Shown here one piece after another: positions 1 through 64,000 of a stretch of 64,000 nucleotides of DNA. The notes below the pieces were generated by a model, which was given only the letters and a program-made list of their open reading frames with translations, was not told the DNA's origin and ran no database searches. How positions within the stretch are numbered: position 1 is the stretch's first letter; each line of letters begins with the position of its first letter. Both the position numbers and the translations under genes were made by a program. Origin of the DNA: an uncultured Brachyspira sp. (GTDB lineage: Bacteria; Spirochaetota; Brachyspiria; Brachyspirales; Brachyspiraceae); the NCBI RefSeq assembly GCF_944393015.1, contig NZ_CALXYQ010000011.1:1-64000 (forward strand), written 5' to 3'.

Positions 1-48
1 AATTATGATACACCTATGTTATACTTCAAAAAGATAAGGAATACTTAA
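1..48 (+). CDS. Possible C-terminal tail of a gene cut by the window edge
   Basis: Frame 1 is open from the first base to a TAA at 46-48 and would encode 15 residues ending in KKIRNT. Codon choice resembles the rest of the window. The stretch is too short to assign a family. An open frame this short is likely by chance, so this is only a possible gene end. Confidence 0.25.
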   Translation, partial: NYDTPMLYFKKIRNT

Positions 49-140
49 ATGCAATATGTATGGCACCCATGCAATAACTCTATTATTAAGTTATGTTTAT
101 TAAAAGCATAAAAAAATATCTGCAAGTAAACATAATGCAT

Positions 141-168
141 TTGATTTTATTATTCAATAATGTATAAT
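141..168 (+). promoter_or_regulatory. Sigma-70-type promoter for the secreted protein at 198
   Basis: TTGATT at 141-146 and TATAAT at 163-168 are separated by 16 bp, about 30 bp upstream of the start codon. The match is by eye only, and AT-rich DNA gives many chance -10 boxes. Confidence 0.5.
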
Positions 169-197
169 AATGAATAATAAAAATCTTGGAGAACAAA

Positions 198-1094
198 ATG
201 AAAAAATTACTAGTTATGTTTTTGTTTGTAGCTGTAAGTATCTCTGCTTTTGCTTATGAAACAGTTCCATACATGTTCCACAATATGGTTCCTTATGGAA
301 TTACTCCAGATGAAGTTAATGAGATATTAATGGCTTCTAATTTCTCTTCAGCTGCTGCTGAGCCTATAAGCGGTACATTTTATGTTAGTAAGTATCCAGA
401 TCCTGATTTAGTATGGTACAATCCTCATACAATGAATTGGATAAATGTTAAATTCACTACTAATGATGTTTCTGAGCTTTTCACAAGAGATTCAGGTATT
501 TTATACTTTAACTTTATAGTTACTAATGAATTTAAATGTATGACAGTTAGAGCTGACAATATTAATGATGATGCTACTTTGGCAGGAAAACAGACTAAAT
601 GGGCTTATAAATTCTTCTTCCATGAAGATAAATTATTTGCTGTAAGTGCTGTTTATGAAGGTGATTACACTTTAGAACAATACAAATCAAGAAATGAAGG
701 TAAAGAATATGCTCATCCTGGTTATGTAATGTCTAGAGGTTTATTCAGCAGAACTTTAGGCGGATTCCATACTAAATACGGCGGATTCCATAACAGCAGA
801 TATTCTACTTTTGATGATTTTACTTCTATGAGATATGGTAATTATATGAATAAAGCTGCTAATACTTCTTTAGCTGTTTATTATGCTACTTATGGCGGTA
901 AAAACATTAACTTTGTAGCTTCTTATGTAGATAATTTCAGAATGCAGCCTATAGCTAACAGATTCCAAAAATCTTATTATGAAAATTATTTCGATTTTGC
1001 TGATGTTCCTGTAGGAATACCACCTGAAATTAATCCTCCTAAAGATGAAAATGCAGATGAGAATAATACTCAAGCTACTGATAATGCTCAGTAA
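198..1094 (+). CDS. Secreted protein of unknown function, about 298 aa
   Basis: The ATG at 198 has GGAG seven bases upstream, so it is preferred to the in-frame TTG at 186, which overlaps that ribosome-binding site. The protein opens with Lys-Lys, a hydrophobic stretch and AFA before residue 20, a type I signal peptide, so it should be periplasmic or outer-surface. The mature part is rich in Tyr, Phe and Asn. It has a Gly-Gly-Phe-His pair near residues 188-198 and ends in an acidic Asn-rich tail. No catalytic motif or familiar domain is visible. It has its own promoter and terminator, so it is monocistronic and probably well expressed. I do not recognise the family. Confidence 0.8.
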   Translation: MKKLLVMFLFVAVSISAFAYETVPYMFHNMVPYGITPDEVNEILMASNFSSAAAEPISGTFYVSKYPDPDLVWYNPHTMNWINVKFTTNDVSELFTRDSGILYFNFIVTNEFKCMTVRADNINDDATLAGKQTKWAYKFFFHEDKLFAVSAVYEGDYTLEQYKSRNEGKEYAHPGYVMSRGLFSRTLGGFHTKYGGFHNSRYSTFDDFTSMRYGNYMNKAANTSLAVYYATYGGKNINFVASYVDNFRMQPIANRFQKSYYENYFDFADVPVGIPPEINPPKDENADENNTQATDNAQ

Positions 1095-1113
1095 TTGTAA
1101 TTGATTTTTAATA

Positions 1114-1152
1114 AATAGAGAGTCTGTAATATTCAGGCTCTCTATTTTTTTG
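1114..1152 (+). terminator. Rho-independent terminator
   Basis: An 11-bp stem (1116-1126 with 1134-1144, one G-T pair) is followed by seven T residues. It ends the secreted-protein transcript. Confidence 0.85.
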
Positions 1153-1265
1153 TATTATGCTTTAAAAAATATATTTATTTTTTGCAAAAAACATATATTT
1201 ATGATATAATCTTTCAAATTAATAACTTTTATTATATTTCTATTTAATATGAGAGGTTTTTTACT

Positions 1266-2714
1266 ATGGAGTTAAATGAATTGACTATAATTCAAATAAG
1301 AGAAAAATTAAAAAATAAAGAAATAGATGCTCCTACATTAGTTGATTCTATTATTAAAAAAATAGAAGAAGACAATAAAAGAGATGATAAAATATATGCA
1401 TATCTTGAAATTTTTAAAGAAGAAGCATTAGAACAGGCTAAAAAAGCACAAGAGAGAATCAATAATGGTGAAGATTTGCCTTTGCTTGGTGTTCCTTTGG
1501 CTATTAAAGATAATTTATGTTATAAAGATCATTTGATGACAGCTTCTTCAAAAATGCTTGAAGGCTATAAAGCTCCTTATACAGCTCCAACAGTTCAGAG
1601 ATTAATAGATAATGGTGCTATTATAATAGGCAGAACTAATATGGACGAGTTTGCTATGGGAGGTACTACAGAGACTTCTAACTATGGAGTTACTAGAAAC
1701 CCTAAAAACAGAGCTCATGTACCTGGCGGTTCTTCAGGCGGTTCTGCTGCTGCAGTTGCTGCTAATTTTGCTTTCGGTGCTTTAGGAAGTGATACAGGCG
1801 GTTCTATAAGACAGCCGGCTTCTTTTTGCGGTATAGTTGGTGTTAAGCCTACTTATGGCAGAGTTCCTAGATTAGGATGTATTGCTATGGCTAGCAGTTT
1901 AGACCAAGTTGGACCTTTAACTAAAGATGTTAAAGATGCTGCTTTGATGACTAAAATTATAGCTGGTTTCGATCCTAAAGAATCCACTACTTTAAATATA
2001 CCGGTTCCTGATTATGTTGCTGCTTTAGATGGTAATATTAAAGGAATGAAAATAGGACTTGCTAAAGAGTATTATGACACAGATTTAATATCTCATGATG
2101 TTAAAGAAAATGTTATGGATGCTATAGGTAAATTAAAAGATCAAGGTGCTGAAATTGTTGAGATTAGCTTACCTAATGCAAAATATGGCTCAAGAGTTTA
2201 TACAGCAGTTATGGATGTTGAAGTAGCTTCTAATATGGGAAGATATGACGGTATAAGATACGGATATCACCCTAAAGGCGATTTCAATTTAGATGAATAT
2301 TACTATACTTCAAGAAGTGTAGGACTTGCTTTTGAAACTAGAGCTAGAATATTATTCGGTACTTTAATGACTGGTAAAAGATTCTTCTACAGCCATTATC
2401 AGCATGCATTAAAAGTAAGAAAGTTAATGCAAATGGATTTTGATAATGCATTCAAAAATGTTGATGTTATTGTTTCTCCTACTTCTCCTGTGACTGCAGG
2501 ACTTTTAGGTACAAGAGATCAAACTGACAGTGCTTTAAGTTTCTTGGCTGATAGTTATGTTTCTAATATTAACTTGGTAGGACTTCCTGCTATGAGCGTA
2601 CCTTGCGGAGCAGATAAAAACAATATGCCTATAGGTATTCAATTCATTACTAAACAATTTAATGAAGTTGATATGTTTAGAATGGCTTATGCTCATGAAT
2701 TAGCTAGTAAATAA
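1266..2714 (+). CDS. gatA: Glutamyl-tRNA(Gln) amidotransferase subunit A
   Basis: This is the amidase subunit of GatCAB, which releases ammonia from glutamine to convert Glu-tRNA(Gln) to Gln-tRNA(Gln) in the cytoplasm. The 482-residue length is normal. The Ser-cisSer-Lys triad is present: Lys81 in AIKDN, Ser156 in the GGSSGGSAAAVA block and Ser180 in GSDTGGSIRQPAS. A GAGAGG ribosome-binding site lies just upstream of the ATG. The gene stands alone between two terminators. gatB and gatC are not in the window, so the complex must be encoded at split loci. A related amidase is possible, but the length and the GGTTETSNYG block fit GatA. Confidence 0.93.
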   Translation: MELNELTIIQIREKLKNKEIDAPTLVDSIIKKIEEDNKRDDKIYAYLEIFKEEALEQAKKAQERINNGEDLPLLGVPLAIKDNLCYKDHLMTASSKMLEGYKAPYTAPTVQRLIDNGAIIIGRTNMDEFAMGGTTETSNYGVTRNPKNRAHVPGGSSGGSAAAVAANFAFGALGSDTGGSIRQPASFCGIVGVKPTYGRVPRLGCIAMASSLDQVGPLTKDVKDAALMTKIIAGFDPKESTTLNIPVPDYVAALDGNIKGMKIGLAKEYYDTDLISHDVKENVMDAIGKLKDQGAEIVEISLPNAKYGSRVYTAVMDVEVASNMGRYDGIRYGYHPKGDFNLDEYYYTSRSVGLAFETRARILFGTLMTGKRFFYSHYQHALKVRKLMQMDFDNAFKNVDVIVSPTSPVTAGLLGTRDQTDSALSFLADSYVSNINLVGLPAMSVPCGADKNNMPIGIQFITKQFNEVDMFRMAYAHELASK

Positions 2715-2735
2715 TTGAATTTTCATTTTGAATAT

Positions 2736-2765
2736 AAAGGGGGGGCTTTATGCCTCCTTTTTTAT
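2736..2765 (+). terminator. Rho-independent terminator after gatA
   Basis: A G-rich arm (2739-2746) pairs with GCCTCC and T residues (2752-2760) around a short loop, and a T-run follows. Confidence 0.75.
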
Positions 2766-2881
2766 TTAATACGATTATTTTATTATAAAATAGTATTATA
2801 ATTATATTTTTATTTATTTAAATTCTATTTTTTGGTATATACTAAAATTTTTCACTTTGTCAATTTTTTATTCAACTTTTT

Positions 2882-2916
2882 CCCGCCGCACGCCTGCCGT
2901 AGGTACGCTTCGCGAA
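2882..2916. repeat. GC-rich intergenic island, REP-like
   Basis: Roughly 35 bases of strongly GC-rich sequence sit in otherwise AT-rich intergenic DNA. The island contains several CGC and GCG words and a small CGTA-GG-TACG hairpin. It has no open frame. The words CGCACG and ACGC recur beside the repeats at 61.2 kb and 63.9 kb, which suggests a dispersed element rather than local chance. Confidence 0.45.
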
Positions 2917-3002
2917 AACACAATTGCTATAACTTTATATTTTAAAAATATTTATTTAATGTAAAATAAACCTAAATTTATCCTAAAAATGCAGTTCTTT
3001 TG

Positions 3003-3050
3003 GTTCTTTTATACCAATAAAAGAACTGGGGTGCGGGGCAAAGCCCTGCA
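3003..3050. repeat. Two adjacent hairpins, probable dispersed intergenic repeat
   Basis: A perfect 10-bp stem (3003-3012 with 3017-3026, loop ACCA) is followed five bases later by an 8-bp GC-rich stem (3032-3039 with 3043-3050, loop AAA, one G-T pair). No T-run follows on the + strand, so it is not an ordinary terminator for gatA, which already has one. The element occupies the gatA to tusA-like gap of about 410 bp, which holds no gene. Confidence 0.55.
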
Positions 3051-3122
3051 AATATTTTAAATTAAAAAAATTATTTTGATAAAATATAGTTGTTTAGGTA
3101 TATATAATTTATAATTAAAATA

Positions 3123-3356
3123 TCACTTTACTTTTGTTAAGGTTACAAGTATATCTTCATTTTCTGTATTTTTGAAAGTACCTTCATAACCGTATTTTTT
3201 GCATCCTCTTATAACACTTTCACAGCTTGAATGTCCGCTTACCAAAACTTCTATAATAGTATTTAATTCTGTATTATTAATAGCGGCACATTTAGCCTGA
3301 AAAGAGGCTTGAGAACATGACATTCCTCTAGTATCTACTTTTATAGTATCCGGCAT
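3123..3356 (-). CDS. TusA/YedF-like small sulfur or selenium carrier protein, 77 aa
   Basis: The N-terminus VDTRGMSC matches the start of TusA-family proteins (DxRGxxCPxP), which hand persulfide sulfur or possibly selenium to partner enzymes. The expected Pro residues after the Cys are missing here: the motif reads Cys14-Ser-Gln-Ala. Three more Cys are present (23, 45, 52). The ATG at 3356 has AAGGAAA upstream. An in-frame upstream extension exists but has no ribosome-binding site. The gene lies downstream of yedE on the same strand, a pairing known for sulfur and selenium loci. The fold assignment is good; the substrate is inferred. Confidence 0.75.
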   Translation of the reverse strand: MPDTIKVDTRGMSCSQASFQAKCAAINNTELNTIIEVLVSGHSSCESVIRGCKKYGYEGTFKNTENEDILVTLTKVK

Positions 3357-3492
3357 AGCAATTTCCTTTTGATTAATTAAAAAATGAGTAATTTGTAGTG
3401 TTTTTTTGAAAATTGTGGAAGTTTTATTTAGAAAAATTCTTATTATTATAATAAGCATTATATTTTTTATCTAAATCTTTTTTTATGATCTC

Positions 3493-3550
3493 TGCCTCTG
3501 CCTTGTATTATCATAACTTTATTAAGTTTTAAGAATACAAAGCAGAGGCA
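3493..3550. other. Long stem-loop between yedE and the tusA-like gene
   Basis: Nine base pairs (3493-3501 with 3542-3550), one mismatch, then seven base pairs (3503-3509 with 3534-3540) enclose a 24-nt loop. No T-run follows on either strand. It is transcribed if yedE and the small gene are co-transcribed, so it could set relative expression or mRNA stability. Confidence 0.6.
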
Positions 3551-3633
3551 AAGTTCATTATATTACTTCCAAAAATTTGTTGCGGTATATTTCCCTTTAT
3601 ATTACGGCAGCACACGGCTGTACAAGAAATATA

Positions 3634-4719
3634 TCAATTAGCGGTATTTTCTTTCATTGTAAAACCAATTATTATACAAAATACCAAACCTAAAATAACA
3701 GCTCCCATTCCATAAGTAGTAGGGCCTGAAGTTGAACTTGCTAAATTAAAGTTATGAGCAAATCCAGCACCAACTAACATACCTATAACGAATATAAAAC
3801 TGTCCATATTACCTTCCGCAGATTGTATCACTTGTCTTCCAGGGCATCCTGTACCTAAAGTAAATGCTAAACCTGTAAGAATCATTGATACAGTATTCCA
3901 TAAAATATTTGTATGGGCTATTGGCTGATTTTCCATAGAAAAACTAAATCTGTTAGTTATTATGTTTACTATAAAAGCAGCAGCAATAAAAGCTATAACA
4001 CCTTTAGTCATATGGAAATCTTTCATAAATATTCCGTCTCTAAGTCCGCCTACAGTACAGAATCTTGATTTTTGAGCTATGAATCCTATAACTATTGAAG
4101 CTATTAAAGCTATAATGATAGGGGCTCTCATACTTCCCGGACCGGATTCAGAAAAGAATATTGGACCTCCTTCAGAAAATTTTGTTTGTTTCAATAATAA
4201 AATTAAAAGTATTATTGATACAACTAGAGGCAATAAACCTACTAACTTATTTTTATAAGCTTTTGGCTGACCTAAAGAGAAATTTTGTTTCCAGAAGAAA
4301 ACTCCTATTCCTCCGCCTATAATAATGCCTATTAAACCAAATATTCCGTTAATATCTCCTCCTGCTACTCTAAGCAAAGTTCTCCAAGGACATCCTAGAA
4401 AAACTAAAGCACCGATCATAGCAAAGAAGCCTAAACAGAATCTTATAATAGGCGAGCTTCCTCCCTTAGGAACGAATTCTTTAGAGAGTATTGCCGAAAC
4501 TGATGCACCTATAACAAGTCCTATTAATTCAGGTCTTATATATTGTACAGCAGCTGCTCTATGCAATCCGACAGCTCCGGCTAAATCTCGGGTAAAGCAT
4601 GCAATACATATACCCATATTAGCAGGATTGCCCATTACAGAGAGCCAAGCAGCTATAGCACCTATAATAGCACCGGCTATTATAACTCCTATAGAGCTTG
4701 TGAAAATGTCTTTCTTCAT
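3634..4719 (-). CDS. yedE: YedE/YeeE-family membrane transporter, putative selenium (or thiosulfate) importer
   Basis: This is a hydrophobic protein of about 361 residues with roughly nine or ten membrane segments. The internal duplication typical of the YeeE/YedE family shows as GNPANMGICIACFTRDLAG, FLGCPWRTLLRVAGGD and, in the second half, SRFCTVGG and GTGCPGRQVIQ. The conserved Cys in these loops are the expected ligand-handling residues. The GMSC-type carrier gene follows immediately downstream, the arrangement seen for selenium-linked YedE-YedF pairs. The ATG at 4719 has AAAGGAG upstream and is preferred to a TTG two codons earlier. The selenocysteine gene at 46.4 kb supports a selenium role. 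A thiosulfate role cannot be excluded. Confidence 0.85.
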   Translation of the reverse strand: MKKDIFTSSIGVIIAGAIIGAIAAWLSVMGNPANMGICIACFTRDLAGAVGLHRAAAVQYIRPELIGLVIGASVSAILSKEFVPKGGSSPIIRFCLGFFAMIGALVFLGCPWRTLLRVAGGDINGIFGLIGIIIGGGIGVFFWKQNFSLGQPKAYKNKLVGLLPLVVSIILLILLLKQTKFSEGGPIFFSESGPGSMRAPIIIALIASIVIGFIAQKSRFCTVGGLRDGIFMKDFHMTKGVIAFIAAAFIVNIITNRFSFSMENQPIAHTNILWNTVSMILTGLAFTLGTGCPGRQVIQSAEGNMDSFIFVIGMLVGAGFAHNFNLASSTSGPTTYGMGAVILGLVFCIIIGFTMKENTAN

Positions 4720-4792
4720 TTTCAACTCCTTTAATATATTTTTGCGTAATTTTATAATAAAAAATATTTATTATCAATATAGTATATTTTTT

Positions 4793-4821
4793 TTGACAAT
4801 AATTGTTATTTGTTTTAAAAT
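4793..4821 (+). promoter_or_regulatory. Sigma-70-type promoter, divergent from yedE
   Basis: A consensus TTGACA at 4793-4798 and TAAAAT at 4816-4821 are spaced by 17 bp, 37 bp upstream of the start at 4859. Confidence 0.6.
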
Positions 4822-4858
4822 AAATCATTATTTTATAATACAATTATGGATTTTAATT

Positions 4859-5683
4859 ATGTTTTATTTGCAAAAAGAAAGTGAGTTTTCAGAAGAATAT
4901 AAAGATGTTGCTTTTATAATAGGTTCTCCTGATTTTTTTGGGGCAAAAACTGAAGATGATGATAAAATTAATGTGCTTATTATGTGCATTGCATATAAGG
5001 ATATTGAAACAGGATACATAGAAAAGAATAAAAAAATAGTTGTAAGAATGAAAATCTATGAAAAGGAATTAGATTATTATAAGAAGATAATAAAAAGAGA
5101 ATCTATTGTCAAATTAAAAGTCAGATACGAAAAAGAGCAGGGAGAAGAGCTTGCCGAGTTTTTGCTTGCAGATATTATAGATAATAATTACAAAGATGAA
5201 GATTTAAATAAAATGCTTAAAGAATATTTAACTCCTATTTATTATAATGATGAAGTTCTTGGAAGCTTCTTATATAATAGAATGGTAGGTTCTTTTGATA
5301 AAGAGATTGAATGGGTTAATAATAAAAAAATTCTTGCTGCTTTTGATGATTCTAATGAAAGCGATAAAAATAAGGCTGTTTCATTTTTAAGAGATGTATT
5401 TTTAAACAAAGAAGAATTTGATAAAAAAGTAAAAGATTATTCTGCAAGAAAAATTATAAGAGAGGGTAATAATATTTCTTCTAAGAGCGGAGGAAATATT
5501 ATTGATGAAGAAGTATTTATTAAACAGTTTATGGGTAAGATGGATTTTGTAGAAATTATAGTTCATGAAAAAGATGATTATGTTAATTATAGATTAGGAA
5601 ATAAAAATGTTTTCAAAATGGATATAATTGTAGAAGGAAATTTGAATGGAAATTTATTTAATGCTTTTATAAGTCCTTTTTGA
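4859..5683 (+). CDS. DUF2262-like protein, 274 aa
   Basis: The frame stays open far upstream, but that part is antisense to yedE, so the start is taken at the ATG at 4859 just after the promoter. No clear ribosome-binding site precedes it. The N-terminal half is charged and Lys/Glu-rich. The C-terminal half has the spaced pattern LGSF-LYNR, W near 149, an acidic FMGKMDFVEI block and a final IIVEGNLNGNLFNAFIS. I recognise this as similar to DUF2262 proteins, whose function is unknown. No signal peptide is present, so it should be cytoplasmic. It is divergently transcribed from yedE with about 140 bp between. Confidence 0.65.
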   Translation: MFYLQKESEFSEEYKDVAFIIGSPDFFGAKTEDDDKINVLIMCIAYKDIETGYIEKNKKIVVRMKIYEKELDYYKKIIKRESIVKLKVRYEKEQGEELAEFLLADIIDNNYKDEDLNKMLKEYLTPIYYNDEVLGSFLYNRMVGSFDKEIEWVNNKKILAAFDDSNESDKNKAVSFLRDVFLNKEEFDKKVKDYSARKIIREGNNISSKSGGNIIDEEVFIKQFMGKMDFVEIIVHEKDDYVNYRLGNKNVFKMDIIVEGNLNGNLFNAFISPF

Positions 5684-5766
5684 TTATACGTATAATATGT
5701 GTGATTATAATTAAAATTTGCCTAGTATATAATAACCATTATTAATAAATATTTAAATTTGTAATA

Positions 5767-5795
5767 TTGACATTTTCTAATATAATAAGTAAAAT
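5767..5795 (+). promoter_or_regulatory. Sigma-70-type promoter for the panD-like/activase operon
   Basis: TTGACA at 5767-5772 and TAAAAT at 5790-5795 are separated by 17 bp, 35 bp before the first gene. Confidence 0.6.
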
Positions 5796-5830
5796 ATTTG
5801 TAAAAAAATAGACTATATGGATTTTAATAT

Positions 5831-6181
5831 ATGATGAGAAGTGTCATAAAATCCAAGATAAATAGACTTACAGTTACAAGGACGGATTTAAATTTTAGAG
5901 ATTCAATAACAATAGATGAAGCCTTGCTCGATAAATCGGATATAATGGACGGGGAGAGGGTATCTGTTATTAATTTGAGTAATGATATTCGCTTTGAAAC
6001 TGAAGTTGTTAAAGGAATAAGGGGTACTGGTATTATAGGCATCAATGGCGACAATGTTCACTACGCTAAAAAAGATGATACTATAATAGTTCTTTCCTAC
6101 GGACATATACCGGAGGAAAATATAAAGAATCATAAAACTAAAATAATATTTGTTAATATGTACAATATGATACTGGAATAA
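5831..6181 (+). CDS. panD: Aspartate 1-decarboxylase-like protein (PanD family) with altered active site
   Basis: The 116-residue protein aligns end to end with PanD, the pyruvoyl enzyme that makes beta-alanine for pantothenate and CoA. Lys9, Ser25, Arg54, Thr57 and Asn72 (E. coli numbering) are kept, as are the SITIDE and RGTGIIGINGD blocks. The self-cleavage pair Gly24-Ser25 is Asp24-Ser25 here, Tyr22 is Phe, and catalytic Tyr58 is Glu. Whether it still cleaves itself and decarboxylates aspartate is therefore open. It is 30 bp upstream of the dehydratase activase, so the two are probably co-transcribed. I am sure of the family but unsure of the activity. Confidence 0.8.
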   Translation: MMRSVIKSKINRLTVTRTDLNFRDSITIDEALLDKSDIMDGERVSVINLSNDIRFETEVVKGIRGTGIIGINGDNVHYAKKDDTIIVLSYGHIPEENIKNHKTKIIFVNMYNMILE

Positions 6182-6211
6182 ATAAATAGTTTTACTTTTA
6201 GGAGAGATATT

Positions 6212-9200
6212 ATGGAAAAAATTTTCAAAGCAGGTATTGACATTGGTTCAACTACCGCAAAGATGGTTGTATATGATAATGACAATATGATATTCAAAAC
6301 TTATGTCAGACATAATGCTGATGTAAAGGATACATTATTGTCTATACTTGATAATTTACAAGCTATGCATGGAGATTTAAAACTTTCTCTTGCTATGACA
6401 GGTACAGCAGGAATGGGTGTCTGTGAAAAAACAGGCATTAGTTTTATTCAAGAGGTAATCGCTTCTTCAACAGCTATCAGAAAGATTTATCCTTATGGAA
6501 GAACTTTGATAGATATAGGAGGAGAAGATGCTAAAATCATAGTATTTGATGATAATTTCAAAGCGGATATAAGAATGAATGGTAACTGTGCAGGCGGTAC
6601 AGGAGCATTTATAGATCAAATGGCTACGCTTCTTAATGTTCAGCCTTCAGAACTTTCTGTATTAGCTGAAAAATCTACTTCTATATATCCTATGGCAAGC
6701 AGATGTGGAGTATTCGCTAAAACAGATGTTCAAACTCTTATAAGCCGTGATATACCTAAAGCTGATATTGCTAAAAGTATATTTCAAGCTGTTGCTGTTC
6801 AAACAGTTAATACTTTGGCTAAGGGTTTTGAAATTAAGCCTAAAATATTATTTACAGGCGGACCTTTAACATTCCTTCCTGAATTAAGAAAAACATTCTT
6901 GGCTCTTCTTAATGCTTCAGAAGACGATATGTATACAGTTGATCACCCTGAATTAACTGCAGCAATAGGTGCAGCTTTCGGTGAAAAAGAGGAACAAACT
7001 ACAATAAAAGTTTCTGAATTATATAAATTAGTAGAAAATATTTCAGCAGAAGTAAAAATCACTAATTCAAAAACAAGAGAAGCTTTATTTACAAGTCAGG
7101 AAGAATATAAAGAATGGACAGAAGAGCATAGCAAAGATAAAGTAAGATCTGCTGATGTATCAACTGTTAATGGTAAAAATACATTCTTAGGTATAGACTC
7201 CGGTTCTACTACTACAAAAATCGTTATTATTGATGAGGACGGACAAGTAGTATTAAGACATTATAGAAACAATAATGGTAATCCTGTTGGTGCTGTTACT
7301 GAAGGACTTACAGAGATTAAAAAAGAATTAGATGAGAAAAATATAAAAATTAATATAGCAAGAACTGCCGTTACAGGTTACGGGGAGGATTTAATAAAAG
7401 CTGCTTTCAATATGGACGAGGGTATCGTTGAAACTATGGCACATTACAGAGGTGCTAAGGCTTTCGATAAAGATGTTAGCTTTATACTTGATATAGGCGG
7501 ACAGGATATGAAAGCTATATTCATTAAAGACGGTATTATAGAAAATATTGAAATTAATGAAGCTTGTTCTTCAGGATGCGGTTCATTCATAGAAACATTT
7601 GCACGCGGTATGGGTTATAAAGTTGCTGACTTTGCTAATATTGCATGCGAATCTGCAAGACCTTGCGATTTGGGAAGCCGCTGTACAGTGTTTATGAATA
7701 GTAAAGTAAAACAGTCTTTGAGAGAAGGTTCTTCAGTTGCTGATATTTCTGCAGGACTTGCTAAGAGTGTTACTTTAAACTGTTTCACTAAAGTATTGAA
7801 AATTACTGATACTTCTATTTTGGGCGATCATATAGTTGTTCAGGGCGGTACTTTCAAAAATGCTGCAGTGTTGCGTTCTGTAGAAAAGTTTTTAGATAAA
7901 AAAGTTATTCGTCCTGATATATCTGAACTTATGGGAGCTTATGGTTGTGCATTGCTTGCTTTAGATACATACAATACTAAAGAAGAAGATACAACATTTA
8001 TAGGTTTGGATAATTTACAGGAAGCTAATGATTATGAAAGAAAACAGCTTACTTGTAAAGGATGCGAAAACCTTTGTACTGTTACTAGATTAAAATTCAA
8101 AGATAATAAATCATTCTATACAGGCAATAAATGTGAAAGAATATTCACTAATAAAGGAAATAAAGAAAGAAATTACGGAATGGATATCACTCAGAAAAAA
8201 CTTTCTCTATTGTTCGACAGACCTTTAGCACCTGCTTCAGATGAAATAAAAGGTACTATCGGTATACCTCGCGTGCTTAATATGTATCAAAACTTCCCAT
8301 TCTGGGCTACTATACTTGTTGAATGCGGATACAGAGTACAATTATCTTCACCATCAAGCATGGCTATAGCTGAAAAAGGTTCTGGTACTGTTATGAGCGA
8401 TAATATATGTTTCCCTGCTAAAATAGCTAACGGACATATATATGATTTGATAGAGTCTAAAGTTGACAGAATATTCTATCCATCTGTAGTATTAGAAAAA
8501 GCTGAAGATGACGGAAGCGTTAATAGTTATAACTGTCCGGTTGTTACAGGATATCCTGATGTAATAGACAGTTCTATAAGTCCATTAACTAAATACGGAA
8601 TTCCTTTCGATGCTCCGACAATTTCTTTCTTGAATGAAGATTTATTATATAAAGGCTGTAAGGCTTATTTCGTTAAAGTTCTTGGAATAAATAAAAAAGA
8701 TTTTGACAGAGCTTTCAAAATGGCTTTAAAAGAGCAGGTAAGAATTAAAGAGGAATTGAGAGCTGAAGGCAAAAAAATAATAGAACATGCCAAAGAAACT
8801 CAAACTCCTACTATACTTATAGTAAGCAGACCTTATCATATTGACCCATTAATCAATCATAAGATACCTGAAACTATTGCTTCATTTGGTATTAATGTTA
8901 TTACTGAAGATGGTTTGGATATAGATGAATCTCTTGCTGATGTTCAAGTATTAACTCAGTGGTCTTACCCTAATAAAATGTTTAAAGCTGCTTTATGGGC
9001 TTGCAAACAAAAAGATATGAAGCTTGAAGTAGTTCAGATTAATAGTTTTGGATGCGGTCCTGATGCTACTACTTCAGATGAAATAAAATCTATACTTAAT
9101 GCTTATGGTAAGAGTCCTACTTTAGTAAAAGTAGATGAGATATCAAGTCCAGGAAGTATAAGGTTAAGAATACGTTCTATGATAGAAAGTATGAAGATGA

Positions 9201-10516
9201 AAGGCGACTTTACACCAAGTGAAGAGTCTAATAGAACTATTATTAAAAGATATGAGAAAAATGACAGACGTGCAATACTTGTACCTAAATTCGGACATTT
9301 CTATGATCCTATGATTTTAACTTTATTAGAAAGAAGCGGATATGATACAATACCTCTTCCAGAACCTGATGTTGAATCTGTGGAATTAGGTTTAAGATAT
9401 GCTAACCAAGATATATGTTATCCTGCAACAATAGTAATAGGTGATATTATAAGAGCTGTTCAAAGCGGAAAATATGATCCTAAAAATATAGCTGCGGGCA
9501 TTACTCAAACAGGCGGACAATGCAGGGCTAGTAATTATGCTTCTCTTATAAAGAGAGGATTAATAAATGCAGGTTATCCTGATGTTCCTGTTGTTACAGT
9601 TGGATTAACAGTTATAAATGATCAGCCTGGATTCGAGCTTTCAAAAATGGATTTGATGAAAGAGGGTATTATAGCTATGCCTTATGCTGATGCTATATCT
9701 ACAATGTATTATTACTGTGCTGCTAGAGAAGTTAAAAAAGGTGAGTCTTTGGCACTTGCTAATAAATATATAGCATTACACCCTAAAGATTTCGCTCTTA
9801 AACCTACTGATAAATTATTAAAACAGGCTATAGCAGAATTTAATGCCATTGAAACTAATGATAATTTAATGCTTCCTAAAGCTGGATTAGTAGGTGAGAT
9901 TTATGTAAAATATAATAACTTTGCTAATGGCGATGTTTGCGATTGGCTTATGGCTAAAGGCGTTGAGGTTATAGTTCCTCCTGTATTTGACTTCTTTGTA
10001 CAGAAAGTTATAAGCGAACAGGTTAATAAAGAAACTAATGCTAGAGATGTATCATTCTTAGGATATTACGGTTCTAAAATATCTGAAAAAGTTATTGATA
10101 TGAGAATAGATTCTATAAATCAGATGATGTCTAAATTCAAAGGCTTCAGACCAGCACATCATATAAGACAAATAGCTGAAAATGCTGCTAAAGTTACTGC
10201 TATGACTAATCAGTTTGGAGAGGCTTGGCTTTTACCTGGTGAAATAGCAACTTTCGCTGAAGAGGGCGTAAACAATGTACTTTGTCTTCAGCCTTTCGGT
10301 TGTATTGCTAACCATATCATAGCTAGAGGTATTGAAACTAGACTTAAAACTAGATATCCTGATTTGAATCTTCTTTATTTAGATATGGATGCAGGAGCAA
10401 GCGAAGTTAATACTGTAAATCGTTTAGAGTTCTTCGTTCGTTCTGCTAAAGACAGTATGAATACTGCAGCAAATATCAATTATGTTAAAGAGTCTATCGG
10501 AGAATATGCTAAATAA
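6212..10516 (+). CDS. Giant 2-hydroxyacyl-CoA dehydratase activase (BadF/BcrA-type, two ATPase domains plus DUF2229-type region), 1434 aa
   Basis: The protein starts with two acetate-kinase-fold ATPase domains in tandem. The first (about 1-265) shows GIDIGSTTAKMVV, DIGGEDAKII and GNCAGGTGAFIDQ. The second (about 325-600) shows GIDSGSTTTKIVI, DIGGQDMKAIF and ACSSGCGSFIE. The Cys in NCAGGTG and SRCGVF are the expected ligands of the subunit-bridging 4Fe-4S cluster. A CKGCENLC Cys cluster near 613-620 and a long HgdB-like/DUF2229 region follow to the C-terminus. Small members drive ATP-dependent electron transfer to dehydratases of amino-acid fermentation. The role of these fused giants is less certain. 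GGAGAGAT precedes the ATG. No dehydratase subunits lie nearby. Confidence 0.85.
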   Translation: MEKIFKAGIDIGSTTAKMVVYDNDNMIFKTYVRHNADVKDTLLSILDNLQAMHGDLKLSLAMTGTAGMGVCEKTGISFIQEVIASSTAIRKIYPYGRTLIDIGGEDAKIIVFDDNFKADIRMNGNCAGGTGAFIDQMATLLNVQPSELSVLAEKSTSIYPMASRCGVFAKTDVQTLISRDIPKADIAKSIFQAVAVQTVNTLAKGFEIKPKILFTGGPLTFLPELRKTFLALLNASEDDMYTVDHPELTAAIGAAFGEKEEQTTIKVSELYKLVENISAEVKITNSKTREALFTSQEEYKEWTEEHSKDKVRSADVSTVNGKNTFLGIDSGSTTTKIVIIDEDGQVVLRHYRNNNGNPVGAVTEGLTEIKKELDEKNIKINIARTAVTGYGEDLIKAAFNMDEGIVETMAHYRGAKAFDKDVSFILDIGGQDMKAIFIKDGIIENIEINEACSSGCGSFIETFARGMGYKVADFANIACESARPCDLGSRCTVFMNSKVKQSLREGSSVADISAGLAKSVTLNCFTKVLKITDTSILGDHIVVQGGTFKNAAVLRSVEKFLDKKVIRPDISELMGAYGCALLALDTYNTKEEDTTFIGLDNLQEANDYERKQLTCKGCENLCTVTRLKFKDNKSFYTGNKCERIFTNKGNKERNYGMDITQKKLSLLFDRPLAPASDEIKGTIGIPRVLNMYQNFPFWATILVECGYRVQLSSPSSMAIAEKGSGTVMSDNICFPAKIANGHIYDLIESKVDRIFYPSVVLEKAEDDGSVNSYNCPVVTGYPDVIDSSISPLTKYGIPFDAPTISFLNEDLLYKGCKAYFVKVLGINKKDFDRAFKMALKEQVRIKEELRAEGKKIIEHAKETQTPTILIVSRPYHIDPLINHKIPETIASFGINVITEDGLDIDESLADVQVLTQWSYPNKMFKAALWACKQKDMKLEVVQINSFGCGPDATTSDEIKSILNAYGKSPTLVKVDEISSPGSIRLRIRSMIESMKMKGDFTPSEESNRTIIKRYEKNDRRAILVPKFGHFYDPMILTLLERSGYDTIPLPEPDVESVELGLRYANQDICYPATIVIGDIIRAVQSGKYDPKNIAAGITQTGGQCRASNYASLIKRGLINAGYPDVPVVTVGLTVINDQPGFELSKMDLMKEGIIAMPYADAISTMYYYCAAREVKKGESLALANKYIALHPKDFALKPTDKLLKQAIAEFNAIETNDNLMLPKAGLVGEIYVKYNNFANGDVCDWLMAKGVEVIVPPVFDFFVQKVISEQVNKETNARDVSFLGYYGSKISEKVIDMRIDSINQMMSKFKGFRPAHHIRQIAENAAKVTAMTNQFGEAWLLPGEIATFAEEGVNNVLCLQPFGCIANHIIARGIETRLKTRYPDLNLLYLDMDAGASEVNTVNRLEFFVRSAKDSMNTAANINYVKESIGEYAK

Positions 10517-10546
10517 TTTTTAGTGATTAATAAAAAATAATAAATA

Positions 10547-10592
10547 TAAAAGGTTTGCAATTAGTTTTATGCTTCTTGCGAACCTTTTTATT
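10547..10592 (+). terminator. Rho-independent terminator after the activase
   Basis: A 13-bp stem with one G-T pair (10548-10560 with 10576-10588) is followed by a T-run. It separates the metabolic operon from the HTH-OLD operon. Confidence 0.85.
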
Positions 10593-10593
10593 A

Positions 10594-10658
10594 TTTACAC
10601 TTTTTGTAAATTATTATTTTACATTATTTGTAAATTAATAATTGACATTTTATGTAAA
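10594..10658 (+). promoter_or_regulatory. Three palindromic operators TTTACA-N5-TGTAAA at exact 24-bp spacing
   Basis: Sites lie at 10594-10610, 10618-10634 and 10642-10658. The first two are perfect TTTACA-N5-TGTAAA palindromes. The third begins TTGACA and doubles as the -35 box of the downstream promoter. Start-to-start distance is 24 bp in both gaps. The position just upstream of a gene for an HTH protein suggests autoregulation by dimers binding side by side. Confidence 0.75.
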
Positions 10659-10671
10659 TAGTTTATATTAT
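10642..10671 (+). promoter_or_regulatory. Promoter of the HTH-OLD operon
   Basis: TTGACA at 10642-10647 is followed by TATATT at 10664-10669 (16 bp) or TATTAT at 10666-10671 (18 bp). The -35 box is inside the third palindrome, so a bound repressor would block polymerase directly. Confidence 0.6.
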
Positions 10672-10776
10672 AGATGTATTAGGTATTTTATAAGAACACT
10701 ATATTTTAGTTATTAGAAAAATTGTATTATGTCTATGGAATATTAATTTTTAATTTAATAAAAGAGAAAAATAAAA

Positions 10777-11280
10777 ATGGAAAACAAATTATTAAGAGAA
10801 AAAATAAGAGATTTAGATTTGAGAATATCTGATCTTGCAGAATATCTTAAAATATCAAGACCTACTTTATATAAATATATAGATATGTACGAAGAAGGCA
10901 ACAGAAGTACAATAGATACAAAAATATTAAATCTATTTGATTATATACAAAATAGTAAAAACATAGGAAGTAATAATGTTATTTATTATATAATGAATAA
11001 TATCGTTGAGAATAGCAATACAAATAATACAGAGGAGGATAAAAGGATGAAAATAAAATCATTATTAAAAACAGAAAATAAAACAAAAGAGGATTTTATA
11101 TATATGCTTACAGAGGATAATTTTTTTGATCCTATATTAGATTATTTGATGAAATGTAAAAAACTTTCTACTGATCCGGACAAAAAATTATCTGAAGAAG
11201 ATTATGAGTTTATATCTCCTCTTATGAGTTTATATAAATCTCAAGGTTTTAGAATGAGATTATCAAATAAAGATAGGTAA
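10777..11280 (+). CDS. Helix-turn-helix protein, probable operon regulator, 167 aa
   Basis: Residues 17-37 (ISDLAEYLKISRPTLYKYID region) form a clear helix-turn-helix with the usual small residues and a Ser-Arg-Pro-Thr recognition helix. The middle (about 65-105) is Asn/Lys-rich. The C-terminal third has a short helical region, FDPILDYLMK and EDYEFISPLMSLY, that I cannot assign. The gene is 21 bp upstream of the OLD-type ATPase and sits directly after the three palindromes, so it most likely binds them and controls both genes. An antitoxin-like or partner role for the C-terminal part is possible but only inferred. AT-rich codon use is like its neighbours. Confidence 0.75.
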   Translation: MENKLLREKIRDLDLRISDLAEYLKISRPTLYKYIDMYEEGNRSTIDTKILNLFDYIQNSKNIGSNNVIYYIMNNIVENSNTNNTEEDKRMKIKSLLKTENKTKEDFIYMLTEDNFFDPILDYLMKCKKLSTDPDKKLSEEDYEFISPLMSLYKSQGFRMRLSNKDR

Positions 11281-11301
11281 TAAAATTTTAGGGAAAAACT
11301 T

Positions 11302-13317
11302 ATGAAAAGATATTTAACAATTAAAAACTTCAGAAATATTAATCCTGTAGTTGTAAGCAAGGATGCAGAATATAATTCAGAAAGAAAAGAAGATGAAGTA
11401 AAATACGGCAGATTATATCTTAATGGTGATATAGAGCAAGGGGCATTAATAAGCATAATAGGAGCAAACGGCACTGGTAAAAGCAATATATTATCAGCAA
11501 TAGAGAAATCATTCAAAGGCGGTATAAACGGCAGAAAAGATAATCCTAAAATAGATGGTTTTATAGGATGCAAACCAGATTTAGAAATATTTATTGAAGC
11601 AGACAGCGGACTCGTATATAAAGGGAAATGCAAAACTATTAGAACAAAAAAAAATGGATATGCTGAAAAAGATGAATATAAAGATAAACTTGTATGGGAA
11701 TTAGAAGAAAATAAAATCAATGCAGATATTATTTTGAGTAAAAATTATTTATTGAAAATAATGGATTATATATATAATGCTACAAATAATGTTACTTCAA
11801 AATACGGCAGCAGTATATACTTTGTTTATGAATATAATTATAAATATGATAATAAATCAAAAACAGAATATACTTATGAAGATATATTAAATTATACCGT
11901 ATTAAAAATAATGGAAATAATTTCTAAATATAAAGAAAATGAAAATATAGATAAATTAAAATTATTAATAAGTTTGCTTGATGATGAATCTTATGAACAA
12001 AATAAAAATACCGGATATCGTGAATTCAATATTGATGAAAATCAGATTAATAAAAATGATGTAAAATACCTATTAGAAATTTTAGCAGAAATTGAATCTG
12101 TAAATATAAATATATATGTTCATAGAGAAAATATAAAAAACAGCGAACTTACTGTAGGATGTTATGCTAGTAATGGACATTATCATGATAAAACTAGAAA
12201 TATTATAACTCAATCACATTTTCTACGTTCATTATTCAAAGCTGCAGATAATATGGAGATGTATAATAATTTAATAAAAAACTATACTAATATATTATCC
12301 GATGTTGCTTTTGCAAAACAGACAGAGAATGAAATAAATAAACTTTTCGACAACACTGTATCAAAAAAATTCAATGAATTATATAAATCAAATAATGAAT
12401 ATAAATTTAAAATAGCATTAGATGAATACTTTATAAAAATATATTTTGAAACTAGAAATGGTATTACAAATTTAGAAAATGAATCTGAAGGCTTTAATTG
12501 GTTTTTCAGTTTATTCTTTAATACAATAAATCCTAATGAATTAAAGAAAGGAGATATAATAATAATTGATGAGCCTGAACAGCATTTATCAGTTCCTTTA
12601 ATAAAAGAATTAAGAAAATTTTTAAAAGAGTTTGCTAAAGATAATGGTGTTACTATAATCACGTCTACTCAAATTCCTTATTTTGCAGATATTCATTATT
12701 TAGATGAATTAAAAATAGTAGAGCCAAAACAAGATGGTATAGGAGTAAAAATAGAAAATGACTTCTCTGCTACTTATGGTAAAGTGGATACATTAGAAAA
12801 AATTATAAATGCATTTGGCGTTAAGCATATAGATATTATGAGAGATACCAAAATAGTATATGTTGAAGGTATTACAGATTATAATTATCTTACAGCTTTT
12901 AAATTATTAATGGAGCATATAGAAAATAGAGAAATAAATACAGCATTCATGCCTATTAATGGAGTGGGAAGACCTAATGATGAAAGAAAGAAAAATGATA
13001 TAATAGATTCATTATGTAAACTTTCTGATAAGCCTATACTATTAATTGACAGCGATATTTCAGCAGATCAATTTACAGAGTTAGCAGAAGGAACAAATTT
13101 AAGAATAACTCAGCTTGAAGATATAAGTTCTAATTTTGTTACAATAGAAGATTTATTCGATGATAATGATAGACAAATTCATAAAATAGATAAAAAGAAT
13201 AAAGATGCTCTAGATTCTGCTTTGTTCAAAAATAATATAATAGACTATTATGAAAAAAATCTGATATCTCAAACTACTATTGATAATTTCTTCAAGGTTA
13301 TTAGAGAAATAGATTAA
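11302..13317 (+). CDS. OLD-family ATP-dependent endonuclease-like protein (AAA ATPase plus TOPRIM), 671 aa
   Basis: An ABC/SMC-type ATPase has Walker A IGANGTGKSN (53-62), a signature-like SEGFNW region (395-400), Walker B IIIIDEPEQH (419-428) and an H-loop-like STQ (455-457). A C-terminal TOPRIM domain follows: Glu522 in VEGITD, the GVG turn near 554, and Asp583/Asp585 in LLIDSD, the metal-binding set. The order matches OLD nucleases, many of which act in phage defence. It is not next to a UvrD-type helicase, so this is not a Gabija pair. The partner is the HTH protein upstream. AGGGA precedes the ATG. The insert between about 110 and 390 is unlike any domain I recognise. Confidence 0.85.
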   Translation: MKRYLTIKNFRNINPVVVSKDAEYNSERKEDEVKYGRLYLNGDIEQGALISIIGANGTGKSNILSAIEKSFKGGINGRKDNPKIDGFIGCKPDLEIFIEADSGLVYKGKCKTIRTKKNGYAEKDEYKDKLVWELEENKINADIILSKNYLLKIMDYIYNATNNVTSKYGSSIYFVYEYNYKYDNKSKTEYTYEDILNYTVLKIMEIISKYKENENIDKLKLLISLLDDESYEQNKNTGYREFNIDENQINKNDVKYLLEILAEIESVNINIYVHRENIKNSELTVGCYASNGHYHDKTRNIITQSHFLRSLFKAADNMEMYNNLIKNYTNILSDVAFAKQTENEINKLFDNTVSKKFNELYKSNNEYKFKIALDEYFIKIYFETRNGITNLENESEGFNWFFSLFFNTINPNELKKGDIIIIDEPEQHLSVPLIKELRKFLKEFAKDNGVTIITSTQIPYFADIHYLDELKIVEPKQDGIGVKIENDFSATYGKVDTLEKIINAFGVKHIDIMRDTKIVYVEGITDYNYLTAFKLLMEHIENREINTAFMPINGVGRPNDERKKNDIIDSLCKLSDKPILLIDSDISADQFTELAEGTNLRITQLEDISSNFVTIEDLFDDNDRQIHKIDKKNKDALDSALFKNNIIDYYEKNLISQTTIDNFFKVIREID

Positions 13318-13340
13318 TAGAAAAAGATGCTATAATAAAG

Positions 13341-13370
13341 AAACTGTTCATTACAGCCCCTTTTTTATTA
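13341..13370 (+). terminator. Degenerate terminator, near-copy of the one at 13947
   Basis: CTGT-N5-ACAG followed by CCCC and six T residues repeats almost base for base the terminator after the rhodanese gene. The G residues that would pair with CCCC are absent, so only a 4-bp stem forms. Termination here is probably weak. Confidence 0.45.
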
Positions 13371-13415
13371 TTAAATCATTGAATAACTATGAAAAATACA
13401 AAAAATATTAAATTT

Positions 13416-13442
13416 TTCCTTAAAAAATTATATTTTAAGGAA
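13416..13442 (+). other. Perfect 10-bp inverted repeat upstream of the rhodanese gene
   Basis: TTCCTTAAAA at 13416-13425 pairs with TTTTAAGGAA at 13433-13442 around a 7-nt loop. It lies just upstream of a plausible promoter (TTGTAT 13453-13458, 16 bp, TACTAT 13475-13480), so it could be an operator. A weak + strand terminator is the alternative. Confidence 0.5.
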
Positions 13443-13495
13443 CTTTTATATGTTGTATTCGTCTAATATAGTAATACTATACAGGGGTAAGACTT

Positions 13496-13927
13496 ATGAA
13501 AAGAAATCTTTTTATTATTATCGCATTATTATTAACAACAATTGTATGTAATGCACAAACAGCAAAAACTAATGAAGCTGTATACGAACTTGACAATGTA
13601 AAAGTTGTTAATAAAAACGGCCTAGCTCTTAATGACTTTATATCATCATGGAAAGCTGATCCTAATATAATATTAGTTGATGTCAGAACACCTCAAGAAA
13701 TTAAAGAAACAGGAACTGTAAAAGGTGCTATGAATATTGATTATAGAGCTAAAGGCTACAGCAAAAAAATATTATCATTAGATAAAACTAAAAAATATTT
13801 CTTCTATTGTAAGAGCGGCGGACGTTCAGGAAAAACAGTTCAGTATTTGCTTGATAACGGATTTAAAAATGTAAATTATCTTAAAGATGCAGGATATACT
13901 GAATTAAATGCTGCTTTAAAAAAGTAA
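13496..13927 (+). CDS. Periplasmic single-domain rhodanese, 143 aa
   Basis: A signal peptide (about 1-20, ending CNA) precedes one rhodanese domain. VDVRTPQEI (61-69) and the active-site loop YCKSGGRSGKT with Cys105 are intact, so the protein can carry a persulfide. Single-domain exported rhodaneses take part in thiosulfate, cyanide or sulfide handling; the substrate cannot be read from sequence. AGGGG lies a few bases before the ATG. The gene has its own terminator and is convergent with the 5'-nucleotidase. Confidence 0.88.
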   Translation: MKRNLFIIIALLLTTIVCNAQTAKTNEAVYELDNVKVVNKNGLALNDFISSWKADPNIILVDVRTPQEIKETGTVKGAMNIDYRAKGYSKKILSLDKTKKYFFYCKSGGRSGKTVQYLLDNGFKNVNYLKDAGYTELNAALKK

Positions 13928-13946
13928 TTATTAATTAAAACTAAAA

Positions 13947-13979
13947 AAGAGGGACTGTTTATTACAGCCCCTTTTTTAT
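13947..13979. terminator. Bidirectional terminator between rhodanese and 5'-nucleotidase genes
   Basis: GGGACTGT pairs with ACAGCCCC (one mismatch) around a 5-nt loop. A-rich and T-rich runs on the two sides let it work for both converging transcripts. Confidence 0.75.
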
Positions 13980-13987
13980 ATAAAAAA

Positions 13988-15505
13988 TCATTTAAATATT
14001 ATACGCTCTGTATTGTCAATAGCATTTTCAGGTACATTTTTATATTCTTTCAAAGTTGTTATTATTAAATCTCTTATATCAAGTCCTGTATGTATAATAT
14101 TTTCTCCATACTGAAATAAAGGCTTTCCGCTTTCATCAATATATTTTTCGCCTCCATTAAATATATAGTCAGCAACAGCAACTACATATTTGTCATTGTC
14201 ATTTATAGTTCTTCCTTTGATATATGATTCTAAAAGTTTTCCTTTACTGTCGAAATTAATAATGCAGTCTTTTGAAACTTGTAAAAATGCACCTTCTCCT
14301 TTTCTTGAAGCTGATAACTCCAATATAGTTTTTAAATCTTTTCCTTTTAAAGTTGTAAGTATTATTAAATTATCGAATGGGAAAAACTCATACATATTTC
14401 CTAATGTTACTTTTCCGCTCGGAAGTTTGCCTCTTAAAGAACCTGAATTTATTAATGCTATATCAATGCCGTCCTGAGATGAAGCTACTATATCAGAAAC
14501 GAAATTTCCTAAAGCAGTAGATTTACTTCTAACATTTTCATCAGTTAATTCATAAGGAAGTTTTGCTATTTCAACATTAAATTCTTTATCTACTTCAAGC
14601 TGCATTTCTTCTATTTTTGCCAATATAGTTTCATCTTCTTTTATATTTTCATCTAATCTAGTGAGTGTATATTCAGGATAAGCATATTTACCATTTTTGA
14701 ATATTACATCAATAGTACCTATATACTCTCCGTATTGTCCTGCCTGAACTATTGTTGTTTTTCCTATAATAACAGGATTCTTTAATAAAGTATGGGTATG
14801 TCCTCCTATTATAATATTAAAAGTATTTGGTATTTCCTGTGCTATTCTTTTGTCAGTATCGAATCCGGCATGACTTAGTAAAATTGTTATATCATTTGTG
14901 GTATTTAATGGTATTTCTTTTAAAAGATTTTTTAAAGATGATACCTCTTCTTCTATATCTATATAATCAAGACCCTGAATTATATTCATTTTTTCACTTT
15001 GCAAAACTCCTATTATAGCAACATGTACTCCTTTGATATTTGTTATTATATATGGAGGAATATAATTTTCACCTGTGGCTTTTACTTTAACATTGCATGC
15101 TATTGTAGGGAAATTTCTATTGCTTATAATATTATTTAATTGCTCTATTCCAAAATCAAATTCATGATTGCCAAGGGTTGATACATCAATACCCATATCA
15201 TTCATAAGTTCTGTTTCATCCATACCTTGATAAACAATAGAAAATACGCTTCCTGTGATAGTATCTCCTGCATGCATTACTATAACATTTTCATTTTCTT
15301 TTCTTACATTATCAATAAAGGTTTTTCTTCTGGCAGCACCGCCGTATCTGTTTGTAGTTCCATCTTCTTTTGAAACACTAATAAATTCTTTATCTTTTGA
15401 ATGCGTATCATTCATATGAACTATTGTAAATACTTTTTGATCATTAGCTTTATTAGAGCATGATAAAATTAAAATAGAAAGTATTAATATATATAAGTTT
15501 TTCAT
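13988..15505 (-). CDS. UshA-type 5'-nucleotidase/metallophosphatase lipoprotein, 505 aa
   Basis: The N-terminal metallophosphatase domain carries all metal motifs: HMNDTHS, HAGDTITGS, LGNHEFDFG, LLSHAGF and GGHTHT. The C-terminal 5'-nucleotidase domain has NSGSLRG and the YEFFPFDN substrate loop. A lipobox (LILSC) shows it is a lipid-anchored periplasmic or surface enzyme that dephosphorylates nucleotides outside the cytoplasm so that nucleosides can be imported. The ATG at 15505 is chosen because AGGA lies eight bases upstream; the ATG at 15514 touches that site. The neighbours (rhodanese convergent, MATE divergent) do not suggest an operon. Confidence 0.92.
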   Translation of the reverse strand: MKNLYILILSILILSCSNKANDQKVFTIVHMNDTHSKDKEFISVSKEDGTTNRYGGAARRKTFIDNVRKENENVIVMHAGDTITGSVFSIVYQGMDETELMNDMGIDVSTLGNHEFDFGIEQLNNIISNRNFPTIACNVKVKATGENYIPPYIITNIKGVHVAIIGVLQSEKMNIIQGLDYIDIEEEVSSLKNLLKEIPLNTTNDITILLSHAGFDTDKRIAQEIPNTFNIIIGGHTHTLLKNPVIIGKTTIVQAGQYGEYIGTIDVIFKNGKYAYPEYTLTRLDENIKEDETILAKIEEMQLEVDKEFNVEIAKLPYELTDENVRSKSTALGNFVSDIVASSQDGIDIALINSGSLRGKLPSGKVTLGNMYEFFPFDNLIILTTLKGKDLKTILELSASRKGEGAFLQVSKDCIINFDSKGKLLESYIKGRTINDNDKYVVAVADYIFNGGEKYIDESGKPLFQYGENIIHTGLDIRDLIITTLKEYKNVPENAIDNTERIIFK

Positions 15506-15572
15506 TTTTGACATCCTAACATATAATAATTTAATGATATAACATTAACTTTTAAAGTCAATAATTTAAAGT

Positions 15573-15600
15573 TTGACTAAAATATAAATAGGTTTATGAT
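15573..15600 (+). promoter_or_regulatory. Promoter of the MATE gene
   Basis: TTGACT at 15573-15578 and TATGAT at 15595-15600 are 16 bp apart, 45 bp upstream of the start. Confidence 0.5.
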
Positions 15601-15644
15601 ATATAAAATGTAAACTATATTAAAAAATAATAGATGAGATAATT

Positions 15645-17051
15645 ATGAGTAATGAAGCAGTATTAGATAATAATGATTTAAAATCAAATGAGCTTGGAAA
15701 TAAGCCTGTAGGAAAATTGCTTTTTCAATTAGCACTTCCTGCAATAGCGGCACAAATAATAAATGTACTCTATAATGTTGTAGACAGAATGTATATAGGG
15801 CATATTCCTGATATTGGTGCAAAGGCTTTAACAGGAGTAGGTGTTACAATGCCTGTTATAATGGCTGTATCTGCATTTGCATATCTTATCAGTATGGGAG
15901 GTTCTCCTCGTGCTTCTATCATGATGGGAAAGCAGGATTATAATAAAGCAGAAGAAATAGTAGGCAACTGTGCTATGACATTAATAATTATTTCAATAAC
16001 TTTAACTATAATATTATTATTATTTTCAAAGCCTCTTCTTATGGTTTTCGGAGCAAGTGAAAATACTATCATATATGCATTAAGATATTTAAGAATATAT
16101 TCTATAGGTACTATATTTGTTCAATTAGCTTTAGGACTCAATGCTTTTATTACGGCTCAGGGAAAGGCAAAAACAAGTATGTTTACTGTTTTAATAGGGG
16201 CAGTTACAAATATAATACTAGACCCTATATTTATATTTGTATTTAATATGGATGTTAGAGGTGCAGCACTTGCCACCATCATATCTCAGGCTATATCATG
16301 CTTATGGATACTATCTTTTATGACGTCAAAAAGGACTGTATTAAAATTAAAATTAAAAAATTTAAAAATATCTCCTAATATAATACTTCCATGTTTAGCT
16401 TTAGGATTTTCTCCATTTATAATGCAGTTTACAGAAAGTATTTTATTTGTATCTTTCAATACTTCGCTTTTGAAATACGGCGGTGATTTGGCTGTTGGTG
16501 CTATGACAATATTAAGCAGTATTATGCAGTTTTCTTTTCTTCCTATAATGGGACTTACACAAGGAGCTCAGCCTATTATAAGTTATAATTATGGAGCAAA
16601 TAATTTAAATAGAGTAAAATCTGCTTTTAAGATACTTTTAATAAGCTGTCTTTCTTTTTCTTTTTTAATGTGGTTTATATCAGAATTCTTTCCTTATGTT
16701 TTTGTTAGAATATTTACAAGCGATGAAGAATTAATAAATTATGCTATTTGGGCTTTAAAAATATATATGGCTGCTTCATTAATATTTGGGGCACAAACTG
16801 CATGTCAGCAAACATTTGTCGCTTTAGGAAATGCTAAAATATCTGCATTCCTTGCTATATTAAGAAAGGTAATATTATTGATACCGCTTATATTTATATT
16901 GCCTATATTTATGGAGAATAAAGTAATGGCAGTACTTTTAGCAGAGCCTATAGCCGATTTTTTGGCTGTTTGTACAACAGTAACATTATTCACTATTTCA
17001 TTTAAAAAATTAATGAGTATTAATGCTAATGATAAACTCGCTGCAAAGTAG
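15645..17051 (+). CDS. MATE-family multidrug or metabolite exporter, 468 aa
   Basis: Twelve hydrophobic segments are arranged as two repeated six-helix halves, the MatE pattern. Typical elements are LALPAIAAQIINVLYNVVDRMYIGH in the first helices and GLTQGAQPIISYNYGA in the second half. It should use an Na+ or H+ gradient to export cationic drugs or metabolites from the inner membrane. Substrate cannot be told. The ribosome-binding site is weak (GATGAGAT). No terminator is obvious in the 230 bp that follow. Confidence 0.9.
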   Translation: MSNEAVLDNNDLKSNELGNKPVGKLLFQLALPAIAAQIINVLYNVVDRMYIGHIPDIGAKALTGVGVTMPVIMAVSAFAYLISMGGSPRASIMMGKQDYNKAEEIVGNCAMTLIIISITLTIILLLFSKPLLMVFGASENTIIYALRYLRIYSIGTIFVQLALGLNAFITAQGKAKTSMFTVLIGAVTNIILDPIFIFVFNMDVRGAALATIISQAISCLWILSFMTSKRTVLKLKLKNLKISPNIILPCLALGFSPFIMQFTESILFVSFNTSLLKYGGDLAVGAMTILSSIMQFSFLPIMGLTQGAQPIISYNYGANNLNRVKSAFKILLISCLSFSFLMWFISEFFPYVFVRIFTSDEELINYAIWALKIYMAASLIFGAQTACQQTFVALGNAKISAFLAILRKVILLIPLIFILPIFMENKVMAVLLAEPIADFLAVCTTVTLFTISFKKLMSINANDKLAAK

Positions 17052-17281
17052 ATGACAACTAAAGTTATCAGCTTTTCATTTATCACTTTAAAAAATAATA
17101 ATTATTTTACGCTATTTTTTATTATGATAAATCAAATTAATTGTATTGACTTTTTTCGTTTTCATGGTAGCCTTTTAAAAAATTAGGGTTAATATATTTA
17201 ATACAATTAAAGTATTATAATTATGCAGTAATCATTATTTCAATTGATATAAACATATTAAATAATTGTTAGGAGATTTTT

Positions 17282-19224
17282 ATGTTTAAGAAATTTGGTT
17301 TGCAATTTAGAATTAGCTTACTTATACTTTCAATTTTTTTCGCTATGATTATAGTTTCTAGTCTTGTAAATATAATTCTAGTTAATAATGCCAACAGAGC
17401 AAAATCTTTAAGTTATCTTAAAAAAACTGTAGAGGCGGAATCTTACAGAGGTCAGAATATATTAAAAATAGAATTTAATTATTTGAATGAATTAGCTTAT
17501 TCACTGGAAGATTTATATAATATAGGTATAAGGGATAGAAATACTTATATTAATGTAGTAAGCAATTATGTAAGAAAAGATGAGGCCAGTACAATTGCTA
17601 TGGGATTTTTATTGAATAAAGATCTTATAGATAATGATGCTGATTATACTAATAATGATTTTATAGGGATATAAAAGGACAATTCGGAGTATATCTTTCT
17701 AAAAATAACGGTAATGTAATACAGCAGAAAATTTTAGCCTCTGATTTGAATGCTGATTATTTTGTTATTTCAAAAAATACATTAAAATCATATATAACAC
17801 CTCTATATTCATATAATGTAGCTGGTAATAATATTCTAATATATACTTGGTCAATACCCGTTTTTGATAATAGCGGTAAAAATATAGGTGTAGTTATTGC
17901 TGATGTAACACCGCAAAGTATAAGTAAATCTATAGAAAAAATAAAACCTTATCCTGAAAGTAAAGTAATACTTTTCGATAGTGCTGGTAATTTAGTATAT
18001 AATGCAGGAAATTCAGATGGCATAGGAAAGAATGGTTATGATGTTTATGAATGGTATAAGACTTTAGGAATAATAGAAAAAGTACAGGCAGGACAGTCTT
18101 TAGATTTTGAGCATTTCACAACAGTATTTAATGAAGTTGGAACTTATGTTGTATCTCCTATACCTATGCTTGAAGGACATAATTGGGGAATAGAAATTCT
18201 TACTCCAAGCAGAGTTATACAGGCAGAAACAATGTATATTAGAAATACAATGATATTAATATTAGTATTTATATTAATTGTTTCTTTAATTATTACTCCT
18301 ATCATAATTAAGAAAAAAGTATCAAATATAATAATAGTTTTAGCTAAAGATTCTACAGGCGATTTAACTGTTGAAATACCTAAAGGATTCGAGAAAAGAA
18401 CTGATGAATGGGGAGATATAGCAAGAGGCTGGGATAAAGCCATGAGTAATTTTAATAATGTAATAAACACAGTAAAACATTCAGCAGAGCAGGTTTCTAC
18501 AGCGGCAAATGAAGTTTTGATAGGAAACAATGATTTATCTCAAAGAACAGAAACACAAGCATCTAGTTTGGAAGAGACAGCAGCATCTATGAATGAGATG
18601 GCTAGTGCTATAAAAGAATCAGCTGAGAGCGTTGCCCAAAGTACTTCTATGGTATCGGATGCTAAGGAATCTTTGAATAAAGCCGGAACGATAATAGAAG
18701 ATAGTGTAAACAAAATGAATGATGTTTATGAATCTAGTTCTAAAATAATGGATATTACTAAACTTATAGAGGGAATAGCTTTTCAAACTAATATATTAGC
18801 TTTAAATGCTTCAGTAGAGGCGGCACGTGCAGGCGAACAAGGACGAGGATTTGCTGTAGTAGCTAGTGAAGTAAGAAATCTTGCTCAGAATACTCAGGAG
18901 TCTGTAAAGAGTATTACTTCATTGATTACGGATAGTAATGATAAAATAAAATTAGCTGCTGCAAGTGTTCAGGAATCTCAAACTATTTTTAATGAAATAT
19001 TAGAAAAAATGGATAGAGCTTCTTCTATAATGGATAGAATCAATATTGCCGCTCAGGAACAGGAGAAGGGAATAGATCAGGTTAATATTGCAATCAGTAA
19101 TATGGATGCTTCCGTACAGAAAAATGCTGCTTTGGTATCGGAAGCTACTTCAGCATCAGAGTCTTTATTAAGTGAAGCCAATGATTTATTAAAAGCTATA
19201 TCATATTTCAATTTAAAAGATTAA
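17282..19224 (+). pseudogene. Chemoreceptor (MCP) with a single-base frameshift
   Basis: The first frame (17282-17674) holds the first membrane helix and the start of the periplasmic sensor. The second frame continues without loss through dCache-like WSIPVFDNSGKNIGV, the second membrane helix, HAMP and the full signalling domain to the C-terminal YFNLKD. The break is at GGG 17666-17668. Adding one G joins the frames as IGDIKGQFGVYLS, matching the paralogue's [12 protein letters not shown], and gives 647 residues against 649-650 for the intact copies. It is a recent pseudogene, a sequencing error, or a slipping site. It is first in an array of five paralogues. Confidence 0.85.
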
Positions 19225-19430
19225 TTAAAATATCATTTTCAGTTCATTATTAATTTTATATAAATAATGAACTGAAATTAAGATAAAATCATATTTCTAT
19301 ATTTTGTTTATAAATAAATTTTTTATAATTAAATTAATAGTATAAAATATTTTAATATTTTAATATTTTAACTGAAAATACACTAAACTATATTTTTAAT
19401 TTGAACAATAATAAATAATTTTTTTTATTA

Positions 19431-19458
19431 TTGAAATTGCAAATAAAAAATGTATAAT
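19431..19458 (+). promoter_or_regulatory. Promoter of the second chemoreceptor gene
   Basis: TTGAAA at 19431-19436 and TATAAT at 19453-19458 are 16 bp apart, 34 bp before the start. Confidence 0.55.
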
Positions 19459-19491
19459 ATATTTTGTAAAAAAAATTTATAGGTGTAATTT

Positions 19492-21444
19492 ATGGTTAAG
19501 AAATTTAGTCTTCAAATAAAAATTAGTTTAGCTATATTGATACCATTATTGATTATGATTATTATTTCAAATGCGGTAAATATCGCTTATGTAAAATCAG
19601 CTAGTAAAAAATTATCTTACAGAGTATTAGAGGAAAGTTCAAAAGGAGAAGCCGCTAAATTATTATCATATATGGAAGAAGATTTATATTCTCTTGTTGG
19701 ATTAGAAAGAGTTATAAGAGGATTATACAATGACAGTACTTTAAGCAGAGCATTTTATGAAAGACTTTTATATAGTTTTTTTGATGAACTTCCTAAAAAA
19801 GTTAATAGTTTGCTTATAATATTTGAACCTAATACAATAGGCAATGATTCAGATTATACAAATTCAGAAAAATATGGTCCTGCAAATGGACGTTTTAATT
19901 ATTATTTATCAAGAGATGATAGCTCTAAAATTCAAACCTCATATTTTGATACAAAAATTTTTCAAAATGACACATATAAAAAAACTTTAAGCACAGGAGA
20001 AACATATATATCTGATGTATATAAATCACCTGTCAATGATAAGGATTTATTTTATACCTGGGCTGTACCAATAAAAACATCAAATAGAGTTATAGGCGTA
20101 ATATGTTTGGAAGTGAATGTAAATTCTATTAGTGAATCATTATCTAAAATAAATCCATTTGAGGGATCAACAATCACATTGTTTGATAATGCTGGAACTA
20201 TAGCTTATGATAGTGATAAGGCAATTTATATATCTAAGACACTTGATGAAATATATCCATATTACAAGGAGCATGATGTATTTAATAAAATAATACGAGG
20301 AGAAAATTTATTATTTGAAAATTTTAGCGGAACATTAAAAAAATTTTATACATATTCATTTACTCCTGTAGAAATATCAAAAGGAAAATATTGGGGATTG
20401 AAAATTACTGCCCCTAATGATGTTATATTAAAAGATTCTAATATTATAAGAAATATAATGTTTATAATATCAGCATTAATAGTTGTCATAAGTGCTATAA
20501 TAGTTCCTTTAATAATAAAGAGAAAAGTAACAAAATTAATAGGATATACAGCAAGAGATATTACAAGAATATCTAATGGAGATATATCTTTTCATATTTC
20601 AAATGACTTTTTAAAATTGAATGATGAATGGGGAGATATTGCAAGAGGATTAGAAAATACTTTAAAAAATTTAGGAAATGTAGTTTCTACTGTAAAAAAA
20701 TCAGCAGAGCAGGTTTCTACAGCAGCAAATGAGGTTTTAGTAGGAAATAATGACTTATCTCAAAGAACAGAAACACAGGCATCTAGTTTGGAAGAGACAG
20801 CAGCATCTATGAATGAGATGGCTAGTGCTATAAAAGAATCAGCTGAAGGAGTATCACAAAGTACATCTATGGTAATGGATGTAAAAGAATGCGTAAATAA
20901 AGCTGGAGTAATAATAGAAGATAGTGTAAATAAAATGGATGCAGTTTATGAGTCTAGTTCTAAAATAATGGATATTACTAAACTTATAGAGGGAATAGCT
21001 TTTCAAACTAATATATTGGCTTTAAATGCTTCGGTAGAGGCGGCTAGAGCAGGGGATCAGGGACGCGGATTTGCAGTGGTAGCCAGTGAAGTAAGAAACC
21101 TTGCTCAAAATACTCAGGAATCAGTAAAAAATATTACTTCTTTAATAACAGACAGTAATAATAAGATAAAATTAGCAGCAAACAGCGTACAAGAATCACA
21201 AACTATATTCAATGAAATATTAGAAAAGATGGATAATGTTTCTAGTATAATGGACAAGATTAATACAGCTTCACAAGAACAGGAAAGAGGTATTGATCAA
21301 GTTAATACAGCCATTGATAATATGGATTCTTCTGTACAAAAAAATGCTGCTTTAGTATCTGAAGCTACTTCTGCTTCCGAATCTCTTCTCAGTGAGGCTA
21401 AAGATTTAATTAAGGCTATAGAATATTTTAAATTAAAGTCTTAA
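19492..21444 (+). CDS. Methyl-accepting chemotaxis protein, 650 aa
   Basis: One membrane helix (about 12-33), a periplasmic dCache-like sensor with [21 protein letters not shown], a second helix near 320-342, HAMP and a cytoplasmic signalling domain are visible. The hairpin tip reads [38 protein letters not shown], the CheA/CheW-binding region. The C-terminus ends AIEYFKLKS, shared by all five paralogues, rather than the NWETF pentapeptide of enteric receptors. It senses an unknown small molecule and controls CheA. It has its own promoter. The signalling half is nearly identical to that of the neighbours while the sensor differs. Confidence 0.95.
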
Positions 21445-21493
21445 TTTGCATAATATTTTGCTTATAAAAAATTATTTAAATTGTTTTTTATAA

Positions 21494-21522
21494 TTGCAAT
21501 ATATATGTAAATTATGTATAAT
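21494..21522 (+). promoter_or_regulatory. Promoter of the third chemoreceptor gene
   Basis: TTGCAA at 21494-21499 and TATAAT at 21517-21522 are 17 bp apart. The untranslated leader to 21693 would be about 160 nt, unusually long here. Confidence 0.5.
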
Positions 21523-21549
21523 ATTTGCATAAAAATATTAGGGTTTTTT

Positions 21550-21630
21550 ATGTTGAGAGCTTATCTGATTGAAATATACATTGATACTATTATTGTTGAA
21601 TCATATAATCGAATTCTTATAAATTCCTAG
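21550..21630 (+). CDS. Possible 26-aa leader peptide in the long 5' leader
   Basis: An ATG at 21550 preceded by TAGGG opens 26 codons ending in TAG, entirely within the leader of the third receptor gene. There is no protein family to support it. It may be chance. Confidence 0.2.
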   Translation: MLRAYLIEIYIDTIIVESYNRILINS

Positions 21631-21692
21631 TTTTTATTATAGTTTTAGACATTATAAATGTAAAAGATTAATTTTATATAGAGGTTTTATTT

Positions 21693-23642
21693 ATGTTTAA
21701 AAGAGTAAGTCTTCAAGTAAAAATTAGTTTAATCATATTAATACCATTACTAATAATGCTAGCAATATCGAATATAGTGAACATTATTTATGTACAAAAT
21801 GCCAGCAGTAAATTGTCGTATCAAATATTGGAGGAAGTAGCCAAAGGAGAAGGAAATAAATTAACGGCTGTAGTTAAAGAAGATCTTTATCAAATAACTG
21901 GTCTGAAATATATAGTAGAAAATATGTATAATTCAGGAGTTACAGATAGAAATGCTTATGAAGCTGTAGCTAGAAATTTTTTTAGAGTTCTTCCTGATAC
22001 AGTAGTTGGAGTTATGTTGGCTTTTGAGCCTAATATAGTTGGTAATGATGTGGCATATAGTAATGTTTATCCTTTAACAAAAGGACAGCAAACTTATTAT
22101 ATATCAAGAACATCTGGAAATAATATTGAGGAACGGGCTTTATCTGCTGCTGATATAAATGCTGATTATTATAAAGAGCCTATATCAAAAGCTAGAGAGT
22201 ATTTATCTGGTATATATGACTTTGATCTTGGAAATAATGATGTAGTAAAAATGTATACTTGGGCAATACCTATAATGTATCAAAATAAGCCTATAGGTGT
22301 TATAACTACTGATATAAAAATAGAAACATTAAATCCTACTATGAAAAATATACAGCCTTTTGCAAATTCAGAAGGATTGTTATATGATCATTACGGCAAT
22401 GTACTTTATGATGCCGGAGAAACAGAAAATTTAGGTAAAAATATGTATGATTTATATGCTCATTACAAAGATTATAGTGTATTTGAGAAAGTATCAAGCG
22501 GCGGCACAGTATCATTTGAAAATTATACAGCTTATTATAAAGGAGATGCTACATATTATTTTGTTCCTTTAGAGGTATCAGCAGGACAATATTGGATACT
22601 TGAGATAATGGCTTCAAATAAAGATATTTTCAAAGAGAGTGATGTTATACGTATTGTTATGATAATTATATCTTTAATTATTATCATAATAGCATTTATA
22701 ATGATTCCTATTATAATTAAAAGTAAAGTTGTGAATGTAATAATCTCTTTATCTAAAGATATGCAGAAAATTGCTAAAGGAGATATATCTTTTAAAATAT
22801 CTAAACAATTTCTTAATATGAATGATGAGTGGGGAGATATAGCTAATAGTTTAGATAGTATAATTAATAATTTAAATAAAGTTGTAAAGACAGTAAAAAA
22901 TGCTGCCGAAAGAGTTTCTATAGAAGCAAACCAAGTTTTGGAAGGTAATAATGACTTAGCACAAAGAACTGAGTCGCAGGCTTCTAGCTTGGAAGAAACA
23001 GCAGCATCTATGAATGAGATGGCTAGTGCTATAAAAGAATCAGCAGAAAGTGTTGCACAAAGCACTTCTATGGTATCAGATGCTAAGGAATCTTTGAATA
23101 AGGCTGGTGCTATAGTAGAAGATAGTGTAAATAAGATGAATGATGTATATGAAGCTAGTACCAAAATAATGGATATTACTAAACTTATAGAGGGAATAGC
23201 TTTTCAAACTAATATATTGGCTTTAAATGCTTCAGTAGAGGCAGCTAGAGCAGGCGAACAAGGACGCGGATTTGCTGTAGTAGCTAGTGAAGTAAGAAAC
23301 CTTGCTCAAAATACTCAGGAATCTGTAAAAAGTATCACTGCTTTAATAGCTGATAGTAATGAAAAAACAAATTTGGCTTCTGAGAGTGTAAGAGAATCTA
23401 AAGAAATATTTGAAGATATATCTGTAAAGATGGATAGTGCTTCTAATATAATGGATAGAATTAATGTAGCTTCTCAGGAACAGCAGAAAGGAATAGAGCA
23501 GGTAGATTCTGCCATTACAAATATGGATTCTTCAGTACAAAAAAATGCCGCTTTAGTAGAAGAGGCTACAGCTGCTTCTCAGGCTCTGCTTAATGAAGCT
23601 AATGAACTTATAGATGTTATAGGATATTTTAAATTACAATAA
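21693..23642 (+). CDS. Methyl-accepting chemotaxis protein, 649 aa
   Basis: The architecture is the same as in the previous receptor: N-terminal helix, dCache-like sensor with [21 protein letters not shown], second helix at about 325-347, HAMP and a full signalling domain. The C-terminus is VIGYFKLQ. The sensor differs clearly from its neighbour, so it probably binds a different ligand. The central signalling segment ([19 protein letters not shown] and flanks) is nearly the same at DNA level. It is 20 bp upstream of the next paralogue, so the two are likely co-transcribed. Confidence 0.95.
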
Positions 23643-23662
23643 GAGGAAAGACTGCGGATATA

Positions 23663-25063
23663 ATGAACAATAAAGTAAGTATAAATATTAAAATAAGTTT
23701 ATTAATTTTAATGCCTATTGTAGCAATAATATTACTATTTGGGATTATCAATACAATATATACATATAAAATGACAAAGGAAATGACGCTATTTATAATA
23801 TCTCAAATGGCTGAAAAAGAGATATATGAAATAGAAAATATAATTGATGTTGAATTAAATTACCTAAATAATATAAAATATTCTGTAGAAAATTTATATA
23901 GCTATGATGTTAGAAAAAGAGAATCGTATGAAGATTTAATGAATAGGTTTGCTCATGAAATGAGTACTAATGCAGCATCAGTATCTTTAATATTTTTTAC
24001 TAATGTTATTGATAATGACAGTATGTATATTAATAATCCTCTTTATCATGATATTAATGGACGATTAGGAATATCTTTAGTTAAAGATGGTGAAAGTAAT
24101 ATATCTAGAATTAGTTTAAGGGCATCTGATTTAGAATATACTTATTTGAATACAACTATAACAAGCAGAAAACCTTATATTACAACTTTAAATTATTATC
24201 CTGTACAAGGAAAATATAAACCTATGTATACATATTCAATACCAATATTTTCTAAGGATAATGAAATGATTGGGGTGTCTTCTTTGAATTTATCTTTAGA
24301 TAATATTATATTTTATGAAGATACAAATGGATTTACAATATCTTTATTTAATGAAAATGGTAATATAATGTACTGTACAACAGATATATACAGCATAGGA
24401 GAAAATATTACTAATTTATCAGATGTATATGAAAGCAGTGATTTAGAAAATACCATATATTCTAACAATACTGTTTGGAAAGAATCATATAATAAAAAAA
24501 CTTCGAGTAAATATTATAATCTTTTTACACCTTTGCATGTTTTTGATGATGTATATTGGGGAATAGAATTAGCTGTTGATAGTAAAGCAGAGTTTTTTAA
24601 TAATTATCAAATTATGATAATGATGTGGATTATTATAGCAGTGATAATTATTTCTATATTTATTATTGTTCCATTTATCATTAATAAAAAACTATTATCT
24701 GTAATGAATAATTTAAATGATAATATTACAAAAATAAAGGAAGGCGATATATCTTGGAGGGTTTCTGCAAACTATTTAAAGATGAATGATGAAATTGGAG
24801 ATATGAGCAGAGAAATTAATGATACAGTTGTATATTTGAATGATTTAATTAATTCTGTAAAAGGAACTGCCAATAAAATTTCTGAAGACTCAAATAATAT
24901 ATATGAGATTGTAGATAAAATAAATGACTGCTGCAATAATAATGAAATGGATCAAAATAAGAATTCCAATCTTGTAAATAATGTAAATAAAAATTTAAAA
25001 TCTCTATTAGAAGAGTCAAGGGAATTGCAAAAAATAATAAAATATTTTAAACTAAAAGAATAG
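23663..25063 (+). CDS. Receptor-like protein: sensor and HAMP without the MCP signalling domain, 466 aa
   Basis: The first 350 residues match the receptor paralogues: N-terminal helix, dCache-like sensor with MYTYSIPIFSKDNEMIGVSSL, second helix and HAMP. After the NSVKGTANKISEDSNNI segment the protein jumps to LVNNVNKNLKSLLEESRELQKIIKYFKLKE, which aligns with the last 35 residues of the full receptors. About 185 residues holding the CheA/CheW hairpin are missing and the frame is intact. It cannot signal like a normal receptor. It could form mixed arrays, bind ligand, or be an early stage of decay. It is co-oriented with and close to the neighbours on both sides. Confidence 0.88.
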   Translation: MNNKVSINIKISLLILMPIVAIILLFGIINTIYTYKMTKEMTLFIISQMAEKEIYEIENIIDVELNYLNNIKYSVENLYSYDVRKRESYEDLMNRFAHEMSTNAASVSLIFFTNVIDNDSMYINNPLYHDINGRLGISLVKDGESNISRISLRASDLEYTYLNTTITSRKPYITTLNYYPVQGKYKPMYTYSIPIFSKDNEMIGVSSLNLSLDNIIFYEDTNGFTISLFNENGNIMYCTTDIYSIGENITNLSDVYESSDLENTIYSNNTVWKESYNKKTSSKYYNLFTPLHVFDDVYWGIELAVDSKAEFFNNYQIMIMMWIIIAVIIISIFIIVPFIINKKLLSVMNNLNDNITKIKEGDISWRVSANYLKMNDEIGDMSREINDTVVYLNDLINSVKGTANKISEDSNNIYEIVDKINDCCNNNEMDQNKNSNLVNNVNKNLKSLLEESRELQKIIKYFKLKE

Positions 25064-25103
25064 AAGTATAAAAATTATTATTTAACTTAAATATTATAAG
25101 ATT

Positions 25104-26450
25104 ATGAGTTGTAGAAATTGTTTAAATATAAAAGTAAGTTTATTTATTATTATACCTATAATAATTATAATAATGTCAGCAGGTATTTTGACTATTTTGC
25201 ATACCTATAATATTTCCAGAGATATGTCTTTAGTAACAATCGATCAAATATCTGAAGTTCAATTATTAAATATGAGAGATTTAATCAATAATGAATTAAA
25301 TTTCATGAAAGGTATAAAATTTGTTTCTGAAGAATTATACTGCAGTAATATAAGAGATAGAAAAATATATGAAAATGTTATGTGTAAATTTTCAAAGAAA
25401 ATAAGTGAAAATGCTGAAGCGGTTTTTTTGCTTTTTCTTCCAAATGCAATTGATAATGATAATGCATATAAGAATGATAGTTGGTATAAAAATATAAACG
25501 GACGATTTGGTATATATATGGGTAAAGATAAAGACGGCAATATATCAAGACTTGGTACTGAAAATTTGCAATTAAAGTTATCATTTATTGAAGATACAAT
25601 AGAAAAAAATAATATGTACATAACTCCTATATATAGTGTTCAGATGCAAAATAGGTATAAGCAAGTACAAACATGTTTAATGCCTATATATTCCAATAAT
25701 GATGAAATTATAGGTGTAATTGGTTTAGATGTGAGTTCTGATAGTATGAATTTTGATGATGGAAAGGATATATCTGCCACTTTATTCGATGAAAATGGAA
25801 ATATCATTTACTGCAATACAGATAGTGAAATTATAGGTGAAAATTTTACTAATTTATATCATCCTTATGATAATCATAATATACTAAATATGATAAACTC
25901 TAATGAAAGTTTAATAGTAGAAAAATATAATGTAAAAAAATCTAATAGGTATTTTTATATTGTAAAGCCTATAAATCTATTTGATGATGTATATTGGGGA
26001 ATTGAAGTTGCTATACCGTCAATTATGGTATTAAAAAATAATTATAAAATTTCCGTAATGATTGGTATCATGATTTCTATCATAATTATTTTAATTATTA
26101 TAATAGTACCTAATATTATAAACAAGAAGGTAATACCAGTAATAAATTTCTTTAATAAAAACAAATCTAAAACAAAATCGGATAATATAGATAATATAAA
26201 ATCAGATGATGTTATTATAGATACGGATGTCAATCAGGATAATACTATAAAATATTTGAATTCTGTTATTAATGCTTTAAAAGGTAAAACTTACAAAGTA
26301 TCTGATGATTCTATGTCAAAAAAATCAAATGATCATAAGTCAAATAATGATTCTAAATTTGTGAAAGGGGCTTCTGAAAACTCTAAATCTATTAATGAAG
26401 AATCTGAAGAATTAAAGAATATAATAGAATATTTTAAACTAATAAAATAA
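25104..26450 (+). CDS. Second receptor-like protein without signalling domain, 448 aa
   Basis: The sensor half (helix, dCache-like fold with LMPIYSNNDEIIGVIGLDV, second helix) resembles the preceding gene most closely. HAMP is no longer recognisable and is replaced by a Lys/Asp/Ser-rich linker (about 350-420). The protein still ends in NEESEELKNIIEYFKLIK, the paralogue tail. The loss has gone further than in the previous gene, yet the frame is open over 448 codons. It lies 40 bp after the previous gene. Its ligand is unknown. Confidence 0.85.
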   Translation: MSCRNCLNIKVSLFIIIPIIIIIMSAGILTILHTYNISRDMSLVTIDQISEVQLLNMRDLINNELNFMKGIKFVSEELYCSNIRDRKIYENVMCKFSKKISENAEAVFLLFLPNAIDNDNAYKNDSWYKNINGRFGIYMGKDKDGNISRLGTENLQLKLSFIEDTIEKNNMYITPIYSVQMQNRYKQVQTCLMPIYSNNDEIIGVIGLDVSSDSMNFDDGKDISATLFDENGNIIYCNTDSEIIGENFTNLYHPYDNHNILNMINSNESLIVEKYNVKKSNRYFYIVKPINLFDDVYWGIEVAIPSIMVLKNNYKISVMIGIMISIIIILIIIIVPNIINKKVIPVINFFNKNKSKTKSDNIDNIKSDDVIIDTDVNQDNTIKYLNSVINALKGKTYKVSDDSMSKKSNDHKSNNDSKFVKGASENSKSINEESEELKNIIEYFKLIK

Positions 26451-26456
26451 TATTAT

Positions 26457-26485
26457 TTGACATTATATGTTATAAAATATATACT
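26457..26485 (+). promoter_or_regulatory. Promoter of the first oligopeptide-binding lipoprotein
   Basis: Consensus TTGACA at 26457-26462 and TATACT at 26480-26485 are 17 bp apart. The TTG that could extend the reading frame is this -35 box, which argues for the start at 26517. Confidence 0.6.
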
Positions 26486-26516
26486 TAATTTAACTAAATA
26501 TCATTTGGATAATAAA

Positions 26517-28145
26517 ATGTTTAAAAAATTTTATATTTTCATAATTATTTTAATGTCTTTAACTATATCATGCACAAAAATAGAGGAAACTATTACTCAT
26601 ACACCTCCTCAAGGTAAATATTTCTCATTAGTCATAAATATAGGTCAGGAACCGCATACTATGGATCCTAGTATCAATGTAACAGGAGATAGTTTAATAT
26701 ATTTAAATCATATATTTGAAGGTTTAGTAGGTAAAGATAAAGACGGTAAAATAATACCTGCCGCTGCTAAAAGCTGGGCTATAAGTGCTGACGGACTTGT
26801 ATATACATTTAATTTAAGACAAGATGCTTATTGGTCTGATGGTAATCCTGTTTTAGCTAAAGATTTTGTTTATTCTTTTAGGAGATTATTTGATCCTAAT
26901 ACTAAAAGTAAATTTGCATATCAATATGATGTTATAAATAATTCTAAAAATATTCTTGATGGAGAAATTGAAACAAAATATTTAGGTGTAGAAGCTATAG
27001 ATGATTATACATTAGAAATTGTTTTGGATAGACCATTAACTTATTTTCTTGAAATTTTATCCTATCCTACATTTTATCCTTTGAGAGAAGATATTATAAG
27101 ACTATATGAGACTAATTGGACAGAAAAAGCAGAAACTTTTATTGGTAACGGACCTTTTAAAGTTGTAGAGAGAAAAATAGATGATGTTCTTATTATGGAG
27201 AAAAATGAATTCTATTGGAATAATAAAGAAGTTATACCAAGCAGATTAGAGTTTGTAATGAAAAATGATAATCAATATTCTTTAAGTGCTTTGAAAAGCG
27301 GACAGCTTCATTTCTCAAGACATTTTCCATTAGAGCATATAGCTTTATTGCAAAGAGGCGGATATATACATAATGTACCTAGAATATCAACATATTTTTA
27401 TTTTTTAAACACTACTAATAAAACATTATGTGATATAAATGTAAGAAAGGCATTATCTCTTGCAATTGACAGAAACTATATAGTTGAAAGTGTTACAAAA
27501 AACGGAGAAAGACCTGCTACAGCTTTTGTACCTTATGGCATACCTTGTTTCTTTGGAGATTTCAGAGAAAATGGCGGTGATTATATAGATATAGATAAAA
27601 AAAATTATGAAAATAATATTAGAGAAGCAAAAAGACTTATGATTCTTGCGGGCTATCCTAATGGAAATGGTTTTCCTGTATTGACTTTAAAAACTACTTA
27701 CGGAATGCATAGAAAAATATTTGAAGCTATACAAAAGATGTGGAAAGATAATTTAGGTATTGATGTAAATATAGAAGAATTAGAATCATCAGATTTATTC
27801 ACTCAAAGATTTGATAAAAATTTTGAAATGGCAAGCGGCGGATGGAATGGAGATTTTAATGACCCTATTAATTTTCTTTCAGTATTTTTAAGCACATCTC
27901 CAAATAATAATAGTCTTTATACTAATAAAAGATATGATGATTTGATAAAAACAGCTACATTAATTACAGATTCATCTCATAGAATGATGACCATGCATAA
28001 AGCTGAAGAATTATTAATAGCTGATATGGCAATGATACCTATATATTTCTCAAGCGAGCCTATATTAGTATCACCTAAATTGAAAGGTGTTTTATATGAT
28101 TCTATGGGACAGCATAGTTTTATGAAAGCATATTTAGAAGATTAA
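26517..28145 (+). CDS. OppA-type oligopeptide-binding lipoprotein, 542 aa
   Basis: The start at 26517 gives a signal peptide ending in a lipobox (LTISC), so the protein is anchored in the membrane as the binding component of a peptide ABC transporter. Family 5 solute-binding features include EPHTMDPSINVTGD, FEGLVGKDKDGKI, LRQDAYWSDGNPVLAKDFVYS and VRKALSLAIDRNYIVE. It is followed 31 bp later by a clear paralogue. No oppB, C, D or F genes lie in the window, so both proteins must use a transporter encoded elsewhere, or act as peptide chemosensor partners of the upstream receptors. Confidence 0.92.
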   Translation: MFKKFYIFIIILMSLTISCTKIEETITHTPPQGKYFSLVINIGQEPHTMDPSINVTGDSLIYLNHIFEGLVGKDKDGKIIPAAAKSWAISADGLVYTFNLRQDAYWSDGNPVLAKDFVYSFRRLFDPNTKSKFAYQYDVINNSKNILDGEIETKYLGVEAIDDYTLEIVLDRPLTYFLEILSYPTFYPLREDIIRLYETNWTEKAETFIGNGPFKVVERKIDDVLIMEKNEFYWNNKEVIPSRLEFVMKNDNQYSLSALKSGQLHFSRHFPLEHIALLQRGGYIHNVPRISTYFYFLNTTNKTLCDINVRKALSLAIDRNYIVESVTKNGERPATAFVPYGIPCFFGDFRENGGDYIDIDKKNYENNIREAKRLMILAGYPNGNGFPVLTLKTTYGMHRKIFEAIQKMWKDNLGIDVNIEELESSDLFTQRFDKNFEMASGGWNGDFNDPINFLSVFLSTSPNNNSLYTNKRYDDLIKTATLITDSSHRMMTMHKAEELLIADMAMIPIYFSSEPILVSPKLKGVLYDSMGQHSFMKAYLED

Positions 28146-28176
28146 TTTTATATATAATGTTAGGAGTTAATTATAA

Positions 28177-29778
28177 ATGAAAAAAATATTTATTTTATTT
28201 ATGATTTTTATATCATTCATAATATCATGTTCAAATAATAATAAATCAGAAGACGGCATATCTATATTTATTAATACAGGTCCAGAACCAAATACTATAG
28301 ATCCTAGTATAAATGTAACTTCAGATGCAGTATTTTATTTGATGCATACATTTGAAGGATTGATAGAAAAAGATTCTGAAGGAAAATTGATTCCGGGTGT
28401 GGCTGAAAGCTGGGAGATAAGTGAGGACGGACTTATTTATACATTCAAACTTAGAACAAATTCAAAATGGACAGATGGAAAATCAGTTGTTGCTGATGAT
28501 TTTGTATATTCTTGGCAAAGGGTTGTTGATCCTGCTACAGGAAGTCAATATGGATATCAGCATGAACCTGTAAAAAATGCTAAAGCAATAACAGCAGGTA
28601 CTATGCCTAAAGAAAGTTTAGGTATAAAAGCAATAGATGATTATACTTTAGAAGTTCAGCTTGAAGCTCCTACAGCATATTTTTTAGAGCTTTTAAGTTT
28701 CCCTACATTTTATCCGCTTAGAAAAGATATTATAGAACAGTACGGAGATGAATGGACTTTAAATGCTGATACTTATATAGGAAACGGAGCTTTTAAACTT
28801 ATAGAAAGAAACAGAGATGAAAGCCTTGTAATGGTAAAAAATACTAATTATTGGAATGTAGAAGATATAGTGCCTGATAAGATTACATTTGTTCTTATGG
28901 AAAATGAAACTGCTTCTGTTGCAGGAGTTAAAGCAGGTTCTTTGCATTTTGCAAGATCTTTCCCAAGACAAGATATAAAGACACTTCAAGATGAAGGACT
29001 TATAGTGATAGAACCTAGAATATCTTCATATTATTACTGCTTGAATTTAACTAATGAAATATTAAAAGATGTAAGAGTAAGAAGAGCATTATCTCTTGCC
29101 ATTGACAGAAATTATATAGTAGAGCAAATTACAAGAGGAGGCGAGAGACCTGCAGGTGCTTTAGTTCCTTTTGGAATATCTGACTATGAAGGAGATTTCA
29201 GAAAAAACGGCGGGGAATATATAGATATAACTAAAGACGGATATACTAAAAATGTTGAGGAAGCTAAAAAATTAATGGCTGAGGCAGGATATCCTAATGG
29301 AGAAGGTTTTCCTGTTATGGAGTTTAAAACAGATCCGGGACTGCATGTAAAAATATTTGAAGCAGTTCAGCAGATGTGGAAAGAAAATCTTGGTATTGAT
29401 GTAACTTTGACTCAGGAAGAATGGGCAGTATTTTTGCAAACAAGATACGACAGAAACATTACTATGGCAAGAGGAGCATGGAACGGAGATTTTGATGATC
29501 CTATAAACTTTATGACTTTATGTTTAAGTTATTCTCCTAATAATTATAGTGTTTATAGTAATAAGGCTTATGATGATATAATAAATCAAGTTATGCTTTC
29601 AGGAGATCAAAAGTTTAGAATGCAGACTATGCATAAGGCAGAAGAAATGCTAATGAGAGAAGAAGCTATAATACCTATATATTATTATACAGAACCTTTG
29701 CTTGTATCTCCTAAATTAAAAGGTGTTTATTATGATCCTCTAGGATTTCATAGATTCCATCATTGTTATTTAGAATAG
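28177..29778 (+). CDS. OppA-type oligopeptide-binding lipoprotein, paralogue, 533 aa
   Basis: A lipobox (FIISC) follows the signal peptide. The family 5 pattern is complete: EPNTIDPSINVTSD, FEGLIEKDSEGKL, VRRALSLAIDRNYIVEQ. Identity to the preceding gene is high throughout, so this is a tandem duplication that has since diverged, presumably for different peptides. AGGAG lies upstream of the ATG. The operon ends in a strong bidirectional terminator. Confidence 0.93.
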   Translation: MKKIFILFMIFISFIISCSNNNKSEDGISIFINTGPEPNTIDPSINVTSDAVFYLMHTFEGLIEKDSEGKLIPGVAESWEISEDGLIYTFKLRTNSKWTDGKSVVADDFVYSWQRVVDPATGSQYGYQHEPVKNAKAITAGTMPKESLGIKAIDDYTLEVQLEAPTAYFLELLSFPTFYPLRKDIIEQYGDEWTLNADTYIGNGAFKLIERNRDESLVMVKNTNYWNVEDIVPDKITFVLMENETASVAGVKAGSLHFARSFPRQDIKTLQDEGLIVIEPRISSYYYCLNLTNEILKDVRVRRALSLAIDRNYIVEQITRGGERPAGALVPFGISDYEGDFRKNGGEYIDITKDGYTKNVEEAKKLMAEAGYPNGEGFPVMEFKTDPGLHVKIFEAVQQMWKENLGIDVTLTQEEWAVFLQTRYDRNITMARGAWNGDFDDPINFMTLCLSYSPNNYSVYSNKAYDDIINQVMLSGDQKFRMQTMHKAEEMLMREEAIIPIYYYTEPLLVSPKLKGVYYDPLGFHRFHHCYLE

Positions 29779-29810
29779 TTTTGTATAGTTTTATGATGAA
29801 GTAAAAAGTT

Positions 29811-29845
29811 AGGCTGTATCTTTATTTTAGGATACAGCCTTTTTT
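29811..29845. terminator. Bidirectional terminator between oppA-like and fruA genes
   Basis: AGGCTGTATC pairs perfectly with GATACAGCCT (29811-29820 with 29831-29840). T residues follow on + and A residues precede, so it can end both converging operons. Confidence 0.88.
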
Positions 29846-29860
29846 GTAAGAAGATATATG

Positions 29861-31741
29861 TTAATTTTCCGCAGGTTTCTTAATAAATCCAAGTATAATA
29901 GCAGTTATTACAGAACCAACTACTATAGCAAGTAAATACATTATAGGATTATTAACTATAGGCAAAACGAATATTCCGCCATGAGGGGCTCTAAGTTCTA
30001 TATGAAAAGCCATAGTCAAAGCACCAGAAATTGCAGCACCTATCATACAGGAAGGAATTACTCTTATAGGGTCTGATGCGGCAAATGGTATAGCACCTTC
30101 AGTAATGAATGAAAGTCCCATAACATAGCATGTTTTTCCGGCATCTCTTTCATCAGCAGAGAATTTATTTCTGAATATTGTAGTAGCCAAAGCTATTCCC
30201 AAAGGAGGTACCATTCCGCCAGCCATAACTGCGGCATGAGGAGCGTACTGTCCTGAAGCTATCATAGCTATACCGAAAGTGAAAGCAGCTTTATTTATAG
30301 GTCCTCCCATATCAGTGGACATCATAGCACCGAGTAAAGCACCTAATAATATTAAGTTTCCTGTTCCTAAGTTTTTTAAGAAATTTGAAATTCCTGTATT
30401 GATTGCAGCTATTGGATTAACAATGAATAAATACATTATAGCACCTGTAATGAATATACCAAATAAAGGATATAGTAAAACAGGTTTAATTCCGTCCAAA
30501 CTTTCAGGCAATTTATTAAATACTTTTTTTAATAAAAGAGTGATGTATCCGCCTAAAAATCCTCCTATCAAACCGCCTAAAAATCCTCCGCCGCTGTTTA
30601 ATGATATTAATCCTCCAACCATAGCAGGAGCAAATCCAGATCTGTCAGCGATACTCATACCAATGAATGCTGCCATTACAGGAACCATTAGGAAGAATGC
30701 ATTTCCTCCTCCTATATCATTTAAAAGTTTAGCAAAGTAATTGTATGAAGGATCATTCGGATTGCTGGCATTAATACCGAACATAAATGAAAATGCTATT
30801 AATATACCTCCGCCTACAACGAATGGAAGCATATTTGATACGCCTGACATCAAATGTTTATATACGCCTGTTTTTGGCTTCTTAGCAAATTTATTTGAAG
30901 TTTGAGTATTATCTTCATTGCTATGATATATAGGAGCTGTTTGATTCATAGCATTTTTTATTAATTGTTCAGGATTTTTTATTGCCTCTTTTACTCCAAC
31001 TATATCAACATTCTTTCCTGCAAATCTTTCCATAGCAACATTTTTATCAGCAGCTACTATTATACCTTTGGCATTTTTTATTTCATCTTTTGTAAGTTCA
31101 TTTTTTACACCGCTTGAACCATTAGTTTCTACTTTGATAGTGATTCCAAGTTCTTTACCTTTTTTAAGCAAGGCATCGGCAGCCATATAAGTATGTGCTA
31201 TTCCAGTAGGGCAGGCTGTTACTGCTAATACTTGATATGAATCATTGCTGTTATTAGTTTCCTGATTTAATGATGAGTTTTCATTATCTTTTTCAGCATT
31301 TTTTATTAATATATCTAAAACTTCTTCTTTGCTTTTTGCATTTAAAAGTGCTTCTCTTATATCATCTTCAAGAAGAAGGGTAGTGATTTTTGATAATAAT
31401 TCTATATGAGAATCATTTGGGTTTTCAGGAGCTGCTATCATAAAAAATAAATGAGAAGGCTCTCCGTCTAATGATTCATAATCAACACCTTTCTTTGAAA
31501 TACCTATTGCAACAGTAGGAATTTTTACGGCTTTAGTTTTACCATGAGGTATTGCTATTCCTTCTTCCATACCTGTTGAGCTTTGTGCTTCTCTTTTTAG
31601 TATTTCTTGTTTATACTCTTCTCTGTCATTTAATTTACCGTTATTATAGAGAATATCTACCATTTCATCTATAATTTCTGATTTAGTTGTTCCCTTTAGA
31701 TCTGTATTAATACAATCTAAAGTTATAACATCTTTTAGCAT
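29861..31741 (-). CDS. fruA: Fructose PTS transporter, fused EIIA-EIIB-EIIC, 626 aa
   Basis: It imports fructose and phosphorylates it to fructose-1-phosphate. The EIIA domain (about 1-150) has His66 in GIAIPHGKTK. The EIIB domain (about 170-270) has Cys177 in VTACPTGIAHTYMAA. The EIIC domain (about 290-626) has roughly nine membrane segments and the MSTDMGGPINKAAF block. The A-B-C order is the common fructose arrangement. It is the last gene of fruR-fruK-fruA, 33 bp after fruK. HPr and enzyme I are not in the window. Confidence 0.95.
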   Translation of the reverse strand: MLKDVITLDCINTDLKGTTKSEIIDEMVDILYNNGKLNDREEYKQEILKREAQSSTGMEEGIAIPHGKTKAVKIPTVAIGISKKGVDYESLDGEPSHLFFMIAAPENPNDSHIELLSKITTLLLEDDIREALLNAKSKEEVLDILIKNAEKDNENSSLNQETNNSNDSYQVLAVTACPTGIAHTYMAADALLKKGKELGITIKVETNGSSGVKNELTKDEIKNAKGIIVAADKNVAMERFAGKNVDIVGVKEAIKNPEQLIKNAMNQTAPIYHSNEDNTQTSNKFAKKPKTGVYKHLMSGVSNMLPFVVGGGILIAFSFMFGINASNPNDPSYNYFAKLLNDIGGGNAFFLMVPVMAAFIGMSIADRSGFAPAMVGGLISLNSGGGFLGGLIGGFLGGYITLLLKKVFNKLPESLDGIKPVLLYPLFGIFITGAIMYLFIVNPIAAINTGISNFLKNLGTGNLILLGALLGAMMSTDMGGPINKAAFTFGIAMIASGQYAPHAAVMAGGMVPPLGIALATTIFRNKFSADERDAGKTCYVMGLSFITEGAIPFAASDPIRVIPSCMIGAAISGALTMAFHIELRAPHGGIFVLPIVNNPIMYLLAIVVGSVITAIILGFIKKPAEN

Positions 31742-31774
31742 TTTTAGCCTCCATTTATATTAACTTTATAAACT

Positions 31775-32692
31775 TTAATTAATTTTTTTTATTTCTACTT
31801 TTTCTAGAAATTTATTCATATTTTCAAATGTAGTTAATCCTTCAGAACATGCTGTAGAACTTCCGCTTGCTATAGCATATTTATAAGAATCAATTATATT
31901 TAAATTATTGCTTATTCCGTAAACTATACCAGCTACCATTGAATCTCCAGAACCTACAGAACTAATCAATTTTCCATCAGGAGCATTTCCTATATATGCC
32001 TCATCTTTTGTTACAAGTATAGAACCATCTTTTCCTAAAGAAACTATTACATTTTCGCTTCCTTCTTTTATTAATTCTCTTGCATATTTTATGATGTCAT
32101 CTGCTGATTCTATATTTTTATTAAAGTATTCGCTTAATTCTTTTTTATTAGGTTTTGTGAGAAATACTTTTTCTTTTAATCCGAATTTGAATGCTTCATC
32201 TCTTGCATCTAATATTACTTTTATATTTTTATTTGCATTTGATATAATATCTTTGTATATAGAACTTTCAATAGAATTAGGAACGCTTCCAGATAAAACC
32301 AATATATCATTTTCTTTTATATTGTTTTTTATATAGTTTAATAGTTCATTAACTTTTTCTTTTGAAATATTAGGAGATTTTCCTGCTATTTCGCTTTCTG
32401 TTTTATTTGTTTTTAATTTTATATTGATTCTTGTATCTTCTTCTAAATCAATAAAATTTTCTTTTATGCCGTATCCTTTAAGATGCTTTTTTATATAATC
32501 TCCTGTAAATCCTCCAGAGAATCCCAAAGCAATAGAATCAATATTGAAATTTTTTAAAACTTTGGAAACATTAATTCCTTTTCCTCCGGCTAATGTATAG
32601 GCATTATTAACTTTGTTTAAATCTCCCTCTTCAAAGTTATTCATGTCTATATAATAGTCTACAGCCGGATTTAATGTTAAAGTATATATCAT
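31775..32692 (-). CDS. fruK: 1-Phosphofructokinase
   Basis: This PfkB-family kinase of 305 residues converts fructose-1-phosphate to fructose-1,6-bisphosphate. The substrate motif GGKGINVSKVL (about 37-47) and the ATP/anion-hole motif SVGSGDSMVAGI with catalytic Asp near 249 are intact. The context between fruR and fruA settles the choice against tagatose-6-phosphate kinase. GAGGGA precedes the ATG. It is 20 bp downstream of fruR. Confidence 0.95.
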   Translation of the reverse strand: MIYTLTLNPAVDYYIDMNNFEEGDLNKVNNAYTLAGGKGINVSKVLKNFNIDSIALGFSGGFTGDYIKKHLKGYGIKENFIDLEEDTRINIKLKTNKTESEIAGKSPNISKEKVNELLNYIKNNIKENDILVLSGSVPNSIESSIYKDIISNANKNIKVILDARDEAFKFGLKEKVFLTKPNKKELSEYFNKNIESADDIIKYARELIKEGSENVIVSLGKDGSILVTKDEAYIGNAPDGKLISSVGSGDSMVAGIVYGISNNLNIIDSYKYAIASGSSTACSEGLTTFENMNKFLEKVEIKKIN

Positions 32693-32712
32693 AAATAATC
32701 CCTCACTTTTTA

Positions 32713-33462
32713 TTAATTGACAATGTATAAATCTTTTAATTTATTTTTTATATTATCATCTATTTCTTTTGCATTTGTTATCAAATAAGAATCTTCCAAG
32801 TTATAAAAATTAATCAAACTTTTCTTTTTTAATTTTGATTCATCGCATAGAAAATAAGTTTTATTTGCTTTTGAAGCAGCTTCACTTTTTATCAAAGCTT
32901 CTTCACTGTCAGGAGTAGAGTATCCGTCAATATCTATTCCATTTGCTCCCATAAATGCCAAATCAAAATTAAAATTCTTTATTGATAAAACGGCACTAGC
33001 TCCAACTAAAGCACCTGTAAGCATTTTCATCTTTCCGCCTATTAAGTATGTTTCTATTTTTTTGTTATAAAGCTCTTCTACATGACTTAATCCGTTAGTT
33101 ACTACTTTTATGTTTTCTATTCCGGCTAAATATTTAATCATAGCAAAAATACTAGTGCCTGCATCTAAATATATTGTATTACCGCTTTCAACTAATGAAG
33201 CAGCAAGCTTTCCTATTTTTTCTTTTTCTTCTGAGTATATTTCTTTTTTGTATATTAAACTTTCTTCCTGAGTATCAACTAATATAGCACCGCCATGAAC
33301 TCTTCTTATCTTTCCTGCTTTTTCAAGAAAAGTTAAATCTCTTCTAATTGTTGCCTCTGAAACGTTAAGCCTTTCAATCAATTCTTCAATTTTGATATTC
33401 TTTTTCTCTTTTATAACTTCAAAAATCAATTCATATCTGCTTACTTTCAGCACCTTTATCAT
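32713..33462 (-). CDS. fruR: DeoR-family repressor of the fructose operon
   Basis: The N-terminal HTH (IEELIERLNVSEATIRRDLTFLE region, about 24-46) and the DeoR signature with IRRVHGGAIL are followed by the sugar-phosphate sensor domain (YLDAGTSIFAMI, LIGGKMKMLTGALVG). The likely inducer is fructose-1-phosphate. Two starts are possible: the ATG at 33462, which directly abuts AAAAAGGA, and a GTG at 33453 (MLKVSRYEL), better spaced from the same site and more typical for the family. The gene is first in its operon, behind a promoter whose -35 box is part of a phased repeat, so autoregulation is likely. Confidence 0.93.
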   Translation of the reverse strand: MIKVLKVSRYELIFEVIKEKKNIKIEELIERLNVSEATIRRDLTFLEKAGKIRRVHGGAILVDTQEESLIYKKEIYSEEKEKIGKLAASLVESGNTIYLDAGTSIFAMIKYLAGIENIKVVTNGLSHVEELYNKKIETYLIGGKMKMLTGALVGASAVLSIKNFNFDLAFMGANGIDIDGYSTPDSEEALIKSEAASKANKTYFLCDESKLKKKSLINFYNLEDSYLITNAKEIDDNIKNKLKDLYIVN

Positions 33463-33488
33463 TCCTTTTTCTAATCTTTATATTAATA

Positions 33489-33516
33489 ATTATATCAAAA
33501 AAACTATAAAAATCAA
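33489..33516 (-). promoter_or_regulatory. Promoter of the fru operon
   Basis: On the minus strand TTGATT (33511-33516) and TATAAT (33489-33494) are separated by 16 bp. The -35 box is the last unit of the operator repeat. Confidence 0.65.
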
Positions 33517-33550
33517 TCAAAATCAATCAAAAATAATCAATTTCAATCAA
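33511..33550 (-). promoter_or_regulatory. FruR operator: four 10-bp-phased TTGAT repeats
   Basis: On the minus strand TTGAT begins every 10 bp, four times in a row (33550 down to 33511), mostly as TTGATTG. The repeat is on one face of the helix and covers the -35 box. DeoR-family repressors commonly bind such direct repeats. Binding by FruR is inferred from position. Confidence 0.65.
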
Positions 33551-33559
33551 AAAATATAT

Positions 33560-33611
33560 AAAAAAACTATATTAAGTATAATTTGTAGCATATTATCATA
33601 CTTAATATAGT
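33560..33611 (-). terminator. Terminator after mfd
   Basis: A perfect 14-bp inverted repeat (33566-33579 with 33598-33611) is followed on the minus strand by seven T residues. Confidence 0.75.
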
Positions 33612-33632
33612 TTAATGAATCAAATATTATAA

Positions 33633-36600
33633 TTATTTTTTATTTACTTTTATTAATTTAGGAGATTTTCTTGATACGGTTCTTTTTCTATTGTTTTTGT
33701 TATTTTTTATATTAGCTTCTGCAATGCTCATTTTAGAATGCTCTTCTTGATTATCATTTATATTCTTATCATTTTTTGAATTAGTATCTGCTGTATAATT
33801 TTCGCCTTCTATTTCTAGGATGACATTTTTTATTTTTTCTAATTTCCATTCTATATCATTTTCTTTTTCATGTATAACTGGTATTATTAATTGATTAAGA
33901 TTATCTTTATCAAAATAAACTCCTGAATTTTTTGTATTGATTAATTTTATAAGTTTGTCAGTATCTATTTTTGAGAGTTTATCAAGTTTAAGATATATAT
34001 TATACTGTCCTTCTATAACAGATAATATTCTCATTCTTTTTAATATAATTTTTAATTTGGCAATATCGAAAATATCTTCTAATTCTTTCGGAAGTTTTCC
34101 ATATTTATCTATCATAAACTCTTTAGCATATTCAATATCTTCATCACTTTGAGAACGCATTATTAATTTATAAGCGGATATTTTTTCTTTTGAATCGGCT
34201 ATATAAGAATCAGGAATAAATAAATTATGCTTTAAGTCTATAACAGTATCGAATGTTACTTCTTTTATTTCGCCTTTATATTCATTTGCAGCTTCTTCTA
34301 GCATTTGAGTATATAATTCATAACCAACCTGATATATCATACCGGATTGTTCTTTACCTAAAATATTTCCTGCACCTCTAATTTCTAAATCACGCATAGC
34401 TATTTTAAAACCCGCACCTAAATCAGTATGCTCGGATATAGCTTCAAGTCTTTTATATGCAACTTCTGTTAATGCTAAATCGCTAGGATAGAACATATAA
34501 GCATAAGCCTCTCTGTCGCTTCTTCCAACTCTTCCTCTTAATTGATAAAGCTCGGATAATCCTAATTTATTTGCATTATCTATTAGTATAGTATTGGCAT
34601 TTGGTATATCTATTCCGTTTTCTATTATTGTAGTAGAAACTAATATATCATATTTATGATTAATAAAGTCGCCCATAATTTTTTCAAGCTGATGTCCTGT
34701 CATTCTTCCATGGGCAACGCATATTCTTGCTTTAGGACAAAGTTTTTTTATCATAAGTGCGAATGATTCTATAGTATCTATTCTGTTATAAAGATAGAAT
34801 ACTTGTCCGTCTCTTTTTAATTCTCTTTCTATGGCATTTACAACAGCATCTTCTGTGAACTCTGTAACAAAAGTTTTTACAGGTATTCTGTTTAATGGAG
34901 GAGTTTCTATTATGCTTATATCTCTTATTCCTGTTAAAGCCATATTTAAAGTTCTAGGTATAGGAGTAGCTGAAAGTGTAAGAACATCAGTTTCTAATCT
35001 TAATTTTTTTAATGCTTCTTTATGTTTAACTCCGAATCTCTGCTCTTCATCTATAACTATAAGTCCTAGATTTTTAAACTCCACGTCTTTTGATAAGAGC
35101 ATATGAGTACCGACTATCAAATCGCATGAACCTTCTTTTAATAATTCTTTATTCTTTTTAGCTTGTTTGCTTGTAACGAATCTATTTAAAACTTCTATTC
35201 TAATAGGGAAGTCTTCAAATCTTTTTTTAGCATTATTATAATGCTGCTGAGATAATATCGTAGTAGGGCAGAGTATAGCACATTGTTTTCCTGCCATTAT
35301 AGCTTTAAATACCGCTCTAAATGCCACTTCTGTTTTTCCAAATCCAACATCGCCGCATACAAGCCTATCCATCATCTTGCCGCTTTCCATATCGTCTTTT
35401 ATATCATTAATAGCCCTCAACTGATCAACTGTTTCCTCATAACGAAATGAAGCTTCAAAATCGTCCTGCCATTGAGTATCAGGTCCATAAACATTTCCTC
35501 TGATATTGGATCTTATAGCATAAAGTTTTATTAATTCCCTTGCAGTAGCTAATGCATCTTCTCTTGCCTTGCTCTTTATTTTATCCCAAGCACTTCCGCC
35601 TAACTGTGTTAATTTTGGGGCTTCTCCATGACCGGATATATATTTCTGTACGAAGTTCATCTGCTCTACAGGTATATAAAGTTTATCTCCCTTAGCATAT
35701 TCCAATGTGATATAATCTTTTTCTTTACCATTGGACATTTTTCTTGTTAGTCCCAAATACTTTCCTATACCATAATTAACATGAACAGCATAATCTCCAA
35801 CATTCAAATCTACAAATGTTTCTATTAAGTTTTTATTAACTTTAGGTATCTTTCTTACTTTTTTTCTTTTTCTTCCGAATACTTCCCAGTCCGCTATGAA
35901 TATTGTTTTTATATCATCTTTTATGAATCCTGATGATGCTTGTGTTGTTATTATATAAAAATTATTTTCATTTTTTGAATAATCTTTTTTTATTTCTTCT
36001 TTTTTATTAGTATCTTCAAGAATTATTTCTTTATTGTCTTCATTATTAATTTCAGAATTTTCTAAATTATTATCATTGTTTATTTCTTTATTGTCAGTGA
36101 TTTCTTTATCTTGATGATCTTTTTCTTCATTATTATTTTCTATTCCATTTTCAGTTATGATAGTAGGCGATAAATCCTGCATTATCTTATAGAATCTCAA
36201 TGCCTGATCATGATGTCCTGTAGATAGTATAATTAAATAATCTTTCTCTCTATATTCTTTAACATAATCAAGAAAATCTGTTAATCTCGATTTAAAAGAA
36301 ACGCCTTCTTCAAAATGAAATTTATATATATCTATGTCCGTTATGAAAGGTGATATATTTATTGATTTTTTTACTATTTCAGAAAAATAATTATTATCAA
36401 TATAAAGTTTATAAATATCTTCTATTATAGTAAACATATTATCTATATCATTAAAATTTTCTTTTATAGTATCTATAATAGTTATGAGCTTATTTTTTAA
36501 TTTTAAAGCATCATCAATGAATATATAACCATAATCAAAATAATCAAATATAGTTTGTAGTTCGTTATAAAAAATAGGCAGTAAATTTTCACTTCCGGCG

Positions 36601-37376
36601 AAATACTTTCTTTTTGTTATATTGTCTTTTAGTTCATCTTCAATTTCATTATTATTTAAAAATTCGCTTACCGCCGAATCACTGTAAATAGCTTCTCTTA
36701 CAGGGTAAATAATTATATTTTCTACACTTTTGAAAGATCTTCCATCTTCTACATTGAATAGTCTTATACTTTCTATTTCCTCATCAAATAATTCTATTCT
36801 AATAGGATTATTATATTCTACAGAAAATACATCTACTATACTTCCTCTCACAGAAGCAGTGCCTTTTTCAGCAACTTCTCTCTCTATAACATATCCTAAA
36901 TCATATAATGTTAATCTTAAATTATCCAAATCCAATTTATCGCCTACATTTAAATATATAGGCAGTTTTTTCAAATCATTTCTATTAGGTAATTTTCTAG
37001 TTACAGCATTTACAGTTGTTATTATTATACATTTTTCTTTATTTATTAATTTATATAAAATATTTATTCTATCCTGTGCTATATCTGTAACAGGGGACAT
37101 TTTGGTAAAAGGAACAGTATAATAATCAGGAAAATAATAATTAGGTATATTATAAAAATTTAAAGATTGGCTTAAAAGCATAGCATCGCTTTCATTTTCT
37201 TTGATTATTAAAATACTTTCTTCATTATTATTAAAAAGAGATGCAAAAAATAAAGAATCGCTTCCGCCTTTGAGTCCTGTTAAACTTTTGGCAGTTTTTA
37301 TATCAAAATTTAAAAATTCTTTGCTTTTTGAAAATCTTTCTATTAATTCAGTATATATTGATTCATTATTATGCAT
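33633..37376 (-). CDS. mfd: Transcription-repair coupling factor
   Basis: Mfd removes stalled RNA polymerase and recruits UvrABC. The UvrB-like N-terminal module is at about 30-390. The RNA-polymerase-interacting domain near 525-590 begins LNVGDYAVHVNYGIGKYLGL. The RecG-like motor has Walker A CGDVGFGKTEVA, DEEQ in VIDEEQRFG and the SATPIPRTL motif. The C-terminal TRCF domain precedes a Lys/Asn-rich tail. At 1247 residues it is about 100 longer than usual, largely from an acidic Asn/Glu/Lys-rich stretch at about 410-471 between the N-terminal module and the interaction domain. No good ribosome-binding site precedes the ATG. Confidence 0.96.
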   Translation of the reverse strand: MHNNESIYTELIERFSKSKEFLNFDIKTAKSLTGLKGGSDSLFFASLFNNNEESILIIKENESDAMLLSQSLNFYNIPNYYFPDYYTVPFTKMSPVTDIAQDRINILYKLINKEKCIIITTVNAVTRKLPNRNDLKKLPIYLNVGDKLDLDNLRLTLYDLGYVIEREVAEKGTASVRGSIVDVFSVEYNNPIRIELFDEEIESIRLFNVEDGRSFKSVENIIIYPVREAIYSDSAVSEFLNNNEIEDELKDNITKRKYFAGSENLLPIFYNELQTIFDYFDYGYIFIDDALKLKNKLITIIDTIKENFNDIDNMFTIIEDIYKLYIDNNYFSEIVKKSINISPFITDIDIYKFHFEEGVSFKSRLTDFLDYVKEYREKDYLIILSTGHHDQALRFYKIMQDLSPTIITENGIENNNEEKDHQDKEITDNKEINNDNNLENSEINNEDNKEIILEDTNKKEEIKKDYSKNENNFYIITTQASSGFIKDDIKTIFIADWEVFGRKRKKVRKIPKVNKNLIETFVDLNVGDYAVHVNYGIGKYLGLTRKMSNGKEKDYITLEYAKGDKLYIPVEQMNFVQKYISGHGEAPKLTQLGGSAWDKIKSKAREDALATARELIKLYAIRSNIRGNVYGPDTQWQDDFEASFRYEETVDQLRAINDIKDDMESGKMMDRLVCGDVGFGKTEVAFRAVFKAIMAGKQCAILCPTTILSQQHYNNAKKRFEDFPIRIEVLNRFVTSKQAKKNKELLKEGSCDLIVGTHMLLSKDVEFKNLGLIVIDEEQRFGVKHKEALKKLRLETDVLTLSATPIPRTLNMALTGIRDISIIETPPLNRIPVKTFVTEFTEDAVVNAIERELKRDGQVFYLYNRIDTIESFALMIKKLCPKARICVAHGRMTGHQLEKIMGDFINHKYDILVSTTIIENGIDIPNANTILIDNANKLGLSELYQLRGRVGRSDREAYAYMFYPSDLALTEVAYKRLEAISEHTDLGAGFKIAMRDLEIRGAGNILGKEQSGMIYQVGYELYTQMLEEAANEYKGEIKEVTFDTVIDLKHNLFIPDSYIADSKEKISAYKLIMRSQSDEDIEYAKEFMIDKYGKLPKELEDIFDIAKLKIILKRMRILSVIEGQYNIYLKLDKLSKIDTDKLIKLINTKNSGVYFDKDNLNQLIIPVIHEKENDIEWKLEKIKNVILEIEGENYTADTNSKNDKNINDNQEEHSKMSIAEANIKNNKNNRKRTVSRKSPKLIKVNKK

Positions 37377-37550
37377 ATTACTTTTACCGTTTATATAAGG
37401 TATTAAAAATATCCATATATAATAAATATTATTTTATTAAATAGCAATAGTTTATAATGAAAAGACTATGAAAAATACATATAAATATAATTTTATATAA
37501 TAATTAATTTTGATGCCGAGAATATAGAAAATATTTTGTTAAGGATTCTT

Positions 37551-38075
37551 ATGTTGAAATTGTATACTATAGTGATATTGTTATTTACTATAACATCTTG
37601 TGCATCTAATGTTAAAGTTTCTCAAAGTAAATACAATAGTGTGTGGATAAAAGTGGTTAAAGGAAAAAGCGTACTAGCCCCTAATGGATATTTATATACA
37701 TTTAAAGAAAATGGAAATGTTGAATATAAAGTAAATGGTATGAAAAGAGGTACAGGAATATTTTTGTATGCAGAAAGTGCCACTAATGCTTATTATTATG
37801 AAAAAATGCCGTTAAGTTATGTTGCTTATGATGTAAGAGATTCTATACCTAATGATAAAGTAGATATGTTTGTAGGTTTTATATTGAATAATGGCAAATT
37901 AGAGATGACTTCAGGATATACAAAAGAATACAAAAAAAGATTATCCGATTGGAAGAAAAGTAATTTAACTATATACAATACCTTAAGAGAAGGTAAAGAT
38001 ATGTCTGAATATCCTATACCTTTAATAGAAGAAGTAGATAAATTTAATACAATAGAATTCGGAAGATTAAGATAA
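37551..38075 (+). CDS. Lipoprotein of unknown function, 174 aa
   Basis: The ATG at 37551, with AAGGAT upstream, gives a short signal peptide and lipobox (TITSC) at about residue 16. The mature protein is basic with a YLYTFKENGNVEYKVNG segment, which resembles lipocalin-like or META-like beta strands in small spirochaete lipoproteins. I cannot place it in a family. It is monocistronic, between mfd (divergent) and the small ABC transporter. Confidence 0.75.
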   Translation: MLKLYTIVILLFTITSCASNVKVSQSKYNSVWIKVVKGKSVLAPNGYLYTFKENGNVEYKVNGMKRGTGIFLYAESATNAYYYEKMPLSYVAYDVRDSIPNDKVDMFVGFILNNGKLEMTSGYTKEYKKRLSDWKKSNLTIYNTLREGKDMSEYPIPLIEEVDKFNTIEFGRLR

Positions 38076-38204
38076 TTACATTTTATATAGTAAAAATAAT
38101 TTGCTTAAGTAATTATAAATAATATCGATATTGAATTTAGAAGTACCTGTATTATATTTTACAAAGATATTACTAATAGGTTAAAAAAATAAAAGGTTTT
38201 TATT

Positions 38205-38768
38205 GTGTATAATTCAACTATAGGATATGCTTCAAAACTTATTAAAGGAAGTATTGTTTTTTCAATAATAATATTTATTTCATTATCACAGCTTATGGCT
38301 GTAACTTCTATATTCAGTTTGGTATGGAAATATGAAATATTATTAAATGAAAATATACCTTTCTTCAGAGAGTTCTCTATATACGCTTTATTTATAGGAA
38401 TATTTATAATAGGAATATTATATTCTGCAATATCTAGTTCATACATATTTTCAAAAAACAGCAGAATGTTTTCTACTTTGCGTATATTCGGAGCTACTAA
38501 ATTAGCTATAAGAAAATTAGCGATATTAATAAGTCTTTTATATCCTTTAGTATCATTTGTAATTTGTATAATAGAAATGCTAATATTATATTTGAGATAC
38601 AGTTCATATATATTAACTTTGATAGAATTCTCTGATGTAATAAATGGTGCTTATGTTGTATTATTGGCTAATGCTGTGTTAATAGTAGGCTTTATGATAG
38701 GAGCTTTTATTTCTAACTCTATACTTTTACACAAAGATCCTTATGATGATTTGAGGGGAACACTATGA
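38205..38768 (+). CDS. Half-size FtsX-like ABC permease, 187 aa
   Basis: Four hydrophobic segments (about 17-36, 57-77, 105-130, 150-172) match the four-helix core of FtsX/MacB-type permeases. Instead of the large extracytoplasmic domain there is only a short loop (about 37-56). RIFGATKLAIRKLAILIS corresponds to the cytoplasmic coupling segment. The start is a GTG. The stop overlaps the ATPase start by four bases (ATGA), so the two are translationally coupled. The substrate is unknown; the type VII ABC family usually performs mechanotransmission or lipoprotein release rather than transport. Confidence 0.75.
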   Translation: MYNSTIGYASKLIKGSIVFSIIIFISLSQLMAVTSIFSLVWKYEILLNENIPFFREFSIYALFIGIFIIGILYSAISSSYIFSKNSRMFSTLRIFGATKLAIRKLAILISLLYPLVSFVICIIEMLILYLRYSSYILTLIEFSDVINGAYVVLLANAVLIVGFMIGAFISNSILLHKDPYDDLRGTL

Positions 38769-39439
38769 ATATAAAAATAATAAATGTATCAAAGGTTTTC
38801 CCTTTGGGAGTTAATCAATTCAATGCCTGTGAGGATATTAGTTTAGATATTAATCAGGGTGATTTTATAAGTTTTGTTGGACATACTGGAAGCGGTAAAA
38901 GTACATTGCTTAGTATAATAGGCGGTATACTTAAACCTACAGGCGGTACTATATATTATGACTCTTTCAAATTGAATGGGGCTAATGAAGATGTTCTTGC
39001 AAGTTTTAGAAGAGAATATTTTTCTTATATATTTCAATATCCTGTGATTATACCTACTATAAGCGTTATAGATAATATATTAATGCCTTTAGCTTTCAAA
39101 CATAAAATTACAGAAGAGAAAATAAATCAAACTAAAGAAAATATAGAATTATTTGCTCTTAAAGATAAAACATATTCTAAAGCCTCTAATCTATCAGGTG
39201 GAGAAATGAAAAAGGTTGCTATATTAAGAGCATTAGCTTATGGCTGTAAATGCTTAATAGCTGATGAGCCTACAAGTGATCTCGATCCTGCAACTACAAA
39301 AACTTTGATGGAAATACTTACAACCTTAAATAAACAAGGAACTACTATAATTATGGTTACACATGCTCATAATATAGCAGCCTATGCTAATAATGTTTAT
39401 GAAATGTCTAACGGTAAAATAGTTCGCTGTTTGAAATGA
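38765..39439 (+). CDS. ABC transporter ATPase, LolD/MacB type, 224 aa
   Basis: Walker A is GHTGSGKST (about 39-47), the signature NLSGGEMKKVAILRAL and Walker B CLIADEPTSDLDP are followed by the H-loop THAHN. The length and ADEPTSDLD wording match LolD, FtsE and MacB relatives. It partners the permease it overlaps. It ends one base from the stop of a convergent gene, so no space remains for a terminator. Confidence 0.92.
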   Translation: MNIKIINVSKVFPLGVNQFNACEDISLDINQGDFISFVGHTGSGKSTLLSIIGGILKPTGGTIYYDSFKLNGANEDVLASFRREYFSYIFQYPVIIPTISVIDNILMPLAFKHKITEEKINQTKENIELFALKDKTYSKASNLSGGEMKKVAILRALAYGCKCLIADEPTSDLDPATTKTLMEILTTLNKQGTTIIMVTHAHNIAAYANNVYEMSNGKIVRCLK

Positions 39440-39440
39440 T

Positions 39441-39791
39441 TTAATTGCTGTATATATGCATTTCTAAATAATGATCTAATATTACCCTATACGAATTGAT
39501 GATTCTTCTTATCTCATTAATATCTAAATTTTCGTATTTATATTTTGTTTCAAATCTTTTTAATTTACTTATTTTGTTTTGAACTACATCAGGTATAACA
39601 GCTTCCGGAAGTCTTTTTTGGCTATTAATAGAAATCCAGTTGCCGTCTTCATCAAATGTGATAAATACTTCATTATCGAGTTCTACTTTGAAGATATTTT
39701 CGCTTTTTTCAATTTCTACTATTTGTGCTTTAAGAAATTTACTCTTTATAAATATTTCAGCTTCATAAGGAAGTTTTGATATAGTATCCAT
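39441..39791 (-). CDS. PepSY-like (DUF2874-type) protein, 116 aa
   Basis: The centre reads EVFITFDEDGNWISINSQKRLPEAVIPDVVQNKI, the pattern of PepSY-like beta-lactamase-inhibitor-fold proteins (acidic strand, DGNW turn, LP followed by a helix). Most relatives are exported; this one shows no signal peptide. Function is unknown. It converges tail to tail with the ABC ATPase. Confidence 0.65.
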   Translation of the reverse strand: MDTISKLPYEAEIFIKSKFLKAQIVEIEKSENIFKVELDNEVFITFDEDGNWISINSQKRLPEAVIPDVVQNKISKLKRFETKYKYENLDINEIRRIINSYRVILDHYLEMHIYSN

Positions 39792-39984
39792 AATTTAACC
39801 CCAAAAAACAACATATTAATATTATCTATATTTTTATATATTTAATAAGTAATTTTTTTCTTTAATAGAAAAAATTGTAATTAATTAAAATTAAAGAAAT
39901 AAAATAGCTTTCATTTCAAATATTTCTGAATACGTATTCCCTTATATTATTAATATAACAAAAATTTAGAAAATTACAAACTTT

Positions 39985-40022
39985 TAAAAAAATTAAGCCT
40001 ATATAAAAATATATAGGCTTAA
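39985..40022 (-). terminator. Terminator after gyrA
   Basis: AAGCCTATATA (39995-40005) pairs perfectly with TATATAGGCTT (40010-40020). On the minus strand a run of T residues follows. Confidence 0.85.
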
Positions 40023-40046
40023 AATATATGTTAATAAAACTATTTA

Positions 40047-42551
40047 TTATTTCTTTTCTTCATTATCAGCAGGTACAACAGCTAAATCACTAACCCTAGC
40101 ACCATCAGAAATATTAACGATTTTTACACCCTTAGCATTTCTTCCAAGTTCTGGTATAGAATCAGCTTTGATTTTTATTGTCATGTCATCAGTAGTAACA
40201 ACCATTATCTCATCTTTATCTCCTACAGTTTTTACGCTGACAACATTTCCTGTTTTATTATCCGGCTTGATATAAATCTGTCCTTTGCCGCCTCTTCCTT
40301 TAACATTGAATTGTTTTGAAGAAAGTCTTTTTCCTATTCCGTTTTCTGTAATAACTATTAATGATTCGCCTTTATGTATAGCATTTCCTGATACACAAAC
40401 ATCATCATCATCTAAAGATATTCCTTTAACTCCGGCAGCAGCTCTTCCCATTTTTCTGATTTTCTCTTCAGTAATTCTTAAAGCAAGTCCTGCAGCAGTA
40501 GTCATAATGAAATCATCTCCAGTCTGTACAGCTGAAACTGCAACTAATTCATCATTATTTTCTAATGTTAAAGCAAGTATTCCTCTCTTTTTAGCATTTT
40601 CAAGATGTTTTAATTCCATTTTCTTTATAGTACCCATTTTAGTAACCATAATTATAGATTGTTTAGGATCAAATTCGGATACTGTAAAGTAGCTTGTAAT
40701 CTTTTCTTCAGGAGCTAAGTTAAGTATAAATTTAATACTTTTACCCTGAGATATCTTAGTTAAAGCAGGAATTTCATGCACTTTCATCCAGAAAGCTTTA
40801 CCTCTGTCTGTAAATATGAATAAATAGTCTTTAGTAGAAGCAACGAATAAATGTTCTATATAATGCTCGCCTTGAGATTTTCCTCCTTGAACACCTACGC
40901 CGCCTCTGCCTTGAGTACGATAGCTTGAAGCAGGTACTCTTTTAATGAATCCTTGAGTAGTTATAGATACTGCCACATCTTCATCATGTATCAAATCTTC
41001 TTCATCTATTTCAGTATCATTTGTTTTTCCGATTATTTCACTTCTTCTGTCATCGCCGTATTTTTCAGATATATTTTTAAGTTCATCTTTAATAACAGCT
41101 AGTATTTTTTCTGGGTGAGCAAGCAAATCTTCACAATAAGCTATAAATTCTCTTAATTGCTGTAATTCCTGTTCTATTTTTAATTTTTCTAAAGCAGTTA
41201 AGCGTTTGAGAGGCATATCAAGTATAGCCTGAGCCTGTTTTTCAGAAAGTTTAAATCTATTCATAAGAGTATTTCTAGCAGCATCAGTATTTTCGCTTTC
41301 TCTTATTATTCTTATAACTTCTTCTATATTAGCCTGTGCTATCAATAAGCCTTCTAATATATGAGCCTTAGCTTTAGCCTGCTCCAAATCATATTCTGTT
41401 CTTTTTGTTATTACTTCAACTCTATGATCAACGAAATATTTGATAAGCTCTTTTAAATTTAATACTTTAGGCTCTCCATTAACCAAAGCAAGGTTTATTA
41501 TACCGAAAGTTGTTTCTAAATCGGTATGCTTCCATAATTGGTTAAGAACTATCTGTGTAGCAACACCTTTTTTAAGCTCTATTATAAGACGAATACCTGC
41601 TCTGTTGCTTGATTCATCTCTTATATCTGCTACGCCTTCAATTTTGCCTTGTTTAACTAATTCGGCTATTTTTTCATGCAAAGTAGTTTTTACAACACCG
41701 TAAGGAAGTTCTTTTACTACTATAGCTTCTCTATCTCTCTTAGTTTCTTCTATTTCGAGTTTGGCTCTTAATTTAATTCTGCCTTTTCCTGTAGTATAAG
41801 CCTCTTTTATTCCTTCTTTACCGTATATAATTCCAGCAGTAGGGAAGTCAGGGCCTTGTATATAACGCATCAAGTCCTTAATTTCAGCATCCTGATGATC
41901 TATATAATAAACTATAGCATTTACAACCTCTTTCAAGTTATGAGGAGGCATATTAGTAGCCATACCGATAGCAATACCCATACTTCCATTAACTAAAAGC
42001 TGAGGCACTGTTGCAGGAAGCACAGAAGGTTCAGTTCTGGAATCATCGAAGTTCGGTACGAATTTTACAGTTTTTTTATCTATATCATTAAGCATCTCTT
42101 CAGCAAAACGCGTCATTCTAGCTTCAGTATAACGCATTGCTGCAGGCGGGTCATCATCTATAGAACCGAAGTTTCCCTGTCCGTCTACAAGTAAATAACG
42201 CATAGAGAAATCCTGTGCCATTCTTACCATAGTACCATAAACAGCAGAGTCTCCATGTGGGTGATAACGTGCTAAAACTTCTCCTACTGTAGCCGCCGAT
42301 TTCTTATAAGGCTTATCATGAGTAAGATTAGCATCATACATTGCATATAGTATTCTTCTATGAACAGGTTTTAAACCGTCTCTAACATCAGGTAATGCCC
42401 TAGATACGATAACGCTCATAGCATAAGTTAGATAAGATTCTCTTAATTCATTTTCTATTGAAATATGATCTACTCTTTTCAAGATATCTTTTGTCAGTGT
42501 GGAATATTGTCTTTCTTCCGAATTATCTTCTTTATTCTTTTTTACTGCCAT
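40047..42551 (-). CDS. gyrA: DNA gyrase subunit A
   Basis: GyrA cuts and rejoins DNA for supercoiling. Tyr141 in [10 protein letters not shown] is the catalytic residue. The quinolone region reads [17 protein letters not shown], with Ser102 and Gly106 at the positions of E. coli Ser83 and Asp87. The GyrA box [14 protein letters not shown] (about 555-568) and the six-bladed C-terminal domain identify it as gyrase A rather than ParC. The 834-residue length is normal. AAGGAT precedes the ATG. gyrB is not in the window. Confidence 0.97.
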
Positions 42552-42581
42552 ATATCTATATCCTTAAAAAATATTCATACA

Positions 42582-42610
42582 ATTATAACATTTTATCTTA
42601 AAATTATCAA
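42582..42610 (-). promoter_or_regulatory. Promoter of gyrA
   Basis: On the minus strand TTGATA (42605-42610) and TATAAT (42582-42587) are 17 bp apart, 31 bp before the start. Confidence 0.6.
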
Positions 42611-42747
42611 TATATAAATTATACTATAATAAAGAAGAAAATATATAATTTACACTATACTATTGCATCAATATCTTTTTATTTCTGAAAATTGGCTTTC
42701 AGTTCTTAATTATATAAAAAATAAATTATAGATTTAATAGAATAATT

Positions 42748-43173
42748 CTATCTTAAATAATCTTCTCTTCCTATTACCTTAGCTAAATTATACATTACAG
42801 TTTGACGCTGAACCGGCTTTACAACATATCCGTCTACTTTTAATTTCAAGAACTCCATCAATACTCCTTTATTGGCATAAGAAGTAACAACTATTATCTT
42901 GGCGTCTATATTTAATGCTCTTATTCTTTTCAACAAATCAATTCCGTTCATCTGCGGCATTTCAAAATCCATCATTATTATATCCGGCTTATCTACTGCT
43001 TCTCTAAGTTTTGTTAAAGCATCCATAGCACCGTCAGCTTCCAATATTACCTCAAAGTTTTCTGATAACAATATCTTTCTTTCAGCTATTCTTATAGTAC
43101 TAGAATCATCTATAACCATTACTTTATATGGTTTTCCTGTTTTAGTATTATATCCTAATGGTGAAGTTGACAT
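42748..43173 (-). CDS. CheY-like single-domain response regulator, 141 aa
   Basis: The acidic pocket Asp22-Asp23 (VIDDSST), phospho-acceptor Asp69 (MMDFEMPQMNG), Thr97 (VVTSYA) and Lys119 (VVKPV) are all present. A 15-residue N-terminal extension (STSPLGYNTKTGKPY) precedes the fold. There is no output domain, so it acts by protein contact, most likely in chemotaxis. No kinase gene is adjacent; the maf gene for flagellin modification is divergent from it. GAGG lies upstream of the ATG. Confidence 0.88.
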   Translation of the reverse strand: MSTSPLGYNTKTGKPYKVMVIDDSSTIRIAERKILLSENFEVILEADGAMDALTKLREAVDKPDIIMMDFEMPQMNGIDLLKRIRALNIDAKIIVVTSYANKGVLMEFLKLKVDGYVVKPVQRQTVMYNLAKVIGREDYLR

Positions 43174-43295
43174 AAAAATACCTCATAAATGTTATACCAC
43201 TATAATTTATAATAATTATCAATATTGTCAATTATTTTTTATTATATATTTTGCTATATATTTGATTTTTATATTTTTTTTGTTATTATAATTAG

Positions 43296-45023
43296 ATGAA
43301 TATATCTGTAAAACTGCATAATTTATTAAAAGAAGAACAGAGCGAACTAGACGCTTCATACAAAATAGAAAAAAATAAAGATAATATTATAATAATCTCT
43401 AAAAATGGAAGAGCTTTACATAGTAAATATAATATAAACAATGAATGCAAAAGAGCATTAGAAAATATAAATAAAAATAAAAACCTTCTCATAATATACG
43501 GATATGGATTAGGATATACTTTAAAATATCTTCTTGAAAATATTGATGAATATTTTAATAAAGAAATCATAAAAACTCTAAAAATAATAGTTGTTATAGA
43601 GGATGCTGCGGTTTTTAAATATTCGTATTACAATATATATAACACTGATAATAATAATATATTTTTTATATATAAAGATGATAGTATTAGTTATGTGAAC
43701 AATATCATTGATTATAAAAGTATCAACGGTATTAATTTAGTTCTTCTTCCATCGCTTACCAAAGAAGAAAAGGATAATGCAAATATATTTTATACTCAGA
43801 TATTAAATATAATGGAGAAAGAAATATCTAATATATTTACTAATATGTATTTTGAAAATATATGGACTAAAAATATAATATTTAATAGTGAGTACATAAA
43901 TAAATCATCAGATATAATTCATTTTAAAAATGCATTTAAAGGATTCAAGGCATTACTTATATGCCCTGGTCCTACATTAAAGCATAGCATAGAATATATA
44001 AAAAAAGAAAGAGAGAATTTTTTTATTATATGTGTGGATACTAGTTACAGTGTATTATGTAAACATGGTATAATTCCTGATTTTATAATTACTGTAGACG
44101 GAGGATTTTTTAATTCTTTGGACTTTGTTTATGAGAATAGAGCATTTCCGTATTTAGTTATGGATATAGCAGCAAATAAAATAATACCTAGAAATATAAA
44201 TGCTGATATTATAAGATTTACTTCTTCTGAAAATTTAGGAATAATAAAATATATTCAAAAATTCACTGAATTATCATGCCTTACAACTTCAAGCACAGTA
44301 GCAACTGCTATGATAGATTTTGCTAATTATATTGGTTTAGATGAAGTATTATTGATAGGTTTTGATAATAGCTATCCTTTTTATGAAAGACATATTAAGC
44401 ATGCACTTTCTTATGAATATATGGTGAATAAAACTAATAAATTAAAAACTTATGAATCATACTATTTCAATGCTATAAAAAATAATACTAATATAGATAA
44501 TTATCCTCCTACAGAATTTGTATTTGAAAGTCAGATGGAATATTTTAATCAATTCAGAGATAGATATTCAAATATGAAGATAAAGAGAATTACTAAAGAA
44601 GCTGTAAAGATAGATTCTATAGAAGAGGGAAGTATTGAAAATTTTTCTGTTGTTAATATAAGAGAGAAGGCATTGAATATTGCTAATAGTATATATAAAA
44701 AAGATAATGATGCTGATATAAAAAAAGCATATATAGAATTAAAAAATATATTAGAAGAGTTTAGAAATATTTTATCAAAAACATATAATAATATAAATAA
44801 TAATTTGAATAATATAGATGAATTATATAATGAAACTATGAATCTTGTAAAAGAATATCAAAAAAAAGCAAGCATACTTCAAACTATTCTTTCTACAACT
44901 ATACTTATGTGCGAAAGGGGAGAAAGAGAAACCAGAGAAAAGTTAATATTTCTTATAGCTGAAAGTTTGAGGAATGTGAATTACTTTTTTACTAGAATAT
45001 CTTTGATTATAGAAAGATTATGA
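43296..45023 (+). CDS. Motility accessory factor (Maf/DUF115-type) flagellin glycosyltransferase, 575 aa
   Basis: The central domain carries the DUF115 signature: LLICPGPTLKHSIEYI, ICVDTSYSVLCKHGIIPDFIITVDGG and TTSSTVATAMIDFANYIGLDEVLLIGFDNSY. Maf proteins add nonulosonic acid sugars to flagellin in other flagellated bacteria. The first 190 residues are the usual poorly conserved N-terminal part with LLIIYGYGLGYTLKYLLENI. The C-terminus (about 450-560) is helical. FlaB at 59 kb is a plausible substrate. The gene sits 29 bp upstream of a pseudouridine synthase gene. Confidence 0.85.
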   Translation: MNISVKLHNLLKEEQSELDASYKIEKNKDNIIIISKNGRALHSKYNINNECKRALENINKNKNLLIIYGYGLGYTLKYLLENIDEYFNKEIIKTLKIIVVIEDAAVFKYSYYNIYNTDNNNIFFIYKDDSISYVNNIIDYKSINGINLVLLPSLTKEEKDNANIFYTQILNIMEKEISNIFTNMYFENIWTKNIIFNSEYINKSSDIIHFKNAFKGFKALLICPGPTLKHSIEYIKKERENFFIICVDTSYSVLCKHGIIPDFIITVDGGFFNSLDFVYENRAFPYLVMDIAANKIIPRNINADIIRFTSSENLGIIKYIQKFTELSCLTTSSTVATAMIDFANYIGLDEVLLIGFDNSYPFYERHIKHALSYEYMVNKTNKLKTYESYYFNAIKNNTNIDNYPPTEFVFESQMEYFNQFRDRYSNMKIKRITKEAVKIDSIEEGSIENFSVVNIREKALNIANSIYKKDNDADIKKAYIELKNILEEFRNILSKTYNNINNNLNNIDELYNETMNLVKEYQKKASILQTILSTTILMCERGERETREKLIFLIAESLRNVNYFFTRISLIIERL

Positions 45024-45052
45024 AATTATAAAAATTATAAAGTGAATATGAA

Positions 45053-45706
45053 ATGAAAATTATTTATGAAGATGATTATTTTATTGCTATTGATAAAGAA
45101 GCTGGAATTGAAGTTGATAATAATTTAATAGATATAATAAAAAAAGAATATACTCATATTGATAATTTATATTTAGTTCATAGAATAGATAAATTTACTT
45201 CAGGAATAGTAATACTTGCAAGAGATGAAGCAACTAAAAAATATTTTGAAGAATCTTTTAAAGATAAAACAATTAATAAAGTGTATCATGCTATAGTTCA
45301 GGGAAAAGTAGAAAAGGAAAAAGGTACAATAGATATATCTATAGGCATTGACAAAAAAAATCCTAATAGAAGAATTCCATTATCAGTAAAAGAAGGCGGA
45401 GAATCAGCAATAACTCATTACAAAGTTTTAAAAAGATTGAATGAACATACTTTGCTTGAATTAAAACCTTTGACAGGAAGAACTCATCAAATAAGGGTAC
45501 ATCTTTCATATATTGGACATCCTATAATAGGCGATAAAATATACTCAAAAAATGCTGGTATTTACAAAATGAAAGGTTTTGCTTTAATTGCCAAAGAGAT
45601 TCATTTTGTTCATCCTTTCACAAAAAAAGATGTTGATATAGATATAAAATATAATAAGGAGTTTTTAATAAGATTAAAATTGCTGGAATCTAGAAAAAGA
45701 ATATAA
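45053..45706 (+). CDS. RluA-family pseudouridine synthase, 217 aa
   Basis: The catalytic motif VHRIDKFTSGIVILARD has Asp46. KVYHAIVQG and PLTGRTHQIRVHLSYIGHPIIGDKIY complete the family pattern. There is no N-terminal S4 RNA-binding domain, so this is the short RluA/TruC type. The target uridine in rRNA or tRNA cannot be told. It is probably co-transcribed with maf. Confidence 0.9.
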   Translation: MKIIYEDDYFIAIDKEAGIEVDNNLIDIIKKEYTHIDNLYLVHRIDKFTSGIVILARDEATKKYFEESFKDKTINKVYHAIVQGKVEKEKGTIDISIGIDKKNPNRRIPLSVKEGGESAITHYKVLKRLNEHTLLELKPLTGRTHQIRVHLSYIGHPIIGDKIYSKNAGIYKMKGFALIAKEIHFVHPFTKKDVDIDIKYNKEFLIRLKLLESRKRI

Positions 45707-45722
45707 TTGTAATATTTTTTTA

Positions 45723-45750
45723 TTGACTTTTTTTTTAATAATTATATATT
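45723..45750 (+). promoter_or_regulatory. Promoter of tpx
   Basis: TTGACT at 45723-45728 and TATATT at 45745-45750 are 16 bp apart. The leader before tpx is about 60 nt. Confidence 0.5.
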
Positions 45751-45819
45751 TTCTTTAAATAATTAAATTAATAATTATTTTCATTTTTAATAAAAATAAT
45801 TGTTTAAGGAGTTAAAAAT

Positions 45820-46317
45820 ATGACAGTTACATTTCAAGGTGCAACACAAAATTTAGAAGGTGCTCAATTAACAGTTGGAGCTAAAGCTTTAGATTTCACA
45901 GTATTAAAAACAGATTTAAGCCCATGGTCTTTAAAAGATGCTGGTGATACAGTAAAAATCATTTCTTCTGTACCATCTTTGGATACACCTGTATGCGATA
46001 TACAAACTAAAAGATTCAATAAAGAAGCTGCTTCTCTTAAAGGAGTAACAGTTGTAACAGTATCAGTTGACTTACCATTTGCTCAAGCTAGATGGTGTGC
46101 TGCTGCTAATGCTGCTTCTCATATCGTAGCTTCTGACTACAATCAAAAAGATTTCGGAAGAAAATTCGGTACTTTATTAAAAGAATTACAACTTCTTACT
46201 CGTGCTGTATTTGTATTAGACAAAGACAATGTTGTTAAATATGTTCAGTACGTTCCAGAAATCACTAATGAACCAGATTATGATGCTGCTTTAAATGCTG
46301 CTAAAGCTCTTTTATAA
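45820..46317 (+). CDS. tpx: Thiol peroxidase (2-Cys peroxiredoxin, Tpx type)
   Basis: Tpx reduces hydrogen peroxide and alkyl peroxides with thioredoxin. Peroxidatic Cys59 is in SLDTPVCDIQT and resolving Cys93 in ARWCAA, the spacing of the Tpx subfamily. 165 residues is normal. AAGGAG precedes the ATG. Its codons use more C-ending choices (TTC, ATC, GAC) than neighbouring genes, which suggests high expression. A second peroxidase gene follows after a terminator. Confidence 0.96.
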   Translation: MTVTFQGATQNLEGAQLTVGAKALDFTVLKTDLSPWSLKDAGDTVKIISSVPSLDTPVCDIQTKRFNKEAASLKGVTVVTVSVDLPFAQARWCAAANAASHIVASDYNQKDFGRKFGTLLKELQLLTRAVFVLDKDNVVKYVQYVPEITNEPDYDAALNAAKALL

Positions 46318-46347
46318 TTTTTGATTGAATTATAATTGAAATATATA

Positions 46348-46392
46348 AGGCATGGTAATTAATATTTAATTAATGTACTATGCCTTTTTATT
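46348..46392 (+). terminator. Terminator after tpx
   Basis: AAGGCAT pairs with ATGCCTT, with further AT pairs inside, and a T-run follows. Confidence 0.75.
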
Positions 46393-46423
46393 TTAGTAAA
46401 ATATTATATAAGCGGAGGATAAG

Positions 46424-46909
46424 ATGAGTATATATGACTACACAGTTAAAGATGCTGAAGGTAAAGATGTAAAATTAAAAAAGTATGAGGGAAAGGTATT
46501 ACTTATAATTAATACCGCCACTAAATGAGGATTTACGAAACAATATTCTGCGTTGCAGGATTTATACAAAAAATACAAAAAGGATGGTTTTGAAATATTA
46601 GACTTTCCTTGTAATCAATTCGGCGGACAGGCTAAAGAACCTATTGAAGAAATTGCTGAGTTTAGAAAGGAGAAATACGGTATTACTTTCAAGCTATTTG
46701 ACAAAGTTAAAGTTAATAGTAAGAATGCTGATCCTTTATTTACTTATTTAAGAACTGAAAAGCCTACTGAAGAAGGCGTTGATAAAATAAGATGGAATTT
46801 CGGTAAGTTTTTAATAGATAGGCAAGGAAATATAGTTGGACGCTATGATCCTAGAGTAAAGCCTGAAGAACTTGATGAGATAGTAGCCGAATTATTAAAA
46901 AAAGAATAA
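46424..46909 (+). CDS. Selenocysteine-containing glutathione peroxidase family protein, 161 aa
   Basis: The frame opens at the ATG at 46424 after GGAGG and runs to TAA at 46907-46909 with one in-frame TGA at 46526-46528. That TGA is codon 35, the exact position of the catalytic Cys/Sec: NTATK-U-GFTKQY. The rest of the tetrad is intact: Gln69 in FPCNQFGGQ and Trp124-Asn125 in [10 protein letters not shown] hairpin that fits a bacterial SECIS lies 17-34 nt after the TGA. The length is that of a complete family member. Reading UGA as selenocysteine explains everything; a nonsense mutation at precisely the active residue would be a coincidence. It reduces peroxides, probably with thioredoxin. Confidence 0.9.
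46545..46561 (+). promoter_or_regulatory. Candidate bacterial SECIS hairpin
   Basis: A 7-bp stem (46545-46551 with 46555-46561, one G-T pair) closes a GTT triloop whose first base is G. The loop begins 23 nt after the TGA, within the distance known for bacterial SECIS elements read by SelB. It is inside the coding frame, as expected in bacteria. Confidence 0.7.
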
Positions 46910-46914
46910 AAAAT

Positions 46915-46955
46915 TAAGAGCTTTTATATATTGTTATATAGAAGCTCTTTTTATT
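46915..46955 (+). terminator. Terminator after the glutathione peroxidase gene
   Basis: AGAGCTT with an AT-rich extension pairs with AAGCTCT, and a T-run follows. Confidence 0.8.
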
Positions 46956-46984
46956 TTAAAAATAAATTCAAATCTATATCTATT

Positions 46985-47156
46985 ATAATTTTTTTATTTC
47001 TTTAATTTATTCATAAAAAAATTATTCGCTTAAAATATATAACAAATAAATTTGTTATATGCTCATAATTTTTTTATTTCTTTATTTATACATAAAAAAC
47101 TTGCTCGCTATTAATATCTAGTAAATAAATTTACTAGATGCTCACAAGTTTTTTAT
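46985..47156 (-). repeat. Tandem array of about 80-bp nested hairpins copied from the rpn 3' end
   Basis: A block reading ATAATTTTTTTATTTCTT or CAAGTTTTTTATTTCTTC starts at 46985, 47065 and 47145, exactly 80 bp apart. The third copy is the last codons of the nuclease gene. Between blocks lie two nested stem-loops. Inner stems are 10 bp with a TAAA loop (47037-47046/47051-47060 and 47116-47125/47130-47139). Outer stems are 13 bp (47013-47025/47065-47077) and 12 bp (47092-47103/47145-47156). Arms differ between units but pairing is kept. Confidence 0.85.
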
Positions 47157-48008
47157 TTCTTCTATACTTAATCCTGTGTTTTCACTTATGATTTTTATAT
47201 CTATGCCTGCATTTTTTAAACTTCTAGCTATAGATATTTGCTGTTCCTTCTTACCTTGTTCTATACCTTTCTTAATTCCTTCTTCAATACCTAATCTTCT
47301 CTCCTCATCAAGCATTATTTGATTACCATACAAATAAGCTTGTCTTTTATCATATTCATTCATCATTAGTCTGTCTTTTATAAAGTTATTATATCTTTTT
47401 TGCACTTCTTCCATTATAGGTTTTTCTTTTACTAATTCTGACATAACAACCTCCTTATTATCTTTTTCTTTCATTGTGAAAAATTTAAGCCAGCAGTTTA
47501 AATCTGGCTGTAATAAATTATATTTGAATTTTTTGAGTTCAATTATATGAATTTGTAAATGATCTGTTAACAGTCTTTTGCTGTTAGTATCATAAATCAT
47601 ATAACATGAATGTATAGAATCATTATCATCTAAATTAAAATTAAGTAAGTTGATACTAATTACTGGAGTTAAAGCATCATATTTTTCTCCATGCTTTAAT
47701 AGCTTACTATAATTAGCTGACCAATAATAAAGTATGCGTTCTGGAAATCTAGAATTACCTTGCAACTGTATTTCTATAATTACAACAGTCCCATTTTGAG
47801 TTATACACTTTACATCTGCTATTGTTTCTTTATCTTGATAATTTTCTTTATAGTTAAAAGGTGTAAGTATTTCTACGGATCTAAAAGTTTTCATATTAGA
47901 GTCGAGCATTATTGAATTGATAAAATCAAGCAGTATTAAATTACTGTCAGGTGATGAGAATAAATATCTCACAAAATAATCATTTAAAACATTAATATCT
48001 CTACTCAT
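47142..48008 (-). CDS. Rpn-family PD-(D/E)XK nuclease (PDDEXK_2, transposase-like), 288 aa
   Basis: The N-terminal domain has DYFVRYLFSSPDSNLILLDFIN and the catalytic core ADVKCITQNGTVVIIEIQLQ with Asp and Glu-x-Gln, the PD-(D/E)XK form of Rpn proteins. E. coli relatives are DNases linked to recombination and phage defence. The C-terminus has the usual EEGIKKGIEQGKKEQQISIARSLK helix and ends ENTGLSIEEIKNL. The ATG at 48008 is chosen because a promoter -10 box ends seven bases upstream, which would give a leaderless mRNA. A TTG at 48023 lies inside that -10 region. The last codons form part of a hairpin array. Confidence 0.85.
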   Translation of the reverse strand: MSRDINVLNDYFVRYLFSSPDSNLILLDFINSIMLDSNMKTFRSVEILTPFNYKENYQDKETIADVKCITQNGTVVIIEIQLQGNSRFPERILYYWSANYSKLLKHGEKYDALTPVISINLLNFNLDDNDSIHSCYMIYDTNSKRLLTDHLQIHIIELKKFKYNLLQPDLNCWLKFFTMKEKDNKEVVMSELVKEKPIMEEVQKRYNNFIKDRLMMNEYDKRQAYLYGNQIMLDEERRLGIEEGIKKGIEQGKKEQQISIARSLKNAGIDIKIISENTGLSIEEIKNL

Positions 48009-48014
48009 AATATC

Positions 48015-48043
48015 ATTATACAAAAAATAACTATAAAAGTAAA
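48015..48043 (-). promoter_or_regulatory. Promoter of the rpn gene, apparently giving a leaderless mRNA
   Basis: On the minus strand TTTACT (48038-48043) and TATAAT (48015-48020) are 17 bp apart. Transcription would start at or next to the ATG at 48008. No ribosome-binding site exists. Confidence 0.5.
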
Positions 48044-48077
48044 GTTTTGATTATTTATTATTAAAGCGGCAAAATAA

Positions 48078-49168
48078 TCAATAAATATTCTTTTTTAAAT
48101 AAGGCTTTAATTTTTCAATAGATATTTCAAAATCATCAAGTGCTCTAACAACATGAGGAAGTTCAAACCTTATATGCAAACTAATTCCGTCATAATATCT
48201 GTTAATTGCAACATTTCTTGACATTAAAGTTTCAGCATAATAACTATCAGATTTATTTATTACATCAATAGTAAAATCATCTTCTCCAATTTCTTTATAA
48301 TATTTATCAATTTCGCTTTGCAAAGTTTTTCTAAATTTATCGCTGTCATTTACGAAATCTGATAAAGTTAATACTTTTATTTCTAATTTATTAATATCTA
48401 ATGTAAAATGTGATATTGCAGTATCAGGATATGCACCTCCATAATAGTATTCTGTACTGCTTGTCAAACATAAAATATTATCATTAAAAAATTTGTTATA
48501 AAAATTATAAAAATTAACTTCGTGAAAAATTTCTTCTTCATTAAAATTTACTTTAGCAATATCATCATTAATCTTTTTAATCATCTCATTGGTATTGTTT
48601 ATTTTATTTATGATTTCACCTTTATATATAGATGATTTTAAATTTTCTATATAAAGTGCGATAAACCATAAGTATTATCTTTATATTCTTTAGAAACAGA
48701 TATATCATAAACAGTATGTATTTTATCCCCTAAAGGTTTTACAGTATCTATATTACAGCTTAATTTTTTATTATTATTTTTCCATCTTCCTTTTAAATCA
48801 ATATTCTTTTTGCCGTTTACTAAATTAATAATATTATTGAACTGACTATTATTTATTTTAAAGCTGAATTCTTCTTTTTTATTAGAATTATCATAATCAA
48901 AGGCAGTCAATTTAATACTATTTTTATCCATTTCTCCGTTTATAGGTATTGGAGTATTAACATTATTGTATTTATAATATCCGTCTATATTAGACTTTTT
49001 ATTTTCTGTAATACTATCAGGATTTTCAATATGTATATTTATTGTAATAGGGTATTTATCAATTCTTCCTTCAAGAGTAAAAAATAAATGCTTTGTTATA
49101 TTGGTATTGTCAGCAAAAGCAGATATGTAAATTATATTGAGCAGTAACATTATAAATAATTTTTTCAT
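48078..49168 (-). pseudogene. Exported DUF3298/RsiV-like protein, frameshifted
   Basis: The first part (49168-48647) has a signal peptide ending ISAFA and beta-rich sequence. The second part (to 48078) is open without a stop from about 48660 and carries the DUF3298 pattern: HFTLDINKLEIKVLTLSDFV, a YYDGISLHIRFELPHVVRALDDFEI segment and a final LKPYLKKN. The two frames join as ALYIENLKSSIYKGEII if one base is restored at about 48656-48663. The joined protein would be 363 residues. It may be a pseudogene, or the break may be a sequencing error. Function is unknown; relatives are extracytoplasmic. Confidence 0.75.
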
Positions 49169-49281
49169 AAACCTAATCCTTATTATAAAATAGATGCAGA
49201 TGGATTATATAATATATTTTGACAATTGGCAATTTTCTAGTATAATTGATGTGTTTTAATTAATTTATAAAAGGCATTATT

Positions 49282-50019
49282 ATGAATACAAAAATAGAAA
49301 TATGTGTTGATTCTGTTCAGTCCTGCATAAGTGCTGAAAAAGGAGGAGCTGACAGACTTGAGCTTTGCGGAAATATGTTTGAAGGAGGCACTACTCCTAG
49401 TTACGGTGTTTTAGAATTGGCAAGAGAAAAGGTAAATGCTGCAATATATGCAATGGTTCGTCCTAGAGGCGGAGATTTCTGCTATGATGATATTGAGTTT
49501 GAAATAATGAAAAAAGAAATAAAACTCATGAAAGAATTAAAAATTGACGGAATAGTATTCGGCATACTTACAAAAGAGGGCAGAGTTGATAAAGAGAGAT
49601 GCTCTGAATTATTAGATTTATGGGGAAGCAGTAAAGCTACTTTTCATAGGGCAATAGATGTAAGTTCTGATTTAAATAAAGCATGTGAAGACATAATATC
49701 ATTAGGTTTTGAAAGAATACTAACTTCAGGCGGTGAGGCTAATGTTATGAGCGGCATAATAAAATTAAAAGAATTGGTTGAAAAATATAATGATAAAATA
49801 ATAATAATGCCTGGAAGCGGAATAAATGAAAGAAATATTGAATATATAAAAGACACTGTAAAAGCTAATGAATATCATATGACAGCAAACAAAACAGTTA
49901 ATAGTTTAATGGAATACAGAAATGAAAATGTATTTATGGGGGCAGCTTTAAGACCTCCGGAGTTCAGCGTTAAATATACCGATGAAAATAAAGTTAAGAA
50001 TATAAAATCTAAAATATAA
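49282..50019 (+). CDS. cutC: CutC-family protein
   Basis: A TIM-barrel of 245 residues has the CutC signature at the N-terminus (EICVDSVQSCISAEKGGADRLELCGNMFEGGTTPS), YAMVRPRGGDFCYDD and TFHRAIDV. CutC was first linked to copper tolerance, but its biochemical role is not settled. It is 20 bp upstream of the patatin gene, so the two may be co-transcribed. A promoter TTGACA at 49219-49224 is plausible. Confidence 0.92.
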   Translation: MNTKIEICVDSVQSCISAEKGGADRLELCGNMFEGGTTPSYGVLELAREKVNAAIYAMVRPRGGDFCYDDIEFEIMKKEIKLMKELKIDGIVFGILTKEGRVDKERCSELLDLWGSSKATFHRAIDVSSDLNKACEDIISLGFERILTSGGEANVMSGIIKLKELVEKYNDKIIIMPGSGINERNIEYIKDTVKANEYHMTANKTVNSLMEYRNENVFMGAALRPPEFSVKYTDENKVKNIKSKI

Positions 50020-50039
50020 TAATTGTAGGGTAATTTTTT

Positions 50040-51128
50040 ATGTCTTTGAATGATAAAAAGATAGGTATTGCCTTATCAGGAGGCGGAATAAGAGCAGCAA
50101 TATTTCATTTTGGTGTATTAAAATGGCTTGCAGAAGAAAATGCTTTGGAAAATATAGAACATATATCAACTGTATCAGGTGCTAGTATATGTATTGCTTT
50201 ATTATATTCTTTTAATAATAATAAATTTCCAAGCAGTAAGGAATATAATTTGGTGTTAGAAAAAATTAAAGAAGTTGTTTTAAAAAATGATATACAAAAA
50301 AAACTTATATCCAATGCATTATCAAGCCAGATTCATAATTTTTTTAATAAGCCTAAAATTTTATCAGATATAATGAAAAAATATTGGAATATAACAGGAA
50401 AATTTTCAGATTTGGATAAAATACCTAGATGGTCTATAAATGCAACTACAATAGAAACAGGAAAAAGATTTTCTTTCTCTCAAAAACATATAGGCGATTA
50501 TAAATTAGGCTATATAAAAGATTTAAATTATGATATATCTATGGCTGTTGCTATGTCTGCTGCTTTTCCTATTTTAATAGGAAGTCAATATTTTAAAATA
50601 AAATGTAAGGAATGGGTAGATCATGAGGATAGACCAATAAAAAATATTCCAAAATCTATACATTTATGGGACGGAGGAATTTATGATAATTTGGGGTTGG
50701 AAGCCATATACAAAATGGATAAAGGCGGATATTGTAAAGATGATTTGAATTTTTTAATAACGGCTAATGCTGCTCTTAGTTTTAATTTTAATTATAGAGT
50801 AAATAAATTTGGATTGAAGAGAATGCTTGATATAGCTATGAGTCAAGTTCATTTTTTAAGGGTGAGAAGTTATATAGATTTTATTAATAGAAATAAAAAT
50901 GGATTATATCTAAATATAGGCAATCATGCTTCAAAAATATTGAGGAATTCAAAAATTGATAAAGCAGTAAAAGAAAAAATAATCAATTCCTGTGATACAA
51001 AAGAAAATTGCATAAAAGTAAAAAATTACAAAACAACTCTATTCAGTCCTAAAAGAGAAGATTTTGATATGATATTAAGACATGGATATGAAACCGCTAA
51101 ATGTTATTATTATGGATATTTTATATAA
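50040..51128 (+). CDS. Patatin-like phospholipase, 362 aa
   Basis: The oxyanion loop ALSGGGIRAAIFHFGVLKWL (11-30), the nucleophile Ser49 in TVSGASICIALL and the dyad partner Asp211 in LWDGGIYDNLGL are all present. The nucleophile elbow reads G-A-S-I-C rather than G-x-S-x-G, a variation seen in the VSGGS subgroup. It should hydrolyse acyl esters of phospholipids. No signal peptide is seen, so it is cytoplasmic or exported by another route. It could be an effector of an immune or contact system, but no such genes adjoin it. Confidence 0.87.
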   Translation: MSLNDKKIGIALSGGGIRAAIFHFGVLKWLAEENALENIEHISTVSGASICIALLYSFNNNKFPSSKEYNLVLEKIKEVVLKNDIQKKLISNALSSQIHNFFNKPKILSDIMKKYWNITGKFSDLDKIPRWSINATTIETGKRFSFSQKHIGDYKLGYIKDLNYDISMAVAMSAAFPILIGSQYFKIKCKEWVDHEDRPIKNIPKSIHLWDGGIYDNLGLEAIYKMDKGGYCKDDLNFLITANAALSFNFNYRVNKFGLKRMLDIAMSQVHFLRVRSYIDFINRNKNGLYLNIGNHASKILRNSKIDKAVKEKIINSCDTKENCIKVKNYKTTLFSPKREDFDMILRHGYETAKCYYYGYFI

Positions 51129-51204
51129 AAATAAATATTTTTTGTATATTGTTATAGATGTATATAAATGATTTTTAAATTAAATATTTACTATTTGAAT
51201 AATT

Positions 51205-51918
51205 ATGAATACTAAAAAACATGATTTGATTTCAGCATTAAAATATGCATTTCCTTATACTATACCTGTTCTTGTAGGGTATATATTTTTGGGTATGGCT
51301 TATGGAGTACTTATGAAAGCTAAAGGGCTTGATACTTGGCTCGCGGTTTTTTTAAGTTTATTTGCCTATTGCGGAAGCATGCAGTATACGGCTATTAATT
51401 ATTTGTTTTTAGCTCCTTTTAATCCTCTATATGCTTTCATACTAACATTGATAGTTAATTCAAGAGTAGGATTTTATGGAATATCTCTTGTATCAAAATT
51501 TCAAAATACAGGAATTATAAAGCCTTATTTAATATATACTTTAAGTGATGAAACTTTTTCAATACTATGCTCTGCCGATATACCTGAAAATATTAATAAA
51601 AATGCATTTCTTTTATTTGTGGCTTTTATAAATCATATGTATTGGAATATAGGTACCTTATTAGGCTGTTTAATAGGTTCTTTTATCACTTTCAATACTA
51701 AAGGGCTTGATTTTGTTTTAACTGCTTTATTCGTTGTGATATTTACAGAACAATGGCTTGAAAGTAAAGATCATAGAGGTGCTTTGATTGGGCTTTTATG
51801 TTCTATACCTATTTTAATATTTAAAACTAATATATTTATAATACTTGCTATGGTGTTAATTTTTATATCAATAAGTATAGTTTATAAATATAATGAAAAC
51901 GGAAAAATATATGAATAA
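51205..51918 (+). CDS. azlC: AzlC-family branched-chain amino acid exporter, large subunit
   Basis: This membrane protein of 237 residues carries the AzlC pattern: LKYAFPYTIPVLVGYIFLGMAYGVLM, FAYCGSMQYTAINYL and YTLSDETFSIL. With AzlD it forms a two-part exporter of branched-chain amino acids or similar compounds. It overlaps azlD. Confidence 0.92.
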   Translation: MNTKKHDLISALKYAFPYTIPVLVGYIFLGMAYGVLMKAKGLDTWLAVFLSLFAYCGSMQYTAINYLFLAPFNPLYAFILTLIVNSRVGFYGISLVSKFQNTGIIKPYLIYTLSDETFSILCSADIPENINKNAFLLFVAFINHMYWNIGTLLGCLIGSFITFNTKGLDFVLTALFVVIFTEQWLESKDHRGALIGLLCSIPILIFKTNIFIILAMVLIFISISIVYKYNENGKIYE

Positions 51919-52240
51919 TACAGAAATATTAATAACTGCTTTGATGATTGTAATTGGAACTGCTTTTCTTAGGTTTCTGCCTTTTCTCATAATAAATAAA
52001 TCATTATCTGAAAATAAATATGTTCAGTTTTTAGGTAAAATATTGCCTTATTCTATGATAGCACTTCTTGTGGTATATTGTCTTAAAGATATTAATATTA
52101 TAAAATTTCCTTATGCTATACCTGAATTAATATCTATAGCTGTTATAGTGGTTTTGCATATAATAAAAAGAAATGTACTTATAAGTATAGGTGCAGGTAC
52201 TGTGATTTATATGTTTTTGGTGCAAGTGATATTTGTATAA
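51911..52240 (+). CDS. azlD: AzlD-family exporter, small subunit, 109 aa
   Basis: Four membrane segments with AFLRFLPFLIINK and VQFLGKILPYSMIALLVVYCLKD match AzlD. Two ATG codons fit; the one at 51911 has GGAA about eight bases before it, while the one at 51893 has none. With the 51911 start the gene overlaps azlC by eight bases, so translation is coupled. It ends five bases from the convergent lepB stop. Confidence 0.9.
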   Translation: MNNTEILITALMIVIGTAFLRFLPFLIINKSLSENKYVQFLGKILPYSMIALLVVYCLKDINIIKFPYAIPELISIAVIVVLHIIKRNVLISIGAGTVIYMFLVQVIFV

Positions 52241-52245
52241 TAAAT

Positions 52246-52776
52246 CTATTCTGAAATATTATTATTATGAAAAATATTATTAAATAGCTGAAATCTTTTT
52301 TTGGGACTGAATATTAGTATAACTTGTCCTTTTATGTCTTTTTCATCTATAAGCCCAAAATATCTGCTGTCCTCGCTTACCTTTATATTATCACCCAAAA
52401 CAAAATACTGATTATTACCTAAAATATAAAGTCCATTATCTTCATTTGAAAATATATAATATTCATGTTCTATAAGTTTATCGTTTAGATAAAGTCCGCC
52501 GTCTTTTATTTCTACTTTATCACCCTCTGTTCCTATAACTCTTTTTACAAGATTGGTATCATTATGATTGAATACTATAACATCAAAGTTTTTAATTCTA
52601 TTAAATACAAAATTCTTTTTTAAAAGAAGTATCTGATCGCCTTCAAAAAAAGTAGGCTCCATAGATTTATTAGTAACAATATAAGTATCAAAGAAAAATA
52701 TTCTAATAAATCCCGCTATAAAAATGGCACTTAAAGAAGCCAATATTATTTCTAAAATTTGTTTTTTATTCACCAT
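52246..52776 (-). CDS. lepB: Signal peptidase I
   Basis: LepB removes signal peptides at the outer face of the inner membrane. An N-terminal membrane anchor (about 7-28) precedes Ser38 in NKSMEPTF and the general base Lys78 in LVKRVIGTEGD; the GDN-SRYFG motif (LGDNIKVSEDSRYFG) closes the fold. At 176 residues it is a small member of the family. It is 36 bp downstream of the NUDIX gene on the same strand. Confidence 0.95.
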   Translation of the reverse strand: MVNKKQILEIILASLSAIFIAGFIRIFFFDTYIVTNKSMEPTFFEGDQILLLKKNFVFNRIKNFDVIVFNHNDTNLVKRVIGTEGDKVEIKDGGLYLNDKLIEHEYYIFSNEDNGLYILGNNQYFVLGDNIKVSEDSRYFGLIDEKDIKGQVILIFSPKKRFQLFNNIFHNNNISE

Positions 52777-52812
52777 AATTGAAATATTTAAATATTGTTA
52801 ATTAATAAAAAA

Positions 52813-53379
52813 TTAAAAATTTTTAATATAATAAGAAAAAGCCTCTTTTGCAGATTCAAAAGCTATTCTTTCAAAATCAATATCTTCTCTTTTTATGAAA
52901 ATAACTTTTGAAGCATCATCATTTGGAGCGGCATCTGGAACATAATCCAATTTTGAATAAAAGAATATGTCTGTTGTAATATACATAACGCCATCGTATA
53001 TATATTCATTAGCTCCGCTCATTAAAAAGTTTATATTGTTTAATTTTATATTTGTTTCTTCAAGAATTTCCCTAACAGCGGTATCTTCAGCCCTTTCATA
53101 AGGCTCGCAAAAACCTCCAGGCATATCTATATAACCTTTTTTAGGTTCAAATTTTCTTTCAACGAATACTATCCCATTTGGAGTTTCTATAATAACCCCT
53201 ACAGCGGATGCAGGATTAGTAAAATATGTTCTTTTACATTTTGAGCATTTAAAGATTTTTACATCATTAAAAATAAAAGAATCTTTTTCACCGCAATAAG
53301 GACAATATTTAAATTGATATTTAATATGTTCTTTTATTTTTAAAGCATTTATAAAATTATCATTAGTATGTTCTTGCAT
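52813..53379 (-). CDS. NUDIX hydrolase with N-terminal zinc ribbon, 188 aa
   Basis: Cys26-x2-Cys29 and Cys45-x2-Cys48 form a zinc ribbon. The Nudix box, G89-x5-E95 to REILEE (103-108), is intact. Zinc-ribbon members include NudC-type NADH pyrophosphatases and many uncharacterised enzymes; the SQPWPFPQS motif of NudC is absent, so the substrate is open. It overlaps the upstream gene by 17 bp, a sign of coupled translation. Confidence 0.9.
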   Translation of the reverse strand: MQEHTNDNFINALKIKEHIKYQFKYCPYCGEKDSFIFNDVKIFKCSKCKRTYFTNPASAVGVIIETPNGIVFVERKFEPKKGYIDMPGGFCEPYERAEDTAVREILEETNIKLNNINFLMSGANEYIYDGVMYITTDIFFYSKLDYVPDAAPNDDASKVIFIKREDIDFERIAFESAKEAFSYYIKNF

Positions 53380-54409
53380 AATTCTTATTAATATAATATG
53401 AAGCTATATTTTTAGCTTTGCATATAAATACATCAGATTGTCCCCATATACCAAAAGGTGCTTTTTCAAAAGATACATTTTGAATATTAGTAACGTTTAC
53501 GCTCTCATAATTATAGTCATTAGGATCAACATTATAAAAATCGTATATATAATAATAATCAACGTTCATATCTTTCATTTTTTCATCTATTAATGTTTCC
53601 ATTTCTTCTATTGTATTTGCCACTATATAATAAGTTGATATAAAAGTTCGTTTCTGACATTTACCCAAACCCTTAACTGTAACATTCCACCATTTAGGAG
53701 CTTTTATAATGTTAGTAACATCATTTAAATTGATAGTGGTGAATCCATAAGTTGATTTAAGATTATTTATAATATCATAATAATCAAAAACATACTCATC
53801 AGCTTCAGAACATCCTTCATCTGCAACTATAGATGATAGAGAATAATGCATATGTTCATAGTCGCTTATAAAAGAAACATCATCATTTAAAAGTTTATAT
53901 GAACGTAATATACGATTAATTTGCTTCATATTTTTATATGAAGTGTTGATTTCTATTTCTTTATCTAAATTTATAAAAATTTCAAACTCTGTAAGTTCAT
54001 CTATAACACCAAAACCTACAAAGCCGCATTCAACCCATAACTCATTATATCTTCTAAATACTTTTCTTATTTCATTTAATGAAACATCAGGATCGCTCAT
54101 AAGAACATCGAAATCTCTGTTAACATCTTCGCTGATTCTTTCTATGATCATGGTGCCATAAGATGGAAATAATTTTAATAATTTCATATACAATGAAAAT
54201 ATTTTTTCTGCTGAAACGGATATTTTATATGAATATACATCTCCGTTATCAGTATTTTTTAATTCTATTTTTGTACCCTCTATTGGGTATACATATTCGC
54301 TAGGTACTATACCTAATGGAATATTAAATTTATCTATTATAATCCTTCTTGATTTTATGTTATTTAAGATCCTTCTTCTTCTCTGACTTTTTTCAAAATA
54401 ACTAAACAC
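53363..54409 (-). CDS. Protein of unknown function, 348 aa
   Basis: A GTG at 54409 with GGAG seven bases upstream is preferred to the in-frame TTG at 54424. No domain is recognisable. Features are a basic start (KSQRRRRILNNIKSRR), an acidic Tyr-rich middle (EYVFDYYDII) and a Trp pair (KWW) before VTVKGLGKCQKRTFISTYYIV. There is no signal peptide and no membrane segment, so it should be cytoplasmic. It overlaps the NUDIX gene and probably forms one operon with it and lepB. It could be a spirochaete-specific family. Confidence 0.7.
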   Translation of the reverse strand: MFSYFEKSQRRRRILNNIKSRRIIIDKFNIPLGIVPSEYVYPIEGTKIELKNTDNGDVYSYKISVSAEKIFSLYMKLLKLFPSYGTMIIERISEDVNRDFDVLMSDPDVSLNEIRKVFRRYNELWVECGFVGFGVIDELTEFEIFINLDKEIEINTSYKNMKQINRILRSYKLLNDDVSFISDYEHMHYSLSSIVADEGCSEADEYVFDYYDIINNLKSTYGFTTINLNDVTNIIKAPKWWNVTVKGLGKCQKRTFISTYYIVANTIEEMETLIDEKMKDMNVDYYYIYDFYNVDPNDYNYESVNVTNIQNVSFEKAPFGIWGQSDVFICKAKNIASYYINKNYARTY

Positions 54410-54438
54410 AATAAGTCTCCGCAAAACATGTTCACACT

Positions 54439-54466
54439 ATAATAATAAAAAACAGAATTTTGTCAA
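54439..54466 (-). promoter_or_regulatory. Promoter of the orphan-NUDIX-lepB operon
   Basis: On the minus strand TTGACA (54461-54466) and TATTAT (54439-54444) are 16 bp apart, 29 bp before the GTG start. Confidence 0.55.
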
Positions 54467-54532
54467 GTAATAAATATGTAAAATAAATTGATTTTGACTA
54501 ATATTATTTTGATTAAAAAATATTAAAAATAC

Positions 54533-54560
54533 TTGACTTTTTTTAAAATATTTTTATATT
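54533..54560 (+). promoter_or_regulatory. Promoter of dnaG-rpoD
   Basis: TTGACT at 54533-54538 and TATATT at 54555-54560 are 16 bp apart. It is divergent from the operon promoter at 54439. Confidence 0.5.
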
Positions 54561-54649
54561 TATGGATATTTATTTATGGGGATAATTGTAATTTTTAATA
54601 TTTTAATATCCGATTAATATACGGATATTAAAGTTTGAGCTTATTTATT

Positions 54650-56452
54650 GTGGATAATTTATTTATTGAAAAATTAAATAATCTATTGTCTAGAGTATCT
54701 CTTGTTGATATATTAAGAGATAGATATAAAGTAATACATAGAGGCGGAAGTCAATACACCGTTCAATGCCCTTTTCATAAAGACGGACAGGAAACAAATC
54801 CTTCTATGTCTGTTGATGATTCAAAGGGTATTTATAAATGCTTTACTTGCGGTGCTAAAGGAAATGTTATTACATATCTTAAGGAAAAAGAGAATAAATC
54901 ATTTAAAGAGGCTGTACAATATTTAGGAAATAGGTTTTCGGTTGATGTCAGCGGATTTTTTTCTGCAAAAACTACTCAAAAAGATAAAATATATCTAGAA
55001 AGCAGAAGAATTAACAGAATAGCATGCAACTTTTTTGGAAAAACCCTGTTTTTAAAAGATAAAAATGGAGATTATTTCTATAAAGATGCTGAAAAATACT
55101 TGAAATCAAGAAAAATACCATTCAGAATTATAAAAGAATTTAGAATAGGTTATGCTCCGCCTAGTTGGAATGCTTTAATGAATGCATTAACAGAGAATAA
55201 AATTACAGTAAATAATATGAATATATTAGGTTTAGTAAGCGTAAGCAAGAATAATCCTAATCATTATTATGATACATTTGTTAATAGAATAATGTTCCCT
55301 ATAATAAATGAACGTGAAGAGATAGTAGGTTTTGGAGGCAGAAGTATAGATGGTAAGGAGCCTAAGTATCTAAATTCTAAAGAAAGCCTCATATTTAAAA
55401 AGAAATCTTCATTATATGGTATAAATATTGCTAAATCGTATATAATGAAGCAAGATGAAATAATGCTTGTTGAAGGCTATATGGATACAATAGCATGCCA
55501 TAAAATGGGTATAAAGAATGTTGTAGGCACTTTAGGGACTGCAATTACAGAAGAACATGCAAGAGAAATAAAAAAATACACTAAAAATGTAGTATTAGCA
55601 TTAGATAGCGATGAAGCTGGTATAAAAGCGGCAAAATCTGCTATAATTACACTCTTGAAGTTTGACTTAAAGTTGACTATACTTTCTATACAAGAAACTA
55701 AAGATTTAGATGAATTTTTTACAGTTTATGGTAGAAACCGGTTTGATATATTGTATAATAATAAACTTAATTGGTATGATTTTGTTATAGATAGTGAAAT
55801 AAAAAAGGATATTTCTTCTTTATCTATAGCAGAAAAATTAAATGTTATTAATAGTTTTTATAAGTATTTAGATGCTGTGAAAAGTGAAACAGAGAAACAG
55901 ATGATAATTTCATACGTAGCTTCGAAACTTAATGTTGATAGAGAAGCTTTTAACAAAGACTATTTGAACACATATAATGCAAATCAGTATGCTTCCGGTA
56001 TAAAATATGATAAAAAAGTAAAAAATAATACAGATAACAAATTTTACTATGAAAATAGTTTAATATATTTGCTTGCTTTGAATCCTTCTTTGATTAAAGA
56101 GGCAGAAAGAGAAATTAGTGTTGATCTTATTAAGAAAGATATAACAAGAGAATTTTATATAAGGCTCTTAACTCTTAATAAAGAAGCAAGTGTTGAAGAT
56201 GCTCTTAATATATTAGGAAATGAGCATATAGCCAATCAGATTTTAAGCAAGAAGAAACTATATAGTGAAAATATATATGAAAAACTGGAGGAGCTTATTA
56301 TTAAAATTAAAAGCGGCTGCATAGACTCCGAAAAAAAAGAATTACAAAATAATATAAATTTGGATAATTTAGATAATATTTATGAGGCAGCTCGTAGAAT
56401 AAGTTTACTTAATAAGCAAAAAGAAAAATTACATCAAGGAAGTGATTTATGA
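54650..56452 (+). CDS. dnaG: DNA primase
   Basis: DnaG makes RNA primers at the replication fork. The CHC2 zinc finger (CPFH and CFTC, about 43-68), the primase core, the TOPRIM domain ([16 protein letters not shown] and LALDSDEAG) and a divergent C-terminal DnaB-binding region are in the usual order. The start is uncertain. The GTG at 54650 follows a weak TTGAG; a TTG at 54635 would add five residues. It overlaps rpoD by four bases (ATGA). This is the core of the macromolecular synthesis operon, here without rpsU in the window. Confidence 0.95.
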
Positions 56453-58212
56453 TGACAGAAGAAGATTGCGATCTTTTGATTAAAAATAATGAAAAGATTA
56501 GAAAATTACTTGAAAAAGGGAATGCAAATAAATATCTTACATTTAAAGAGATTAACGGTGCCATTGATAATATGGATACCGATGTGATGGATATACTTTT
56601 TCAATTATTAGCTGCAAGAAAAATTGTTATCGTTGAAGACAAAAGAGAGTTTGAAAGCCTTTCTAAGAATCAAAATAAGATTGATGATGCTGCAAAATTC
56701 ATACATGTTGAGGATAAGGTTGGAAACAATGATGATCCTATAAGGCTTTATCTTAAAGAAATTGGAAAGGTGAGTCTGCTTACTCATGATGATGAGGTTG
56801 ATTATTCAAAAAAGATTGAATCTGGAGAATCTGAAATTGAAAATATAATCTTGAATACTCATCTTGTAGTAGGAGAAGTATTGAATACTATCAAAAATGT
56901 ACAGATAGGAAAAGTTTCTATACATGAAATATTAGAACCTCCTAGGATATATAATGTTTCTACTCAGGAGAAAAGAAAATTAGAAAGAAAGTATAAAAAC
57001 TTTGAAAAAGAGTATGTTGCATTAGCTGAGAAGTACTTAGCTTTAGATAAGAGAATAAAAAAGATTACTACACAAAAAACTATTAAAGCTCTTACTAAAG
57101 AACAAGAGGAAGTTAAAGAAAATATAGTAAAGCTTTTAACAAAAGTAAGATTAAACAGAATGGAAATAGACAGAATAGCTGAAAAGTTAAAGTTCTATTT
57201 GCATAGAATAAATCAGATAGAAGAGTATTTTGAAAAGCTTAAAAAAAGATACTATAAAGAAATATCAGATTTTGAGAATTATTACAAAGAGATAGAAGCA
57301 GGAAACAAGGATATATATATAAGACTTGTAGATGAATTTAATATCACTCCTGAGGCTATAGAAGCTGTTATAACTAGTTTCCATAAAGCACAGGTTCGTA
57401 TGGCTGATATTTATGATGAAGTTCGCATTGATAAAGAAACTTTAGTAGAATGGGTTCGTAAAATAGACTCATCAAGAAGAAAAATAGCTCAGGCCAAGGA
57501 TCATATTGTTAAGGCTAATTTAAGACTTGTTATTGCCATAGCTAAAAAGTATGTTAATAGAGGGCTTCATTTCTTCGATTTAGTTCAAGAAGGAAATATA
57601 GGGCTTATCAAGGCTGTAGATAAATTTGAATACAAAAAAGGTTATAAATTTTCTACTTATGCTACTTGGTGGATTCGTCAGGCTATTACACGTTCTATAA
57701 GCGATCAGGCTAGAACTATAAGGGTTCCTGTTCATATGATAGAGCAGATTAATAAAGTTCAAAGAGTATTAAGACAGTATATGCAGCAGCATGGAAGAGA
57801 GCCTTCTATTCAAGAGATAGCAAAGGCTTTAAGCTGGCCTGAAAGCAGGGTGAAAAGTGTAAGGAATGTTGCTAAAGACCCTGTTTCTTTGAATGCTCCT
57901 ATAGGCGATGAAGAGGATACTATTTTGGGAGAACTTATCGAAGATAAAGAATTTGAAAGTCCTCAAAATATTACTACTTTCAAAATCTTAAGAAAGCAGA
58001 TCGATTCTATATTAGACAGCTTGCCTGACAGAGAGCAAAAGGTTATAAGAATGCGTTTCGGTCTTGTTGATGGTTATTCTCATACTCTTGAAGAGGTTGG
58101 ATATGTATTCAAGGTTACTAGAGAACGTATTCGTCAGATAGAGGCAAAGGCCATAAGAAGATTGAGAGCACAATCTAAGAAAAAAGAGTTAAAAGATTTT
58201 CTTGACTCTTAA
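56449..58212 (+). CDS. rpoD: Primary sigma factor RpoD
   Basis: Region 1.2 begins [21 protein letters not shown], region 2 holds [27 protein letters not shown] and [13 protein letters not shown], regions 3 and 4 hold [16 protein letters not shown] and [18 protein letters not shown] charged non-conserved insert (about 165-300) separates regions 1.2 and 2, as in other sigma-70 proteins of primary type. The stop of dnaG overlaps the start, and AAGGAA lies upstream. It recognises the TTGACA/TATAAT promoters seen through this window. Confidence 0.97.
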
Positions 58213-58236
58213 TATCAATTAAAAATCTAGAATTTA

Positions 58237-58267
58237 CAAAGGGAGCAGTTTTCTGCTTCCTTTTTTT
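58237..58267 (+). terminator. Terminator after rpoD
   Basis: GGGAGCAG (58241-58248) pairs with CTGCTTCC (58253-58260) around TTTT, and a run of T residues follows. Confidence 0.9.
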
Positions 58268-58295
58268 GTATACAAAGTCATAAATTTAAAAAAGA

Positions 58296-58395
58296 TTGGG
58301 CGGGCATACTTTTTCTGTGTAAATATCAAATATAAATAAAATTAAAAATTCAAATTTATCTAAAAAGTATAAAGGGTGTGGTATGTAAATAATGC
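58296..58395 (+). repeat. Left-arm copy of the palindromic intergenic repeat (copy A)
   Basis: It starts ATTGGGCGGGC and ends AAAGGGTGTGGTATGTAAATA, the same two anchors as the left arm of the full element at 61313. The internal AT-rich part has diverged. No gene lies in the 340 bp between rpoD and the next start. Confidence 0.65.
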
Positions 58396-58517
58396 TCTTT
58401 TATGAAATTTGTATGAATTGTATTGTATTTATTGTATGTAATTACAAAATATTATTATAGTATATAAATATACATTATAGTAGGTTGAAATAAATTTGTT
58501 TATGATATATAAATATT

Positions 58518-58543
58518 TATACAGTATTTATATATACTGTATA
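58518..58543 (+). promoter_or_regulatory. 9-bp perfect palindrome just before the small operon
   Basis: TATACAGTA (58518-58526) and TACTGTATA (58535-58543) are separated by eight bases and end directly at the AAGGAG ribosome-binding site. It may be an operator, or a hairpin limiting translation. Confidence 0.55.
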
Positions 58544-58554
58544 AGGAGTTAATA

Positions 58555-58779
58555 ATGAAGCAATTTCAAAGCACAATCTATTATAAGAAACTCATAAAAA
58601 ACATATTAGATAATATTAAGGAGGATGATTATTTTTACAACAAAAAAACTAATTGGGAGGAATGGGTTATAATGCGTGTTGATATTAAGAATGCCATAAG
58701 ACAATTAGAAGATGTTGATACAGAAAATTATAAACCTGAAATTCTTGATAAAATATTATGTATTTTAAAGGAGTATTAA
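58555..58779 (+). CDS. Small protein of unknown function, 74 aa
   Basis: A strong AAGGAG precedes the ATG. The protein is acidic-basic mixed, predicted helical, with two Trp (NWEEW) near residue 34. No domain is recognised. It is five bases upstream of the HTH protein, so the two are made together. It may be a partner or anti-factor of that protein; this is inferred from context only. Confidence 0.65.
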   Translation: MKQFQSTIYYKKLIKNILDNIKEDDYFYNKKTNWEEWVIMRVDIKNAIRQLEDVDTENYKPEILDKILCILKEY

Positions 58780-58783
58780 TATA

Positions 58784-59161
58784 ATGTGCAATTTATGTTC
58801 TAAATATGATACCTGTAAAAAACTTTGTAATGATGTTTTGAAAGAGATTAATAAAAGTTTAGGAACTAGAAAAATTAATTCTGATAGAACAGACAGCAGA
58901 GAAAGTATATTAACAAATGATGATTTAGATAATATACTTTATACTAATGCTTTGACTGATAGTGAATACAGCAGAGTTTCAAATTTAATAATAGCTATAC
59001 TTACACCAAAACAAAAAAGAATAATGAAATTATTTGCAGAGGGAAAAAGTCAGGAAGAGTTAGCAAAAAAGCTCAATGTAACTCAATCTGCTGTATCTCA
59101 ATATTTAAGTGCTATTAAAAAAGAGATATCAAAGCAGTTTAATATGGTTATTAATATATGA
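58784..59161 (+). CDS. Sigma-region-4-like HTH protein with N-terminal Cys cluster, 125 aa
   Basis: Residues 2-15 hold four Cys (2, 5, 11, 15) in a C-x2-C-x5-C-x3-C pattern that could bind zinc or an iron-sulfur cluster. The C-terminal half reads LTPKQKRIMKLFAEGKSQEELAKKLNVTQSAVSQYLSAIKKEI, a region-4-like helix-turn-helix. Sigma region 2 is absent, so it is a DNA-binding regulator, perhaps like phage late regulators, and not a full sigma factor. AAGGAG precedes the ATG. The target is unknown. Confidence 0.78.
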   Translation: MCNLCSKYDTCKKLCNDVLKEINKSLGTRKINSDRTDSRESILTNDDLDNILYTNALTDSEYSRVSNLIIAILTPKQKRIMKLFAEGKSQEELAKKLNVTQSAVSQYLSAIKKEISKQFNMVINI

Positions 59162-59193
59162 TTATAGGAATTTTATAGTATGGTTTAAAATAA

Positions 59194-59228
59194 AAAAGGG
59201 AGGCATCCGATTAAGGATGTCCCCCTTT
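59194..59228. terminator. Bidirectional terminator between the HTH operon and flaB
   Basis: An A/G-rich arm (AAGGGAGGCATCC) pairs with GGATGTCCCCCTT, with mismatches, around GATTA. On the minus strand a run of T residues follows, serving flaB. Confidence 0.8.
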
Positions 59229-59263
59229 ATATGGTTAATATTACAAAACTAATTGAATATTAA

Positions 59264-60136
59264 TTATTGTAATAATCTAAGAGCACCTTGTGGTAACTGA
59301 TTAGCTTGAGCAAGCATAGACAAGTTAGCTTGGTTAAGAATTTGATCTTTAGCAAGTTTAACTGATGCTTCAGCCATATCTGTATCACGAATTCTGCTTT
59401 CAGAAGCCTGCATGTTTTCGAATCCAACCATTAAGCCTTGAGCTGTCATTTCTAATCTGTTCTGATAAGCACCTAAGTCAGATCTTTGTTTTAATACTTT
59501 AAGAAGAGCTTCGTCTACCATACCGATAACAGAGTTAGCTTTAGATGGGCTAGAAACGCTGATGAATGTAGCTGTAACAGCAGGTCCAACTGGGTTTTTA
59601 AGTCCAAGAGCTTGGCTGTTCATAGTACCGATATAAACGCGTTTTCTTTCGTCCATATTAGCACCAATGTGTAACCACATAGAAGCTGCAGGAGTGTTTT
59701 CACCTGTAGATCTAGCGAATCTTCCAGTTAACATGTTAAGTTTGTTGAATTGAGCTTGTGAAGCAACTCTGTCGATTTCGTCTACTAACTGAGAAACTTC
59801 GATTTGTACATAAAGTCTGTCTTCGTCAGTATAGATACCGTTAGCAGCTTGTATAGCTAATTCACGAATTCTTTGAAGAATGTTAGTAGTTTCTTCTAAG
59901 TATCCTTCAGTAGTTTGAATGAAAGATATACCGTCTTGAGTATTTCTTTCAGCCATACGTAAACCACGAATCTGAGTTCTCATTTTCTCAGATACTGCTA
60001 ATCCAGAAGCATCATCTCCAGCTTGATTGATTCTCATACCGCTAGAAATTTGAGCAGCGTCTTTTTTAAGATCTACTTGGCGGAATTTTAAAGTGCGTTG
60101 TGCATTTATAGCACTTATATTATTGTTGATAACCAT
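59264..60136 (-). CDS. flaB: Flagellin core protein FlaB, 290 aa
   Basis: The N-terminal D0/D1 helix ([40 protein letters not shown]) and C-terminal D1/D0 ([38 protein letters not shown]) are typical of spirochaetal FlaB, which lacks most of the D2/D3 surface domains and forms the core of periplasmic flagella. The ATG at 60136 is preceded by GGAGGAACC; a longer frame to 60184 has no site. Codons contain more C-ending choices than neighbours, which fits high expression. The gene is likely one of several flaB paralogues. Confidence 0.96.
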
Positions 60137-60187
60137 ATGGTTCCTCCATGAATTATTTGTATGTGTTCTTCCCTGAACACACAATTA

Positions 60188-60214
60188 TTATCGGTTATCG
60201 TTTTTTAATTATTA
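60188..60214 (-). promoter_or_regulatory. Sigma-28-type promoter of flaB
   Basis: On the minus strand ACCGATAA (60188-60195) matches the FliA -10 GCCGATAA in seven of eight bases. TAAT (60211-60214) is 15 bp upstream, against a consensus of TAAA. Confidence 0.7.
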
Positions 60215-60420
60215 ATTTTTTTTTAATTAAATAAAAATTTTTTTCTTCAGTTTTATTAAAAGATATATACTAATATTATGTTAATACTATTATGTTAATA
60301 TTGTTATGTTAATATCAAATAACTTAGTTTATATATTATATATTAATTACGCATCCAGACTATGACCATATAATTAAATTCATTTTATTTTAATATTTTA
60401 TTGTTTATAAAAAATGCATT

Positions 60421-60530
60421 CATTGTGCGGTTAATAAATTATTTAATTTAATAAAGAATTGGGTAGGGCTATAATTTATAATTAAGCTAAAAAATAAATG
60501 AAAGCTATTATTAGAAATTATAGCATTTAT
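60421..60530 (+). repeat. Left-arm copy of the palindromic repeat (copy D)
   Basis: It reads TGTGCGGTTAATAAA, then ATTGGGTAGGGCTATAATTT, then AAGCTAAAAAATAAATGAAAG, aligned block for block with 61278-61360. The stretch from 60215 to 60701 holds no gene I can support. Its first 130 bases are flaB upstream DNA. Confidence 0.65.
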
Positions 60531-60701
60531 GTAAAAATGTTGAGTAAATAAATTTTTTAATATTACTAAATTAAAATTATATTATTTTTTATAATAGATT
60601 TACTTAAAAATAAATTAATAAATGTTCACACTATTTTGTAATTAAAATAATTTAATAAATTATAACTAATTTTATTAAATAGGTTTGGCTACTTTTATAA
60701 T

Positions 60702-61043
60702 TTATTTATTCATAGCTTTCCAATATACCATAATTTCATAATTTTTTAAATTTTTAGCCATATCAATAGCTGTTTCTCCAATATCATTTTTTATATAACG
60801 ATCAGCTCCATAGTCCAATAATGTCATTACTATAAATGTTTTTTTTAAAGCACTTGCATACATTAAAGCAGTAAATCCTTCTTGATCTTGTATATCAATA
60901 TCTATTTCAGAATTTATCAGCTCTTTTACAGTTTCAATATCTCCAAATCTCGCTGAGTTCAAAAAAAGTTTTTCATTTTTAGTAAGTGCGTATAAATTTA
61001 GTGATAAAGAAAATATCATTAAAGAAAATATTATTTTTTTCAT
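60702..61043 (-). CDS. Small exported ankyrin-repeat protein, 113 aa
   Basis: A signal peptide (about 1-19, ending LYA) precedes two or three ankyrin repeats: LFLNSARFGDIETVKELINSEIDIDIQ, DQEGFTALMYASALKKTFIVMTLLDYGAD and a partial NDIGETAIDMAKNLKNYEIM. Ankyrin repeats bind proteins. The export signal points to the periplasm or surface. The flanks are copies of the palindromic repeat (D on the right-hand upstream side, B on the other). The gene may be a reduced cassette of a larger ankyrin protein. Confidence 0.85.
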   Translation of the reverse strand: MKKIIFSLMIFSLSLNLYALTKNEKLFLNSARFGDIETVKELINSEIDIDIQDQEGFTALMYASALKKTFIVMTLLDYGADRYIKNDIGETAIDMAKNLKNYEIMVYWKAMNK

Positions 61044-61312
61044 TTTTCTTTCCTTAAAAGTTTAAATTGTTCCTATATATAGATACGTATTAATGAAAAA
61101 TTATATCTATTTTTCATTATAATTTTTTTATTTAAAATTATACTATTTATATTAACTTTATTACTTTTATAGTTCTTTCACCACGTTCACGCCCAACTTT
61201 TAACGCACGCAGAATATAGCTATATAAATAAAAAATATTTTATTTTTTATTTTATTTTTATATATCAATATATCCACCGTGCGGTTAATAAAGTATTCAT
61301 ATCTAATAAAAT

Positions 61313-61522
61313 CTTGGGTGGGTGCTGTAATTTCTAATTGAGCTAAAAAATAAATAAAAGTTATAATTAAAAAATGAAGCAGAAAATATAAAAGGGTGGG
61401 GGAATGTAAATAGGTTTTAAATCTATTCTAATTCCTCGCCCTTTATATTTTTTATCTGCTTTGAAATTTTTGATAAAATTTTTTTTGATGCTTTATTAAT
61501 AAATTATAGATACCCATCCAAG
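61313..61522. repeat. Full palindromic element, about 210 bp (copy B)
   Basis: The element begins CTTGGGTGGGT and ends with ACCCATCCAAG, its imperfect inverse. Internal anchors are also inverse: AAAGGGTGGGGGAATGTAAATAG (61391-61413) against the segment 61423-61444 containing TCCTCGCCCTTTA. The axis lies at about 61417. The whole could fold as one long hairpin. There is no transposase gene. It occupies most of the gap between the two ankyrin genes; nothing else is seen from 61044 to 61622 apart from a GC-rich CACGCCCAAC/AACGCACGC remnant at 61180-61215. Confidence 0.75.
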
Positions 61523-61622
61523 CTTTAATTAAATATATTATGTTTATTATATTTTTAATTGAATTGACTAAAATTATTAATTTTACTATACTATAGAGAG
61601 GTAATATATATTAGAGGTTATG

Positions 61623-63818
61623 ATGTTTACAAATAAAGAAAAAATTGAATTTTTCAATGCTGTAGAAGATGGCAATATTCAGGAAATACAATATTTATTG
61701 AATAAAAATAATTATATAAATATAAATGTATTTGGAATAGCAAAAATATTAATTGAACAGGAAAAATAATAAAAATGTTATTGAAAAAAAAGATATTGAA
61801 ATTGATTTTAAGAATAAAGATGGATGCACTCCTTTAATGATTGCCTCTTATAAAGGAAATACTGATATAGTAAAACTTTTATTAGAGTATAATGCCTCTA
61901 TAGATATGACTAATGATAATAATTATACAGCTTTGATATATGCATGTATTTACGGCAGAGCAGATGTGGTAAAAATTCTTCTTGAACACAAAGCTGATAT
62001 GTATATAGAAACTAAATTAGAAAATAATTATTTAACTGCATTGATGATAGCCTGCAGTCAAAATTATGCTGAAATAGTGAGAATATTACTTGAAAATGGC
62101 TATGATCCTAATTATAAAAATAAAAAAGGAGAAACAGCGTTAATATATTATTCCTTTATAAAAAATGATAAACCTAGTACAGAAATAATAAAAATATTAT
62201 TAGAATATGGTGCAGATATAAATTCTACAAATAGCAAAGGCTCTACAGCATTAATGCTTGCTTCTTACAATGAAGAAAAAAAAGATTTTATGATGACTTT
62301 ATTAGAAAACGGTGCTGATACTGAAATAAAAAATAATTTCAATCAAAATACAGCCTTACTTAATGCATGCGAACGAAGAAATATTGAAGGAGTTAAAGTT
62401 CTTCTTGAGTATAATGCTAATATAAATGTGCAAGATGAATTTAAAAAAACTCCTTTAATATTAGCCTGTGATGCTAATTCTTATGATATGGTAAAAATAT
62501 TATTAGAGCATAATGCTGATATTAATTTATCAGATCACAGAAAAGAAACTCCTCTAATGTATGCAGTAGATGAAAGAAACACAAAAATTGTAGAACTTCT
62601 TTTGAAATATAAACCTGATTTAACATTAAAAAATGAATCTGGAAAAACTGCATTAGATATAGCATACAATAGAAATAATTATGTAAAAAAAATAACAGAT
62701 TTAATAAAAGAATCATCATCAAGAGAAATACAATTTTTATATGCTGCTGCTGAAAATAATGCTGATAAGGTTTTAAAATATATTGCTGAAGGAATTGATA
62801 TTAATAATACTATAGATGAATCAGATGACTCAATAGGTTCTAATGCTCTGCTTTTAGCTTCACAGTTTCATCATAAAGAAATAATAAAAATATTATTAGA
62901 GAATAATGCTGATGTCAATTTTAAAAATTATTTAAATAAAACAGCTTTAGAATATGTTGCTAATAATGATAATAATTTTGATATTGCTGTAGAGTTTATA
63001 AATAGGGGAGCAGATGCAAATGCGGTAGATAATGAAAATGCTACACCTTTAATGTATGCCGCTTCCGGTAATGCTAAAAAAATATTAAACTTATTAATAG
63101 AGCACAATGCTGATATTAATATTCAAACTAAATCAGGCTACACTGCTTTAATTCTTGCTGCTATGCATAATCATATTAATATAGTTAAAATTTTAATAAA
63201 AAATAAAGCTGATGTATTTGCAAGAGATGGTTATGGTAGAAGATGTTTATATTATGCTGACGAAAATTGGAATGCTGAGATGTATGAAATTTTTAGTAAG
63301 TATCATGATGATGAATATAAAAAAAGTACTCAATTTATTTTTGATGTTTTATATTCCAAAACTGATGAAATAAATAAATAAATATATATCTGAAGGAGGG
63401 GGATATTAACTTTCAAGATGATAATGGGCTTACAGCTTTAACTGTTGTAGAAAAGATAGAGATTGCAAAGATATTATTAGATAATAATGCAGATATCAAT
63501 AAAAAAGGAAGAGACGGATATACTCCATTAATGATGGCAGTAAGGAGAGATAATATAAATCTTGTAGAATTCTTTATAGAAAATAATGCTGATCTTAATA
63601 TGACAGATCCTGAAGGAAATACTGCATTAATTATAGCTGCTCAAAATCACAAAGATCATATATTTGAGCTTTTATTAAAGAATGGAGCAGACCCATCTAT
63701 AAATAATGAAGCTTTAGAATTCTATATAGAGTTTGAAGATGAAATGAAAGATATGTTAAAAAATATAGAAAATAAGTTTTTTAATTTTTTTACTTTTTTC
63801 TCATTCCCCGCCCTTTAG
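61623..63818 (+). pseudogene. Large ankyrin-repeat gene broken at three simple-sequence sites
   Basis: Ankyrin sequence runs through four successive reading frames: 61623-61769, 61753-63381, a short bridge, then 63402-63818. Each break falls in a simple repeat with one unit too many: A5 at 61762-61766, AAAT x4 at 63368-63383, and G5 at 63398-63402. Removing one unit at each gives one frame of 730 codons with about 18 repeats of the TALxxAxxxGxxxIVKxLLExxADIN type. No signal peptide is present. Its last codons, FSFPAL and stop, lie inside repeat copy C. It may be decaying, phase-variable, or affected by sequence errors. The largest piece alone is 542 residues. Confidence 0.8.
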
Positions 63819-63894
63819 GTTTGTTATTTATTTTGAAATTTTTACAGGCAATTTTCTTAATGCTTTATTCAGAAATTATAGCTGCCCACCCAAG
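63803..63894. repeat. Right-arm copy of the palindromic repeat (copy C)
   Basis: ATTCCCCGCCCTTTA at the start, TTTTGAAATTTTT and AATGCTTTATT in the middle, and CTGCCCACCCAAG at the end match the right arm of the element at 61423-61522. The ankyrin stop codon TAG is part of its CCCTTTAG. Downstream to the window end I see only a CTACGCACGG motif also found by the other copies. Confidence 0.7.
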
Positions 63895-64000
63895 ATTTTT
63901 TTTAAATTTTAAAATTTATTCTACGCACGGTTAGTAAAATTTCAAATATAATAAAAATTAGAATTCACAATTGGCATATATTTATAGCCTTACTATGCGT

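What the first reader, a model, noticed from the sequence alone, without database searches (positions are those of the whole stretch)
46985..47156. Covarying nested hairpins repeated in tandem at the 3' end of an Rpn-type nuclease gene
Two consecutive units, 79-80 bp apart, each have an outer stem (13 or 12 bp) and an inner 10-bp stem closed by the same TAAA loop. The inner stems differ at three positions on each arm, and all three changes are compensated, so pairing is exact in both. The outer stems also change together (AATTAT/ATAATT versus ACTTG/CAAGT). The outer arm nearest the gene is its own last codons, and all three block copies would encode E-I-K-(N/K)-L-stop. Paired changes suggest the structure itself is under selection, for example as an RNA or DNA target for the nuclease, an mRNA stabiliser, or a site for tandem duplication.
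Basis: partly seen in the sequence, partly recalled or inferred. Interest (0 to 1): 0.72.

Follow-up and report, generated by a model that had tools for sequence, protein, structure and literature searches.

The report
Mobile nested-hairpin repeats in Brachyspira
The two hairpins at the end of this nuclease gene belong to a family of short, hairpin-forming DNA repeats that has spread by insertion through nearly all Brachyspira genomes, usually just after genes; they are not a special target or RNA of this nuclease.

Summary
On the minus strand, two nested hairpins 79 bp apart start inside the last codons of a PDDEXK_2/Rpn gene. They are two of about 72 copies (51 loci) in this genome. A covariance model finds the family in 23 of 26 Brachyspira genomes (0-79 copies) and in none of 12 relatives outside the genus. 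A GTDB-wide pattern scan gives 68 Brachyspira hits and one chance hit. The fold is conserved with many compensated changes.

Only 9 of 51 loci are at rpn 3' ends; the rest lie near other genes, including inside operons. At this very locus sister species carry 0, 1, 2, 3, 4 or 7 copies. Empty sites show that the repeat is inserted, and the end of the upstream gene (about 18 bp) is repeated on the far side. Rpn number does not track hairpin number among hairpin-rich genomes. No IS200/RAYT transposase occurs in the genus.

Best reading: a new, genus-restricted family of MITE/YPAL/ERIC-like palindromic elements that insert at gene 3' ends, amplify locally in tandem, and fold as RNA (or single-stranded DNA). 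The mobilising enzyme is unknown.

The parts
47142..48008 (-). rpn gene (PDDEXK_2), 288 aa, ending ...GLSIEEIKNL-TGA
   Evidence: PF12784 155 bits, cut-off 27.4; ORF list
47092..47156 (-). hairpin unit 1 (gene-proximal): outer arms 47145-47156 and 47092-47103, GA/GA mismatches 47142-47143 and 47105-47106, inner arms 47130-47139 and 47116-47125, loop 47126-47129
   Evidence: cmsearch 86.4 bits, E 1.2e-17; fold
47013..47077 (-). hairpin unit 2: same geometry, different subfamily (ATTA outer arm, ATAACAAA inner arm)
   Evidence: cmsearch 76.5 bits, E 2.7e-15
47142..47159 (-). gene end GAAATAAAAAACTTGTGA (EIKNL-stop), overlapping the 5' outer arm of unit 1
   Evidence: sequence
47063..47080 (-). 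second copy of the gene end, GAAATAAAAAAATTATGA (EIKKL-stop), overlapping the 5' outer arm of unit 2
   Evidence: sequence
46983..47000 (-). third copy, GAAATAAAAAAATTATAA (EIKKL-stop), probably the displaced original gene end
   Evidence: hairpin-free orthologue in L121 ends GAAATAGAAAAACTATAATAG; the same type of sequence lies after the arrays in L104, L118, L136, L137
46916..46949 (.). separate terminator-like hairpin between the convergent GPx and rpn genes
   Evidence: terminator scan: 1 found versus 0.1 expected
46968..48076 (.). stretch holding rpn and its hairpins that is absent as one block in L119 (G015) and L120 (G002)
   Evidence: alignment of the orthologous locus

Best explanation
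The hairpins are copies of a non-autonomous, mobile, palindromic repeat family restricted to Brachyspira. A copy has a 65-nt nested-hairpin core; at many non-rpn sites a further ~30 nt on each side is shared between copies. Shown: copies are inserted at or just after the stop codon of a gene, more often in sense orientation, and the end of the upstream gene is found again beyond the copy at the loci examined. Shown: once present, copies expand and contract in tandem, and units of different subfamilies mix. At rpn genes the element supplies the last codons and the TGA stop. Inferred: the strand that folds is the transcribed one, so the repeat probably travels in the mRNA as a stable hairpin that may affect processing, decay or read-through; any such effect is a by-product or later use. 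Inferred: the association with rpn comes from insertion into this gene family's AT-rich 3' end and from duplication of rpn genes that already carry hairpins. The enzyme that moves it is unknown.
For: 51 loci with 72 copies in this genome, 9 at rpn ends. 23 of 26 Brachyspira genomes have it, 0 of 12 genomes outside the genus. A GTDB-wide pattern scan gave 68 Brachyspira stretches and one Pinibacter hit without the stems. Copy number at the window's own locus is 0, 1, 2, 3, 4 or 7 in different species. Empty sites: the L077 insertion (G017, two copies in G016) is missing in 20 orthologous loci from other genomes, and in G017 TAACAAAATAATAATTTT, which includes the upstream gene's last codons and stop, is found on both sides. 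Direct repeats flanking a copy match each other better than they match other copies' flanks, permutation p = 2e-4. 14 double Watson-Crick changes among one-step neighbours; 92% of cells paired against 43-50% when slid. G-T pairs exceed A-C 84 to 28.
Against: No mobilising enzyme was found, and no long copy with a gene between its two halves in this genome. Flanking direct repeats are AT-rich, differ in length and are clear at only a few loci, so recombination between pre-existing repeats is not fully excluded. Rpn-linked copies are over-represented: 9 of 51 loci against about 30 rpn matches in the genome. Some copies are old and shared at one locus by many species (the EAKEKL locus), which suits long maintenance as well as mobility.
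Confidence: 0.8

Rival explanations
1. Rpn moves the hairpins, or uses them as its nucleic acid target, as RAYT does with REP sequences.
For: In nearly all rpn genes that carry a recognisable hairpin the stop lies at position +15 of the first hairpin. Across 26 genomes rpn and hairpin counts correlate, Spearman 0.65. Zhong et al. suggest that Rpn proteins may drive repeat changes in their own genes (PMC10327210).
Against: Both counts also follow genome size (0.65 and 0.79), and there is no correlation among the 16 hairpin-rich genomes, rho 0.12. G031 has 25 rpn matches and one weak hairpin; G011 has 1 rpn match and 10 hairpins. RpnA is non-specific and has no cruciform preference (PMC5350276). 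Most copies are away from rpn.
Confidence: 0.08
2. A cis-acting RNA element, under selection, that stabilises, ends or processes the rpn mRNA and other mRNAs; mobility is secondary.
For: Compensated changes; excess of G-T over A-C pairs in both stems; sense orientation to the gene on the left 25 versus 8 and on the right 31 versus 10 at non-rpn loci; T-rich 3' arm.
Against: The copy number at one locus varies from 0 to 7; L122 is a hybrid unit with an unpaired outer stem; orthologous copies at the EAKEKL locus carry one-sided mismatches. The rpn/GPx pair already has its own terminator-like hairpin beyond the array. Copies lie inside operons such as the dppC-dppD-like pair.
Confidence: 0.25
3. 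A chance local duplication with no wider meaning.
For: The two units are tandem.
Against: Dozens of copies in most genomes of the genus with one fold and many sequences.
Confidence: 0.01
4. attC-like recombination sites of a cassette system, with rpn as a cassette.
For: Structured site with a variable inner hairpin at the 3' end of a gene; rpn plus hairpins is absent as one block in two species.
Against: No GTTRRRY/RYYYAAC boxes seen at the ends (read by eye); tandem hairpins without genes between them; insertion of single hairpins without a gene. The integron integrase was not searched for.
Confidence: 0.03

Closest known systems
YPAL/RU-2 of Yersinia (reviewed in PMC2229807)
   Same: Internal rather than terminal inverted repeats; flanking direct duplications of varying length (3-26 bp); small mobile repeat without a transposase gene of its own.
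   Different: YPAL is 168 bp and not A+T-rich; here the core is 65 bp, very A+T-rich, with nested stems, tandem arrays and a different genus. No sequence comparison was made.
ERIC/IRU/RU-1 of enterobacteria (PMC2229807, PMC10969869)
   Same: About 100-bp palindromic intergenic repeat between or after genes, tens of copies per genome, orientation relative to genes matters.
   Different: ERIC has terminal inverted repeats with TA ends; here no such terminal repeats were seen and tandem arrays are common.
REP sequences with RAYT transposases, and CGTC repeats (PMC3733652)
   Same: Small palindromes with compensated subfamilies, often 3' of genes, plausibly acting as RNA; CGTC repeats also lack a known transposase.
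   Different: No GTAG tag in the family consensus and no Y1 (IS200/RAYT) transposase in any of 26 Brachyspira genomes.

Membership tests
Small non-autonomous palindromic mobile repeats (MITE-like, in the broad sense) | Multi-copy, dispersed, under 200 bp, non-coding, in intergenic regions | tested here: met
   51 loci in this genome, 1 inside an open frame of 80 aa or more among non-rpn loci
Small non-autonomous palindromic mobile repeats (MITE-like, in the broad sense) | Presence/absence differences at orthologous sites | tested here: met
   L077 locus filled in two species and empty at 20 orthologous loci; window locus 0 to 7 copies
Small non-autonomous palindromic mobile repeats (MITE-like, in the broad sense) | Target-site duplication | tested here: inconclusive
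   Direct repeats of 14-22 bp at some copies, self against cross p = 2e-4, but lengths vary and the sequences are AT-rich
Classical MITE | Terminal inverted repeats matching a resident IS | tested here: inconclusive
   Flank profile shows no clear terminal inverted repeats at the ends; resident IS ends were not compared
REP/RAYT | Y1 tyrosine transposase in the genome | tested here: not met
   PF01797 in 0 of 26 Brachyspira genomes while 5 of 14 control genomes ring
REP/RAYT | GTAG tag at one end of the hairpin | tested here: not met
   No GTAG in the consensus flanks
Known Rfam RNA family | Match above the gathering score | tested here: not met
   cmscan of 46900-47300 with threshold 'evalue' gave no hit on the hairpins
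Integron attC | GTTRRRY/RYYYAAC boxes | tested here: not met
   Read from the flank consensus by eye

The most novel reading that the evidence does not exclude
A hairpin element and a nuclease that work together: Rpn nucleases, whose cuts leave 3' ends that can prime synthesis, spread and perfect these hairpins by template switching, and the hairpins in turn set the end of the rpn mRNA and the C-terminus of the protein, where RpnS-type antitoxins are encoded.
Probability: 0.06. Interest if true: 0.75.

Novelty: new member of a known kind. Interest (0 to 1): 0.4.

Why it matters
The searches of the open-access literature made here found no description of a dispersed palindromic repeat in Brachyspira. 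The family probably explains breaks in draft assemblies (several contigs end inside arrays) and gives copy-number differences that could serve strain typing. It also offers a case where structure is kept while sequence and copy number change, in a genus without RAYT transposases, so the moving enzyme is an open and testable question. It also warns that covariation between tandem repeats can come from mixing of subfamilies rather than from change in place.

Tried and rejected
Rfam match: none on the hairpins. RAYT/IS200 as mover: family absent from the genus. Reverse transcriptase as mover: in only 7 of 26 genomes and not following hairpin number. Autonomous copy with a gene between the two halves: not seen in this genome. 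Spread by phage or plasmid: no match in phage records and only two weak partial matches in plasmid records; one viral contig, an apparent B. innocens prophage piece, holds a copy. Pinibacter pattern hit: the stems are not there, chance. Intrinsic terminator as the main role: the simple scan scored the separate downstream hairpin and not these two.

Full report
What is there. On the minus strand, the coding strand of a PDDEXK_2/Rpn gene (47142-48008), two nested hairpins follow each other 79 bp apart at 47092-47156 and 47013-47077. Each has an outer stem of 12-13 bp, a GA/GA internal loop, two G-C pairs, a 10-bp inner stem with a 4-nt loop and a 7-nt bulge on the 3' side. As RNA the pair folds at -42.1 kcal/mol, z = -6.5. 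The gene's last codons and its TGA stop lie in the 5' arm of unit 1 and the GA motif next to it.

How far it extends. BLAST of the region within the genome gave 74 matches. A covariance model from ten aligned copies (A2, R1) finds 72 sense copies in 51 loci at E of 0.01 or better, and the family in 23 of 26 Brachyspira genomes, with 0 to 79 copies. None of 12 genomes from elsewhere in the phylum has it. A scan of 84,980 species genomes with an exact pattern gave 69 stretches: 68 Brachyspira, and one Pinibacter sequence without the stems.

Structure. In 108 distinct copies many stem positions show two to four kinds of Watson-Crick pair; G-T pairs (84) outnumber A-C (28). Counting each distinct pair of arms once, G-T against A-C is 36:16 in the inner and 21:7 in the outer stem, and one-step neighbours show 14 double compensated changes. 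The excess of G-T points to folding of this strand, as RNA or single-stranded DNA. The alignment was fitted to the model and so leans towards the structure; this is suggestive, not proof. The two units here did not diverge in place: unit 2's core is identical to copies on other contigs.

Context. In this genome 9 of 51 loci are at an rpn 3' end; 42 are not. The rest lie near other genes, for example a hisA-like gene, a chemotaxis-receptor-like gene and dppC/dppD-like transporter genes (named from sequence by eye), mostly in sense orientation (left gene 25 versus 8, right gene 31 versus 10). At rpn genes with a recognisable hairpin the stop is nearly always at position +15 of the first hairpin.

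Mobility. At the window's own locus, between the GPx gene and rpn, sister species carry 0 (L121), 1 (L122, L137), 2 (L124, L135, L136), 3 (L134), 4 (L133) or 7 (L123) hairpins. L122 is a hybrid of the two units with a broken outer stem, which suggests that arrays shrink by recombination. In a hairpin-free orthologue the gene ends GAAATAGAAAAACTATAATA; in filled genes that sequence lies beyond the array. At an unrelated locus the repeat is inserted in G017 and, in two copies, in G016, while 20 orthologous loci are empty; in G017 an 18-bp stretch with the upstream gene's stop codon is found on both sides. Over 28 single copies the flanks match each other better than other copies' flanks (p = 2e-4). 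The whole rpn gene with its hairpins is absent as a block in G015 and G002.

Relation to Rpn. Counts of rpn and hairpins correlate over 26 genomes (0.65), but both follow genome size, and among hairpin-rich genomes there is no correlation. G031 has 25 rpn matches and one weak hairpin. RpnA of E. coli is non-specific with no cruciform preference and leaves dsRNA alone (PMC5350276). A special role as Rpn target is therefore unlikely, though not tested for Brachyspira Rpn.

Conclusion. This is a new genus-wide family of an established kind, small palindromic mobile repeats such as YPAL, ERIC and REP (PMC2229807, PMC3733652, PMC10969869). It is not a REP/RAYT system: no Y1 transposase in the genus and no GTAG tag. 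Its mover is unknown, and an RNA-level effect on neighbouring genes is plausible but untested.

Noticed in passing
window 46424-46909 (+): The glutathione peroxidase gene next door reads through an in-frame TGA at codon 35 (NTATK-TGA-GFTKQY), so it is probably a selenoprotein; the orthologue in L136 (G003) has TGC (Cys) there. A weak hairpin lies 19 nt after the start of the TGA.
   Followed up: partly
L271, L014, L165, L065: Intergenic regions hold further palindromic families with the same GAGC...GCGA plan but other arms, sometimes nested in each other.
   Followed up: no
L237 4405-4460 (-): A copy of the hairpin lies just before a gene in an 11-kb viral contig, which has the length and hit position of a B. 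innocens contig.
   Followed up: no
L131, L132 (orthologous locus): At the GPx locus G008 and G013 carry a much more divergent rpn (about 46% identity) in the same place, as if the gene had been replaced.
   Followed up: no
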